NCBI GenBank assembly: GCA_003209655.1
Contig: QCPW01000003.1
Span: 124,001 to 188,000 of the forward strand
Direction: 5' to 3'
Source: Prochlorococcus sp. AG-442-M23
Lineage (GTDB): Bacteria > Cyanobacteriota > Cyanobacteriia > PCC-6307 > Cyanobiaceae
DNA length: 64,000 bases
Part shown: in pieces, positions 1 through 64,000 of the stretch
Layout of the letters: the number at the start of each line of letters is the position of its first letter
Numbering within the stretch: the first letter of the stretch is position 1
Notes under the pieces: model-generated
What the model saw: only the letters and a program-made list of their open reading frames with translations
The model's database searches: none
Told to the model about the DNA's origin: nothing
Program-made: the position numbers and the translations under genes

Positions 1-270
1 AAAGATCTCAGAGTCACAACTTTGCAGAATATTGGGAAAAAAATAACTGATCAATTCAAACGTTATTCCTTAAAAATCAAACCTTATGACCTTAGACATG
101 CGTGGGCAGTTAGGACAATTTTCTATGATCTGCCTGATACTGTTGCAGCAAGAATGATGGGACATTCCGTTAGTTTACACACACAAACATACCATCACTG
201 GATAACAAAACGTGATCAACAACAAGCAGTCAATAATGCACTTTCAAAACATCAAAAACGCGAAATTTAA
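1..270 (+). CDS. Tyrosine recombinase/phage integrase family protein, C-terminal part (5' truncated by window)
   Basis: Frame open from base 1; translation has DLRHAWAVR, MMGHS and TQTYHHW, matching the R..H-x-x-R / GH / Y catalytic pattern of tyrosine recombinases. Confidence 0.85.
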   Translation, partial: KDLRVTTLQNIGKKITDQFKRYSLKIKPYDLRHAWAVRTIFYDLPDTVAARMMGHSVSLHTQTYHHWITKRDQQQAVNNALSKHQKREI

Positions 271-301
271 AATAACTATAATCAAAAATAAAACAAACCC
301 T

Positions 302-997
302 ATGCCGGAAAAAGAAAAAACTTCCTCACAAAAAATAACTAAACTCGATATTGAAGCTAAAGAAATTGGGATAGGGGGAAAGTTATCTCCTGAAACTGAT
401 GAGAGGCTTTACAAAAAAAGAATGCAAAAAAGAAAAGATATTCAATCAAAAAGGTTACAAGAAAGGAAGACAAAAAAAGGTTTACTAATTGTTTTCACAG
501 GAAATGGGAAAGGGAAAACAACTGCCTCCCTCGGAATGGCTCTAAGAACTATTGGCCATGGTCATAAAGTTGCTATCATTCAATTTATTAAGGGCGGTTG
601 GACTACTGGTGAAGCAAAAGCTCTTAAAAATTTATCTTCCAATATTTCTTGGCATTCATTAGGAGAGGGTTTCACTTGGGAAACACAAGATAGAGTTAGA
701 GATGAAGAATTAGTTAGGGAAGCTTGGGAGCTGGCAAAAACATACATGAAAAATGAATCTTATAAACTTATAATTCTTGATGAAATAAATATCGCGACAA
801 AACTTGGATATCTTTCTCCCGAAGAAATAATTAACTTTATACAAACTCTAAATGTTAGAAAAAATCATATTGTTTTAACTGGAAGAGGAGCTTCCGAAAC
901 AATTATTAATCAAGCTGATCTTGTGACAGAAATGAAATTAATTAAACACCCTTTTAAAGAGCAAGGTATTAAAGCTCAAGCATGTGTTGAATTTTAA
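302..997 (+). CDS. cobO: Cob(I)yrinic acid a,c-diamide adenosyltransferase
   Basis: GNGKGKTTASLGMALRTIGHG P-loop and IILDEINIATKLGYLS typical of CobO/BtuR; internal ATG at 302 preferred over the ORF start at 212, which overlaps the integrase. Confidence 0.92.
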   Translation: MPEKEKTSSQKITKLDIEAKEIGIGGKLSPETDERLYKKRMQKRKDIQSKRLQERKTKKGLLIVFTGNGKGKTTASLGMALRTIGHGHKVAIIQFIKGGWTTGEAKALKNLSSNISWHSLGEGFTWETQDRVRDEELVREAWELAKTYMKNESYKLIILDEINIATKLGYLSPEEIINFIQTLNVRKNHIVLTGRGASETIINQADLVTEMKLIKHPFKEQGIKAQACVEF

Positions 998-1125
998 AAT
1001 AATTAAGCAAAAATCTATTAATATTTTTTCTTTGATAGAGAAATGTTTAAAGACGCAAGAAATACTTTACTAAAAAAAGAAATTCCTTACATTACTTGCT
1101 AAGGTCTTAAAAGTATAATTATTGA

Positions 1126-1830
1126 ATGACTTACAAAAGAGTACTTTTAAAGCTTAGCGGTGAAGCACTAATGGGTGATAAGCCATATGGAATAGACCCA
1201 GCTATAGTCCAATCAATAGCTGAGGATGTAGAGAAAGTTGTTGCAAAAAATATTGAACTTGCAATTGTTGTTGGTGGGGGCAACATATTTAGAGGATTGA
1301 AAGGTTCTGCCGATGGCATGGACAGAGCTACAGCTGATTACGTAGGAATGTTGGCAACAGTTATGAACGCTATTTCCCTTCAAGATGGATTAGAAAGAGT
1401 TGGAGTAGAAACAAGGGTACAAACCGCGATAGAGATGCAAGAAATTGCTGAACCTTACATTAGGCGGAGAGCTATGAGGCATCTTGAAAAAGGGAGAGTT
1501 GTTGTTTTTGGTGGGGGTTGCGGGAATCCATTTTTTACAACTGATACTACCGCCGCATTAAGAGCAGCCGAAATAAATGCTGAAGTTGTTATGAAGGCAA
1601 CAAAAGTTGATGGGGTTTATGATCGTGATCCTAATAAATTCAATGAAGCAAAAAAGTTCTCCTCTCTGAGTTATCAGCAAGTTCTTAGTGATGAAATTGC
1701 TGTGATGGATAGTACTGCTATTGCTTTATGCAAAGATAATAATATTCCCATCATGGTTTTTGATATTTTCAAAAAAGGAAATATCTCCAAAGCTGTTGCA
1801 GGAGACTCTATAGGATCTTTAATAAGCTAA
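1126..1830 (+). CDS. pyrH: Uridylate (UMP) kinase
   Basis: [40 protein letters not shown]. Confidence 0.97.
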
Positions 1831-1858
1831 AGCTTATTTAAATTACTTTTTGTTAATT

Positions 1859-2407
1859 ATGAAAGAACAAGAAATTCAATCAAATATGAATAAAACTGTT
1901 GAAGCCACTCAAAGAAACTTTAATACCATAAGGACTGGAAGAGCTAACGCTTCACTGCTAGACAGAATTAGCGTTGAATATTACGGAGCAGAAACCCCTA
2001 TTAAATCTCTTGCTTCAATAGCAACCGTAGATTCACAAACAATTTCAATACAGCCATTCGATATTTCTTGCTTACAAGCTATTGAAAAAGCAATCTCAGT
2101 AAGTGATTTAGGTATGACACCTAATAACGATGGAAAAGTAATAAGAATAAATGTACCCCCATTAACTGAGGAAAGAAGAAAAGAGTTCTGTAAGTTAGCT
2201 TCTAAATATGCAGAGGAAGGTAAAATTGCCCTAAGAAATATCAGAAGAGATTCTGTTGACAAGGAAAAGAGAGATGAAAAAGAAGGTTTAATTTCAATAG
2301 ATGAATCAAGAGATAATCAATCAGAAATACAAAAAATTACTGACAAATATATTTCTTTAATAGAAACTAAATTATCTGAAAAAGAAAAAGAAATACTAAA
2401 AGTTTGA
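1859..2407 (+). CDS. frr: Ribosome recycling factor
   Basis: [38 protein letters not shown]; follows pyrH; start adjusted to the ATG at 1859. Confidence 0.97.
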
Positions 2408-3537
2408 CAGTATTTGACGTCATTATTATTGGAGGTGGCCTATCAGGATCTTCAACCGCCCTGAATTTATCAAAAAAAGGTTATTCGGTTTTAATTATAG
2501 AAAAGGAAAAATTAGGAGACATTAAACCATGCGCAGGGGGTATGGCATCTTCAATGAAGAAATTTCTCCCATTAAATATAGATCAAGCTATAGAATCTAA
2601 GATTAAAAATGTTGAATTTAGATGGAAGGCATCGGATAATGTTGTCGCTGACCTCTCTGGCGAATCTCCTTTTTGGATAATTAGAAGAGAAAAATTAGAT
2701 CAATTATTACTTGATGAAGCTTTAAAGTATGGTAGCGAGATCATTATGCCCGCCCAGGTAGAAAAAATAACATCACAAAATAAGACTTGGATTATAAATT
2801 GCAGCAATAAAGTTATATATAAATCAAAATTCCTTGTTATTGCTGATGGTTCTCAATCTCGATGGGCAGGACATTTTAAACTAGGTCCGAGAAACCCAAA
2901 ATTTGCAAATACTATAGCCTTAAGATTAAAAGGATTAGGAAATCTACCTAGAGATGCCGCAAGATTTGAGTTTGGATATGTTAAATACGGATTTGCCTGG
3001 GCATTTCCATTAGAAGATTGTGTCAACATTGGCTTAGGAACGTTTATAAATAATAAGGTTTTAAAAGATGATGCCCTTAATAATATAATTATAAAAAGTT
3101 TCGGATTTGAAGATTTATCTTTTAAAGCAATCCAAAAAAAACTTAGAATTTGGAATGGAATACACAAGCTTAATGGGGATAGAGTGGTCGTGGTAGGTGA
3201 TGCAGCTTCCCTTTGCGATCCGTTTTTAGCTGAAGGGATAAGACCTTCTTTAATTAGTAGTCATTATGCTGCAGAAAGTATCGATCAATGTTTAACTTCA
3301 AATAATAATGATTTAAATAATTATTCCGCAAACATTAATAATGAATGGGGGAAATCAATGGCATGGGGAAAGAGAATTGCTCAAATTTTTTATAGATTCC
3401 CTAAAACAGGGTATCAATTAGGGGTAAAAAGAAAAACTGCTCCTAAACGTATCGCTCAAATATTATCAGGCGAAATGAGTTATGAAGATATCGCGAAAAG
3501 AGTTATAAAGAGACTTTTGACCAATAGCGAAACTTAA
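2404..3537 (+). CDS. FAD-dependent geranylgeranyl reductase-family oxidoreductase
   Basis: N-terminal [56 protein letters not shown] start overlapping the frr stop. Confidence 0.85.
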
Positions 3538-3560
3538 CCTTCTTTTTTGATAGATTAAAT

Positions 3561-4562
3561 CTACTTTGCCGAAATTAATTCTTGATTATTAATTTCTGAG
3601 AATCTTTTTAATAATAATTCTTCTAAATCTTCAATTGCTTTACTAAAACCTGTTATTCCCTCACTAAGTTTCTCACTAGCCATTTGATCATCCAACATAC
3701 TTAATCTGAAATCTTTCTCATCAAATTTATAATCAATAGAGCTTTTCGTGTGAGTATTTTTATCTAATTTTTTGATTAAATCCCCTTCTTCTATGCTTAG
3801 TTGATCTAAAAATTTTGGGGCAATAGTAAGAAGGTCACATCCCGCTAATGCTTTTATTTCATCAATATTTCTAAAGCTTGCGCCCATTACTTCAGTTTTA
3901 AATCCTTTCTCTTTGAAGTAATTATATATTTTGGTTACTGAAATAACACCTGGGTCTTCATTTGCTGAAAAATTATCTTTACCTGTTTTTGCTTTATACC
4001 AATCCAATATTCGCCCAACGAAAGGTGAGATTAAGGTAATTTTTGCATTCGCACAAGTTACAGCTTGGCAAAAGTTAAAAAGTAAAGTCAAATTGCATTT
4101 AATACCTTCTTTTTCCAAAATTTCAGCTGCTTTAATTCCTTCCCAAGTTGAAGCTATTTTGATCAAAATTCTTTCTTTATCTATTCCAAAACTTTTATAG
4201 TGATTTATTAACTTTCGCCCTTTTCTAACTGTAGCTTCAGTATCAAAACTAAGTCTTGCGTCAACTTCTGTAGATACTCTCCCTGAAATAAGATTAAGAA
4301 TCTCTTTACCGAAAAATACTGAGACTTGATCAATCGCCTCTTCAATTAAATCATTTTCAGAAAAGCCATTAGGCAAAGATTTCCTAGAACTTTCCAAAGC
4401 TTGATCTATTAATTTTACATAATCCGGATTTTTAGCCGCAGCTAAAATTAGAGAAGGATTAGTAGTAGCATCTCTGGGTTGAAACTTTTTAATAGCATCT
4501 AAATCTCCAGTATCTGCAACAACAGTAGTAATAGAAGATAATTGTTCTAAAATTGACTTCAT
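3561..4562 (-). CDS. tal: Transaldolase
   Basis: [48 protein letters not shown]. Confidence 0.97.
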
Positions 4563-4652
4563 TCCTAGATAATCATATTTATCTTCACGTTAACCTCATT
4601 TTTAAATGAATTCATCAAATGATGAACTAATTAACTAAATAAACGTATAATT

Positions 4653-6404
4653 TCAGGGTTTTTTAACAATTAATCTATCCTTTTGAATTTCTGGAGGTAT
4701 TTTTTCAATAACAATTAGGCTTTCTATGATTTCTTTCGCCACAGGTACTGCAACTGTAGAACCATAAGCATAAGCTTTGGAGGGTTCATCAATAACAACA
4801 AGGACAACATACTTAGGTTTATTTATAGGAAAAGTAGCTACAAAACTACATACTTTCTTACTTGTATATCTTCCACGAATCGCCTTTTGAGAGGTTCCAG
4901 TTTTCCCTCCTATTCTATATCCCTCAATTTTCGCTCCAATTCCACTGCCCTTATTAACAACACTCTCCATCCATTCAAGAACTATTCTTGTTACCTCATC
5001 AGAAAAGATTTCTTCTTGAGAATTATTTTTAAGGTATTGTTTAAAATTTAAAGTAACATGAGGAATTACTTCAACTCCCCCATTTGCGAGAACAGCATGA
5101 AGTTGAGCTAATTTCAACGGCGAGATGGAAAATCCTTTCCCGAAAGAAGCAACTGCTGGCTCAATTGATTGACTAACAAAAATATCTTTTGACTTTAAAT
5201 GACCTGCGGTAGATTCAAATAAATCTGTCTCTAAATTTTTACTAATCCCTAATTTATTAAGCCAATCCCAATAGTTTTTAGGTGGCAAATTTTGCATTAT
5301 TTTTACCATCCCAACATTACTTGAAACTTGTAAAACTTTTGGATAATCAATATATCCATTCCCCTTTTTATCCCAATTAGAAAGGGTCCATCCACCGACG
5401 TTAACCTTACCACTGTCTTCAACCAAGCCATCTTTCTGAATAACTTTTTCTTCTAATGCTAAGGCTAAATTTATCGGTTTAAAAGTCGAGCCTGGTTCAA
5501 ATAAATCTTGTGCATACCAACCTTTAAAAATTTCAGAATTATATTCCCAATATTTATTTGGATCGTAAGATGGAATGGAGGCTAATGACAAGATTTCACC
5601 ATTATTTACATTCATAACTATTGCGAAGCCTTTTTTTGCCCTCCACTTCGTCACATATTTACTTAAAGCTTTAAATGAAGCTTTTTGTAATCTTGAATCT
5701 ATTGTCAAACCTAAACTCTTATAGTCATTTATAAAATCTCTTGGGCCTGAATTATCTGGAAGAGGAGTTCCATCTCCCCCTTTCTTTACCAAATTACTTT
5801 TATTAAGTACTTTAATTTGATTATCCAAGTGCAGTTCTAAACCTGCCGAACCTTTATTATCATAATTAACAAAGCCAATAAGATTTGAATATAAATTGCG
5901 TTGAGGATAATATCTTTGAGAATATTTAACCAGATCCAGACCACTTATATGAAGGCTTTTGATCTTTTTTGCTTGACTCTCTGTTATTTGATCCTGCAAT
6001 TCTATACCTATCATTTTACTATTAAACTTTGACAAGAGAAATTCATCTTTTACTTTTAAAATTGGCGATAATTTATTAACCACTTCCTCAACACTTCTTA
6101 ATCTATTTGTTTTGTCTCCAGAGAAATTAAAGTATTTGGGATGAGCCCATAATTTATAAAGAGGTTTATCATAAGCAATTAATCTATTATTTCTATCAAC
6201 TATTGGTCTTCTACTATTTAAAGAACTAGTTTTAGTAAATTGAATTAATCTTGCTTTTTTTTGCAAGTCAGAAGCACTAAAAACCTGTAAGTTTACAAGC
6301 CTTCCAAAAAGCCCAAAAATTAATATTAAAAAGAATATGTAAGTAGCCTTAAACTTTTGAGCTTCAAGAGGTATCAGATTAACAATTTTCTTATGTCTTT
6401 TCAT
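4653..6404 (-). CDS. ftsI: Penicillin-binding protein / FtsI-type transpeptidase
   Basis: N-terminal TM, FEPGSTFKP (SxxK), SSNVG (SxN), GGKTGTSQK (KTG). Confidence 0.93.
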   Translation of the reverse strand: MKRHKKIVNLIPLEAQKFKATYIFFLILIFGLFGRLVNLQVFSASDLQKKARLIQFTKTSSLNSRRPIVDRNNRLIAYDKPLYKLWAHPKYFNFSGDKTNRLRSVEEVVNKLSPILKVKDEFLLSKFNSKMIGIELQDQITESQAKKIKSLHISGLDLVKYSQRYYPQRNLYSNLIGFVNYDNKGSAGLELHLDNQIKVLNKSNLVKKGGDGTPLPDNSGPRDFINDYKSLGLTIDSRLQKASFKALSKYVTKWRAKKGFAIVMNVNNGEILSLASIPSYDPNKYWEYNSEIFKGWYAQDLFEPGSTFKPINLALALEEKVIQKDGLVEDSGKVNVGGWTLSNWDKKGNGYIDYPKVLQVSSNVGMVKIMQNLPPKNYWDWLNKLGISKNLETDLFESTAGHLKSKDIFVSQSIEPAVASFGKGFSISPLKLAQLHAVLANGGVEVIPHVTLNFKQYLKNNSQEEIFSDEVTRIVLEWMESVVNKGSGIGAKIEGYRIGGKTGTSQKAIRGRYTSKKVCSFVATFPINKPKYVVLVVIDEPSKAYAYGSTVAVPVAKEIIESLIVIEKIPPEIQKDRLIVKKP

Positions 6405-6836
6405 TTAATAACCTCTTTGATATTTACTATCCCGGAATCCATCTTGAATATATTTTATATTTTTAATTAATTTATTTTCTCCCTTTTTATTATATTGCCT
6501 ATCAAAATAAATTAAATCTTTTGGAGTTGTTTTTTTAAATATATTTAGGGACTCAATTTGATTAATATAAAATTCTTCTGTCTTAGAAATATAATCTATA
6601 AGATTGTTATTTTTTGCTCTTGTTCTAGCTAGATCTTTATATATAGTTGACCATTTTGTTTGACTTTTAAAAGAAATAAAAGAAAAAATAAAAATCAAAC
6701 TGATTAATGAAATATTTATGCTATTAAATATTTTATGAATTAATCTTAAATTAAATGATAATTTTTTATGTGAACTTATTTGAGTAAAATATTGAAGATT
6801 TTTGTTTAAAGAATTTTCATTCTCAAATACATTCAT
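6405..6836 (-). CDS. Single-TM protein directly upstream of ftsI, FtsL-like architecture
   Basis: 143 aa; basic N-terminus, hydrophobic INISLISLIFIFSFISF, then a predicted helical segment; 0 nt from ftsI on the same strand. Confidence 0.6.
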   Translation of the reverse strand: MNVFENENSLNKNLQYFTQISSHKKLSFNLRLIHKIFNSINISLISLIFIFSFISFKSQTKWSTIYKDLARTRAKNNNLIDYISKTEEFYINQIESLNIFKKTTPKDLIYFDRQYNKKGENKLIKNIKYIQDGFRDSKYQRGY

Positions 6837-6921
6837 CTCTCTGGATTATTAGAAATATAAAAAGTGTTATGAATTAAGTAAACATCTTTTAAATTATTAT
6901 GCAAGTAATGGATCTCAATCT

Positions 6922-8301
6922 TTATGTTCTCAACAAGATCAAGTTCAAAAATGTCATCCCATTCCATAAAGAATGCATTACCACAGTGGATGATAGTCTT
7001 CCTGAAATAAGTCTTGTAATCCCTAGTCCTATTCCTAAAGTAAATAATGGGGGCATTTCACTTACACTCAAATGAGCTAAAGCGAAGATAAATGCAGAGA
7101 TTGTAATACCCAATATTATTCCAAATTCTCTTGATAAAATTGGTAATAAAACTCCTCGGAAAATAACCTCCTCAAATAATGGCGCTAAAAATGTAGTAGT
7201 TATGAATAAAAGGATAAATGAAAATAAATTATTGTTGTTTAATACAATTTCAAGCAAAGGGTTACTACCATTTTGATTATCAATTAAAAGATTCATAATT
7301 AAAGACACCAATAAGACAAAAGGTATTATCATTAAAAATCCTTTAAATCCAGGAAATATCGCATTTTTGATTGGCAAAAAATTAAATTGAAAATAATCTT
7401 TTTTTAAATTAAATTCATTATCAAAAGCTTTTATTTGGTAAAAAATTATCAATAAAGGAGGTATTGCCATAAATAGATATCCAAAAAATATTTTTAATGA
7501 TTGTGTTAATTCTATTGATAGATTAGAGGAAATCAATTCAACTAAGGTGATTGAGAATAAAGGAGAAATAACTTCACCTAGTACAACAAATCCTCCTGAA
7601 ATCAATAAAACCATATCTAATAAATCTAAATCTAAGGTTTTGTATTCTTTCCATTCAATTTTTCTTGAGGCTAAAACACTCCATAATGTTCTTAGCAAAA
7701 GTAAAGAGCCAATCAATATAGTTAAAAAAGGTATCAATCTAATAGCTATTAATTTTAAAAACATTTTTTTTGCAAGTATGTTTGTTATTAGTTGACTTTC
7801 ATCAAAATCAAATCTTTTGCTCATCAAGTGGTAGATAAATTTATCCTCTTTAAACAAATTTATTAAATCATCATTGAGCTTATATGAATTATCCTCAAAG
7901 CTTTTTTTTAAATTTTCTACTAATAATTTATATTTTTTGTTATCAAAGCTATTAAAGTCTTCATTATTTATTTTTATTTCATTACTTTTAGAGGAAATTA
8001 TCCAAATTAATTTATTCCTTTCTGTTAATTGATCAAAAGAAATCTCATTAAGCGAATTTTTAATTTCTTCGATTGGATCATTTATAAAAAGCAAATTTTT
8101 AAATTTTATTGGTATTGCAGGCAAAGCTAATTCAGCAATTTCTTTTTCTTTTTGACTTATATCAAAACTAACTGATGGTCTACTAAGGCTATCTCGAAGC
8201 CCTTGTTGCCAGACAAAAAAAGTTATGATTAAAGAAATTAAAGCCAAAAATAATTTTGTCTTAGAAATATTTTTATTCATATATTTAATAATAAAACGCA
8301 A
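6922..8301 (-). CDS. CPBP family intramembrane metalloprotease
   Basis: Multiple TMs; LAPLFEEVIFRGVLLP (EExxxR), FALAHLS, MHSLWNGM. Confidence 0.88.
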   Translation of the reverse strand: MRFIIKYMNKNISKTKLFLALISLIITFFVWQQGLRDSLSRPSVSFDISQKEKEIAELALPAIPIKFKNLLFINDPIEEIKNSLNEISFDQLTERNKLIWIISSKSNEIKINNEDFNSFDNKKYKLLVENLKKSFEDNSYKLNDDLINLFKEDKFIYHLMSKRFDFDESQLITNILAKKMFLKLIAIRLIPFLTILIGSLLLLRTLWSVLASRKIEWKEYKTLDLDLLDMVLLISGGFVVLGEVISPLFSITLVELISSNLSIELTQSLKIFFGYLFMAIPPLLIIFYQIKAFDNEFNLKKDYFQFNFLPIKNAIFPGFKGFLMIIPFVLLVSLIMNLLIDNQNGSNPLLEIVLNNNNLFSFILLFITTTFLAPLFEEVIFRGVLLPILSREFGIILGITISAFIFALAHLSVSEMPPLFTLGIGLGITRLISGRLSSTVVMHSLWNGMTFLNLILLRT

Positions 8302-8343
8302 GGATAAATTTTGTTTTCATTGAAATATCTAATAATCATATAT

Positions 8344-8377
8344 CTATTTTTATCACGTCATGAGATGATAAAAATAG
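8344..8377. promoter_or_regulatory. 34-bp near-perfect dyad (12-bp arms, partly symmetric centre) in a divergent intergenic region
   Basis: CTATTTTTATCA-cgTCATGAga-TGATAAAAATAG; between gene starts at 8301 (-) and 8400 (+). Confidence 0.5.
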
Positions 8378-8399
8378 TATAAATTTTAAATCCATATTA

Positions 8400-9728
8400 A
8401 TGAATATTAGATTAATTTTAGTCAGGCATGGACTCAGCAGTTTTAATGAAAAAGGCTTAATTCAAGGGAGGACAGATGATTCATATTTAACGAGAAAGGG
8501 ATATGAAGAGGCATTTAAATCTGGGGAGGCATTATCAGGTATCAATTTCGATAAGATATATTCATCTCCACTTGTAAGAGCATCTGAGACGGCAAAAACG
8601 ATTCAAAAAAAATTAAAAGGCGAAAATAATATTATTTATGACAAAAATTTGCTTGAGGTTGATCTTAGTTCATGGTCTGGTTTCACCATTAACGAAATAA
8701 AAAATAAATATCCAGATGAATTCCTTATTTGGAAAAATAATCCTGAAAATTTAAAGTTAGAAAGTAAAGATAATTTAGCCTATTTCCCAATTCAAGAATT
8801 ATTTTGTCAAGCAAATCAATTTATTAAAAATATTTTAAAAATCAATCTAGAAAAAAATGTAGCCAATATTTTAGTTATTGGTCATAATGCAATTCTTAGA
8901 TGCCTAATTCTTTCATTAATCGGAAAACCTATAAGAGGCTTCAGAAAAATAAAGTTAGATAATGCTTCTTTTTCAATTCTAAATATATTAAAGGAAGGAG
9001 ATGAATATAAAACACAAGTCGAGTGTTTGAACCAAACTTCACATCTAAATAAAAAAATACCTGATCAAATTGGAGACTCCAGAATATTTCTTGTAAGGCA
9101 TGGTGAAACCAACTGGAATAAAGAGGGGAGATTCCAAGGGCAAATTAATATCCCTTTAAATAAAAATGGGAGAAATCAAGCAAAAAAGGCTTCTGAATAT
9201 TTAAGTGAAGTTAAGTTCAACAAAGCTTTTTCCAGTTCAATGGATAGACCATATGAGACAGCAAAAATAATACTTCAAAATAATACAGATCTAGAAATAA
9301 CAAAGATTGAGAAACTCGTAGAGATAAGCCATGGATTGTGGGAAGGAAAATTAGAGAGTGAAATTAAGGAACAATGGCCTGAATTACTTAAAAAATGGCA
9401 TGAAAAACCAGAAGATGTAATTATGCCTGAAGGAGAGTGCATAGAAGAAGTATCTAAAAGGTCAATTAAGGCATGGGGAGAAATTTGTTTAGCTCAAAAG
9501 AATAAAGATTTAACATTATTAGTGGCACATGATGCGGTCAACAAAACTCTTATTTGTAACATACTAGGAATTGATTTTTCCAAAATCTGGATGATAAAGC
9601 AAGGAAATGGAGGAATAACTATTATTGATCTTTTTGATGATCCACAAAAAGATCATGTTGTAAGTGCTCTAAATATAACAACACATCTTGGGGGGATATT
9701 AGATTCAACGGCTTCAGGGGCTCTTTAA
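8400..9728 (+). CDS. Tandem two-domain histidine phosphatase (phosphoglycerate mutase-like)
   Basis: Two RHG motifs: LVRHGLSSFNEKG and LVRHGETNWNKEG, each with a downstream catalytic His (VIGHNAILR, LVAHDAVNK). Confidence 0.92.
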   Translation: MNIRLILVRHGLSSFNEKGLIQGRTDDSYLTRKGYEEAFKSGEALSGINFDKIYSSPLVRASETAKTIQKKLKGENNIIYDKNLLEVDLSSWSGFTINEIKNKYPDEFLIWKNNPENLKLESKDNLAYFPIQELFCQANQFIKNILKINLEKNVANILVIGHNAILRCLILSLIGKPIRGFRKIKLDNASFSILNILKEGDEYKTQVECLNQTSHLNKKIPDQIGDSRIFLVRHGETNWNKEGRFQGQINIPLNKNGRNQAKKASEYLSEVKFNKAFSSSMDRPYETAKIILQNNTDLEITKIEKLVEISHGLWEGKLESEIKEQWPELLKKWHEKPEDVIMPEGECIEEVSKRSIKAWGEICLAQKNKDLTLLVAHDAVNKTLICNILGIDFSKIWMIKQGNGGITIIDLFDDPQKDHVVSALNITTHLGGILDSTASGAL

Positions 9729-9730
9729 AA

Positions 9731-10987
9731 ATGAAGAAAACATTTTTTTTTGAAAATATTAATATTTTGATGGGACCAAACATAGAAGTAGCCAAAGATA
9801 ATTTGTTAATTATTGATGGCAAAATAAAAGCATTTGGGAATGAGGCTAAAAAAGAAGCATTTAAAAGGAATATTGCAGTCTCTAAATCTGGCAAGAAATT
9901 AATTGCCCCAATGTTGGTCGATATACACTCATTTTTGAAAGATCCTCTAACAGGGTTTAATGATAACTTAGAAAATTTAAAGTTTAGAGCAAAGAAATCA
10001 GGTTTTGGATCAATTGCATTTCTTCCAAATAGTAAAGATTGGAGAGATAAGCCTGAAAAAATACCCTTTCAAAAAAATAACGATTTTGATTTGAATATTT
10101 ATTTCTGGGGAAGTTTTAGTTTGAAAGATGAAGGAAAACACCTTTCTCCCCATGATGAACTTTTAAAATCAGGTTCAATAGGTCTCTCTACTAGCAACTT
10201 TTTTGATTCGCAAGTCATTTATAGAGGTCTTTCTTTAGATAAAGAAAATTCAAATCCAATAATATTTTCTCTAACAAAAAAAGGCTCAGCTCAAAAAGGA
10301 ATTGTAAATAAAGATCTAAAATCACTACAATCAGGATTTTACATTATTGATAATAACAATAACGAACTTTCTGAAGTGAAAAATATCTTAGGAATCAAGA
10401 GTCTTTTCCCAAGTAAAAATATAATAATTAAAAACATTTCAGATTCAAATTCTCTCAAAGAAATAGAAAAGCGAAATGTCACAATTGCAACCACGATAAG
10501 TTGGTGGAGCTTAATTGCAGATACAAATAATCTTGAATTAGACGATCTAGGGTGGAAAGTAGATCCTCCTTTAGGCTCTCAGGAAAATAGAGAATTTTTA
10601 ATAAAAGGTTTAGAAAATGATTTAATTCAGGCTATTGCAGTAAATTCAAATGCGCTAAATGATGAGGATACATTAATTCCAATAAATGATAGACCCGTTG
10701 GGATAAGCTCTTTTGAATTAGTTTTACCATTATTATGGGAAGAATTTATAAACAAAAGAGCGTGGCCCATCTCAAAGTTATGGCAATCTTTAAGTTTTAA
10801 TCCTTCAAATTTATTAGGTATAACTCAAGAGAAATTATCTCTGGGGAGTAAAAGATGGCTTATTTTTGACCCAGAAACAAAATGGGTTAATAATCAAATT
10901 AATCTAGGGTATGATTCCCCTTCGAATTTTCCTAAGAAAAACCACCTAATTAAAGGGAAAGTGATTCATGTTGGACTTGATTATTAA
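9731..10987 (+). CDS. Dihydroorotase-like protein, probably non-catalytic
   Basis: Full-length amidohydrolase/DHOase-like layout (KLIAPMLVDIHSF, GFGSIAFLPN, VGISSFELVLPLLWE, SFNPSNLLGI) but HxHxR and TDHAPH motifs degenerate. Confidence 0.75.
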   Translation: MKKTFFFENINILMGPNIEVAKDNLLIIDGKIKAFGNEAKKEAFKRNIAVSKSGKKLIAPMLVDIHSFLKDPLTGFNDNLENLKFRAKKSGFGSIAFLPNSKDWRDKPEKIPFQKNNDFDLNIYFWGSFSLKDEGKHLSPHDELLKSGSIGLSTSNFFDSQVIYRGLSLDKENSNPIIFSLTKKGSAQKGIVNKDLKSLQSGFYIIDNNNNELSEVKNILGIKSLFPSKNIIIKNISDSNSLKEIEKRNVTIATTISWWSLIADTNNLELDDLGWKVDPPLGSQENREFLIKGLENDLIQAIAVNSNALNDEDTLIPINDRPVGISSFELVLPLLWEEFINKRAWPISKLWQSLSFNPSNLLGITQEKLSLGSKRWLIFDPETKWVNNQINLGYDSPSNFPKKNHLIKGKVIHVGLDY

Positions 10988-11636
10988 AAAAACCAAAATT
11001 CCTTAAAGGCCAAAATCTAAAATAAGCTTTACCAATTATTTCTTTTTTATGAAGGAATTTACCTCCAGGCCAATACCTTCCATCCCAACTATTTGCTCTA
11101 TTATCACCTAAAACCAAAAAATGATCTTTTGGTACTTTCAAACTTTTAAATTCTCCGCAATTTTTAAAAAAGGATTCGGTGCAGAAATTAATAACATATG
11201 GCTCGATAATTTTTTTTTTATTTATGATTACCTCACCTTTAATATTGACGCTAACTATTTCTCCAGGCAATGCTACTACTCTCTTTATGTAAGCATCACA
11301 AGCTTGATCTCTTAAACCAGGGATGAATGACATCGGAGGTAAGCTCATTAAAAAGCAATAACTTTTATTTGGTAAGGGTTTAGATCTCGATGCAACAAGT
11401 TTTTCGTCGAAAGAAAAAGGTGAATTAAAAACAACAATATCTCCTCTTTGTGGTAAATTTTTTTTTAAAGAAATTTTTTCAATAATTAATCTATCGTTTA
11501 TTTGTAATTCAGGAAGCATTGAACCTGAAGGGATATAACGAGGTTCTGCTAAAAAAGATCTGCAAGAAGAAACAAACACAGCCAAGAAAAGCAAAGTCCC
11601 CCATTCAAGCATTATATTTTTAAAAGTGGAATTCAT
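10950..11636 (-). CDS. lepB: Signal peptidase I
   Basis: IPSGSMLPELQ, RGDIVVFNSP, YIKRVVALPGE, VLGDNRANSWDGR. Confidence 0.95.
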   Translation of the reverse strand: MNSTFKNIMLEWGTLLFLAVFVSSCRSFLAEPRYIPSGSMLPELQINDRLIIEKISLKKNLPQRGDIVVFNSPFSFDEKLVASRSKPLPNKSYCFLMSLPPMSFIPGLRDQACDAYIKRVVALPGEIVSVNIKGEVIINKKKIIEPYVINFCTESFFKNCGEFKSLKVPKDHFLVLGDNRANSWDGRYWPGGKFLHKKEIIGKAYFRFWPLRNFGFFNNQVQHESLSL

Positions 11637-11665
11637 AAAATTCTTAAAGTTATAAAATTAAAAAT

Positions 11666-12022
11666 CTATTTGAAGTTTGCGGCATATTCAGAATCATTGA
11701 ATCCAAGTATTACTTTACTTTCATTAATTATTAAAAATGGTCGTTTTATTAATTTCCCATCGTTTGATAATAGTTCAATAATTTCCTTTTGTTTTAAATC
11801 GAGAATATTAAAATCTATCTGTTTAAAACTCTTACCTCTTATATTAAATATTTGTTTTATGTTTAACGAAAATTGAATTAAAGCAAGTTCTAAAAATTTT
11901 TTTGGAGGAGGTTCCTTAATTATATCTATAAATTGATAGTCAATATTATTAAGATCAAGCCACTTTGAGGCTTTTATGCATGTAGAGCATTTTGGATAGC
12001 TATAAAAGATTATTTTTTTCAA
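11666..12022 (-). CDS. ArsC/Spx-family (arsenate reductase-like) thioredoxin-fold protein
   Basis: YPKCSTCIKASKWLDLNNIDYQFIDI; LIKRPFLI. Confidence 0.85.
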   Translation of the reverse strand: MKKIIFYSYPKCSTCIKASKWLDLNNIDYQFIDIIKEPPPKKFLELALIQFSLNIKQIFNIRGKSFKQIDFNILDLKQKEIIELLSNDGKLIKRPFLIINESKVILGFNDSEYAANFK

Positions 12023-12023
12023 T

Positions 12024-12572
12024 TCACTTAACTACTGATGATTTTTTTAGAACTTTAAAGGTTTTCTTTTTTTTAGGTGTACATTTTCCTAAAAGTTCTT
12101 CAACTACATCAAAATCTCTCCATCCATCTATTCTAACAGTCCTTCCATCTAAATCTTTACTTGTTCTAAAAAATTCCGCAACATCTTCCAATTGATTTGG
12201 AGCTATTTGACTAATACTCGTGATATTTTCTTGCCTAGGATTAGCCGCAGGAACACATAAAAGTTTCCCATCATAGTGCCCACAATCGTGCATATCTAAA
12301 ACCCCTATAGGTCTTGCTTTTATTAAACAACCTGCGAATGTTGGCTCTTCCATAATTACCATTGCATCTAAGGGTGCTCCATCCTCAGCGAGGGTATTTG
12401 GAATAAAACCATAGTCAAATGGGTAACGTACAGAAGAATGTAAAATCCTATCAAGTGCCATAATTCCAGCTTTAGAAAAATATTCGTATTTATTCCTGCT
12501 ACCAGCAGGAATTTCAACAACTAAATTAACTATGCCCTTCATTGGAGATGGAGGTATCAAACTAAGATCCAT
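12024..12572 (-). CDS. ppa: Family I inorganic pyrophosphatase (cyanobacterial type) with altered active-site residues
   Basis: MDLSLIPPSPMKGIVNLVVEIPAGSRNKYEYF, YPFDYGFIPNT; expected DGDPxD reads DGAPLD. Confidence 0.88.
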   Translation of the reverse strand: MDLSLIPPSPMKGIVNLVVEIPAGSRNKYEYFSKAGIMALDRILHSSVRYPFDYGFIPNTLAEDGAPLDAMVIMEEPTFAGCLIKARPIGVLDMHDCGHYDGKLLCVPAANPRQENITSISQIAPNQLEDVAEFFRTSKDLDGRTVRIDGWRDFDVVEELLGKCTPKKKKTFKVLKKSSVVK

Positions 12573-12816
12573 CTTTTTTAATTAAGTGAAAAGAATTAAC
12601 CTCATTACCTTCAGATAATGGTCTACCAAGTAAAACGCTTATTGAGGGCAATAATATTGTGAGAATAGCTATTATTATACCCAGAAATGAAATTGACAAA
12701 CTCCGAAAACTTAAGGGATCATCATCATCTCTTTCCAATTCACTTGAAATAGTAATAAGAGAAGAATTTTCGCTTAATTTACTTTTCACAAACTGCTTTG
12801 AATTTGTATATTTCAA
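12562..12816 (-). CDS. Conserved hypothetical single-TM protein
   Basis: 84-aa ORF with one hydrophobic segment (FLGIIIAILTILLPSISVLL); overlaps ppa start by 11 nt. Confidence 0.55.
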   Translation of the reverse strand: MKYTNSKQFVKSKLSENSSLITISSELERDDDDPLSFRSLSISFLGIIIAILTILLPSISVLLGRPLSEGNEVNSFHLIKKDGS

Positions 12817-12905
12817 GAGTTTTACTTGTTAAAAGTTGAGTAATAAACTGAACAAAATTATTTTACAATCAAAAAGTCAATAAATCAAAATATCTTAAAT
12901 ATAAT

Positions 12906-13256
12906 CTAATTTTTATCTAGTAGAGATCTAATAGTTTTTAATTCTTGAAGAATTTCTGAAAGTATATTTTGAGCTGCTGAAGAGGGAGAATTAAAAACTT
13001 CCACAGTAACTTCTTTAATTCTTAAAATATCTTTTGCAAATCTTGCAATTTCATTAGGGTGAAAACGTAATGGGTCCTTTTGATCAGTTCTATATTCAGG
13101 ATTTAATTTTCTAGGATTAAAACTAGGATTTAGATTTCTTAGATCTGTATTTGTATACCTATAAACAGAAGCTCTTGATCGGTTAAGGAATTTTTGAACC
13201 TCATCAATACCAACTAATTCTTCTGTACTAGAAATATTAGAATCTATATTGTCCAT
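12906..13256 (-). CDS. Hypothetical protein with MerR/excisionase-like N-terminal HTH
   Basis: GIDEVQKFLNRSRASVYRYTN resembles a small HTH; coiled C-terminus. Confidence 0.55.
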   Translation of the reverse strand: MDNIDSNISSTEELVGIDEVQKFLNRSRASVYRYTNTDLRNLNPSFNPRKLNPEYRTDQKDPLRFHPNEIARFAKDILRIKEVTVEVFNSPSSAAQNILSEILQELKTIRSLLDKN

Positions 13257-13339
13257 AACTTTATTAAAAATGTCATTAAGGTTTATGCAATTACTTAAAT
13301 GTTTTAAGTTTTATTATTGTAGAAACTAGCAGAAAGAAT

Positions 13340-13388
13340 AAATCTAAACTACATGCCTTGAGGGACTCAAGACACTTTAGATTTTTTT
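13340..13388 (+). terminator. Two-tier hairpin plus T-run upstream of proS (sRNA terminator or attenuator)
   Basis: Outer stem AAATCTAAA/TTTAGATTT, inner stem CTTGAG-GGA-CTCAAG, ending in a T7 run. Confidence 0.65.
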
Positions 13389-13431
13389 ACCTCTTAATTG
13401 ATAAAATTGAACTTATTACAAATTTATTTAT

Positions 13432-15234
13432 ATGCGCGTCAGCACCTCATTTCCTCTGGGGACGCTTCGTGATACCCCTTCTGAAGCAGAAATTATTTCT
13501 CATCAATTACTTTTAAAAGGAGGTTACATTCGCAGAGTTAATAGTGGTATTTATGCATACATGCCCATAATGCTCAGAGTAATTGAAAAGATATCGGCCA
13601 TAATTGAAAAAGAACTTAACAATAATGGTTGTTCAAAATTACTATTACCTCAACTCCACCCTGCTGATTTATGGAAAAGAAGTGAAAGATGGGAAGGATA
13701 CACAGTCGGCGAAGGAATAATGTTTAATCTAAAGGATAGGCAAGGAAAAGAATTTGGCTTGGCTCCAACACATGAAGAAGTAATTACAAGTATTGCGTCA
13801 GAAATCATTAATTCATATAAGCAGCTGCCTTTATGTTTTTACCAAATACAAACAAAATTTAGAGATGAGATAAGACCAAGATTTGGTTTGATGAGAAGTA
13901 GGGAATTTATAATGAAAGATGGTTATTCTTTTCACTCTTCAAAAGAAGATCTATCATCTTTTTATAAAAAGATGGAAAACGCTTATAAAAATATTTTTAA
14001 GAATTGTGGATTAGATACAGTTGGAGTTGATGCCGATAGTGGAGCTATTGGAGGGGCAGCATCTAAAGAATTCATGGTAACAGCGGATGCAGGCGAAGAT
14101 ACTATTTTATTTACTGAGAGTGGCTCATATGCAGCCAATATTGAAAAAGCTGTTTCTATACCTTCCAAAGAGATTCCTTTAAAAAATTGCAAAGCTGATT
14201 GGTTAGAAACACCTAATCAAAAATCAGTTTTTGATTTATGTCAAAAAAATAATTTAGATGCAAGTCAAATAGTTAAAGTCATTATATTCGTTGCAAAATT
14301 TGAAGATAAATCTGAAGTCCCAATCCTTGCATGCATTAGAGGGGATCAGCATATAAATGAAGTTAAGCTTTTTAATTTGATCAACAAAAAAACTATTTCA
14401 AACTTGATTCACCTAAATGTAATTGAAGATAATGCAATTATTGAAAAAAATCTAACTAATTTTCCATTAGGTTATATTGGACCAGACATAACTGATAAAA
14501 CAATAAGAAGTAACTCTAATTGGAATAAAAGTTGGATAAGAATCGCTGATTACTCTGTCAGTAATCTTTCTACTTTTGTGAGTGGGGGGAATAAAGTTAA
14601 TTTTCACAAGGTATTTCAATCTTTTCCATTTAATGAGAAAAAATTCCTAATATCAGATATTAGGAATGCTAAAGAAGGAGATTACATTAGCCTTGAAATC
14701 AATGATACGTTAAAAGAAAAAAGAGGTATAGAAATTGGACATATTTTTCAATTAGGTCAAAAATATAGTGAGAAATTGAATGCAAAGTTTTCAGATAAGG
14801 ATGGTCTATTAAAAAATTTGTGGATGGGTTGTTATGGAATTGGCGTCTCAAGAATAGCTCAAGCAGCTATTGAGCAAAATCACGATGAGAGCGGAATTTC
14901 CTGGCCAATTCAAATCTCTCCTTTTGAGATTTTGATTATTCCTACTAATTTAAAAGATCCCAATCAAAAAAAGCTTACAGAAGAAATTTATAGTGAATTT
15001 AAAAACCATAAAATTGATGTACTCCTAGATGACCGAGATGAAAGAGCAGGCGTTAAATTTAAAGATGCAGATTTAATTGGAATTCCATTTCGAATAGTTA
15101 TCGGCAGAGATTCGATTAATAGAGAAGTAGAATTTTCATGCAGATTAAGCAAAAGTAAAATTAAGATTGCATCTAAGAATTTGTTAGAAAAATTTATTTC
15201 CGAATCAAAAGTAATGTACAATAAAAATTCTTAA
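13432..15234 (+). CDS. proS: Prolyl-tRNA synthetase
   Basis: MRVSTSFPLGTLRDTPSEAEIISHQLLLKGGYIRRVNSGIYAYMP; GLAPTHEEVIT; GCYGIGVSR. Confidence 0.97.
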   Translation: MRVSTSFPLGTLRDTPSEAEIISHQLLLKGGYIRRVNSGIYAYMPIMLRVIEKISAIIEKELNNNGCSKLLLPQLHPADLWKRSERWEGYTVGEGIMFNLKDRQGKEFGLAPTHEEVITSIASEIINSYKQLPLCFYQIQTKFRDEIRPRFGLMRSREFIMKDGYSFHSSKEDLSSFYKKMENAYKNIFKNCGLDTVGVDADSGAIGGAASKEFMVTADAGEDTILFTESGSYAANIEKAVSIPSKEIPLKNCKADWLETPNQKSVFDLCQKNNLDASQIVKVIIFVAKFEDKSEVPILACIRGDQHINEVKLFNLINKKTISNLIHLNVIEDNAIIEKNLTNFPLGYIGPDITDKTIRSNSNWNKSWIRIADYSVSNLSTFVSGGNKVNFHKVFQSFPFNEKKFLISDIRNAKEGDYISLEINDTLKEKRGIEIGHIFQLGQKYSEKLNAKFSDKDGLLKNLWMGCYGIGVSRIAQAAIEQNHDESGISWPIQISPFEILIIPTNLKDPNQKKLTEEIYSEFKNHKIDVLLDDRDERAGVKFKDADLIGIPFRIVIGRDSINREVEFSCRLSKSKIKIASKNLLEKFISESKVMYNKNS

Positions 15235-15259
15235 AGCTAAATTTCATTTGGAGTAAAGT

Positions 15260-15697
15260 ATGTTAGTTAAGGAAATTTCTGAATTATTTTCTAAATTTTT
15301 TGCAAAAGCTATATCTTTTATTATTTGTTTTTCAATATTTTTTTCATTATTTAATTATCCCTCATATGCCGCAAAGACCTCTATGACAGGTGATTATGCT
15401 AAGGATACAATATCCGTAGTTGAAACTTTACAAATTGCCGTTGACACTCCAAAAGATTCACCTGATAAGGATTCGATTAGAGATGAATCGCTTGCTCTAA
15501 TCACTGACTATATTTCTAGATATAGAAATAGAGGAATGGTTAATAAAACTCAATCATTTACAACAATGCAAACAGCATTAAATGCCATGGCAGGTCATTA
15601 CAAAAACTTTGCAGCTAGGCCTTTACCAGATAAACTTAAAGAGCGTTTAACTAAAGAATTCTCTCTTGCCGAAAAAATGGTTCTCAGAGAAAGTTAA
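15260..15697 (+). CDS. psb27: Photosystem II assembly protein Psb27
   Basis: MTGDYAKDTISVVETLQIAV, ITDYISRYRNR, SFTTMQTALNAMAGHYKN, RPLPDKLKERL. Confidence 0.93.
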   Translation: MLVKEISELFSKFFAKAISFIICFSIFFSLFNYPSYAAKTSMTGDYAKDTISVVETLQIAVDTPKDSPDKDSIRDESLALITDYISRYRNRGMVNKTQSFTTMQTALNAMAGHYKNFAARPLPDKLKERLTKEFSLAEKMVLRES

Positions 15698-15706
15698 TAC
15701 AAATGA

Positions 15707-17089
<1,383 letters not shown>

Positions 17090-17108
17090 TTTTTGAAATT
17101 TTAAATTA

Positions 17109-18125
17109 ATGGAAGAAAAATATAGGAATCACGATCTAAAAAAAGATATCGATCTTATAGGTTTAGGAAATGCAATAGTTGATATTATTGTAAAGGTGGA
17201 AGATCAGTTTTTAGAGCTAAACAATCTTGAAAAAGGATCTATGAATCTTATCAATTCAAATGTATCTGAAGTTTTATTAGAAAATTGCAAAGTAATAAAA
17301 AAAATATCGGGGGGATCATCTGCCAATACAGTCGTATGCTTGGCAGAATTGGGGAATAATGTTCAATTTATAGGAAGAGTAAAGAATGACAATTTTGGAG
17401 ATTTTTTTACTACTGATATCCAAAAAAGTAATACTATTTTTAATACCCCGCCTGTAGATGAAGGATCATCAAGTGCACATTCAATAATTTTTATAACCCC
17501 AGATGCTCAAAGAACCATGTGCACTTTCCTAGGAGCATCAGTTGAGTTTGAGCCTAAAGATGTAAATCCTGATTCAATAAAAAATAGCAAATATTTATAT
17601 CTAGAGGGATACTTATGGGATGGTGAATTAGCTAAAAATGCGTTTCTTAAAGCTGCTAATATTGCGAAAGAATTTAATACAAAAATAATACTCTCATTGT
17701 CGGATTCTTTTTGTGTAGATAGACATAGAGAAAGCTTCTTAGATTTAATTAAAAACTATATAGATGTGGTTTTTTGTAATGAATCTGAGATATTAAGTCT
17801 CTTTAAAGAAGATGATTTAGAAAGATGCATAGAATCTATTTCTTCAATATGTGAATTAGTAATAATAACTTTAGGTAATAAAGGCTCTTTAGTTATTGAA
17901 AAAGGTAAGTCTGAAGAGGTAAAACCTAAATTATTTGGTAAGATTATTGATACAACCGGAGCAGGAGATCTTTATGCCGGGGGATTTATTCATGGGCTAA
18001 TTAATAATTATCCTTTACAGAAGTGCGGAGAAATAGGCTCAATATGCGCTGGTCACATAATTACCCAGCTAGGTTCTAGATCTAATATTAATTTGCACAA
18101 TTTATTAAAAGAACAATTAGTTTAA
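17109..18125 (+). CDS. PfkB-family carbohydrate/nucleoside kinase
   Basis: GLGNAIVDIIV, GGSSANTVVCLAELG, DTTGAGDLYAGGFIHG. Confidence 0.92.
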   Translation: MEEKYRNHDLKKDIDLIGLGNAIVDIIVKVEDQFLELNNLEKGSMNLINSNVSEVLLENCKVIKKISGGSSANTVVCLAELGNNVQFIGRVKNDNFGDFFTTDIQKSNTIFNTPPVDEGSSSAHSIIFITPDAQRTMCTFLGASVEFEPKDVNPDSIKNSKYLYLEGYLWDGELAKNAFLKAANIAKEFNTKIILSLSDSFCVDRHRESFLDLIKNYIDVVFCNESEILSLFKEDDLERCIESISSICELVIITLGNKGSLVIEKGKSEEVKPKLFGKIIDTTGAGDLYAGGFIHGLINNYPLQKCGEIGSICAGHIITQLGSRSNINLHNLLKEQLV

Positions 18126-18430
18126 ATAGATTTATAAACCCAATTTATGTATTTTTTTTCAGAATTAAACTTTTTATAAATAATTTGAGGAGCTTCATAA
18201 GAACAAATCTTTTGTAAGAACAATATTAAAGCATTTTGTAGTTCTGGCTTACTTTTTATAGTAATTTCAACTTCATTAATCTCCTCAATTTTTCCTTGCC
18301 ATTCGTAAATCGAATAAATATCTTTTAAGGATACACATGCTGCAAGTTTTTTCTTAAGAAGTAATTTAGCTATTTTTTTAGCTGCTTTTTTATTTTTTTC
18401 AGTCGTAATTAAAAGTAAAACTTTATTCAT
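18122..18430 (-). CDS. cutA: CutA1 divalent-ion tolerance protein
   Basis: LLLKKKLAACVSL..IYSIYEWQGKIEEINEVEITIKSK; SYEAPQII. Confidence 0.92.
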   Translation of the reverse strand: MNKVLLLITTEKNKKAAKKIAKLLLKKKLAACVSLKDIYSIYEWQGKIEEINEVEITIKSKPELQNALILFLQKICSYEAPQIIYKKFNSEKKYINWVYKSI

Positions 18431-18431
18431 C

Positions 18432-19235
18432 TTAAAGTATTAATTTTTTTGTTATTTGGTTAATCAACTTATCATAATCAAAAAATATGAACGAATTTTT
18501 ATTTTTTAGTTTTGGTCTTTTAACTAAAAATAACTTCCTATCACTTTGATAAACTATTTCCTCCCAATTAGTTTGCGCATAACTCCCAGAATTTCTACAA
18601 AGAATATAATCAATCTTCCAATGATCACAAAGTTTTTTTTCTAAGATTATGTCTTTTGTTTTACTAGGTTTAAGTATTGCTATATTTGAATTTTTTATGT
18701 TTGAACCAAAAGCCTTAGATATACTTTCACATGTTGGTATTACTCTTGTAAATACATTTGCACCGCACTTAGAATAATAGGCTGCCGTTTCATTTAGTAA
18801 TCTAGAACCTATAGCTAAAAGAATATTTTTATTCACAAGAGTCTCCTTGTGTATATCTTTTAAATGATTTATGTAATAAAAATTTTTAAAGGGTTTTATT
18901 TCTGATTTCCTTTCAAAAGCAAGAAGAGGTTTTTTGATTATTTCGCAAGCTTCATTTAGATTTTTAGTAATAGTTAAAGCAAATGGGTGGGTTGCATCTA
19001 TTACATAATTAATTTTATTTTTTTCAATAAAATTGATAATTTCACTCGAATCATTTAATTTTCCTGTAATGATGTGTAACTTTGGGTTTTTAACATAAGA
19101 CTTACTTGCTTTATGTGTGATAACGCTTACAAATACTACATAATTGAGCTTTAGTAGTTTACTAACAATGACTGGTCCATCAGACGTTCCTGAAAGGATC
19201 CAAACATTTTCGTGGCAATTTTCTGAATTGTGCAT
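18432..19235 (-). CDS. cobK: Precorrin-6A reductase
   Basis: VWILSGTSDGPVIVSKL, VIDATHPFALTITKNL, LLAIGSRLL; start moved to an internal Met to remove overlap with ssb. Confidence 0.85.
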   Translation of the reverse strand: MHNSENCHENVWILSGTSDGPVIVSKLLKLNYVVFVSVITHKASKSYVKNPKLHIITGKLNDSSEIINFIEKNKINYVIDATHPFALTITKNLNEACEIIKKPLLAFERKSEIKPFKNFYYINHLKDIHKETLVNKNILLAIGSRLLNETAAYYSKCGANVFTRVIPTCESISKAFGSNIKNSNIAILKPSKTKDIILEKKLCDHWKIDYILCRNSGSYAQTNWEEIVYQSDRKLFLVKRPKLKNKNSFIFFDYDKLINQITKKLIL

Positions 19236-19264
19236 CAATATGTCTTTAATCAAATAGAAAGTTA

Positions 19265-19714
19265 ATGAATCATTGTTTAATTCAAGCTGTAATAAATAGC
19301 TCTCCTCAGATGAGATACACCAAAGAGAGTAAAACACCCATTGCTGAAATGACAGTAAATTTTAAAGGATTACGCGATGAAGATCCATCTAGAGAATTAA
19401 AAGTTTTAGGTTGGGGCACTATTGCACAAGAAATGGTGGAAGGATTAAAAGAAGGTCAAAGCATAGTTATTGAAGGACGCCTAAGGATGAACTCAGTAAC
19501 CAGAAAAGATGGCACTAAAGAAAAGCAAACCGAACTAACAGCTTCAAGAATACATCATATAAGTCCAGCCGAGGAAAAAGCCTCAGAGAAAAAAGAAACT
19601 ACAATTTCAAATAACAACGATAAAAATTCTTCTAAAGAAAAACCAGGAACCCCCGAAAATACACAATGGGACAGTTCGCCATTAGTTCCTGAGGTTGACG
19701 AAATACCTTTTTAA
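19265..19714 (+). CDS. ssb: Single-stranded DNA-binding protein
   Basis: OB-fold-like region EGQSIVIEGRLRMNSVTRKDGTKEKQTELTASRI and acidic tip ending DEIPF. Confidence 0.85.
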   Translation: MNHCLIQAVINSSPQMRYTKESKTPIAEMTVNFKGLRDEDPSRELKVLGWGTIAQEMVEGLKEGQSIVIEGRLRMNSVTRKDGTKEKQTELTASRIHHISPAEEKASEKKETTISNNNDKNSSKEKPGTPENTQWDSSPLVPEVDEIPF

Positions 19715-19715
19715 A

Positions 19716-19907
19716 TCATGTATTAATATTTGAATCTTGAACACGTATAATAAGTTTACTTATTTCTCTTTCAAGATCAGCAAGTTCACTCCTAATCTCA
19801 GACCATTCACCTTTATCAAGATTCTCCAATAACCAAGCCCTTTCTTGATCAAGTTTTAAAATTAAATCTTCTCGATTTGTAGAATTATGATCTTGCATAA
19901 TATTCAA
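19716..19907 (-). CDS. Conserved hypothetical small acidic coiled-coil protein
   Basis: About 60-aa charged helical ORF, convergent with ssb with a 1-nt gap. Confidence 0.5.
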   Translation of the reverse strand: MNIMQDHNSTNREDLILKLDQERAWLLENLDKGEWSEIRSELADLEREISKLIIRVQDSNINT

Positions 19908-19928
19908 TAACTTTTCTAATAAAACAAA

Positions 19929-20459
19929 ATGAAGAAATACTTATCTCCTGCAAACATAATAACTGTAGCAGGAGGTGTTTTAGCTTTTATTGGGATGACA
20001 GCTTATTTTACTGATTCAGTTAACTTAAGTGTTCCTACATTCTTTTACGGAGTCCCAATTTTACTAATTGGACTTGGTTTGAAAACATCTGAAATACCCC
20101 CAGTTGAATTAGTAAATAAAAACGATTTCAGGGCAAACAAATTTAATAGGCCCAAAGAATTAACAGCGTTGGTTAGGGATGTAACTAGATGGAGATATGG
20201 AATAAAAGCACATCTTGAATCATCATTAGAAGCTTTAAATTTATGGAATGAAGACAATCCTCCTCAACTTAAAGAGATTGAAGAAATTAAGAAAGAAGAA
20301 AAGAATGGCTTTAGAATGCATTTTGAAATTAATGATGTTCCCTTTGAACAATGGCTAGAGAAACAGGAAAGATTAAATAGGTTTTTTGTCAAAGGTCTTG
20401 AATCAGAATTTATAATCAACGATAATAAAAAGGAATTCGATTTGATTTTCTTTTATTAA
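19929..20459 (+). CDS. DUF2854-like cyanobacterial membrane protein
   Basis: Two N-terminal TMs (ANIITVAGGVLAFIGMTAYF..VPTFFYGVPILLIGLGLKTSEIPP). Confidence 0.7.
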   Translation: MKKYLSPANIITVAGGVLAFIGMTAYFTDSVNLSVPTFFYGVPILLIGLGLKTSEIPPVELVNKNDFRANKFNRPKELTALVRDVTRWRYGIKAHLESSLEALNLWNEDNPPQLKEIEEIKKEEKNGFRMHFEINDVPFEQWLEKQERLNRFFVKGLESEFIINDNKKEFDLIFFY

Positions 20460-20524
20460 ATATTTGAATATATCTATGAAAATTAAATTTCTTAATCTAA
20501 CAAAATCCCCATATTCCTCTAATA

Positions 20525-21376
20525 ATGGATGATTCCCTAAGAGTATCAATATTAAGCGAAGCGCTTCCATACATACAAAGTTTTTCAGGTAGAAAAATTG
20601 TTGTTAAGTATGGCGGTTCTATTATGGAAGAAGAAAAATTAAAAAAAGCTTTCTTTCGAGATATTGCTCTTTTATCAAGTGTTGGTGTATGTCCCGTTGT
20701 AATACATGGAGGTGGACCCGAAATCAATCGTTGGCTAAACAAATTAGAAATATCTCCAATATTTGAAAATGGGTTAAGAGTTACGGATGAGAAAACAATG
20801 GAAATAGTTGAGATGGTGCTTATGGGAAGAGTAAATAAACAGATTGTAAGAGGAATCAATGAAACAGGCTCTCTAGCTGTAGGTATTTCAGGACTCGATG
20901 GTAGCTTAATTCAATCAAGGGAATTAGGAGATGGTAGTCATGGATTAGTGGGAGAGGTAACAAAAATTAACCCTGAATTGTTAGACCCTCTAATTGCGAA
21001 AGGATATATTCCTGTTATTTCCAGTATTGGTTCTACAGTAGATGGCATTTCTCACAACATAAATGCAGATTTCGTGGCAGGCGAAGTTGCTGCCGCAATA
21101 AATGCAGAAAAACTTATTCTTCTAACTGATACTCCAGGGATTCTTAAAGAAAGCAACAACCCAAATAGTCTCATAAAACAAATCAATCTAAAAGAGGCGA
21201 GAAAATTTATTGAAAAAAATATTGTTACAAATGGTATGCGACCAAAAACGGAATGTTGTATTAGAGCATTAGCACAAGGAGTAAAAGCTGCTCATATAAT
21301 TGACGGAAGGATTGAACATTCATTGCTTCTGGAAATTTTTACAAATTCAGGTATTGGTACAATGATTAATTCCTGA
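20525..21376 (+). CDS. argB: Acetylglutamate kinase
   Basis: [40 protein letters not shown]-terminus. Confidence 0.97.
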
Positions 21377-21378
21377 GA

Positions 21379-22488
21379 ATGGATTCATACCAGCAAGTTG
21401 TTAAAACAGCAGAGTTTGCTCTTATTAAAGGTGAATATAGTTTCTGTATTGAATACTTATATCCAATAATTGAATCTTATCCACCCTCTAGTAAAGAGGG
21501 GGTTAATTTACGCAACATAATAATAACAGCCTTATCGGGAATTAATAAAAAGGAAGAGGCAAAAAAATTTTGCAAAGAACTTTTAAAATCTCATGATTTT
21601 AAAGTCAGAGAAAACGCAAAGTATTTAATGGAAATTATTGATTCTCCTGAGATTAAAAAACCTGAGAATTGGAATATTAATTTCGAGAGAAATCCTAACC
21701 TAAAACAAACATCTTTTACTTCTTTAAAACCTTATAACCAAAAGCTAAAGGAAAAAAAATTTATAAATACATCAAATATTCCAACTGGTGAAACGAAGCC
21801 ATTTCAGAAAGGATTCATATTTATTATTTCTCTTTTATTGTTAATACTAATTCCACTGTTAAGCGGGTGCGTTAAAGTTAAAAATACTCTCGATCTCAGT
21901 AAAATTGACTCAATTAACAATTACTTAGTAATCGAAAGCAAATATATTAAAAAATTTCCTTGGCAATTAAATTTTGAAAAACAAATTGAAGAAATTTTTC
22001 CTGATGCAGAAATATCCAAAGGAGCATTAAATTTTTCCTTTAAAAGTAAAAATTTGAGTATCAAAAAGGTTCAAGAAACTCTTTATAAAATACAAAAAAT
22101 AGCCGGAGATTTACTAGGAGAACCAACAGAAATGAAAATAAATAGTGTTGAAAATAATTTTTTCCTTTTTAAAAAATATAATTATAGATTAGATTTAGAT
22201 CTGCAAAATCTTCTCCATGCTGAAGATTTAGAACTAACTTTTAATATAATTAACCCAAATAAAGTTAGCCTTCGAGACCAGAATAATCCAGAAGTAGAAG
22301 TATCTAAAAATTTTATAAGGTGGGAATTAATCCCTGGTAAAATAAATAGCTTAGAGTTCTCATTTTGGAATTGGAACAAATTATTATTAGGATTTTTGAT
22401 TATTTTATTGATATTGTTACTAGCTTATTTTGTGAAGTTTTATAGATACAAAATCGGTTCTAACTTTCCAGAGCTTCCTTCTAGTTAG
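21379..22488 (+). CDS. DUF3153-like protein with an N-terminal TPR-like extension
   Basis: Internal LILIPLLSGCVKV lipobox-like segment followed by a DUF3153-like domain and C-terminal TM; helical N-terminal ~130 aa. Confidence 0.6.
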   Translation: MDSYQQVVKTAEFALIKGEYSFCIEYLYPIIESYPPSSKEGVNLRNIIITALSGINKKEEAKKFCKELLKSHDFKVRENAKYLMEIIDSPEIKKPENWNINFERNPNLKQTSFTSLKPYNQKLKEKKFINTSNIPTGETKPFQKGFIFIISLLLLILIPLLSGCVKVKNTLDLSKIDSINNYLVIESKYIKKFPWQLNFEKQIEEIFPDAEISKGALNFSFKSKNLSIKKVQETLYKIQKIAGDLLGEPTEMKINSVENNFFLFKKYNYRLDLDLQNLLHAEDLELTFNIINPNKVSLRDQNNPEVEVSKNFIRWELIPGKINSLEFSFWNWNKLLLGFLIILLILLLAYFVKFYRYKIGSNFPELPSS

Positions 22489-24765
22489 CTATAATTCTAC
22501 TGGATTAAGATCAATTGATAAAAAAACATTTTTAGGAATTATTTTCCACAATTTAAACCTATCTGGCAAAGGCAATTTAGAGTTTTCTGGACCATGCATT
22601 AATATTTGCCACCTAAATTTATTCCCAACTTTTGCAATTAAACTTGGGGCAGGTCCAATTAATGACCATTTATTTTCCTTACAAATACTTATTAAATATT
22701 TAGCTAGCTTAACTGCAGTCATTTCAGTAGATTCATAGTTTTCACCAGAAACCTTTAAAAGGCATACTTTGCAAAAAGGAAATAGTTTTGCATCTTTTCT
22801 CAGTTTAGAGCTTTCAGCTAAAAATCCCTCATAATCTCGATTCTTGAGGTATGAAATCACAGGGTGACTTGGTTTATATGTTTGAAAAATAACCTTACCT
22901 GTTTTTTTTGCTCTACCTGCTCTTCCTGCCAATTGTAGAAATAATTGTAATGATTTTTCTTCTGCAGAAATGTCTGGACGATGAAGTAATCCATCTGCGG
23001 CAATAACAACTGATAGAGTAACATTTGGGATATCAATACCTTTTGCTAACATTTGGGTACCTACAAGAATATCGGCATAGCCATTGGAAAACTTCGAAAG
23101 GATATTTCTATGACCATCTTTACCTGAGGTAGTGTCTCTATCAAAGCGAAGTAATTTCAATTCAGGAAATTCATTATTTAAGAACTCAATTACTCTTTGA
23201 GTCCCTATACCAAAAGGCTTAAAGGCATTTGATTTACAATCTGGACAAGTTTTGATAATTTTTGCTTTGTGGTCGCACCAGTGACAACTAAGCCACTGTT
23301 TTCCTTTTGAACCGACATGAACTGACAAAGGCACATCACAATTAGGGCAATTTATTATAAATCCACAATTTCTACAACTTAGAAAACCACTGTAACCTCT
23401 CCTAGGAATTAAAACTATTGCTTGTTCCTTATTCTCCTTAAGCTGAGAAATTAAATCTAATAATTCGCGGCAAAAGATTTTTGCATTTCCGTTCTGAAAT
23501 TCATCACGCATATCAACGACTTTAATTTCTGGTATTTCAGTACTAGATATTCTTTCCTTCATTCTCAGCAACTTAAACTGTTTTTCAAAAGCAACCTTCT
23601 TCCAAGTCCTCATCGAAGGAGTTGCGCTTCCAAAAATTAATTTTGCTGGATTTCTTTTTACTCTTTCAAGAGCAACATCCCTTGCATCATAACAAGGCAT
23701 TGGGCTGTCCTGTTTATATGAAACATCATGCTCTTCATCCATTATGATTAAACCTAAATTTTGAATTGGAAGAAATACTGCTGACCTAGTCCCAATAACT
23801 ATGAGTGGTTTATCTTCATCTATTATCTTTTTCCAAACTGAAGTTCTATGACTCGAAGAACAATTGCTGTGATACTCATAGACTTCAGTTTGAAACCTTT
23901 TACTAAATCTATCAACAAGTTGAGGAATTAAGCCGATTTCTGGAGCTAGTATTAAGCAGCTCTTTTGGCTTATGAGTTGATCTTCAGCCATTCTCATATA
24001 AACTTCTGTTTTGCCAGAACCTGTTTCTCCCCATAGCAAGAAAACATCTCCAGGTTGCATCTTTTGCATTTCCTTGTAAACCTTTTTTTGCTCTAGAGTA
24101 AGATTTGGTTTTTTCAACTCATAACAATCATTTTTAAAAGAACTTAGTTTGGTATGGGGTGTTTTTTTTCTTTTGGTCTTGATTAAAAAGTTTTTACTAA
24201 CCATTGAATTTATGAGTGTTGCATTAAAGCCAAACTTTATTAATTCGCTTTGCCAGTTGCCTCTATGATGCAAAATTTGTATTAATGAAAATTCTTTTTG
24301 AGTTAATTCATCACTGTTACATTCCATGTCTATTTGAGATTCAATCCAAATTTGATATTTACATTTTTCAGATATATTTTTGTGTTTACCAATCCATCCA
24401 GGAGGAAAAGCTGTTTTAAACATTTTTAAACTGCTTACCCTATAAAATAAGGCTAGAGCCTCCAACCATTCTCTCCACCAGTCTTGGATTACTTTTTTTT
24501 GGACAATACTTTCTATATACAAATATTCAAAATTAGATTTTTCATCAAGATTTTTTTTACTTTTTCCCCTTTTTAAAAAAGGATTTTTTGCAATCGCCAG
24601 ACCATTTAATAATCTTCCTTTGAGTCTTACTGAAACAATATCTCCAATTTCTACTCCGAGATTATTTCCATCTAAATAAGAAAAACTATTGCTATGACTA
24701 CCTACATCAAGCAATATCTCAAACTTAAAAGAGGTATTTGATAAATTATTACTTGCCGGCATCAA
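22489..24765 (-). CDS. priA: Primosomal protein N' (replication restart helicase)
   Basis: LLWGETGSGKTEVYMR, IIMDEEHDVSYKQDS, GSATPSMRTW, zinc-binding cysteine clusters, LAGRAGRA. Confidence 0.97.
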   Translation of the reverse strand: MMPASNNLSNTSFKFEILLDVGSHSNSFSYLDGNNLGVEIGDIVSVRLKGRLLNGLAIAKNPFLKRGKSKKNLDEKSNFEYLYIESIVQKKVIQDWWREWLEALALFYRVSSLKMFKTAFPPGWIGKHKNISEKCKYQIWIESQIDMECNSDELTQKEFSLIQILHHRGNWQSELIKFGFNATLINSMVSKNFLIKTKRKKTPHTKLSSFKNDCYELKKPNLTLEQKKVYKEMQKMQPGDVFLLWGETGSGKTEVYMRMAEDQLISQKSCLILAPEIGLIPQLVDRFSKRFQTEVYEYHSNCSSSHRTSVWKKIIDEDKPLIVIGTRSAVFLPIQNLGLIIMDEEHDVSYKQDSPMPCYDARDVALERVKRNPAKLIFGSATPSMRTWKKVAFEKQFKLLRMKERISSTEIPEIKVVDMRDEFQNGNAKIFCRELLDLISQLKENKEQAIVLIPRRGYSGFLSCRNCGFIINCPNCDVPLSVHVGSKGKQWLSCHWCDHKAKIIKTCPDCKSNAFKPFGIGTQRVIEFLNNEFPELKLLRFDRDTTSGKDGHRNILSKFSNGYADILVGTQMLAKGIDIPNVTLSVVIAADGLLHRPDISAEEKSLQLFLQLAGRAGRAKKTGKVIFQTYKPSHPVISYLKNRDYEGFLAESSKLRKDAKLFPFCKVCLLKVSGENYESTEMTAVKLAKYLISICKENKWSLIGPAPSLIAKVGNKFRWQILMHGPENSKLPLPDRFKLWKIIPKNVFLSIDLNPVEL

Positions 24766-24799
24766 AACTTTTTCTTAGTATTGGATTGTTGAACATTCC

Positions 24800-24912
24800 A
24801 CAAAGTGTTTTTGCACATTGTAAGTATCCTGTTCTTAAGGGAGACATGAAGCTTTGATCATTGAGTGAAAATTCAAAATTGATCTGCCTGTCTGAGAAAT
24901 CCCAAGACTTTT
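24800..24912. ncRNA. Candidate structured ncRNA (rod-like fold) between priA and rpoD
   Basis: Nested complementary segments AAAGT/ACTTT, CTT/AAG, GGGA/TCCC, GAC/GTC, GATCA/TTGATC, TTGAG/TTCAA in a long ORF-free gap. Confidence 0.35.
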
Positions 24913-25092
24913 TACTTTAGGTAATCTATAACACTATTTAATTTTTTCAACAATTTAAAAAAAAAATTATCTAAACACAACTTTTGTGAACTAGATCTTC
25001 TAATCCTTAAGGCAAATTTTTACTACTAAATGTATAAAATCGCCCTAATTAAATTTTTACCTAGTTAAATTCACCGTAGAAAGGAGTCCATT

Positions 25093-26286
25093 ATGTGCCC
25101 AGTTGCAGAAAAATCAAAAAATTCTGATCCTAGTTCCAAGAAAAAAATTAATAAAAAAATTAATTCAAATTTAGGAAACGATCGAGAAGATATAGAAATT
25201 TTGCCCGAACAAGATCTTATTCAAAATTCGCAACAAAATCTCGTCAAACAGAATGAAAGTATAGAAAATAATATTGAATTCAATGATTCAGATGAAGAGG
25301 CTAAAGCTCTTGGGAACATAAAGCTCGGACCAAAGGGAATATATACAGAAGATTCAATAAGAGTTTATCTTCAAGAAATTGGAAGAATTAGATTATTAAG
25401 ACCTGATGAAGAAATTGAACTTGCAAGAAAAATAGCTGATCTTCTTCAACTTGAAGAGGTAGCTACACAATACGAGTCTGAGAAAGGATATTTTCCTTCA
25501 GTTAGAGAATGGGCTGAATTAATAGAGATGCCTCTTTCTAAATTTAGAAGAAGACTTCTATTAGGAAGAAGAGCTAAAGAGAAGATGGTGCAATCTAATT
25601 TAAGACTAGTTGTCTCTATTGCAAAGAAATATATGAATAGAGGTTTATCTTTCCAAGATTTAATACAAGAAGGAAGCTTAGGTCTAATAAGAGCTGCAGA
25701 AAAATTTGACCATGAAAAAGGTTATAAGTTTTCTACATATGCTACTTGGTGGATTCGTCAAGCGATAACAAGAGCGATAGCAGATCAAAGTAGGACCATC
25801 AGATTACCTGTTCACTTATATGAAACAATTTCCAGGATTAAAAAAACAACAAAAGTTCTTAGTCAAGAATTTGGTAGAAAGCCTACCGAGGAGGAAATAG
25901 CCGAAAGTATGGAAATGACAATTGAAAAATTAAGATTTATAGCTAAAAGTGCTCAGCTTCCAATTTCATTAGAGACACCTATTGGGAAAGAAGAAGATTC
26001 AAGGCTCGGAGACTTTATAGAGGCTGATATTGAAAACCCAGAACAAGATGTCTCTAAAACTTTATTAAGAGAAGATTTAGAGGGAGTTTTAGCGACTCTA
26101 AGCCCTAGAGAAAGAGACGTACTAAGATTACGATATGGAATTGATGATGGAAGGATGAAAACTCTTGAAGAGATAGGACAAATTTTTGATGTCACAAGAG
26201 AAAGGATTAGACAAATAGAAGCAAAAGCTCTTAGAAAGCTTAGACATCCAAACAGAAACGGCGTTTTAAAGGAATATATTAAATAA
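25093..26286 (+). CDS. rpoD: RNA polymerase sigma-70 factor (principal RpoD/SigA type)
   Basis: [66 protein letters not shown]. Confidence 0.95.
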
Positions 26287-26381
26287 AAAAGTTAAATAAC
26301 ATTTTCAAGCTCCCAAAAGTTGTCGAATATTAGCTTAGAGTATATTTTACTTTCTCATAAACCTAATTAAACTAATATTTA

Positions 26382-27332
26382 ATGACTAAATTTAAATTAA
26401 AGATAGCTAGTAGAAGAAGTAAATTAGCAATGGTTCAAACATTGTGGGTTAAAGAGCAATTAGAAAAAAATATTCCTGAATTGGAAGTTTCCATAGAAGC
26501 GATGGCCACTCAAGGTGACAAGATTCTAGATGTCGCCTTAGCAAAAATAGGAGATAAAGGTCTTTTCACCAAAGAACTTGAAGCTCAAATGCTTATAGGT
26601 CATGCAGATATTGCAGTCCATTCTTTAAAAGACTTGCCGACTAACTTACCTAAAGGACTTGCATTAGGATGTATAACAAAAAGAGAAGATCCTTCAGATG
26701 CTTTAGTAGTTAACAAGAAAAATAAAATTTATCAATTAGAAAGTTTACCTTCAGGTTCTATTGTTGGAACGAGTTCCCTGAGAAGACTTGCTCAATTACG
26801 ATTTAAATTTCCTCATCTTAATTTCAAAGACATTAGAGGTAATGTTATTACCAGAATAGAAAAATTAGATTCCGGAGAATTTGATTGTATTATTCTGGCT
26901 GCAGCTGGTTTGAAAAGATTAGGATTTGAGTCAAGAATTCACCAAATTATTCCTAATGAGATTTCTCTTCATGCCGTTGGCCAAGGAGCTTTAGGAATAG
27001 AATGTAAATCTGAAGATAAAAAAGTTCTTCAAATTATAAGTGTCTTAGAAGATAAAGTATCAAGTCAAAGATGTTTAGCTGAGAGATCATTTTTAAGAGA
27101 ACTTGAAGGTGGCTGTCAAGTTCCAATTGGGGTTAATAGTAAAGTTCAAAATGATGAAATATATCTAACAGGAATGGTCGCATCAATTGATGGTAAAAGA
27201 CTTATTAAAGATAAATCGATAGGAAATATTAATCATCCAGAAGAAGTTGGTAAAAAATTAGCTAAAAAGCTAAAACTTCAAGGTGCTGATAAAATTCTTT
27301 CTGAAATATTTGAACAGTTTAGGGAAAAATAA
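26382..27332 (+). CDS. hemC: Porphobilinogen deaminase
   Basis: [56 protein letters not shown]. Confidence 0.97.
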
Positions 27333-27340
27333 TATTTTTA

Positions 27341-27931
27341 TTAATCAACTAATTTAGGTGCGATTTCTTTTTCATATCTAGATTCACAACTTTGAATTAC
27401 TTTTACAGCTTCTTCAATCCCATAAAAGCCATTAACAGTGCATGTCCCGGGTTTCTTTAGATCTTTATAATGCTCCCAATAATACTTAGTCTCTTTCAGC
27501 CAATGTTCGCCAAGATCCTCAAAAGAATGAATATGCTCCATTCTCTTATCATCTGATAAAACAGCAATTACTTTATCGTCAACTTCTCCTCCATCATCAA
27601 ATTTCATCACTCCAATTATCCTTGACTCTGCGATTGAACCTGGGACTAATGGTTCTGTGACTCCGACTATTTCAATATCAAGAGGATCTCCATCTTCATC
27701 CCAGGTTCTAGGAATACAACCATAAGCAAAAGGATAGGCAAGTGATGAATATCCCACTCTATCAAGTTTCAAATGTCCGGTTTCTGTAATTAGCTCATAC
27801 TTATTTATGGTATTAGAATTTAACTCTACAATTGTATTAACTACTAATTTTGTACTGTCTGTAAAAGCATCTAAAATATGCAATAAATTTGGTGTAACTC
27901 TACTAGGGGGTTGATTAAGGTTTGCCATCAA
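27341..27931 (-). CDS. Second family I inorganic pyrophosphatase-like protein
   Basis: NKYELITETGHLKLDRV, YPFAYGCIPRTWDEDGDPLDIEIV, EHYKDLKKPG. Confidence 0.88.
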   Translation of the reverse strand: MMANLNQPPSRVTPNLLHILDAFTDSTKLVVNTIVELNSNTINKYELITETGHLKLDRVGYSSLAYPFAYGCIPRTWDEDGDPLDIEIVGVTEPLVPGSIAESRIIGVMKFDDGGEVDDKVIAVLSDDKRMEHIHSFEDLGEHWLKETKYYWEHYKDLKKPGTCTVNGFYGIEEAVKVIQSCESRYEKEIAPKLVD

Positions 27932-27990
27932 AAAATAATTTTTATTTATCCTACATCCTCACACTCAAACAAATTCTATAAAGTAAATTT

Positions 27991-29496
27991 TTAGCAAAAT
28001 TCTTTTAACTTTAATTTTAAATGATTAACAAAGTAACTTGCTGTTAGTTCTTCTCCAGTGACCTTTCTAACTAACTCCATAGAGTTAACAGATCTTCCAT
28101 AGTTATGGACATTATTTTTTAACCAAAAGATTATTTTTTGATATTCTCCATTCTCTACTAAATTATCAATTAATCCTATTTCTTTTTCCATCTTTGAAGA
28201 TATTTGTGCACTTATAAGGTGTCCTAGCAAATATGAAGGGAAATATCCAAAAGCTCCTTCACTCCAATGAACATCTTGCAGGCAACCCTCCCTATCATTA
28301 GATGGACTAACCCCTAACAGTTCTTCATATCTTTGATTCCATTCTAATGGGATATCTTTTGCTTCCAAATCCCCTTCAATTAAATCTATTTCAAGTTCAG
28401 TTCTAATTAAAATATGCAACCCATAACTTAATTCATCTGCCTCAACTCTATTTAAGCCTGCTTGGAAATGATTAATAGATTTCCAAAGTTCTGAATGATT
28501 ATTTAAAGAACAACCCTCATCTACAAAATACTTGAAAAACCTTTTTGAAAAAGATTTAGATTTGACTATCCTGTTTTCCCAAAACAAAGATTGGCTTTCA
28601 TGAACACCCATTGATGTTGCTTGACCAAGAGGCCATGCAAACCATTGATGACTTTGAGAGGGTAAACCTTGCTCATAAATTGAATGCCCCCACTCATGAG
28701 CAGTAGCCAGAAAACTTGAGAATGGTTCCCCTTTAACAATCCTAGTAGTAATCCTATAATCTTCTGGTCCTAGAGTAATAGAGAAAGGGTGTGGAGATTT
28801 TGCTACTACTACTTGATCTTTATCTCTACCGAACTCGTCAAGTAATTTAGTACACAAATTGTGCTGAGATGTGGGACTTAAATCCCAGTAATGTTTTTCA
28901 GAATTCTTGAGCCTACTTAATAAAGAAGGGATAATTTTTTTAAGTGGCTGAAAAACATTATCTAACCAATCAAGGGTTAAGTCAGGTTCATAAGGTTGAG
29001 ATAAAGTTTCCCAAGTTGAATATTTATCAGAGATTTGGGTTGCTTCCTCAATACGTAATTTGATCAACTCTTCAAAAAATGGCAAGAAAATTTTAAAATC
29101 TGATTTTTTCTTAGCCTCTTGCCAACTTTCATAACCTCTTGCTTTAGCCTTGGCTAGACATTCAACTAATTCAGGATCTAGATTATTTTGCCTATTAAAT
29201 TCTTTGATTAATAATTCAATATTTCTTTTTTTACTTTGAATAATTGCTTTACTCAGCGATATTTCTTGGCAGCTTAAATATTCATCTTGAGCACTATTTA
29301 TTAAATCGTAAAACTCTTCTGAGGAATTTCTTTTATGCAGTATTTTGGCAATATAAGTAAGCTGCTCAGATCTCCAGGAGGCTCCCCTTTTAGGCATGCC
29401 AGTATTTTGATCCCAATATAAAGTACTTTGTATTGAGCCTAATATTTGAGTTTCTTTTAGATAAGCGCCTAGCTTATTCCATTCAGTTTCAGCCAA
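27991..29496 (-). CDS. M32-family carboxypeptidase (Taq type)
   Basis: ATAHEWGHSIYEQGL (HExGH), GVHESQSLFWEN, RVEADELSYGLHI. Confidence 0.95.
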   Translation of the reverse strand: MAETEWNKLGAYLKETQILGSIQSTLYWDQNTGMPKRGASWRSEQLTYIAKILHKRNSSEEFYDLINSAQDEYLSCQEISLSKAIIQSKKRNIELLIKEFNRQNNLDPELVECLAKAKARGYESWQEAKKKSDFKIFLPFFEELIKLRIEEATQISDKYSTWETLSQPYEPDLTLDWLDNVFQPLKKIIPSLLSRLKNSEKHYWDLSPTSQHNLCTKLLDEFGRDKDQVVVAKSPHPFSITLGPEDYRITTRIVKGEPFSSFLATAHEWGHSIYEQGLPSQSHQWFAWPLGQATSMGVHESQSLFWENRIVKSKSFSKRFFKYFVDEGCSLNNHSELWKSINHFQAGLNRVEADELSYGLHILIRTELEIDLIEGDLEAKDIPLEWNQRYEELLGVSPSNDREGCLQDVHWSEGAFGYFPSYLLGHLISAQISSKMEKEIGLIDNLVENGEYQKIIFWLKNNVHNYGRSVNSMELVRKVTGEELTASYFVNHLKLKLKEFC

Positions 29497-29604
29497 AAAT
29501 ATTTTATAAACTTTAAATTATTTTAAGACAAAAATCATAAAGTACGTATAAAGTTTTTAAACTATATTAATAATAGAATATTGATTATTAAGACTAAAAT
29601 ATTG

Positions 29605-30081
29605 ATGGAACAAATTTTTTCAAAATTAAACTTTATAACTAATGGAGAAGGATTCACTGATATTACTAATGATTTAAATTTATTTATACAAAAAAGTAAT
29701 TTTCATTCAGGAGTCTTAAATTTAACATCACTACATACCAGTTGTAGTTTAACTATAAATGAGAATGCAGATCCAAAGGTTCTTAAGGACTTAAAAAAGT
29801 TCATGAAATCTATAGTACCCAATAACTGCTATACATCTTTATCGAAAGATAAAGGAGAAATCTACTATGAACATTTCCAAGAAGGAGAGGACGATATGCC
29901 AGCACATATTAAAACAGCTTTAACTAATACTAATTTGTCTTTGTGTTTTCAAGAAGGAAAAATTCTATTAGGCATATGGCAAGCAATTTATTTATGGGAA
30001 CATCGGTTTAGCCCAAAAGAAAGAAGTATAAGTGTTCATATTATTGGAGAAAAAAGTTCAAATATTTATAATGATAAATAG
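29605..30081 (+). CDS. YjbQ/UPF0047 family protein
   Basis: GFTDIT, SLHTSCSLTINENADPKV, DDMPAHIKTALT, GTWQ-like GIWQAIYLWEHR; likely start ATG 29605. Confidence 0.9.
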   Translation: MEQIFSKLNFITNGEGFTDITNDLNLFIQKSNFHSGVLNLTSLHTSCSLTINENADPKVLKDLKKFMKSIVPNNCYTSLSKDKGEIYYEHFQEGEDDMPAHIKTALTNTNLSLCFQEGKILLGIWQAIYLWEHRFSPKERSISVHIIGEKSSNIYNDK

Positions 30082-30096
30082 CAATATAAAATATTA

Positions 30097-30387
30097 ATGA
30101 AACCATACCTTTTACAAAATGAGGAAGTGAAAGAACTCGTTGCAAAAATACCAGGTTGGGAAATCGCCTCAAATCACATTGAAAGAGAATTTAATTTTGG
30201 CAATTTTATTGAAGCCTTCGCATTCATGACAAAGATTGCTTTAATTTGCGAAAAACATAACCATCATCCCAACTGGGAAAATGTTTATTCAAAAGTAATC
30301 ATTAAATTGTGTAGTCATGATTTAGGAGGTATTACAAATTTAGACCAAACAATTGCTTCAGAAATCAATGAAATTTTTGAAGAATAA
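30097..30387 (+). CDS. Pterin-4a-carbinolamine dehydratase
   Basis: IPGWEIASNHIEREFNF, EKHNHHPNWENVYSKVIIKLCSHDLGGIT. Confidence 0.95.
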   Translation: MKPYLLQNEEVKELVAKIPGWEIASNHIEREFNFGNFIEAFAFMTKIALICEKHNHHPNWENVYSKVIIKLCSHDLGGITNLDQTIASEINEIFEE

Positions 30388-30431
30388 TTTAATGTATAGT
30401 TATTTGATTAATTTAAGACATCAAAATTTTA

Positions 30432-31547
30432 ATGCCTGATAAATTGCTTCCTGTTACCATCATTAGCGGGTTCTTGGGTTCTGGGAAAACTACGCTTTTA
30501 AATCACATTCTAAAAAATCAAGTTGGTATTAAAACTGCTGTTTTAGTAAATGAATTTGGAGAGATCGGTATTGATAATGAATTAATTATAAAAACTGGTG
30601 AAGATATGATTGAATTAAATAACGGATGCATTTGTTGCACAATAAACGGTGAGTTATTAAATACTGTTTCTAAGATATTAAATAGGCCTGAAAAAATAGA
30701 TTATTTAATTGTTGAAACGACTGGCCTTGCAGATCCACTTCCTGTAGCCATGACTTTTGCAGGAGGTGATTTAAGAGAAAAAGTAAGGTTAGATTCTATT
30801 ATTACCTTAATAGACGCTGATAATTTTGATTTTGAAATAAATAATTCTAGTATTGCTTACTCTCAAATTTTATATGGCGATATTTTATTACTTAATAAAT
30901 GTGATTTAGTAACTGATGCTCAGCTAAATAAAATAGAAAATCAAATTAACGAGATAAAAAAAGAACCAAGAATTTTGAGATCGATAAATAGTGAAGTCGG
31001 ATTGCAAACAATTATGAGTGTGGGACTTTTTGAAACAGATGCTTTTGAATTTGAAGGGGAAAATAAGAAAAATGAAGATTCACACGATCACTCCTCCCAT
31101 TCACATGACCACTCCTCCCATTCACACGATCACTCCTCCCATTCACACGATCACTCCTCCCATTCACACGATCACTCCTCCCATTCACACGATCACTCCT
31201 CCCATTCACACGATCACTCCTCCCATTCACACGATTTGATCAATAATATAGAGGGATTTACATCAGTATCTTTTAGGGCAAGTGAACCATTTTCTTTGAG
31301 AAAGTTTCAAAATTTTTTAGATAATCAAATCTCAAAAAATGTATTTCGAGCTAAAGGAATTTTATGGTTTGTGGAAAGCGATCGAAAACATATTTTTCAT
31401 TTATCAGGTAAACGTTTTTCTCTGGATGATTGTGAATGGGAAAATGAAAAATCAAATAAAATTGTTTTTATAGGAAAAAATTTAGATCATCAAACTATTA
31501 AGAACCAACTTGATTTTTGTAGATTTAATTCTGAACAGGAAGCATAA
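30432..31547 (+). CDS. CobW/COG0523 family GTPase (putative metallochaperone) with His-rich repeat insert
   Basis: GFLGSGKTTLLNHIL, NEFGEIGIDNELI, CICCTI, LLLNKCDLV; internal (HDHSSHS)7. Confidence 0.95.
   Translation: MPDKLLPVTIISGFLGSGKTTLLNHILKNQVGIKTAVLVNEFGEIGIDNELIIKTGEDMIELNNGCICCTINGELLNTVSKILNRPEKIDYLIVETTGLADPLPVAMTFAGGDLREKVRLDSIITLIDADNFDFEINNSSIAYSQILYGDILLLNKCDLVTDAQLNKIENQINEIKKEPRILRSINSEVGLQTIMSVGLFETDAFEFEGENKKNEDSHDHSSHSHDHSSHSHDHSSHSHDHSSHSHDHSSHSHDHSSHSHDHSSHSHDLINNIEGFTSVSFRASEPFSLRKFQNFLDNQISKNVFRAKGILWFVESDRKHIFHLSGKRFSLDDCEWENEKSNKIVFIGKNLDHQTIKNQLDFCRFNSEQEA
31083..31235 (+). repeat. 21-bp tandem repeat, 7 full units plus partial unit, encoding HDHSSHS
   Basis: cacgatcactcctcccattca repeated in-frame; six units identical, unit 2 has two synonymous changes (cac gat to cat gac). 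Confidence 0.97.
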
Positions 31548-31565
31548 TGAAGTTTTTACTTATTT

Positions 31566-33104
31566 TTGAAAATTTTTATTAAACAAACAAAGAATTTATT
31601 ATTGCGGTTGAAGCCTTTAGATATTGCATCAATAATAGTTGCAATTATAGTAATTATTCCAATTTTGAATTTCTTGATTGAAGGGATAAGTTTTGTTTTT
31701 GGCAGAAATTTTTCTTTAGGTAATTCAGGTAGAGAAGAAATAGTTGGTACATTAAAACTTTTAATACTGACAAGTTTTTTGGGTGGTGGATTGGGCACCT
31801 TAAATGGATGGTTACTATCAAATTGCGAATTTAGCTTAAAGAAAACTCTTCGTAAATTTCAACTAATTCCACTAGCAATTCCAGCCTATTTAATAACAGC
31901 AGTATTACAAGATTTAGGAAGTATTTTGGGGTATCAAATAACTGGTATATGGTGGGGAGTTCTTATCCTTTCAATTACTACTTACCCTTATGTTTTCATT
32001 CTTGCTAATGAAAGTTTTAATAAATTTGGGATTAATCAAATAAATGCTAGTAGAGGATTAGGGGTTGGACCGTGGGGAAGCTTTTTTAAAATAGCTCTTC
32101 CAATGGCTCTCCCAGCATTAATAACTGGAATCAGCCTTATGTGTATGGAAGTTATGAATGAATTAGGGACAGTTGAATTGTTAAATATTCCAAGTATTTC
32201 TGTAGGTATAACTGAGAATTGGATTATTGAAGGTAGTCCTAAAAGCGCAGTTGGATTATCACTAGTTGCCTTAACTATAGTTTTTACTTTAATTTTGTTT
32301 GAGAAATTTTCTAGAAGAAAGACAAAACGTTGGAGTGAAAATCCTGCGTCATTAGATTCGTTGGGATTTGAGTTAAAAGGAATTAGGTCAATTTTGGCTA
32401 TTTTAGTCACTTTATTACCTCCTTTATTTTCTCTTGCAATTCCATTTTCTTGGTTTCTGTTAAATATTGATCAGTTAAACAAAGGATTTACTATAGAAGT
32501 ATTATCTCTTACTTTTAGAACTGTCGGTCTAGGAATAATTACTGCATTAGTAACATTAATTTTATCTTTAATTTTAACTCTAGGTAATCGCCAAAATAAG
32601 AACTTACTTATTAGATACATAACATTTCCTGCAGGTATTGGATATGCAATACCTGGAACGGTATTAGCCATATCATTAATCACTATTTCTAATTCAAAAT
32701 TCCATTTTATTGCTATATGCCTTCTGATTTGGGGTTATGTAGTTCGTTTTTTAACTATTTCAAAAGGTGCTCTTGATTCTGGGTTTGAGAGAATATCTCC
32801 CAGCCTTGATGAGGCCGCAAATGGACTTGGCTCTAATTGGCTTGGTGTTATCAAAAAGATACATATTCCACTATTAAAAGGGCCTATATTAGTTGGGTCA
32901 CTTTTAGTATTTGTAGACACCATTAAGGAATTACCAATTACATTTATTTTAAGACCCTTTGACTTTGATACCTTATCTGTAAGGATATATCAATATGCTG
33001 GAGATGAGCGAATTGCAGAAGCCATCTTACCTGCGCTTTTCATAACAGTATTAGGGCTAATTGCATCATTTACATTAATTCCAAACTTAGAAAAAAAAAT
33101 CTAA
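31566..33104 (+). CDS. Two-module ABC transporter permease (iron(III)/FutB-SfuB-like)
   Basis: Duplicated permease signatures: ASRGLGVGPWGSFFKIALPMALPALI and EAANGLGSNWLGVIKKIHIPLLKGPI. Confidence 0.85.
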   Translation: MKIFIKQTKNLLLRLKPLDIASIIVAIIVIIPILNFLIEGISFVFGRNFSLGNSGREEIVGTLKLLILTSFLGGGLGTLNGWLLSNCEFSLKKTLRKFQLIPLAIPAYLITAVLQDLGSILGYQITGIWWGVLILSITTYPYVFILANESFNKFGINQINASRGLGVGPWGSFFKIALPMALPALITGISLMCMEVMNELGTVELLNIPSISVGITENWIIEGSPKSAVGLSLVALTIVFTLILFEKFSRRKTKRWSENPASLDSLGFELKGIRSILAILVTLLPPLFSLAIPFSWFLLNIDQLNKGFTIEVLSLTFRTVGLGIITALVTLILSLILTLGNRQNKNLLIRYITFPAGIGYAIPGTVLAISLITISNSKFHFIAICLLIWGYVVRFLTISKGALDSGFERISPSLDEAANGLGSNWLGVIKKIHIPLLKGPILVGSLLVFVDTIKELPITFILRPFDFDTLSVRIYQYAGDERIAEAILPALFITVLGLIASFTLIPNLEKKI

Positions 33105-34063
33105 ATTCTTCTCAAAAGTTTTCTTAAGAAGAAAGGGAGACCTAAAAATAAATCTGCTGAAGTAGATATCAATCTAAAATAAATTAAACTTACAAGAATT
33201 ATATTTTGAGGAATATTTTTTCCAACAAACAAAAGGAAGCAACTCTCAAATACCCCTACACCCCCTGGTGCAGTTGGTACTATTAATCCAATAGCCCATG
33301 ACAAACAAAAAATTGCCAATAAATAAGAAATACTATAATTAGAATTTAAATTAACTATATAAAAGCAAATAATAAATCCAATAAATTTTGATAATATAAA
33401 AAAAATTTCAATCAAAAAAGCTTTTGCAGGGAAGAAAGAAGTTATTTTGACTCTTTCTTCGAATGGATTTTTTACATTCTTGATTTTTAGAGCACTAGTT
33501 GTTTTACTTTTTAATGTCTCTAAATTTCTCAAAATGAGGTAAATTAATTTTTTATTAAGAAATACCAAAGGTATTAGTAATAATAAATTAAATGGAAAAA
33601 AAAATATGCCAACTGAAGCCAAAAAGAAGGATGAACAAAGCATAAAATAAGGTTCAATTAATGTCGAATAAAAAGCCAATTTAGGATTACTTATATCTTT
33701 TAGGAAGTTATATCTTTCAAAAAAATGCCAAATACCTCCCGGCACATATTTAAGAACGTTCGTCATAATATAAAAGGATTTTAGATTATTTTTATTATTA
33801 GTCTTACCAAACCAAAAAATAATATTTTCCCAAGCTAGAGCATTTAAAAAAACACTTAATATACAAAAGAGAAAAGATAAAAATATATATTTTCCATATT
33901 TAGTAAAATCAACATTAAATGAAATTTGATCAAAATTTTTTAAAAAATGAAAACTGAAATAAGATAAACTTAAAAGAAAAAAAAGTTTCTTTAATATTGC
34001 AAAATCAATATTCTTTAAAACCTTTACGAAAGATATTTTTTGCATATTTAATCTTATTGCCAA
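33101..34063 (-). CDS. Lysylphosphatidylglycerol synthase TM-region/UPF0104-like membrane protein
   Basis: Polytopic; GLIVPTAPGGVGVFESCFLLF motif; YFRLISTSADL. Confidence 0.75.
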   Translation of the reverse strand: MAIRLNMQKISFVKVLKNIDFAILKKLFFLLSLSYFSFHFLKNFDQISFNVDFTKYGKYIFLSFLFCILSVFLNALAWENIIFWFGKTNNKNNLKSFYIMTNVLKYVPGGIWHFFERYNFLKDISNPKLAFYSTLIEPYFMLCSSFFLASVGIFFFPFNLLLLIPLVFLNKKLIYLILRNLETLKSKTTSALKIKNVKNPFEERVKITSFFPAKAFLIEIFFILSKFIGFIICFYIVNLNSNYSISYLLAIFCLSWAIGLIVPTAPGGVGVFESCFLLFVGKNIPQNIILVSLIYFRLISTSADLFLGLPFFLRKLLRRI

Positions 34064-35277
34064 TTTTCTAAAGCTTTAAATTCCCTGCAGGATTCTTGAA
34101 TAATATTTTTTACTTCTTGAGCTGTTTTATTCTTCTCAATTTGTAATCTTAAAATCTCATCATTCTCTGGTTTCATATAAATCGTTCCATTAGGTTTCAT
34201 TGATTGTTTAAACTTAATTTTTCCAAAAGTTGTTATACACTCACCCTTCCTTCTCAGTAAAATCCACCTCGATTGATTTCTTTCTCTTAATCCTATAGTA
34301 GTAGAGTATTTGAACCACAATTCTCTAAAATAATCTTGCTTTTCAACAGGTAAGATAACTTGAAGAGAAATACCTATTCGATTTTTTTTCATATTAATTG
34401 TATGAGAAGAAACATCATAAGCTCCTTCTTTTCTAAATAGTTCCAATAAATTAGATATTTCTTCTGATGTTTGATCATCAATCCATGCCTCTTGAATGCA
34501 AACTTCTTCATATCTTGGACTATTGTTTTGATCTATTAATTTTTCATCATTAGAATTAATTTTTAAAATCCTCACCAAATTTGGGCATGGGAGCTCTAAA
34601 TTACCAATACCTACTCCATACGACTCAATAGAATATTTGTAAGGAAGCTGAAAAGATTCAACCAAATTACAAAGTAAAGCTATTCCCGTTGGAGTTGACA
34701 ATTCTCCCTCTATTGAATCGATACTTGGGATAACCTTAATATTTTTTCCTCTTAATAACTCTATAACCGCAGGAGATGGTATTGATAGTTTGCCATGATC
34801 AGCCTGAATAAAACCTCTCCCTAAAGTTGGTTCATTGCAAAAAACCTTCTTTGGCTTTAAATATTCAATTGAAGTGCACACTCCAATAATATCAACTAAG
34901 GAATCGATTGCACCGATCTCATGAAAATGAACTTCTTCTGGGTTAATACCGTGAACTTTTCCTTCTGCTATGGCTAATGACTCGAAAACTTCGTAAATTC
35001 TTTTTTTTAATTGTTTTTCTAATTTAGCCTTCAGAATTAAATCTTTAATACTACTCCAATCTCTTTTAGTACTTCGATCAACTTTATCCACATCAACCTT
35101 TATTCCTCTGATTGAACAACTTTGAGATTCCTTGAAGTTTAAATTATATTGATTTTCTAATCCAAAACATGCAAGTGTTTTTTCAATTTCAAGTTGAGGT
35201 ACACCTAAGTCATTAAAAGCCCCCAATAGCATATCCCCAGAGACACCAGGAGAACATTCAATTAATATTTCTTCCAT
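34054..35277 (-). CDS. larC: LarC-type nickel insertion protein (nickel-pincer cofactor biosynthesis)
   Basis: IECSPGVSGDMLLGAFNDLGVP, VHFHEIGAIDSLVDIIG, STPTGIALL, single uninterrupted ORF. Confidence 0.9.
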   Translation of the reverse strand: MEEILIECSPGVSGDMLLGAFNDLGVPQLEIEKTLACFGLENQYNLNFKESQSCSIRGIKVDVDKVDRSTKRDWSSIKDLILKAKLEKQLKKRIYEVFESLAIAEGKVHGINPEEVHFHEIGAIDSLVDIIGVCTSIEYLKPKKVFCNEPTLGRGFIQADHGKLSIPSPAVIELLRGKNIKVIPSIDSIEGELSTPTGIALLCNLVESFQLPYKYSIESYGVGIGNLELPCPNLVRILKINSNDEKLIDQNNSPRYEEVCIQEAWIDDQTSEEISNLLELFRKEGAYDVSSHTINMKKNRIGISLQVILPVEKQDYFRELWFKYSTTIGLRERNQSRWILLRRKGECITTFGKIKFKQSMKPNGTIYMKPENDEILRLQIEKNKTAQEVKNIIQESCREFKALENWQ

Positions 35278-35342
35278 AACCTTTTAAAGATTTTCGAATA
35301 GTAAGAATTCAAAAGATAAAAACTTGTTAATAATATCTAATA

Positions 35343-35942
35343 CTATACTTTTTTAGATTTTATTTTTTCAATAATTTCGTATTTAACCATTCTCAGTGTA
35401 TGTCCATTCCTAATCACCTCGAGGCTTACAAAGTTATTCAAAAACTGTATTGATATCTCACCTTCCAGAATAATATTGAAAGTTGAGGATTTTGATTTCT
35501 TTGAAAGAGGAGAAGAACAAATTTTTATAACAATCTCTTTCTTTTGAGTATTTACATAAACCAATTCTCCTCTTATAGAAAAATAATTATTGTTTAAATT
35601 TAATTCTGCTAATAATTCATCAGGTTCTTTATCAGAATTGTTTTTATGAACTTGATTTAATTGATAAGGATCCCATATACCTGCAACCTGTAAATGCAGA
35701 TTGTTAATGTTTTTATTTCTTGGATAAACTATCCAAAAATAATCTTTCTCTAAATCTATATATTTTTTTATTAGAGCTAAAGCTTTACCTAGAATAACTG
35801 TTTCAAGTATTTTCCCTTCCTTATCAGTTAATGTTCCTCGATTTAATTGATCAATATTATTTGGCTCATAAATACCTTTAACGATACCTATTGCCCTGTA
35901 TTGTAATTTATTTGTAACTTCTTGAATTGGATTTTTTATCAT
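35343..35942 (-). CDS. Conserved cyanobacterial hypothetical protein
   Basis: 199-aa ORF; no family confidently recognised. Confidence 0.6.
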   Translation of the reverse strand: MIKNPIQEVTNKLQYRAIGIVKGIYEPNNIDQLNRGTLTDKEGKILETVILGKALALIKKYIDLEKDYFWIVYPRNKNINNLHLQVAGIWDPYQLNQVHKNNSDKEPDELLAELNLNNNYFSIRGELVYVNTQKKEIVIKICSSPLSKKSKSSTFNIILEGEISIQFLNNFVSLEVIRNGHTLRMVKYEIIEKIKSKKV

Positions 35943-35989
35943 AACTAACTGTGTTTGAAAAAATTTTCTTAATAAGATGATTCATTGAA

Positions 35990-36301
35990 TTAAAGACTTT
36001 CTTTTTCTTCGATCTCATTAAATAATCTTAAAGCATCATCAATAGCATCAGAAGGCTTAGTCGCATCATTCATACTATTATATCTTCTAATCATCTCTAC
36101 CATCTCAAAGGGATTGGTAGGAAAATCTGAGCTATTTGTGTCAACTTTTGTAGAACCATCAATTTCAACTTCATCAAAATAGTACTCTTCAGCAAATAAT
36201 AAATTTGGTTTGATATTATTCAATGAAATAAATAAAATAAGAATTTTTGCTAATCCTGATATTTTTTTATTTGTTTTGAATTTCATTTTGTTAAACTTCA
36301 A
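35990..36301 (-). CDS. Hypothetical secreted/membrane-anchored small protein
   Basis: 103-aa ORF with an N-terminal hydrophobic segment. Confidence 0.5.
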   Translation of the reverse strand: MKFNKMKFKTNKKISGLAKILILFISLNNIKPNLLFAEEYYFDEVEIDGSTKVDTNSSDFPTNPFEMVEMIRRYNSMNDATKPSDAIDDALRLFNEIEEKESL

Positions 36302-36357
36302 AATGATTTAAGGTTTAGATAGTCTGCTATTTTAATTTTACATAGTTTGATAATAAA

Positions 36358-37203
36358 TTGTTAATAGCAACTTGGAATGTAAACTCTGTAAGAACAAGAC
36401 TTTCTCAAATAATTAATTGGATTAATGATGTAAATCCTGATATCCTTTGTCTTCAAGAAACCAAAGTGATAGATGATTCTTTCCCTTTGTCCCATTTTGA
36501 AGAGTTAGGTTATGAAGTTATTATTTATGGGCAAAAATCTTACAATGGTGTGGCGATAATAAGTAAGTTTAAGATCGAAAATGTGAATAAAGGATTTACC
36601 AACCAAAATGAAGGGGGTGACATTCCTGCAGAGTTTAATGAGCAAAAAAGGTTAATTTCTGCAGATATCAATGGATTAAAAATAATAAATGTTTATGTGC
36701 CAAATGGTTCTTCACTAAATTCCACCAAATTTGATTATAAGATTAAATGGTTAAATTATTTATCATCATTCTTAGATGATCAACTAAAAGAAGATGATTT
36801 AGTTTGTTTTGTAGGTGATTTTAATATAGCTCCGAGCAAAATAGATATTCATTCGCCTCAAAAATACGAAGGAGGAATAATGGCTTCAAAGATTGAAAGA
36901 GAAGCACTTAATAATGTTCTTAAAAGAAGATTTATTGATTCTTTTCGGATTTTTGAGAAGAATACTGGTCATTGGAGTTGGTGGGATTACCGTAATAATG
37001 CATATGAACTTAACAAAGGTTGGAGAATTGACCACATCTACGTCAGTAAAAATCTTTCCTCTAAACTTAAAAGCTGTGTAATAGAGCGGAATCAAAGAGG
37101 AAATTTACAGCCCAGTGATCATGCCCCAGTATTAATTAATTTAGAGTTAAATAATGATACAGAAGATTACTTTGATGATGATTATGATCTTTTCGAAATA
37201 TAG
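36358..37203 (+). CDS. xth: Exodeoxyribonuclease III
   Basis: IATWNVNSVRTRL, DILCLQETKV, GDFNIAP, GWRIDHIYVS, SDHAPV; TTG start. Confidence 0.95.
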   Translation: MLIATWNVNSVRTRLSQIINWINDVNPDILCLQETKVIDDSFPLSHFEELGYEVIIYGQKSYNGVAIISKFKIENVNKGFTNQNEGGDIPAEFNEQKRLISADINGLKIINVYVPNGSSLNSTKFDYKIKWLNYLSSFLDDQLKEDDLVCFVGDFNIAPSKIDIHSPQKYEGGIMASKIEREALNNVLKRRFIDSFRIFEKNTGHWSWWDYRNNAYELNKGWRIDHIYVSKNLSSKLKSCVIERNQRGNLQPSDHAPVLINLELNNDTEDYFDDDYDLFEI

Positions 37204-37430
37204 TCTTTGAGATTTTATATTTGCTCAAACCTTGAAAACGCTTAATATTAAAGAAAAATTTAGAAATAAAGTAAATTTTTTTCAATTTTTCCTCAAAATT
37301 AATTATTTACATTCCAAAGTCTCGCACTAAAAATATCATAATGTAGAATTTCAATCTGATTGACAAACTTTTTACTTATTTCTAATTTAGAACATAATGA
37401 AATTTTCTCAAAACTACATTAATTTAAATT

Positions 37431-38732
37431 TTGACTGACATATTAAATACTACTCATTCTCAAAAAGTTTTCTCCTCAGCTTTGGAATTAATGCCTGGAG
37501 GAGTTAGTTCCCCGGTGAGAGCATTTAAGTCTGTTGGTGGCCAGCCTATTGTTTTCGACAGGGTAAAAGGCCCCTTTGCCTGGGACGTTGATGGAAATAG
37601 ATATATTGATTATATAGGGAGTTGGGGACCAGCAATCTGTGGGCATGCACATCCTGAAGTAATTACAGCATTGCAAGAGGCTATTGAAAAAGGTACTAGT
37701 TTCGGAGCGCCTTGTGTACTAGAAAATAAACTTGCTGAAATGGTAATAGATGCTGTTCCTTCGGTAGAAATGGTTAGATTTGTCAACAGCGGCACTGAAG
37801 CCTGCATGGCAGTTTTAAGGCTAATGAGGGCATTTACTGGAAGAGATAAGGTAATAAAATTTGATGGATGCTATCACGGACATGCTGATATGTTTTTGGT
37901 AAAAGCGGGTTCTGGAGTTGCCACTTTAGGTCTACCAGATTCCCCAGGAGTTCCAAGAACTACAACAGCAAACACTCTAACTGCTCCTTACAACGATCTC
38001 GAAGCTGTAAAAAAATTATTCTCTGAGAATCCTGATGCTATTTCTGGAGTTATTCTTGAACCTATAGTTGGGAATGCAGGATTCATTACTCCTGAGCCTG
38101 GTTTTCTTGAAGGATTGAGAGAACTAACAACTGACAATGGATCTTTACTAGTTTTTGATGAGGTTATGACTGGTTTCAGAATTAGTTATGGAGGAGCCCA
38201 AGAAAAATTTGGCGTTACTCCTGATTTAACTACCCTCGGCAAAGTAATTGGAGGAGGTTTACCTGTAGGAGCCTATGGAGGAAGAAAAGAAATAATGTCT
38301 ATGATTGCACCATCTGGCCCTGTATACCAGGCTGGTACTCTGAGTGGAAATCCACTAGCAATGACAGCAGGTATTAAAACTTTAGAATTACTTAAACAAG
38401 AAGGTACTTATGAAAAACTAGAGTCAACAACCTCAAGGTTGATTGAAGGTATTATGCAATCAGCAGAAAATAATGGTATTGCAATCAATGGAGGGAGCGT
38501 AAGTGCAATGTTCGGATTTTTCTTATGTGAGGGTCCAGTAAGGAATTTTGAAGAGGCTAAAACAAACGACTCAGAACTTTTTGGGAAATTACATAGAGAG
38601 ATGCTTAAGCAAGGAGTATACTTAGCACCAAGTCCTTTTGAAGCTGGATTTACTTCTTTAGCTCACAGTGAAGAAGAGATTGACCGAACATTAGAAGCAT
38701 TCGATCAATCTTTTAGTGCGATAAAAATCTAA
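37431..38732 (+). CDS. hemL: Glutamate-1-semialdehyde 2,1-aminomutase
   Basis: [66 protein letters not shown] start. Confidence 0.97.
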
Positions 38733-38734
38733 CT

Positions 38735-39541
38735 TTATCTATTTTTTCCGCCAACAATAACTGGAGGCATTCCCCCCTCACTTCCAGGGAGGCCTGGGAC
38801 TACCTGTGTGCTTCCATCCCATTTGTCCAGAAATAACTTAAAAAGCACCTGATCGTTTAAGCCTTTATTCAAGGTTTCGTACCTTAAAGCTTCTTGTTCA
38901 GCAATTTCTACTTCTGTTTTAGCTCTTAAAAGAAGCTGACCAGCTATCTGCTTCTGTTCAATAGCAGCTCTATATTCCTCAGCTATTTCTAATCCAGTAA
39001 GATCTAAGCTTTTTACATCTACATAATCAAAAGAGTTTAATTCTTCAGCCACTGTAGAAGCTACTTTTTCAGATATGACATTAAATTCAGTTGCTATTGT
39101 TTCCAATTCATATTGTGAAAAAACAGATTTTAAGGCTTTGAGTAAAGAAGGCTGAACTATTTTTTGATAAACATCGCTATTCCTACTAGCAATTGTTGCA
39201 AAAATCCTACCTGCTTCATTTGGCTTGACTGAATATTTAACAGTTGCAGTTGCTCTGATGACTTGAAGATCTTTCGTTAAAGTCTCAAATTTCTCAGGTT
39301 GAACTTGAGTTTTCACATCAAAGGGAAAGACTGATTGAATGAAAGGTACTTTAAAATTTAAACCTGGTCTTCTTGAACCACCACTAACTTTACCTAAAGT
39401 AGTTACTACAGCTACTTGTCCAGAAGGGACTACAAATAAAGATTGCGTAAGTAAAAGAAATCCAGTAAAAGATAATACTATTAATAATGTTGCTGTCCCT
39501 CCAGGACCAGTCGGAGTTACATTTTTGAAGGATGTTGACAT
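38735..39541 (-). CDS. SPFH/band 7 (prohibitin-like) protein
   Basis: N-terminal TM, VVPSGQVAVVTTLGKVSG, AAIEQKQIAGQLLLRAKTEVEIAEQEALRYE. Confidence 0.92.
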   Translation of the reverse strand: MSTSFKNVTPTGPGGTATLLIVLSFTGFLLLTQSLFVVPSGQVAVVTTLGKVSGGSRRPGLNFKVPFIQSVFPFDVKTQVQPEKFETLTKDLQVIRATATVKYSVKPNEAGRIFATIASRNSDVYQKIVQPSLLKALKSVFSQYELETIATEFNVISEKVASTVAEELNSFDYVDVKSLDLTGLEIAEEYRAAIEQKQIAGQLLLRAKTEVEIAEQEALRYETLNKGLNDQVLFKLFLDKWDGSTQVVPGLPGSEGGMPPVIVGGKNR

Positions 39542-39576
39542 TTAAAATTGCTTTTTAATAATCATATTTAAAGAAA

Positions 39577-39596
39577 TTAATTAATGCATTAATTAA
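39577..39596. other. Perfect 20-bp palindrome upstream of the SPFH gene
   Basis: TTAATTAATGCATTAATTAA. Confidence 0.4.
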
Positions 39597-39651
39597 CTAT
39601 TTAATTAAAATATTTTTTTAATAATTGTTTTACGTAGTTAATAAATAATTT

Positions 39652-39864
39652 TTATAAATTATTTCCTTGAAATTTTTCTAATAATTCTAAATAAAGATTC
39701 TCATCTATTTCCCTAATATCGTATTCAGAAGGTAAAACTCCATGCTTATGTTCATGGGCAGCCATCCAACAAAATTTCTCAATTTCATTTAATGAAAAGC
39801 GTGGGTAATTTTTTATTTTTAAGCACAATGAGTCAAGGATAGATTTTGAATAAACAGTCATCAA
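39652..39864 (-). CDS. Conserved hypothetical small protein
   Basis: 70-aa ORF in same-strand context with the YajQ gene. Confidence 0.55.
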   Translation of the reverse strand: MMTVYSKSILDSLCLKIKNYPRFSLNEIEKFCWMAAHEHKHGVLPSEYDIREIDENLYLELLEKFQGNNL

Positions 39865-39885
39865 TAAAATTTAGGTAATTTCATC

Positions 39886-40383
39886 TTATCTGTAATTATT
39901 AGCTTGAAGAGGAATTTGGTAAAATTCCTCTAAATTATTAAGTAGTTTAATTGTTAATTGTAAATCATTCTTACTCTTGCTCGTTACCCTCAAAGTTTCT
40001 CCATTAATACTTACATTTACCTTTTTAAATTCATCTCTTATATTTTTACTGATTTTTTTTGCAATTTCCTGATTGAGTCCCTTCTTTAAAGTAATAGTTT
40101 GCTTTACTTTATTTCCGCTAACAACTTCAATGGAGTTGAAATCAAAGATTTTTAAAGAGAGTTTTCTTTTTATTGCCTTTTGTCTAATAATGTCTACAAC
40201 AGAATTTAAAGTTAATTCACTATTTGTAGTGATAAAAATATTTTCTTTGTCCAAGTCCAATGAGGTGTCTGTTCCTTTAAGATCATATCTTTGAGAAATC
40301 TCTCTTTTAACTTGATCCAAAGCATTTACCAATTCTTGTCTATCGAAATCGGAAACCACGTCAAATGAAAAATTTTCTGCCAT
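39886..40383 (-). CDS. YajQ family nucleotide-binding protein
   Basis: FSFDVVSDFDRQELVNALDQVKREISQRYDLKG; RVTSKSKNDLQ. Confidence 0.95.
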   Translation of the reverse strand: MAENFSFDVVSDFDRQELVNALDQVKREISQRYDLKGTDTSLDLDKENIFITTNSELTLNSVVDIIRQKAIKRKLSLKIFDFNSIEVVSGNKVKQTITLKKGLNQEIAKKISKNIRDEFKKVNVSINGETLRVTSKSKNDLQLTIKLLNNLEEFYQIPLQANNYR

Positions 40384-40445
40384 CTCTAAATTTTTAAATT
40401 AATTAAATCATTATCCCAAATAAATTAAAAAAAAGAAGATTTAAT

Positions 40446-40958
40446 TTAATCAAAAAATAACAAACTAACTAACTTGCCCATTTCTTCAGCAGATCTACAA
40501 GTATTTAATAAAGTTTCACTATCATGAAAAGCAAAACAAATTAATTGATCACATCTATTAATAATTTCTTGATTACAAAGACTGCTTGCCATGGGTAAAG
40601 GTAATTCATCGTTCTCGCTCTTTTCAACCAAATGCATGACACTCTCTAATTGGTCCTTAATTTCAGGTAATTGCTTATCTAAACTCTGTGGTAAAAGTAC
40701 AGTCAACAAAGAGGGGTTAATTTCCAAAACAGCTCTAATAACTGCTGCATTAACTCCCTGAGATCCTGAGGTAAGGATGGTATGCCCCTCTTCCGCTAAT
40801 GACCTTGCAATTAGTTCGATCAAGTGAATATCAACAACAGGTACGTGTCTACTACCCAAAAAAGCAATCCTTCTTTTCCCATTATCCTGAAGTTTTGCGA
40901 GTTCCTGAGCTAAGGTGTCAACACCTTCGGTTGAGGGTAGGTCTAAAGAACGACTCAA
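40446..40958 (-). CDS. DprA/LOG-like Rossmann-fold protein
   Basis: RIAFLGSRHVPVVDIHLIELIARSLAEEGHTILTSGSQGVNAAVIRAVLE. Confidence 0.7.
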   Translation of the reverse strand: MSRSLDLPSTEGVDTLAQELAKLQDNGKRRIAFLGSRHVPVVDIHLIELIARSLAEEGHTILTSGSQGVNAAVIRAVLEINPSLLTVLLPQSLDKQLPEIKDQLESVMHLVEKSENDELPLPMASSLCNQEIINRCDQLICFAFHDSETLLNTCRSAEEMGKLVSLLFFD

Positions 40959-40983
40959 AATAAATTGGTAACTACATTTGAAA

Positions 40984-42093
40984 TTAGCATTTATCTGAAA
41001 AATTGCAGGGGAAATCTATTGTTTCAAGAATATTTTGGAGATTTACATGCTCTTGAACTAATTGAACAGCGTATGATGCCTTTATTGATTCATGTATCCT
41101 GACATGGCCAAAAGCTTGTTCAATAATTTCGACCGTAGCAAGAGTATCTAAATCTACTTTTAAAATTGGAACTTCTAATTCTTCTGCTCTATGTATTAGC
41201 TGTCCTAAAGGTTCGCCTAAACCAGTAAGAATTAAGCATTGGGTGGAGGCTTCTAAAGCTGCAAGTTGAATATCAGTTCTATCAGCCCCTGTAACAACAG
41301 CCATATTTCTTCTTCTCCTAAAAAATTCCATTGCAGAATTCACTCCCATTGCACCGATACTTAATGTCTCAACGAGTAATTGCTCTTTCTCTGGACAACA
41401 AATTACTTGAGCATCTAATCTTCTTACTAATTCCCCTACAGTGACACTTCTAAGTAATGGAGATTTAGGCATCACACCAAATACTTTTATGCCCATCTCT
41501 TGAAGAGAAGGTATTATTTTATTCTTTATTTTTTCAATTTCCTCGGGAACAACAGCATTTAAGACAGCACCTGCAAAATGATCTCCTAATTGATTTTTTG
41601 CGTCTAGTAAAGCATCTACGCTTTTACTATCTTCCCATAGATTAACAATAAGTACTTTTGCGTTTAGGTGATTTGCAAGTTGTGGGAGACTTAAACCATA
41701 AATGATCCCTTCATGAAGGCTACCTGCAGCCTCAAGGATATTTATCCCATCAAAATCATCATTTGCTAATGCCTCAATTTGTTCAAAACCCTTACCAGGA
41801 ACAAAGTCTTTATTATAAATTCTTTTCTCAGCAGATATATTATCCAACAACCCAACGGAAGGAATTAAGTTTTTTTCTTCAATATTTAAATTAGAGCCTA
41901 TAAACTTAACATCATCATCTATTAACCCTTCGTAAGTCATGGAAGGAAGATTAGTAAGTTCAATACAGGTTGCTAATGGCTTTCCAATACGGATTTTTTT
42001 TCCCTGCTCTAAGAGTTTTTTTGATATCCCCAGTACTAATGCTGACTTACCACTAAATGGCTCGCAGGAACCAATTAACAATATCTGACTCAT
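40984..42093 (-). CDS. Phosphotransacetylase-family protein with BioD/CobQ-like N-terminus and DRTGG domain
   Basis: SCEPFSGKSALVLGISKKL; GVMPKSPLLRSVTVGEL; VVTGADRTDIQLAALEAS. Confidence 0.85.
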   Translation of the reverse strand: MSQILLIGSCEPFSGKSALVLGISKKLLEQGKKIRIGKPLATCIELTNLPSMTYEGLIDDDVKFIGSNLNIEEKNLIPSVGLLDNISAEKRIYNKDFVPGKGFEQIEALANDDFDGINILEAAGSLHEGIIYGLSLPQLANHLNAKVLIVNLWEDSKSVDALLDAKNQLGDHFAGAVLNAVVPEEIEKIKNKIIPSLQEMGIKVFGVMPKSPLLRSVTVGELVRRLDAQVICCPEKEQLLVETLSIGAMGVNSAMEFFRRRRNMAVVTGADRTDIQLAALEASTQCLILTGLGEPLGQLIHRAEELEVPILKVDLDTLATVEIIEQAFGHVRIHESIKASYAVQLVQEHVNLQNILETIDFPCNFSDKC

Positions 42094-42260
42094 AATGAAT
42101 TAACTAACCTTATCCTTAGATCCAAGATAATATTTTTTCTAAGAGTATACAAATGTTTATTTATGACTTTTAATCAAATAAATTAATAACCCTGTACAAA
42201 GTAATAAAATTTATGATGAATTGATCTATTATCGGAGTTAAACTAAATTTAATTGATGTC

Positions 42261-42974
42261 ATGGGTCAAGGAGGAACTGTTGGTATTACAGGCGCTTCGG
42301 GAGCATTAGGAAAAGAGTTAACAAAAATATTTCGCGAGAAAGGGTTTAAAGTTATCGGATTTACTCATAATAAAAATAATAATGAATTAAGCAAAAATTC
42401 ACCAAACGAATGGATAGAATGGCAATGCGGGAAAGAATTCTTATTACAAGAGCATCTAAAAAAACTTGACATCTTAATTCTGAACCATGGAATATACGAT
42501 TTGAGTAAAACAAATTCAAGTTACGAAAATTCAATAGAAATAAATGCTTTAAGCAAATTTAAATTCTTCAATTTATTTGAAGAAATTGCGATCAAAGACA
42601 ACTCAATCAAAGTAAGGGAAATTTGGATAAACACCTCTGAAGCAGAAATATTGCCAGCATTAAATCCTTCATATGAAATAAGTAAATCTCTTATTGGTCA
42701 ATTAGTTTCTTTTAAAACAAACCTTCTCGAAGAAAATACAAAGAAAAAATTAAAAATTAAAAAAATCATCTTGGGGCCTTTCAAATCAGAATTAAACCCT
42801 TTAGGCATTATGAATCCGAAATTTGTGTCTATTAATATTTATAATTTTGCAATGTTAAATACCTTTTTGATTATTGTTAGTCCTAATCCTCTTACCTATA
42901 TCCTTTTCCCTATTAAAGAGTTATATTATTTTTTATATTGCAAGCTTTTAACAATATCAAAATTCAGTAATTAA
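42261..42974 (+). CDS. Short-chain dehydrogenase/reductase-like protein with hydrophobic C-terminus
   Basis: GITGASGALGKELTKIF, LDILILNHGIYD, YEISKSLIG. Confidence 0.8.
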   Translation: MGQGGTVGITGASGALGKELTKIFREKGFKVIGFTHNKNNNELSKNSPNEWIEWQCGKEFLLQEHLKKLDILILNHGIYDLSKTNSSYENSIEINALSKFKFFNLFEEIAIKDNSIKVREIWINTSEAEILPALNPSYEISKSLIGQLVSFKTNLLEENTKKKLKIKKIILGPFKSELNPLGIMNPKFVSINIYNFAMLNTFLIIVSPNPLTYILFPIKELYYFLYCKLLTISKFSN

Positions 42975-43810
42975 AAATCTCTTTCAGTCAAAATTTCGAT
43001 ACCATCTTTCATTACAACAATTGTATGCTCCCATTGGGCTGATAATTTTCCATCCTTTGTTATTACCGTCCATTTGTCATTTAAAGTTTTGCAAAACTTA
43101 CTTCCTTGATTAACAATAGGTTCTACGGCTAAAGTCATACCTTCTCGTAGAACAACATTAGGTAACTCTTTAGTACGAAAATTAAATACAGATGGTTCTT
43201 CGTGAAGGTTTCGCCCCACACCATGACCGGTATAGTCTTCAACAACACTAAATCCATTAACCTTAACCACATCTTCGATTGCACCTGCAACATCAAGAAG
43301 TGTATTTCCTGATTTGATTTTCGAAAGTCCAGCGAATAAAGCTTGAGAGGCTACTTCAGAAAGTTTTTTGGCTTTCTCACTTACTTCACCTACACAAATA
43401 GTTATGCAACTATCACCGTGAAAGCCATCTAGATAAGCTCCAGTATCAATTTTCACAAGATCTCCATCCTTAATTATTTTATTTTTATTTGGTATACCAT
43501 GAACAACTTCATTGTTAATGCTGGAGCAGATACTAGATGGGAAACCGTGGTAACCCTTGAAACTTGGTACAGCACCCATTTCCCTTATTCTCTTTTCTGC
43601 AAAATCATCCAAATCTTTTGTACTCATTCCAGGTTTTATAAGATCATTTATTTCTCTCAAAACCGTCCCAACAATCCTGCTGGATTTCTTCATTAGTTTT
43701 ATTTCTCTGGATGATTTTATTTCTATTCCTCTCCTTCTTTGTATGAAAGGTACTTGATCATTTGATTTAAAATTATTTTTATTTAACAAAAGATCTGCAA
43801 AATGTTTCAT
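42971..43810 (-). CDS. map: Methionine aminopeptidase
   Basis: SSICSSINNEVVHGIPN, KIDTGAYLDGFHGDSC, YTGHGVGRNLHEEP, GMTLAVEPIV. Confidence 0.97.
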   Translation of the reverse strand: MKHFADLLLNKNNFKSNDQVPFIQRRRGIEIKSSREIKLMKKSSRIVGTVLREINDLIKPGMSTKDLDDFAEKRIREMGAVPSFKGYHGFPSSICSSINNEVVHGIPNKNKIIKDGDLVKIDTGAYLDGFHGDSCITICVGEVSEKAKKLSEVASQALFAGLSKIKSGNTLLDVAGAIEDVVKVNGFSVVEDYTGHGVGRNLHEEPSVFNFRTKELPNVVLREGMTLAVEPIVNQGSKFCKTLNDKWTVITKDGKLSAQWEHTIVVMKDGIEILTERDF

Positions 43811-43898
43811 TGGAATAAATAATAGTAATAGATAAATATCATCAAATAGCCATACTAAATCATAGCTATTCTAAATCTATCAGTAAGAAAAACAGAAA

Positions 43899-44207
43899 AT
43901 GAAATTTATTACCAATTCTAGGCAATTTCATAAATCATTGGCACCTTGGGTTTTCCTCCCATTATTCGTCTCGGCTTTGACAGGCTTATTCTATAGAATT
44001 TCGAAAGATTTATTAGGCTATTCAAGAGAAGAAGTGCATTGGTTAATGTCTTTACATGAAGGAGAGTGGCTTGGGGATAAAGGTGAACTAATTTACGTAA
44101 TTCTGAATTCTTTAGGACTTATTTGGATGCTAATTACTGGGTTCCAAATATTTTCAAAGAAATTTTCATTTGCTAAAAAGGTTACTAAAGGCGAGTCAAA
44201 AGGTTAA
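43899..44207 (+). CDS. PepSY-like small membrane protein
   Basis: Two hydrophobic segments flanking LMSLHEGEWLGDKG. Confidence 0.6.
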   Translation: MKFITNSRQFHKSLAPWVFLPLFVSALTGLFYRISKDLLGYSREEVHWLMSLHEGEWLGDKGELIYVILNSLGLIWMLITGFQIFSKKFSFAKKVTKGESKG

Positions 44208-44239
44208 AATATTATTCTTGTTGATTCATTGAGCATAAA

Positions 44240-44713
44240 ATGGCTAAAGAGAATAAAGAAATTGAGTCAGGAATCATTACTGAGACTGATACTACTACGG
44301 TAAAACCCGTTGAAAATAACGAAAAAAAAGACTTAAGTTCCAAATCCAAAAAAAATTCAAGTTCATCAAATTTAATATATGAATTTGAAAATAATCAATT
44401 AAAAAAACAATTACCAGAAATATATGTAGGAGATACTGTTAGAGTTGGTGTAAAGATTACAGAAGGTAACAAAGAGAGAGTTCAGCCTTACGAAGGAGTT
44501 GTTATTGCAAAAAGACATGGCGGGCTTAATCAGACAATAACTGTGAGAAGGATATTCCAAGGTATCGGTGTTGAAAGAGTATTTATGCTACATAGTCCAC
44601 AAGTTGCCTCTCTAAAAGTTGAACGTAGAGGTAAAGTAAGAAGAGCTAAGTTATTCTATCTTCGAGATAGAGTAGGAAAAGCTACACGCGTAAAACAACG
44701 CTTTGATCGATAA
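44240..44713 (+). CDS. rplS: 50S ribosomal protein L19 with N-terminal low-complexity extension
   Basis: [52 protein letters not shown]. Confidence 0.97.
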
Positions 44714-44768
44714 GGTTGTAAAGTAATTTCAACCTAATGGTCATAAAGGCGCTTATAATCTTTTTATT

Positions 44769-44841
44769 GCGTCGTTAGTTCAGTTGGTAGAACGCAGGTC
44801 TCCAAAACCTGATGTCGGGGGTTCAAGTCCTCCACGGCGCG
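44769..44841 (+). tRNA. tRNA-Trp (CCA)
   Basis: Cloverleaf gcgtcgt...ctCCAaa...ggttcaagtcc...acggcgc-g; 7-bp acceptor stem with one G-U. Confidence 0.95.
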
Positions 44842-44880
44842 TTTGAATCAACATTTTGTAAATTATTTTTTTTCATTGAG

Positions 44881-45069
44881 ATGGAGTTAGATCTTCAACC
44901 AGGGGATGTAGTTAAAGTCCTCGAATCAGCTGCTTTAGGATGGGTTCGTGCGAGAGTTATCAGAGTTAAGTCTGGGGGGAGAGTTGTTGTTCAAAGCGAT
45001 CAAGGCAGAGAATTTACAGCTCGAGGTAACCAAGTTAGGTTAATTGAGCCTGCTGGCTTTAGACCTTGA
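44881..45069 (+). CDS. 62-aa SH3-like small protein; matches my memory of the picocyanobacterial hyper-conserved protein
   Basis: MELDLQPGDVVKVLESAALGWVRARVIRVKSGGRVVVQSDQGREFTARGNQVRLIEPAGFRP; ATG at 44881 chosen because the listed ORF start lies inside tRNA-Trp. Confidence 0.88.
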   Translation: MELDLQPGDVVKVLESAALGWVRARVIRVKSGGRVVVQSDQGREFTARGNQVRLIEPAGFRP

Positions 45070-45215
45070 AGAAAATCAATTAATTCTCATATAAAACTAT
45101 TTATTTCTTTAAATCCTCAAATAAATGAATTTTTTTATTACAACAACATTAATCAAGTATCATGATTTGATATTTTTAAATTCAGTTCTCTAGTTAAATT
45201 TAGAACAAAATTTCT

Positions 45216-45289
45216 GGGACCGTAGTTCAACTGGTTAGAGCACCGCCCTGTCACGGCGGAAGTTGCGGGTTCGAATCCCGTCGGTCCCG
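45216..45289 (+). tRNA. tRNA-Asp (GTC)
   Basis: gggaccg...ctGTCac...gggttcgaatccc...cggtccc-g. Confidence 0.96.
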
Positions 45290-45306
45290 TTCTTTTCTAA
45301 AAGAAA

Positions 45307-46743
45307 TTGGAAAAACGTTTAAGATTAGCACCAAGTCCAACTGGTCTATTACATATAGGGACAGCACGAACAGCATTATTTAATTGGTTATATGCAAAAA
45401 ATAACGATGGTAAGTTTCTGATTAGAATAGAAGACACTGACATTGTGCGATCTAAGTCAGAATATACCGCAAATATATTAGATGGATTAAAATGGCTAGG
45501 ACTTTTTTGGGATGAAGATCCTATTAAGCAAAGTGAACGAATTTCAATTCACAAAAATCAAATTAAAAGACTTTTAGAAATTGGAGCTGCATATAGATGT
45601 TTTACTTCAGAAAGTGAGATTCTTGAGCTAAGAGAAAAACAACAAAAAGGTGGTTTACCGCCGAAGCATGACAATAGGCATAGAAATCTTACGAGTAAAC
45701 AGATTAAAGAATTTATATCTCAAGGGAGATCTTCCGTAATAAGGTTTAAAATTGATGATGAGACAGAAATAAAATGGAAAGATCAGATTAGGGGCGAAAT
45801 AAAATGGCAAGGGAAGGATCTCGGAGGTGATTTAGTCTTATCAAGAAGAGCTTTTGGTGATCAGATAGGAGATCCTCTATATAATCTTGCTGTTGTGGTA
45901 GATGATAATTTTATGAATATTACTCATGTTATAAGAGGTGAAGATCACATATCAAATACTGCAAAACAGATATTAATTTATAGAGCTTTAGATTTTAAAT
46001 TACCAATTTTTTCTCACACTCCCCTTATATTAAATAGCTTGGGTAAAAAACTATCCAAACGTGATTCCGTAACTTCAATCGACGAATTTAAAGACATGGG
46101 TTATTTACCGGAGGCCCTTGCAAATTATATGGCATTTTTGGGGTGGTCAACAAAAACTCCAGTGAATGAAATACTATCACTATCAGAAATATCAAAAATT
46201 TTTGACATATCAGATATAAATAAATCTGGAGCTAAATTTAGTTGGGAAAAACTTAATTGGATTAATTCTCAATATATCAAGAGTATGGAATTAACAAAAT
46301 TGAGTGGTCTTATTAAAAAATACTGGATTAATAAGGGTTGGAAATCTCCTTCTAGAGAATGGGAATTAAAATTAACAGATTTAATTAGAGACTCTATGAT
46401 CCTTCTAAAGGATTCAATAGATCAATCAAAACCTTTTTTTACTTTATCTGAAATTCAGAGTGAAGGGGAAGATTTTCTTGAAAATAACAAGGATGCAAAA
46501 GAATCATTAAGATATATCCTTAATTATATAAAAGAGGAAAACATATCAAGAATTAATAGCTCAAACGCTAAAGAAATAATTAACAAAATTTGTGTTAAAA
46601 ACTCTATTAAAAAATTCGTTATAATGAAATCATTGAGAATAGCTTTTTTTGGTTGTCTTAGCGGACCAGATTTAATTCAAAGTTGGGAATTGTTCTCTGA
46701 GAACAACAGTGATATCACCCTTATTGAAAGATGCCTTACTTAA
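45307..46743 (+). CDS. gltX: Glutamyl-tRNA synthetase
   Basis: [41 protein letters not shown] start. Confidence 0.97.
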
Positions 46744-47943
46744 CTATATTTTCTTTTCAATTAAATCCAGGGCATTAGCAAGTGGTCTTGCTGTAAGTCC
46801 TTGAATTCCAACTGTCATAAGTATCGTTAGGAATACCAATCCTTGAAGACGACCAGCACCAAGCACACCTGCCTGCTCAAGTCTTATAGAAAAAAGAGAT
46901 GCCACAGCGGCAGTAACTATTCCTCTTGGCGCCAACCAAGCTAAAAATACCCTTTGCTTAATATCTAATTCTCTTCCCATAGTTGCTAGAAATATAGAAA
47001 TTGGACGTACAATTAACATCAACATTAATACACAAACTATACCTCCCCAACCCAAAGGACTTAATTCTCCCCAAGAGACATCAGATGCCAGAAGAGGGAA
47101 AAGAACTGTTATGGCAAGTTGGGCTAATTCGCCAATCAAGTTATCTAATCTTTCTTTATCAATAATTTCTCTTTTACCTACTATAAATCCTGCAGCCACA
47201 GAGGCTGGCAAACCTGATTCAGGTAAAATATATTCACAAATTCCGTACACAAGAAAAATAAAACCTAATGTAACTTGAAGTTCAATTCCAAATGATGCTT
47301 CGTTTTTTATTTTCTTTAAAATTTCAGAAAGCAACCATCCAGAACTTAAACCTATCAAAACTCCTCCACTTAATCTCACCATTAAGGCAATGAAAACCTC
47401 TTTAATCCCATGAAGATCACCTACTATTAATTCTAAAAGTAATAAAGCAAGAACCGCTCCAATAGGTTCAAGAACTAAACCTTCAGCTTTTAAAACATTG
47501 GAAAGCGGAGAGACTAATTTTATTTGATCTACTAAAGGAGAAACTACTGTAGGTCCAGTAGCAAGAACTATCGCACTATATACCCCTGCCACCGACCATG
47601 ATAGTCCCGCTAACCAATGAGCTATAAATATTCCTGCTGATAATGAAATAAATAATCTTATTAAAGAAATTTTTAAAACAGTATTTCTAATATTTCCTTC
47701 AGGCAATTTTAAATTTAACCCACCTTCAAATAAAACCAAACAAACTAAAAGTCCAACAATAGTTTCAAGCCCTTGTCCAAGATCAAGTGGCTCAACCAAA
47801 CTTAAACCAGACCGTCCAATAAATAATCCAGAAAGTAATAAAATTACGACACTTGGAAATCCAGATATTGAAGATATCAGACGAGCGCATGCCCCTGCAA
47901 ATACAGTTATACCCCAAAGTAGTCCAAGCCTTTCAGGCGTCAT
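46744..47943 (-). CDS. Na+/H+ antiporter, CPA1 (NhaP-like)
   Basis: LLLSGLFIGRSGL, LFEGGLNL, LATGPTVVSPL, LAWLAPRGIVTAAVASL. Confidence 0.93.
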   Translation of the reverse strand: MTPERLGLLWGITVFAGACARLISSISGFPSVVILLLSGLFIGRSGLSLVEPLDLGQGLETIVGLLVCLVLFEGGLNLKLPEGNIRNTVLKISLIRLFISLSAGIFIAHWLAGLSWSVAGVYSAIVLATGPTVVSPLVDQIKLVSPLSNVLKAEGLVLEPIGAVLALLLLELIVGDLHGIKEVFIALMVRLSGGVLIGLSSGWLLSEILKKIKNEASFGIELQVTLGFIFLVYGICEYILPESGLPASVAAGFIVGKREIIDKERLDNLIGELAQLAITVLFPLLASDVSWGELSPLGWGGIVCVLMLMLIVRPISIFLATMGRELDIKQRVFLAWLAPRGIVTAAVASLFSIRLEQAGVLGAGRLQGLVFLTILMTVGIQGLTARPLANALDLIEKKI

Positions 47944-48050
47944 ATAAGTTTCTTTTAAAAAAAAATATTAATTAGTTTGATTAAATCAATAATCTTATTT
48001 TTAGTCCACTATATACAATATTTATTAATTTAAACTAGTTGGAGACTTAA

Positions 48051-48125
48051 GTGAAAAAACTTTTTAAAAGATTAAGAATATCATTAATTAAAGAATTCTC
48101 ATACAGAGGAAAACTTACTAATTAA
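48051..48125 (+). CDS. Candidate 24-aa cationic small protein, antisense to the 3' end of hli
   Basis: GTG start preceded by GGAG; V/M-KKLFKRLRISLIKEFSYRGKLTN. Confidence 0.25.
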   Translation: MKKLFKRLRISLIKEFSYRGKLTN

Positions 48126-48281
48126 AGCAAGAATAATCAATATTATTCCTATCCCTATAGTCGCCATTCTTCCATTCCAAATTTCAGCTTGAGGAGTAAA
48201 ACCTCTTTTCCACAAATTAAGCTCGTTCTTATCAACAAACTTTTTTGTTTCATTATGCTGTATTTTGGATTTTTTTTTCAT
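48099..48281 (-). CDS. hli: High-light-inducible (Hlip/SCP) protein
   Basis: 60 aa; AEIWNGRMATIGIGIILIILALI Chl-binding helix motif. Confidence 0.93.
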   Translation of the reverse strand: MKKKSKIQHNETKKFVDKNELNLWKRGFTPQAEIWNGRMATIGIGIILIILALISKFSSV

Positions 48282-48286
48282 TGATG

Positions 48287-49357
48287 TTAAAAAGGAGGCT
48301 TTTTTTCATAAAGAGTTTTTGCTTTATCAATAGGAAGTCTTCCTGAAATACCCAATTCAAGAGAGCTTTCATGTGCCTTAAATTTCAGTCTAAATAAAGC
48401 AGCGGCCCCAATCATTGCCGCATTATCTGTGCAAAGATTTATGGGGGCTAAATGAACATTAATGGATTTTTTATATGCTTCTCTAATCATCATTTTTCTT
48501 AACGTATCGTTAGCTGCAACTCCTCCCACAACAACAATATTATCTAAACCATTGTCAATTGCGCATTTTATTGTCCTTTCTACCAAGACTTCTGCAACAA
48601 CCCTCTCAAAACTTGCAGCAATATCTGGTATGGGAATCTCATCTCCATTAAGATTTATTTTTTCAACCAATCTTAATACCGCTGTTTTTAAACCACTAAA
48701 AGAAAAATCATATTTCAAAAAACCCCCTTCTTTATCAGAAATCTTGCATTTAGGTAAATTAAATTTTGAGGCATTACCTTTTTTAGCAATTTTCGCAATT
48801 GCAGGACCTCCAGGATAACTTAATCCTAATAATCTTCCTACCTTATCGAAAGCTTCCCCTGCAGCATCATCATAACTTCTACCAAGCCTTTGCATTTCTC
48901 TTCTCTCACCAACTTTAATTAATTCAGTATGTCCACCACTAACAAGTAAAGTTAAGAAAGGGGGTTTAGGATAGTTTTTTGCAAATAATATTGACGAAAG
49001 ATGTCCCTCTAAGTGATGTATACCCAAGAAAGGTTTTGAATATAAAGAACAAAGTGATCTTGCAGTAATAGAGCCAACTCTCAAGCAGCCAACTAATCCC
49101 GGAGTAACAGTTGCAGCAATAAAATCAATTTCTTCAATACTTATTTTTGATTCTTCTAAAGCTTGCTCAAGGACAAAAGGTATTAACTCTAAGTGTTTTC
49201 TTGCTGCAAGTTCAGGTACTACACCTCCCCACTTAGAATGATCTTCGATTTGTGATGCAACAATATTTGAATGTATTTTATAAATATCAGCACTATTAGA
49301 AACCACAGAGACAGACGTCTCATCACAACTTGTTTCAATAGCTAAAACTTTGAGCAT
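48287..49357 (-). CDS. tsaD: tRNA N6-threonylcarbamoyladenosine biosynthesis protein TsaD
   Basis: LAIETSCDETSVSVV, GVVPELAARKHLE, HHLEGH, LVSGGHTEL, VVVGGVAANDTLR. Confidence 0.97.
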   Translation of the reverse strand: MLKVLAIETSCDETSVSVVSNSADIYKIHSNIVASQIEDHSKWGGVVPELAARKHLELIPFVLEQALEESKISIEEIDFIAATVTPGLVGCLRVGSITARSLCSLYSKPFLGIHHLEGHLSSILFAKNYPKPPFLTLLVSGGHTELIKVGERREMQRLGRSYDDAAGEAFDKVGRLLGLSYPGGPAIAKIAKKGNASKFNLPKCKISDKEGGFLKYDFSFSGLKTAVLRLVEKINLNGDEIPIPDIAASFERVVAEVLVERTIKCAIDNGLDNIVVVGGVAANDTLRKMMIREAYKKSINVHLAPINLCTDNAAMIGAAALFRLKFKAHESSLELGISGRLPIDKAKTLYEKKPPF

Positions 49358-49433
49358 ATTTTATTCGATACTGTTCTATTTTAGTAATAATTTCTTAAAT
49401 TAAAACATCTAAAGGAATTAAAGATTGCAACTT

Positions 49434-49988
49434 ATGAAATTCTTTTTTTCAATTATAACTTCGGTTTTTCTCTTTCTAGGAATAACCCCACTTGCTCTAG
49501 CTGCTAACGGTCCTGCATTAAATGCAGATAGAGAAAGTACAGAATTTACAGCTTCAGCTCTAACGACATGTTCAGAAAATCCTAAATTTATTGAAAGAGC
49601 GAGTTCTGCTACAAGCCAAAAAGATATCGCAAGATTTGAAAGATATGGCAAAGCAGTTTGTGGTGATGATGGATTGCCTCACTTAATAATAGGCCCACCT
49701 CTTGAACCTTGGGGGGCACTATTAAACAGGGGCCATGAAGGAGACTTACTTATTCCTGGAGTATTATTCATTTACATTGCAGGAATCATAGGATGGTCTG
49801 GGCGAGAGTATTTGATTGAATCTAAAAAAACCAAGAACCCCGCAGACCTTGAAATTATTATTGATTTAGGCTTGGCCAGAAAATGTCTAATTAAAGGTGC
49901 TCAATGGCCTCTCTTAGCTAATAAGCAAGGAAGGAACGGAGATTTAAGAGAAAAAGATAATAATATTACCCTTAACGGCCCAAGATAA
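49434..49988 (+). CDS. psaF: Photosystem I subunit III
   Basis: Signal peptide then LTTCSENPKFIERA, RFERYGKAVCGDDGLPHLI, LLIPGVLFIYIAGIIGWSGREYL. Confidence 0.97.
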   Translation: MKFFFSIITSVFLFLGITPLALAANGPALNADRESTEFTASALTTCSENPKFIERASSATSQKDIARFERYGKAVCGDDGLPHLIIGPPLEPWGALLNRGHEGDLLIPGVLFIYIAGIIGWSGREYLIESKKTKNPADLEIIIDLGLARKCLIKGAQWPLLANKQGRNGDLREKDNNITLNGPR

Positions 49989-50018
49989 AAAATCTTTCCA
50001 CACAAACCTAAAGTTCAA

Positions 50019-50153
50019 ATGTTCAAAATCTTAAACACAAAATTTATCAGATCAGCTCCAGTAGTTGCAGCAGTTTGGTTAAGCATTACTGCAGGAATAA
50101 TTATTGAATTCAATAGATTTTTTCCTGATTTATTATTTCATCCAATGAGCTGA
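50019..50153 (+). CDS. psaJ: Photosystem I subunit IX
   Basis: [44 protein letters not shown] directly after psaF; too short for the ORF track. Confidence 0.95.
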
Positions 50154-50165
50154 GATTATATATAA

Positions 50166-50197
50166 AAATTTTCAAGACTTAATTATCTTGAAAATTT
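50166..50197. terminator. 12-bp perfect hairpin between convergent psaJ and gmk
   Basis: AAATTTTCAAGA-cttaatta-TCTTGAAAATTT; T-run follows on the minus strand. Confidence 0.6.
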
Positions 50198-50726
50198 CCT
50201 TTACTGTCTCATCAACATTATGATTGGTTAAAACAAAATCAAATATATTTGAGGATGCTATTTCATAGTTTGATCTAATAAGTCTTCTATTTATTGCCTC
50301 CTCTTTTTCAGTTCCTCTATTTCTAATTCTTTTTTCTAATTCCTCCTTGCTAGGAGGAAGAAGAAATATTGATAATGATTCTGGGAACTTTTCTTTAATT
50401 TGTTTTGCACCTTCAACTTCAATTTCAAGTAAAACATCAAACCCCTCATTTATCTTTTCATTCACCTTATTTAAGGGGGTTCCATAATAATTTCCTGCGA
50501 ATTGGGCCCATTCAAGAAATTCTTTTTTATCGACCATATCTTTAAACTTATCCTCACTTATAAAATAATAATTCTGACCATCCCTCTCACCCATTCTTGG
50601 ACTCCTTGTTGTCGCTGATACAGAGAGCCAAATATCTCTATCTTTAACTAAAAGTTCCTTGATAACAGTACCTTTCCCAACTCCACTAGGTCCCGTAATA
50701 ATTATTAGTTTTTTTAGATTTTTCAT
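50172..50726 (-). CDS. gmk: Guanylate kinase
   Basis: LIIITGPSGVGKGTVIKEL, SVSATTRSPRMGERDGQNYYF. Confidence 0.97.
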   Translation of the reverse strand: MKNLKKLIIITGPSGVGKGTVIKELLVKDRDIWLSVSATTRSPRMGERDGQNYYFISEDKFKDMVDKKEFLEWAQFAGNYYGTPLNKVNEKINEGFDVLLEIEVEGAKQIKEKFPESLSIFLLPPSKEELEKRIRNRGTEKEEAINRRLIRSNYEIASSNIFDFVLTNHNVDETVKEIFKIIKS

Positions 50727-50777
50727 ATTAAAATTTTTTACAGTATTATGAGATCTGGTGAATAGTTACTAGAGATA

Positions 50778-52496
50778 ATGCAAAAGGGAGTACCTCAGAT
50801 AATGGATATTACATCTATTAAATCTGTATTGCATGATTTATCAAAAAAAGTTTTACCATCAAGATTTGAAACAGCTCAACAACCTGAACCTAACATAATT
50901 CAATTCTGTTTAAGAGGAATAAAAACTCAAACTTGGATAGAAGTATCTTGGAATAGTGATTCATCACGAATACTAAAAATAAATAAGCCTGAAAAACTTG
51001 GAGCGGAAAGTACTCTCTCCAAACAATTAAAATTCGGATTGAAATATATGGCTCTAGTTACTATTAAGCAAGAAAAATTTGAGAGAGTGATTAAATTTGG
51101 ATTTGCGAAAAAGCCTGGAGATGAAATAACTAAATACTTAGTTTTCGAATTAATGGGTAAACACAGTAATATTTTTTATTTAGACAATAATCAAAAAATA
51201 ATTGCTTTAGGCAAACAAATTAACTCTAATCAATCTAGATTTCGTATCGTTTCTACTGGGGCTATCTATTCAGATCCTCCCAAAAACTTGAAAAAGGAAC
51301 CAAAAGCAAACGAATCTTATGAATCATGGAAAGAGTCTATTTCATCAGTTCCTGAATCACTTAAATACTGCCTAATTAACACATATCAAGGTGTAAGTCC
51401 TATATTAACTAAGCAGCTCGAGACCTTTAGTAACCTCGACACTCTAAAAATAATGAATAAAAATATTGATTTTATAAGTGAACACAACTTAAAAAAGATA
51501 CACAAAAGTTGGAACATATGGATCGAAAGGTTTAATAATAACAAATTTAATTTCTCAATTTTTGACAGTTTTTTTTATTCTGTTTGGTTTTTAAAAAATG
51601 AAACAAGTGATATTAAAGATATTGATCAATTTAATGAAATAGAAAAATATTATGCTTTTTTCTTAAAACAAAAAAAAATTGATGCATTAATAAAAAAAAT
51701 TGATGGAATAATTTTTAAGCAAATAAATATTGAGAAAAAGAATTTTAATTTACAATCTAATCTTTTAATAAACTCAGAAAATTATAAAAAATATAAAGAA
51801 AAGGCTGATAAAATATTTATGATGCATGAAATAAAAAAACAAGATGTTATCAAAGGCCAAAAGCTATATAAAAAGTCAAAAAAGCTAAAAAGAGCACAAA
51901 ATTTAATTAAAGAAAGGATTGATATTTATAAAAACAAACTTGATAGATTAGAGGAATTTAGTACTCTTTTGGATAACTTAAATTCTTTAAAAAAAGAAAA
52001 TCCCACAGTTAAAATTAATCTTCTGGAAGAAATTAAAGATGAAATTTGTCGAGAGTTTAAAGTTAGAATAAAAAATATTAGAGAAAAAAAAAGATACTCA
52101 TCCGGATCTGAGTCTTCACCAATAGAACTAAATACTCCAAAAGGCTTAAAAGTACAAATAGGAAGAAATATGAGGCAAAATGATTTAATAAGTTTTAAGT
52201 TTTCAAAAAAAGGCGATTTATGGTTTCATGCACAAGAATCACCTGGAAGTCATGTTGTTTTAAAGTCTTCTTCTCAAAAACCATCAGATGAAGATATCCA
52301 AATATCAGCAGATCTGGCGGCTTTGTTTAGTAAAGCAAAAATGAATATTAAAGTCCCAATTAGTTTAGTAGACATAAAGGACCTCCAAAAAATAACAAAA
52401 GGAGGACTAGGTTGCGTTTCATTTAATAAAGTAGAAATACTTTGGGGTAATCCTACAAGAGGAGAAGATTATATTAAAAAAAATCTTAAAGCATAA
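50778..52496 (+). CDS. NFACT/RqcH (Rqc2-homologue) ribosome quality-control protein
   Basis: C-terminal LKVQIGRNMRQNDLISFKFSKKGDLWFHAQESPGSHVVLKS (NFACT-R); long coiled coil; DITSIKSVLHDL N-terminus. Confidence 0.9.
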   Translation: MQKGVPQIMDITSIKSVLHDLSKKVLPSRFETAQQPEPNIIQFCLRGIKTQTWIEVSWNSDSSRILKINKPEKLGAESTLSKQLKFGLKYMALVTIKQEKFERVIKFGFAKKPGDEITKYLVFELMGKHSNIFYLDNNQKIIALGKQINSNQSRFRIVSTGAIYSDPPKNLKKEPKANESYESWKESISSVPESLKYCLINTYQGVSPILTKQLETFSNLDTLKIMNKNIDFISEHNLKKIHKSWNIWIERFNNNKFNFSIFDSFFYSVWFLKNETSDIKDIDQFNEIEKYYAFFLKQKKIDALIKKIDGIIFKQINIEKKNFNLQSNLLINSENYKKYKEKADKIFMMHEIKKQDVIKGQKLYKKSKKLKRAQNLIKERIDIYKNKLDRLEEFSTLLDNLNSLKKENPTVKINLLEEIKDEICREFKVRIKNIREKKRYSSGSESSPIELNTPKGLKVQIGRNMRQNDLISFKFSKKGDLWFHAQESPGSHVVLKSSSQKPSDEDIQISADLAALFSKAKMNIKVPISLVDIKDLQKITKGGLGCVSFNKVEILWGNPTRGEDYIKKNLKA

Positions 52497-52530
52497 ATTT
52501 AGCTTATAATGTAAAAAATTATTTTTTTAA

Positions 52531-52791
52531 ATGTTAGATTTTCTTCTTGGAACTCACGAATTTTTAGGTAATCATAGTTTCCCAGAATTTATTGTAGGGT
52601 ATTTATTTGGAGCAGCATTAATTATTGGAGCTCCGACTGTTTTTTTATTACTTGCTTTCGTTAGTGCTTTGATGAAAACAAATGGCAAGATGGGAGGTTA
52701 TAGAGAATATGAAACATATGGAGAATCTTCTTTAAATGACGCTCCTCCATTTTTATTACCTGATCCGACTAATCCAAAATTAAGTAAATAA
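52531..52791 (+). CDS. Conserved hypothetical single-TM protein
   Basis: 86 aa; FIVGYLFGAALIIGAPTVFLLLAFVSAL; Pro-rich C-terminus. Confidence 0.6.
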   Translation: MLDFLLGTHEFLGNHSFPEFIVGYLFGAALIIGAPTVFLLLAFVSALMKTNGKMGGYREYETYGESSLNDAPPFLLPDPTNPKLSK

Positions 52792-52878
52792 TTGCATTAA
52801 TGCCAAAAATTAAAATTTTACGTTTTTAAGAAATGATTTAAATTATTATTTATCTAAAACTATAAAATATGTTCACTA

Positions 52879-53637
52879 ATGAAGAGTATAGAGGAGAGTA
52901 ACACCAAAATATCTGAATCGATGAGCTTTACGGATCATTTAGAGGAGCTTAGGCAAAGATTGCTAAATTCTATTTATTCAATATTAATTTCCATTTTTTT
53001 TAGTTTTTTGATAATTAAACCATTAATTTCTTTTTTAGAAATTCCTGCCAGTGATATTCATTTATTACAACTTGCCCCTGGAGAATTTTTATTTGTTGCT
53101 ATTAAAGTAGCAGGTTACAGCGGGATAATCGTTTCAATCCCATATATTTTTTATCAAATAATATTATTTATTTCTCCAGGATTAACCAAAAAAGAAAAAA
53201 GCCTAATTTTACCAGCTGTTTTAGGATCGGGTTTACTATTCTTTCTTGGATTACTTTTTTCCTGGTGGATATTAGTTCCTGCAGCAATAAATTTCTTTAT
53301 AAATTTTGGAGCTGATATAGTTGAGCCCTCATGGTCCATTGAAAGATATTTTGATTTTGTTTTATTATTAATGTCAAGTACCGCTGTAGCGTTTCAATTG
53401 CCTGTTTTGCAATTTATTCTTGGTTCCCTTGGAATTATCACTACAGAAAAAATGATCTCAAATTGGAAAGTCGTAGTAATTGCATCTGCAATATTATCCG
53501 CAGTAATTACACCTTCCACAGATCCTTTAACCATGTCATTACTCTCAATTTCGATAATTTTTTTATTTTTCGTAGGAACTGGGTTAACTTACATATCTGA
53601 AAACCTTAAATCAAAAACTCTTTCATCCTCTCATTAA
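52879..53637 (+). CDS. tatC: Sec-independent translocase TatC
   Basis: MSFTDHLEELRQRLLNSI, FQLPVLQFIL, ITPSTDPLTMSLLSISI. Confidence 0.96.
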   Translation: MKSIEESNTKISESMSFTDHLEELRQRLLNSIYSILISIFFSFLIIKPLISFLEIPASDIHLLQLAPGEFLFVAIKVAGYSGIIVSIPYIFYQIILFISPGLTKKEKSLILPAVLGSGLLFFLGLLFSWWILVPAAINFFINFGADIVEPSWSIERYFDFVLLLMSSTAVAFQLPVLQFILGSLGIITTEKMISNWKVVVIASAILSAVITPSTDPLTMSLLSISIIFLFFVGTGLTYISENLKSKTLSSSH

Positions 53638-53923
53638 TATCAAGTTTTAGGCTTACAGCTCTACCTAATCTTGGTCTTGAATTTACTTTTTTAAGCCATT
53701 CCCTAACCTCATCTGAATAGCCACATCTATTTAATATTTCAATTTTATCTGCAATTGATTTTTTATATTCCAATTCATTTAATGGGAAAGCTTCTTGTCC
53801 TAAAAAGCCCCACATCATTTGAAAATATAAATATTTACCTCTTTTAAAAAGTCTAAAGTCATATTTTTTTCCCCATCGATGTATTAAGTAATGAATAATC
53901 TCATCTACTACTAAAGGTTTCAT
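53606..53923 (-). CDS. DUF3067-like cyanobacterial protein
   Basis: YLIHRWGKKYDFRLFKRGKYLYFQMMWGFLGQEAFPL. Confidence 0.75.
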   Translation of the reverse strand: MKPLVVDEIIHYLIHRWGKKYDFRLFKRGKYLYFQMMWGFLGQEAFPLNELEYKKSIADKIEILNRCGYSDEVREWLKKVNSRPRLGRAVSLKLDINERMKEFLI

Positions 53924-54046
53924 AATTTAATAATAAACAAACTCTTCAAAGCCAATACTTTAAATTATTAAAAGTCCTATCTATTTGCAACAGAAACCGT
54001 ACAATCTGATCCATAATAACTTATAAATAACAGCCTTAAGTATCGA

Positions 54047-54583
54047 ATGACTCAATTAAGTTCCAATGAAGTACCCTCTATGGGTCGAAGGCAATTTATG
54101 AATCTTCTTACATTTGGTACGGCAACTGGTGTCGCGTTAGGAGCTTTATATCCCGTAGCTAATTATTTTATGCCACTAAGGGCTGGTGGTGGCGGTGGTG
54201 GGACCTCTGCTAAAGATGAATTAGGTAATCCCGTAACTAAGACAGGCTGGCTAGCAAGTCATCAAGCTGGAGATAGAAGTTTAGTGCAGGGCCTTAAAGG
54301 AGATCCAACTTACTTAATTGTAAACAGTGAGGGTGGTATAGGAGAATTCGGACTAAATGCTATTTGTACCCATCTAGGATGCGTTGTTCCCTGGGATAGC
54401 GGTGCTAATAAATTCATATGTCCTTGTCATGGAAGTCAATATGATACAAATGGGAAAGTAGTAAGAGGACCCGCCCCTTTATCTTTAGCGTTGGCTCATG
54501 TTGATGTAGATGAAGATGCCGTACTTGTTAAACAATGGACAGAAACAGATTTCAGAACCAATGAAAACCCCTGGTGGGCATAA
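54047..54583 (+). CDS. petC: Cytochrome b6-f complex Rieske iron-sulfur protein
   Basis: [10 protein letters not shown] and CPCHGSQY ligand motifs. Confidence 0.98.
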
Positions 54584-54611
54584 GAAAATGACTAATTTTA
54601 AAACCCAAATA

Positions 54612-55541
54612 ATGAAAAAAACAACTTTCTTTCTCTGCACACTTCTTTTAATCTCAAGCATTATCATTTTCCCAAAAACATCTCTTGCTTATCCTTTTTG
54701 GGCTCAGCAAAATTATGAATCACCTAGAGAAGCTACAGGAAAAATAGTCTGTGCAAATTGCCATTTAGCACAAATGCCAACTATTGCAGAAGTACCTCAA
54801 GCTGTTGGTGCTGATAGTGTTTTCAAGGCTGTGGTTAAAATACCTTATAAAAATGATTTAAAGGAAATAGGTGCTGATGGTTCAGAAGTTCCTTTACAAG
54901 TTGGGGCGGTTGTCATGCTTCCTGATGGCTTTAAATTAGCTCCTCAGGAAAGATGGACTGAGGAAATAAAGGAAGAAACTGAAGGTGTCTACTTTACAAA
55001 CTACAGTGAAGAAAAAGATAACATAATCATTGTTGGACCATTACCTGGTGACACTAATAAAGAAATTGTTTTCCCAGTTCTTTCACCTAATCCAGCTACC
55101 AATAAAGAATATCACTACGGAAAGTACTCTTTGCATATAGGAGGGAATAGAGGCAGAGGCCAAGTTTATCCGACTGGAGAAAAGAGTAACAATGTAATCT
55201 TCACTTCTTCTTCTTCAGGTACTATTAATTCAATAGAAACTATTGAAGATGGTAGTTATCAGATTAATATCGAAAATGAGAATGGAGAAATGATTACCGA
55301 GACAGTTCCAGTTGGTCCTAAACTAATTGTTAAAGAACAAGACCAAATAAATGCTGGAGAACCTCTTACAAATGACCCTAATGTAGGAGGTTTTGGACAA
55401 CTTGATGCTGAAGTAGTCCTACAAAGCCCCTATAGAATAATAGGTTTAATAGCATTTTTTATAGGTGTAGGCCTAACTCAAATCCTTTTAGTACTTAAGA
55501 AGAAACAGGTTGAGAAGGTACAAGCTGCAGAGGGTATTTAA
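54612..55541 (+). CDS. petA: Apocytochrome f
   Basis: [28 protein letters not shown]-terminal TM; start adjusted to ATG 54612. Confidence 0.97.
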
Positions 55542-55552
55542 TTATCCTTTAA

Positions 55553-56446
55553 ATGCTTACATATCAAGCCTTTATTCAATCCCCTGGAGACACTTTTTTA
55601 AATTTAGGTTTTCTAACTATAAGATGGTACGGTCTGCTAATTTCTGTTTCTGTATTAATAGGACTTTTAATTTCTAAGAAGCTTGCTAAATCGAGAAATA
55701 TTAATCCTCAATACATAAGCGATATTTTACCTTCTTTAATAATATCTTCCATTATTGGAGCAAGATCTTACTATGTGATTTTTGAATGGAGACAATATAG
55801 TGGTAATAACTTCTTTACTTCTTTTGAACTATTTAATAATGTATTTCAAATACCCTCTTTTCTTGCGATTTGGGAAGGAGGCATAGCAATTCACGGAGGA
55901 TTAATTGGAGGATTCTTATCAATTTTATATTTTTGCAAATCTAAAAAAATACATTTAAAAACCTTTCTAGATGTATTAATTCCCTCAATTATACTTGGGC
56001 AATCAATTGGTAGATGGGGAAATTTCTTCAACAACGAAGCTTTTGGAATACCTACAGATTTGCCTTGGAAGTTATTTATTCCTATACAAAATAGACCATT
56101 AGAATTTATAAATTTTCAGTTTTTTCATCCAACATTTATTTATGAATCATTATGGAATTTTTTAATTTTTCTATTATTGATTATTATTTTTTATAAACAA
56201 AACAAAAACAACTCAGTCAGGCCAGGCTTTATTAGTTGTATTTATTTAATTGGTTATAGTTTTGGAAGATTCTGGATTGAAGGTTTAAGAATTGATCCTT
56301 TATGCATTGGTGCAATTCCCCCATTCTGCGATGGAGGATTAAGAATGGCCCAATTTATTAGTATTTTTTTATTTTCATCTGGATTAATTGGCATATTTTT
56401 TTTAAGATTAAAATCATATAAAGGGAAAAAAAGATCTAATGGATAA
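55553..56446 (+). CDS. lgt: Prolipoprotein diacylglyceryl transferase
   Basis: [54 protein letters not shown]. Confidence 0.97.
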
Positions 56447-57194
56447 AAAAATATCATTCATAGGAGTTGGGCCTGGTGATCCTGATTTATTAACAATTAA
56501 AGCATTAAAAAAAATAAAATCTGCAGACGTTATACTTTGGGCTGATTCTTTAATTCCAAAAAAAATTATAAATTTTTCACATGAAGATTCTGAAAAAATA
56601 AAAACGAGTAACCTCACCTTAGAAAAAATCACTTCAATAATGATTGAGAGATTCAATGAGGGTAAAACTGTAATTAGATTGCATGATGGAGATCCATGCC
56701 TATATGGTGCAGTTAAAGAACAAATAAATATACTTAAAAAAAGAAATATTTCATCTGAAGTCATTCCTGGAGTAAGTGCCTTTCAGATTGCTGCAGCCTA
56801 TCATCAGGCCGAGCTAACAATTCCAGAAATAACTCAAACTATAATTCTGACAAGAGCTGGAGGCAGAACAGGCATGCCAGAGAAAGAATCACTTAAAGAT
56901 CTTGCAAGACACAAATCCTCTTTGTGTCTTTATTTGAGTGCAAGGCATATAAAAAGTTCCCAAAAAACTTTATTAGAATTTTACCCTCCAGAAACTAAGG
57001 TAATTGTTGGTTATAGAGTATCTTGGGATGATGGTTGGACATCTTTAATTGAACTGAAGGATATGGAAAAATTTACTCTTGAAAAAGGACTTATTAGAAC
57101 TACTATCTTTATCGTAAGTCCAGCAATTGATTCGGAGGCTAATAGATCTAACCTTTATGATCCATCTTATAAACATCTTTTTAGAAATAAATAA
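56439..57194 (+). CDS. cobM: Precorrin-4 C11-methyltransferase
   Basis: [47 protein letters not shown]. Confidence 0.95.
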
Positions 57195-57231
57195 TCTTAT
57201 AAAGTTGATAGATAATTATAAGTCATTATAA

Positions 57232-57741
57232 TTGGGGAAAACTAATACTTTGGAAGAAATAAAATCTTATAAATCAGACAAGATTTCCAACAATAATTCC
57301 TCTCTAAAAAGAATTGGTAATTTTATTAAAGAAGCACGAATAAGCAGAAACCAATCAGTTGAAGAATTGGCTTCAGATTTAAAAATTGGAGTTCACCAAG
57401 TGCAGGCAATAGAAGAAGGTAATGATAATCTTTTACCAGAAAAAGTTTTTGTAAAAGCAATGGTTCGCAGAATATCAGACAAGCTTAAAATTGATTCAGA
57501 ATTTATAATGAGCGAATTTAACACTGATAGAAAAGAAGTAAAAGTTGAGGAAATTGTCCAGGAAGTCTCAATCAAAGCAAAACAAAACAGATCAATTAAG
57601 AATCAAAATTCAAAAAGGTTCATCTTATTTATCTTGATATCTGGAATTTTAGGCCTTCTAGCATCTTCTCTAATTTTCAATATTTTTCCCAACTCTCTAA
57701 AAAATCAAATCCCAAAACAAGATCTTCTAAAGAAAAATTAA
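57232..57741 (+). CDS. RodZ-like HTH plus single-TM protein
   Basis: IGNFIKEARISRNQSVEELASDLKIGVHQVQAIEEGN..LPEKVFVKAMVRRI; C-terminal TM. Confidence 0.8.
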   Translation: MGKTNTLEEIKSYKSDKISNNNSSLKRIGNFIKEARISRNQSVEELASDLKIGVHQVQAIEEGNDNLLPEKVFVKAMVRRISDKLKIDSEFIMSEFNTDRKEVKVEEIVQEVSIKAKQNRSIKNQNSKRFILFILISGILGLLASSLIFNIFPNSLKNQIPKQDLLKKN

Positions 57742-59333
57742 ACGATTTTTAATTGTAAATTTTTTAGTTCTTTAATAACATTATTGCATAATTCTAAGTT
57801 CCATTTTTCAAGAAGCAGTTCTTGATTCGAATTAAAAGGCAATAATTGAATTAAAAGAATATTATTTTGTAACTCAATATTAATTGACGATATAAAATTA
57901 TTAGGTCTTTGATCAAGAGAGGCCGCTATTCTTAAAATTAAGGACATCTCAAGCACTAATGTTTTATCTTCTTTTGACGTCAAACTTTGCCATGAATCAT
58001 GTCTTTTTTTCGGCAAAGTCTTTCTATGATATCTAGCAACCGAGGCAATAATATTTCTCTCTGATTGTGAATAACCTAATAATTCGCAATTTTTAATTAA
58101 ATACCAAGAATGTTTATGATAAGAACTTACATTTACAAATTTCCCACAAGTATAGAGGTGACAAGCTGCCCAAAGTATCTCTTTTGCTTTTGCATCAGTA
58201 TTGCTATAAAAAATATTTTTAGTTTGATCATAGATTTGAAAGGCGAAATTAGTTACCTTTTCAGATCTTTCTTGATCAACTCCAAACTTTCTAGCCTGAT
58301 GAACTATCGTTGTTTTCCTAATATTACTTTGAATATTAAATTCGTTTTTTATTATTCCTTTACGGAGCATCCAATCAACAACTAATCCTTCTCTAAGGGC
58401 TCTCTCACTTATTGTTAACTCATTAAAATCCAACATATCCATTGAAGCATCAAGAATTAAAGCGCCTGGTATTATAATTTCTGCTCTTCTTTCACTTAGC
58501 GAGGGTATTTTTTTTATTTCAGCACTTGACATTTTAATTAATTTTCCCAAGACGTTCTTTAAACTCTCTCTTTTAAACTTATAGCCATGCATCTTTTGTT
58601 TTGGCTGCCCCAGTTCAGTCAAAATTAAATTACCTAATGAGATTGCAGTACCACTTGTAGCAATCATTGTGACTTTTTTTTCTCTTTGTAATTTCCTTTT
58701 AATTTTTCCAACAGATGGTTCTAAAGAGCCTTGGATAAAAGTTTTCAAAAAATCTAACCTTTTATTATTAAAAGTTTCGCTATCAAGAAAATCGTTTTTT
58801 AGCCTAACAGCTCCAACTCTTGAACTTGTAAGAGCTATAGCATCTTTTTTATCTGCAAGTATTAATTCTGTAGAACCTCCCCCAATATCGATAATTACGC
58901 AAGGCTCATCTTCTAAAGCCATTCCAGACAATACGCCAAGATAAATTAATCTTGCCTCCTCAGATCCGCTGATGAGTTCTATTTGAATACCAAGTTCACT
59001 TTGAACTCTATTTATAAAATTTAATCCATTTGGGGCTTCCCTAACAGCACTTGTTGCAGCAGTTATTGTTTGAGAAACACCATTACTATCACAATAGTCT
59101 TTAAATCGTTTGAGAGTTTTAAAAACTCTTTGAATTGATTCTTCAGTAAGATTTCCCTCTTCATCTATCTCTCCCAGACGGGTTGTAGATTTATCGGTAA
59201 ATTTTATTGAAAAGGTTTTAAGATCTAAATTAATTTCTGCAATTAAGAGGTGAGTAGAATTTGTCCCAATATCAATTGAAGCCACCAAAATATCTTTTTC
59301 TTGCAGAATGCTTAGTTCTTTTTTTTGTATCAT
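57738..59333 (-). CDS. ppx: Exopolyphosphatase / Ppx-GppA family
   Basis: ASIDIGTNSTHLLIAEI, ATSAVREAPNG, IDIGGGSTELI, HD-type helical C-terminus. Confidence 0.95.
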   Translation of the reverse strand: MIQKKELSILQEKDILVASIDIGTNSTHLLIAEINLDLKTFSIKFTDKSTTRLGEIDEEGNLTEESIQRVFKTLKRFKDYCDSNGVSQTITAATSAVREAPNGLNFINRVQSELGIQIELISGSEEARLIYLGVLSGMALEDEPCVIIDIGGGSTELILADKKDAIALTSSRVGAVRLKNDFLDSETFNNKRLDFLKTFIQGSLEPSVGKIKRKLQREKKVTMIATSGTAISLGNLILTELGQPKQKMHGYKFKRESLKNVLGKLIKMSSAEIKKIPSLSERRAEIIIPGALILDASMDMLDFNELTISERALREGLVVDWMLRKGIIKNEFNIQSNIRKTTIVHQARKFGVDQERSEKVTNFAFQIYDQTKNIFYSNTDAKAKEILWAACHLYTCGKFVNVSSYHKHSWYLIKNCELLGYSQSERNIIASVARYHRKTLPKKRHDSWQSLTSKEDKTLVLEMSLILRIAASLDQRPNNFISSINIELQNNILLIQLLPFNSNQELLLEKWNLELCNNVIKELKNLQLKIV

Positions 59334-59454
59334 TTTTATTCTCTAAAAAATAGAGATTGTAAATACAGTAATTAATATACTTAAGATTGATTATCAAATT
59401 ATAAAATTAACTAAATACTAGTTAGATTATTTAAAATTATGAAATATTGATTCT

Positions 59455-60342
59455 GTGATAACAAAAGCATTGAATTCTAAACTAAATATTCTTTTTGAAC
59501 TTTTAAGGTGGAACAAACCCACCGGAAGACTTATTTTGCTTATTCCTGCTGGATGGAGTTTATATTTAACTCCAGAATCAAACCCAAGCTTTCAGATGTT
59601 ATTTAAAATCATAATAGGGGGATTATTAGTTAGTGGTTTAGGCTGCGTGGCAAATGATATCTGGGATAAAAGAATAGATCAAAAAGTCTTAAGAACCAAA
59701 AACAGGCCTCTTGCTGCAAATAAAATTGGGATTAAAACAGCTTACTTAATTCTCATATTTTTAATCATATGTAGTTTCTTTTTAACTTTGTCATTACCAG
59801 AGAACGGAAGGCTACTTTCTATTGCAATCGCTTTTTTTGCTTTACCATTAATTTTAATTTACCCCTCTGCAAAAAGATGGTTTAAATATCCTCAAGTTAT
59901 CTTATCTTTATGTTGGGGGTTCTCAGTTTTGATTCCTTGGGCTGCAAGTGAAGGTAATATAAGAAGTAGTGTCTTACTATTTTGTTGGCTTGCTACTATT
60001 TTCTGGACTTTTGGTTTTGATACTGTATACGCTTTGGCTGATAAAAAATACGATCTTGAAATTGGAGTAAACAGTTCTGCGGTGAACCTCGCATCAAATA
60101 CACAAATAACTATACAAATTTGTTATTTTTTAACTTCTTTTTTCCTAGCAATTTGTGCTTTAATCAATCAAATAGATTTGATTTTTTGGCCAATTTGGTT
60201 GACAACAGGGTTTTTAATGCAAAAAGATGTTTTAAATATTTTTCCAGAAAGTAAACAAACCATAAAAAAAATTAGCAATCATTTTAAAAACCAATCTATA
60301 TATGGAGGGTTAATTTTATTAGGATTCGTAATTGCCTCATAA
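59455..60342 (+). CDS. UbiA-family 4-hydroxybenzoate polyprenyltransferase
   Basis: RWNKPTGRLILLIPAGWSLYL, NDIWDKRIDQKVLRTKNRPLA, DTVYALADKKYDLEIGVNS; GTG start. Confidence 0.93.
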   Translation: MITKALNSKLNILFELLRWNKPTGRLILLIPAGWSLYLTPESNPSFQMLFKIIIGGLLVSGLGCVANDIWDKRIDQKVLRTKNRPLAANKIGIKTAYLILIFLIICSFFLTLSLPENGRLLSIAIAFFALPLILIYPSAKRWFKYPQVILSLCWGFSVLIPWAASEGNIRSSVLLFCWLATIFWTFGFDTVYALADKKYDLEIGVNSSAVNLASNTQITIQICYFLTSFFLAICALINQIDLIFWPIWLTTGFLMQKDVLNIFPESKQTIKKISNHFKNQSIYGGLILLGFVIAS

Positions 60343-60354
60343 TTTGATACAAGA

Positions 60355-61227
60355 ATGCTTACTACATTAAAAAAAGGAGATGAAATTAATATTTTAGCTC
60401 CCAGTTCTTTTATCGATATAGAGGAGGATTTTTGGATGGGTATAGATATATTAGAAAAATGGGGTTTAAAAATTATTAGTAATAATATACTCTCAAAAAA
60501 ATATGGATATTTTGCTGGAGATGATCAAACTAGATTTGAAGAACTCGAAAAAGCGAAAAATAGTAAGCTCATTATTTTTGCTAAAGGCGGATGGGGAGCA
60601 GCAAGACTTTTAGAAAAAAATCCAACCTGGGGAAATGGCATGATGATTGGATTCTCTGATACATGTTCACTATTGTTATCAAAATATTCACAAGGAAATT
60701 TTGGATCTATACATGGGCCTATGATCACAACTCTTTTCAAAGAACCTGAATGGAGTTTAAGGAGACTAAAAAATTTACTTTTTGATGGATATGTTGATGA
60801 TATTAAGGGGATACCTTTAAAAAAAGGAATTGCAAAAGGAGAAATCATTGTTTCAAATTTAACTATTGCATCTTTTTTAATTGGAACTGATCACTTCCCT
60901 AAACTAAAAGGGAAAATAATAATATTTGAGGATATAAATGAAGATATTTATAAAATAGATAGGATGTTGACTTATTTGAGAATGACAAAAATATTTCATG
61001 AGATAGCAGGTATTGGATTTGGAAGTTTTGCAGATAATCTTTGTACAATTCAATGGAAAGACTCACTAAAAATATTAATAATTGAGAGACTTCAAGAGTT
61101 TGATATACCCATTCTTTTTGACCTCCCTATTGGGCATATACCTGGGAATGCATGCATACCTTTTGGTTGTGAAGCCATACTGAATGGAAACGATGGCATC
61201 CTAAGTATTAATATACCTTGTTACTAA
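60355..61227 (+). CDS. LD-carboxypeptidase (S66 family)
   Basis: IFAKGGWGAARLLE, IGFSDTCSLLL, GSIHGPMITTL, FEDINEDIYKIDRML. Confidence 0.9.
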   Translation: MLTTLKKGDEINILAPSSFIDIEEDFWMGIDILEKWGLKIISNNILSKKYGYFAGDDQTRFEELEKAKNSKLIIFAKGGWGAARLLEKNPTWGNGMMIGFSDTCSLLLSKYSQGNFGSIHGPMITTLFKEPEWSLRRLKNLLFDGYVDDIKGIPLKKGIAKGEIIVSNLTIASFLIGTDHFPKLKGKIIIFEDINEDIYKIDRMLTYLRMTKIFHEIAGIGFGSFADNLCTIQWKDSLKILIIERLQEFDIPILFDLPIGHIPGNACIPFGCEAILNGNDGILSINIPCY

Positions 61228-61895
61228 AAGTCTTTTAAAAATAGTTTTGCTATTTTCAGATCTAATGGAGTTGTAATTTTTATATTTGAAGAATTGCCTT
61301 CAATTATTTTTACTTGCCAATTTAAAATTTCAAATAGTGAGGCATCATCAGTAACTATCCAATTTTTCTCAATTGCCATCAAATGCGCTTTTCTAAGGCG
61401 CTCTACTAAAAAGCCCTGAGGGGTCTGGGCGGCCCATAAATTTTTCCTATTGGGGGTTTCTTGAATATAACCTTTATCATCAACAATCTTTATTGTATCG
61501 GTAACTTTGGTAGCTAAAACAACCGCTTCATTTCCTTCTAATTCTTGGGCACATTTGTTTATTAAGCTTGGCTCTATTAAGCATCTGGCACCATCATGAA
61601 TGAGAATTTTTTTTGCATCAGAAGGGAGAGAATTTAAACCATGAAAGACAGACTCTTGCCTGGTTTCTCCACCATTAATCCATTGAACTTTAGAGGAAAA
61701 ACCTTTAATTGAATTTAATAATTCATTTTTATCATTCGGTTGGCCAATTATTCCTACCCAGCTTACTAAACTTGATGAAAATACAGATTTTAAGGTCCAA
61801 TAAATAAGAGATTCACCTTCTAATTCAATAAGTAATTTATTTTTTCCAGCTCTCATTCTGCTACCACTTCCTGCAGCAGGTATTAATACATGCAC
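61224..61895 (-). CDS. ispD: 2-C-methyl-D-erythritol 4-phosphate cytidylyltransferase
   Basis: VLIPAAGSGSRMRAGKNKLLIEL, GGETRQESVFHGL, LIHDGARCL, ITTPLDLKIA. Confidence 0.97.
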   Translation of the reverse strand: MHVLIPAAGSGSRMRAGKNKLLIELEGESLIYWTLKSVFSSSLVSWVGIIGQPNDKNELLNSIKGFSSKVQWINGGETRQESVFHGLNSLPSDAKKILIHDGARCLIEPSLINKCAQELEGNEAVVLATKVTDTIKIVDDKGYIQETPNRKNLWAAQTPQGFLVERLRKAHLMAIEKNWIVTDDASLFEILNWQVKIIEGNSSNIKITTPLDLKIAKLFLKDF

Positions 61896-61989
61896 AATAA
61901 CTTTGGCTTAATGTTTTCTAGATAATTATAAATAAAAGCAATATGTTTGCACAAATAGTACTACGATCTTAAATTATAAATTTTTTTAA

Positions 61990-62739
61990 ATGTCAAATAC
62001 AGAATCTTTAATTGGAAAAGTTGCTTTAATTACAGGGGCAAGCAGAGGGATAGGAAAAGAAATAGCCTTAGAACTTAGCAAGTCAGGAGCAGACGTAATT
62101 ATTAATTATTCATCTTCTGATGAAAAAGCTGAAGAAGTTGTAAATTTAATCAAAAAGTCTGGTGGAAAAGTTCATAAATTAAAATTTGACGTCTCAAAAG
62201 AGGAATCTGTAAGTGCAGCTTTTGAAGAAATAATAAAAATTAATGGAACTATAGATATTCTTATTAATAACGCTGGGATAACAAGGGATGGTCTTTTAAT
62301 GCGAATGAAATCAGAACAATGGGATGACGTTCTAAATACTAACTTAAAAGGGGTTTTTCTTTGTACTAAACATGCTTCTAAATTTATGCTCAAAAAAAGA
62401 AGCGGCAAAATAATAAATATCTCATCTATTGTTGGAATAATTGGAAATCCTGGACAAGCGAATTATTCTGCTGCAAAAGCAGGCATTATTGGCTTCACAA
62501 AAACTTGTGCGAAAGAATTTGCTTCTAGAGGTATTAATGTAAATGCTATAGCCCCTGGTTTTATAGAAACAGAAATGACTGAAAACTTAAATAATGTAGA
62601 AATAATCAAAGCTATCCCTTTAGGTAAACTTGGTAGTTGCTCGCAAATAGCGGAATTAGTTTCATTTCTAGTTTCGAGTAATGCGGGAAGTTACATAACA
62701 GGACAGACAATCAGTATTGATGGGGGAATGAGTATTTAA
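61990..62739 (+). CDS. fabG: 3-oxoacyl-[ACP] reductase
   Basis: ALITGASRGIGKEIA, NNAGITRDGLLMRM, NYSAAKAGIIGFTK, VNAIAPGFIETEMT. Confidence 0.97.
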   Translation: MSNTESLIGKVALITGASRGIGKEIALELSKSGADVIINYSSSDEKAEEVVNLIKKSGGKVHKLKFDVSKEESVSAAFEEIIKINGTIDILINNAGITRDGLLMRMKSEQWDDVLNTNLKGVFLCTKHASKFMLKKRSGKIINISSIVGIIGNPGQANYSAAKAGIIGFTKTCAKEFASRGINVNAIAPGFIETEMTENLNNVEIIKAIPLGKLGSCSQIAELVSFLVSSNAGSYITGQTISIDGGMSI

Positions 62740-62919
62740 TCAAGTACTTTCGTATGGTTGTCCTAACTCATCCCTCAGTCTTCTAATTCTTTGCAAAAGT
62801 TTTAATCTTCTGCTTCTAGCAGTTAAAGTCAAAAAAAATCTCAGAGGGAAATATATAAGAGTCATTGCAACCGCAAGCGTGGCAGTTAAAGTAAAAATGA
62901 GATTACCTGTTTTATCCAT
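62740..62919 (-). CDS. 59-aa conserved-type small membrane protein missed by the ORF cutoff
   Basis: MDKTGNLIFTLTATLAVAMTLIYFPLRFFLTLTARSRRLKLLQRIRRLRDELGQPYEST; abuts the fabG stop. Confidence 0.6.
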   Translation of the reverse strand: MDKTGNLIFTLTATLAVAMTLIYFPLRFFLTLTARSRRLKLLQRIRRLRDELGQPYEST

Positions 62920-63053
62920 AGTAATAAGATACTCATTTTTTAATTAATTTGGATAGATGTTTAAAAGAAATTCGGCTTTCCCCACTTAATTAAGTATCAC
63001 TTAAAATTAATTCCATGGGAGATTAGTATAAGAATACAAAGAATTCAATAAAC

Positions 63054-64000
63054 ATGCCAAAACAATTGAGCTTTTCGAACGAATCACGAGAAGCGATCGA
63101 AAAAGGAGTAAATACTGTAGCTAATGCTGTTAAGGTTACTATTGGTCCCAAGGCAAAGAATGTTGTTATAGAAAAAAAATTTGGTTCGCCAGATGTAGTT
63201 AGAGATGGTTCTACGGTCGCTAAAGAAATCAACCTTGAAAATCCTATCTCTAATTTAGGAGCAAAATTAATAGAGCAGGTAGCATCTAAAACTAAAGAAA
63301 GTGCTGGAGACGGAACAACTACAGCAACAATCTTGACTCAAATAATGGTTCAAGAGGGATTAAAAAATATAGCTGCTGGTGCTAGTCCTATTGAGCTAAA
63401 AAAGGGAATGGAAAAAGGATTAGCTTTTGTTTTAGACAAATTAAAATCAAAAAGTATCAAAATAAATGGATCTGATATACAAAAAGTTGCGACAGTTAGT
63501 GCAGGAGGAGATGAAGAGATAGGTTCCATAATTTCAAAGGCAATGGAAATTGTAACTTCAGATGGTGTAATCACCGTAGAAGAATCACAATCACTTGAAA
63601 CAGATTTAGATATCACAGAGGGTATGTCCTTTGATAGAGGTTATAGCTCTCCTTATTTTGTAACAGATCAAGAAAGACAAATTTGTGAACTTGAAAATCC
63701 CAAGATATTGATTACTGATCAAAAGATTTCTTCATTAACAAATTTAGTTCCTATCCTAGAAGAAATTCAGAAATCTCCTTCTCCATTTTTAATACTTGCT
63801 GAAGATATTGAAGGTGAAGCTTTAACTACTCTTGTATTGAATAAAAACAGTGGAGTATTAAATGTTTCGGCTGTTCGAGCTCCATCATTTGGAGAAAGAA
63901 GAAAGGCTGCCTTAGAGGATATTGCGATTCTTACCGGAGCTAAATTAATTAGCGAAGACAAATCGATGAAGTTAGAAGAAGTAAGTATCAATGATCTCGG
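63054..64000 (+). CDS. groL: Chaperonin GroEL (3' truncated by window), no adjacent groES
   Basis: [71 protein letters not shown]; open to window end. Confidence 0.95.

Follow-up and report, generated by a model that had tools for sequence, protein, structure and literature searches.

The locus described here raises a simple question. How did a GTPase gene of Prochlorococcus come to carry a nearly perfect tandem repeat of histidine-rich coding units in the middle of its reading frame, and what might the encoded segment do? The gene lies in a 64,000-nucleotide (64-kb) stretch of Prochlorococcus sp. AG-442-M23 DNA, referred to below as the window. Its source genome is a draft of 1.63 Mb in 27 contigs, 97.8% complete, and single-cell genomes of Prochlorococcus are its closest named relatives.

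The host GTPase

The gene (30432..31547, + strand) is an open reading frame encoding a 371 aa protein of the COG0523 (CobW) family of G3E GTPases. The GTPase domain, residues 7-181 (30450..30974, +), matches Pfam PF02492 (cobW) with an E-value of 5e-57, and the CobW C-terminal domain, residues 276-363 (31257..31520, +), matches PF07683 (CobW_C) with an E-value of 1e-21. The motifs expected of a COG0523 G3E GTPase are all present: the P-loop GFLGSGKT (30468-30491, +), the CxCC metal motif GCICC (30624-30638, +) and NKxD. Their core residues, G13, L15, G16, G18, K19 and T20, then C66, C68 and C69, and N155, K156 and D158, are invariant among 37 aligned orthologues and relatives. E. coli YjiA (1nij, 4ixm) provides the only solved relatives found by sequence and also the top fold matches (Foldseek E 4e-21, phmmer E 1e-39, 24% identity). 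The protein was rejected as a true CobW because its score against TIGR02475, 159.5 bits, is far below the cut-off of 332.1 and it lacks the extra cysteine pair found before CxCC in CobW-type proteins. Its score against ZigA (NF038288), 196 bits, is also below the cut-off of 600. A phage origin of the gene was rejected since no relative was found among viral contigs.

The repeat array

The array (31080..31235, +) corresponds to residues 217-268 in frame and consists of seven full SHDHSSH units, (SHDHSSH)7, followed by a partial SHD. Read in the HDHSSHS phase, (HDHSSHS)7 spans 31083-31229 and a terminal HD extends to 31235. TRF calls the array at 31078-31235 with a period of 21, 7.5 copies, 97% matches and a score of 302. 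Units 1 and 3-7 are identical, TCACACGATCACTCCTCCCAT, and unit 2, TCACATGACCACTCCTCCCAT, carries two synonymous changes, CAC to CAT and GAT to GAC. Each full unit contributes three histidines and one aspartate, so that the seven of them together hold 21 histidines. The array contains the HxHxHxH pattern, with gaps of 0-4 residues, by which His-rich COG0523 metallochaperones are recognised. It is the only array of more than two copies that TRF finds in the 64-kb window; the other three have 2.0 copies each and scores of 50-70.

Since Pfam assigns residues 7-181 to cobW and 276-363 to CobW_C, the array lies in the linker between the two domains. In an AlphaFold2 model of the protein (mean pLDDT 74) the domains on either side of the linker, including the C-terminal domain, are confident. 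Residues 197-272 (31020..31247, +) are below pLDDT 50, residue 248 excepted, and the arm that contains the array is thus predicted to be disordered. The first-pass annotation of this DNA had described seven in-frame units of 21 bp, of which one departs from the six identical others by two synonymous changes, and had placed them between the GTPase and C-terminal domains. TRF and the unit listing agree with the former, and Pfam and the structure model with the latter. Its remark that long perfect repeats are rare in these genomes holds within the 64-kb window according to TRF. Open frames that run through the array in other phases were discarded as genes because they are expected of any stop-free repeat whose length is divisible by three.

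The GC content of the array is 52%, compared with 31% in the window, and CAC and TCC are used more in its units than in neighbouring genes. Perhaps copying renews old codon spellings more quickly than AT-biased mutation wears them away. Across the arrays, CAC makes up 55% of the His codons; in the genes of the window it makes up 29%.

Distribution among cyanobacteria

Orthologues were drawn from one genome per species, which gave about 140 Prochlorococcus sequences, and the clade called high-light-type was assigned from sequence relatedness. A COG0523 match at E 1e-50, paralogues counted in, was present in 187 of 200 Prochlorococcus genomes and in all 66 of those that are at least 90% complete. 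The GTPase gene itself was not found in two near-complete genomes, G210 and G103. Gene loss was rejected here since both also lack the neighbouring phhA gene, and the neighbouring permease gene is absent from G210 and cut off at residue 92 in G103. These absences are most likely assembly gaps.

The SHDHSSH heptad occurs in all high-light-type genomes examined. A few divergent genomes have SHDH/SHNH units of 12 or 24 bp (L153-L156) or HHSHEHS (L152). Synechococcus, Cyanobium and filamentous cyanobacteria also have a His-rich linker at this place, built of other units. These include a 12-bp unit encoding HSHD, an 18-bp unit encoding HGHSHE (7.3 copies in Synechococcus AG-670-B23), a 33-bp unit in Microcoleus and 9- to 15-bp units of HDH types in Nostoc. 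Almost every cyanobacterial orthologue recovered has retained a His-rich stretch at this position. Thus what is conserved is the His/Asp-rich linker, in which the repeat unit has been replaced over time.

Concerted evolution of the units

The probability that two SHDHSSH units are coded identically is 0.76 within a genome and 0.15 between genomes. The near-finished genomes alone (n=22) give 0.77 and 0.13, hence the uniformity within arrays was not created by assembly collapse. Eighty of 126 arrays are fully uniform, and there are 31 different majority spellings. Selection on the DNA rather than on the protein was rejected because the spelling differs to this extent between species while the protein unit is kept. 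Amino acid variants have also spread within arrays, SHEHSSH to five of six units in L022 and PHDHSSH to four in L011. One further array (L118, G118:C2:94300-96100) has four exact copies of SQDHSSL, in which two of the three histidines are replaced, which shows that a unit presumed to be damaged can be fixed by homogenisation.

The position of variant units within the array is informative. In 86 arrays, 72% of first units and 36% of last units depart from the internal consensus, compared with 23% of internal units. Array edges escape homogenisation, as is typical of repeats that evolve by unequal exchange or slippage. Variants within arrays comprise 53 synonymous and 36 non-synonymous changes; the neutral expectation is 3.16 non-synonymous changes per synonymous one, and the ratio in the arrays is 0.215. 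These sequence patterns show that the array evolves in concert by slippage or unequal exchange under purifying selection at the protein level. The array had earlier been ascribed to recent expansion by slippage or recombination under coding constraint. The homogenisation, the edge effect and the ratio of about 0.2 bear out the mechanism and the constraint. The expansion is not, however, a recent event confined to one strain; all high-light-type orthologues examined have the array, and its turnover is continuous.

Copy number and assembly bias

In near-finished assemblies (at most 6 contigs, n=24) the array has 1-11 units with a median of 6. Across species it is therefore a minisatellite, a set of near-identical in-frame units whose copy number differs between genomes. 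The first-pass annotation had anticipated such variation, and these 24 assemblies, with one genome per species, show that unit number differs between species and is not strictly constant. The median is 3.5 units in drafts of 6-130 contigs and 6 when only assemblies of at most 5 contigs are taken (Mann-Whitney p 3e-5), and the longest perfect run in drafts piles up at two or three units. This pile-up is expected because de Bruijn assemblers collapse perfect repeats that exceed the k-mer (PMC6868369). In addition, a contig ends at or near the array in 6 of 20 near-complete drafts (G084, G091, G112, G140, G155 and G201), where 0.4 of 20 would be expected by chance for a 450-bp target. Given their lower numbers and their contig breaks at the array, counts from drafts are unreliable, and this possibly applies to the seven units of the window as well. 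The concern about misassembly voiced in the earlier annotation was therefore justified.

On a tree built from the flanking domains (136 tips), copy number takes 75 changes, compared with 80.6 when shuffled, minimum 74. Phylogenetic signal in copy number is nearly absent, partly because collapsed draft counts add noise.

Neighbouring genes, paralogues and regulation

The GTPase gene is part of an apparent co-directional cluster that begins with a YjbQ/UPF0047 gene (29581..30081, +), assigned by profile matches and synteny. A phhA-like pterin-4a-carbinolamine dehydratase gene (30097..30387, +), a conserved neighbour, precedes the GTPase gene by 44 bp, and the next gene downstream (31566..33104, +) encodes a two-domain ABC permease of the FutB/FbpB-like (iron) type. 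Synteny shows that the order yjbQ-phhA-GTPase-permease is conserved in Prochlorococcus. The best solved relative of the permease is 9j4r, 'Iron ABC transporter permease' (E 4e-35), and no second full-length relative of it was found in the source genome. In several Synechococcus and Cyanobium genomes the permease gene lies within about 4 kb of the GTPase gene; in the flanks examined of most other cyanobacteria, Nostoc and others, neither phhA nor the permease was found. A homologue of LarC (nickel pincer cofactor) is encoded on the minus strand of the window at 34054-35277, and its position near the GTPase cluster is conserved across Prochlorococcus.

The source genome has three COG0523 genes. 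The paralogue on contig C11 (451 aa) has no array and lies beside a Fur-family (Zur-like) gene, znuC, znuA and a WD40 gene. The paralogue on C2 (351 aa) is CobW-like, with 288 bits against the cut-off of 332 and extra cysteines before CxCC. The array protein is neither of these. The window contains 75 Zur-box matches where 80 are expected, hence no excess, and a conserved stretch upstream of yjbQ has no recognisable regulator site. Regulation of the array gene by Zur was rejected on the box count and because the zur-znuC-znuA neighbourhood belongs to the C11 paralogue. For the same two reasons a dedicated role in zinc starvation is unsupported.

Two features of the C11 locus deserve mention. 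The COG0523 paralogue there (1797-3152, minus, of L230, which is G000:C11:5500-11500) and the adjacent ZnuA (514 aa, 3229-4773, minus) have in common a similar inserted stretch of ~110 residues with 30% identity and a pairwise E-value of 3e-5, and in neither protein does it have a Pfam name. It is possibly one metal-related domain shared by a GTPase of the cytoplasm and a zinc-binding protein of the periplasm. The ZnuA of the source genome also has a His/Asp-rich tandem array of its own (L230 4249-4406), which can be read as 5.2 copies of 27 bp at 70% or 1.9 copies of 84 bp at 90%. His-rich coding repeats are thus not unique to the GTPase.

A model for the histidine-rich arm

The array is a minisatellite in the part of a COG0523 gene that codes for the linker, homogenised under selection on the protein, and its product is probably a disordered metal-buffering arm. 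As the sequence comparisons show, slippage or unequal recombination between the 21-bp units keeps adding, removing and overwriting units, so that the array of each lineage becomes uniform for its own codon spelling, and selection on the protein removes most amino acid changes. The arm, predicted to be disordered, is held between the GTPase domain with its CxCC motif and the C-terminal domain, where it could bind several divalent metal ions weakly and reversibly as a local metal store. Metal from this store might load the high-affinity CxCC site, and the GTPase might then pass it to a client protein. A precedent is CobW2 of Cupriavidus metallidurans, an assumed zinc store with a large internal His-rich region predicted to be random coil; one of its conformations binds ~7 Zn(II) (PMC11340326). 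Not all of the histidines are indispensable, since L118 has four SQDHSSL units and the near-finished G024 has a single unit.

By analogy, the metal of the arm is most likely Zn(II). YeiR and YjiA, two COG0523 proteins that lack the additional cysteine pair of CobW, prefer Zn(II) (PMC7895991), and the array protein has CxCC and likewise lacks that pair. Fe(II), Ni(II) or a mixture is possible instead, iron because the adjoining gene encodes a FutB-like iron permease. That the arm serves iron, together with this permease, or nickel, given LarC nearby, and not zinc, is nonetheless unlikely. It would fit the phhA-GTPase-permease order conserved across Prochlorococcus and the linkage within about 4 kb in several Synechococcus and Cyanobium, the iron permease as best solved relative of the only full-length permease of its kind in the genome, and the assignment of the zur-znuA linkage to another paralogue. 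Adjacency, however, is not function, most other cyanobacteria have neither neighbour in the flanks examined, and the reported affinity of YeiR for Fe(II) is 1e-6 M or weaker (PMC7895991).

The model of a selected metal-buffering arm has to be weighed against three other accounts of the array. The differences in copy number could be wholly an assembly artefact, the true number being about the same everywhere; the lower draft median (3.5 vs 6), the perfect runs clustered at two or three units and the contig ends at the array in 6 of 20 near-complete drafts (0.4 expected) are what collapse predicts. Assemblies of at most 6 contigs nevertheless range from 1 to 11 units, with one in G024, three in G040, nine in G108 and eleven in G049, and near-finished arrays differ in their patterns of variant units as well, which makes this account very improbable. 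If real, the variation might be a mutational by-product, in which slippage expands a short His-rich linker whose length is tolerated and whose histidines have no role dependent on copy number. A freely drifting length predicts a copy number almost without tree signal, as seen (75 vs 80.6 changes, with draft noise), and the range of 1-11 units in near-finished genomes and the retention in L118 of units that have lost histidines point the same way. Non-synonymous change in the units, however, is about a fifth of neutral, and the composition of the linker is kept in nearly all recovered cyanobacterial orthologues while unit length changes, so that a pure by-product is a minority reading, though one to be taken seriously. 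A metal-independent role of the arm, in solubility, as a spacer or in protein contact, is also possible.

A stronger form of the buffering model, in which the array is an evolvable dial of metal capacity whose unit number shifts fast within populations and is selected by local metal supply, is speculative and rather improbable. The first-pass annotation had raised the related idea that copy number might tune metal buffering. If the stronger form is true, cells of one species would differ in the size of their tethered metal store, and this variation within species would be hidden by collapse of the array in short-read assembly.

Relation to known systems

Histidine-rich arms in COG0523 proteins are already known. 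According to Haas et al. 2009 (PMC2770081), about 40% of 887 COG0523 proteins carry a His-stretch, with up to 29 histidines in Anabaena Ava_3717. A search of the open-access literature found no description of the array in Prochlorococcus, of concerted evolution of a COG0523 His-stretch across a genus, or of assembly bias at this locus. The array is of interest as a protein-coding repeat that evolves in concert throughout a genus of marine bacteria that are both streamlined and abundant, its amino acid unit nearly fixed while the DNA spelling and the unit number churn. It offers a natural series of one GTPase with 1 to 11 His units in which the function of the COG0523 His-rich arm can be tested. 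It is also a warning that copy numbers, contig breaks and apparent gene absence at this locus in single-cell and draft genomes are often effects of assembly.

The proteins surveyed by Haas et al. 2009 have in common with the array protein the G3E GTPase domain, CxCC, CobW_C and a His-rich stretch. What the array protein has in addition, a near-perfect tandem array of heptad units at the DNA level that evolves in concert, is not described in the passages of that survey consulted here. CobW2 of C. metallidurans resembles it in its internal His-rich region; CobW2 groups with YjiA/ZNG1, and its region is not described as tandemly repeated at the DNA level (PMC11340326). E. coli YjiA has the same GTPase-domain fold and related sequence, to which the Prochlorococcus protein adds the 76-residue array linker. 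CobW (TIGR02475) and ZigA (NF038288) belong to the same superfamily and give strong partial matches, but the array protein remains far under their cut-offs. More distant parallels are the His-stretch of HypB (PMC2770081) and the His-rich loop of ZnuA (PMC8786288), both regarded as a means of storing or concentrating metal close to a high-affinity site. They are different proteins or lie at different positions, and the analogy with the arm of the array GTPase is one of working principle only.
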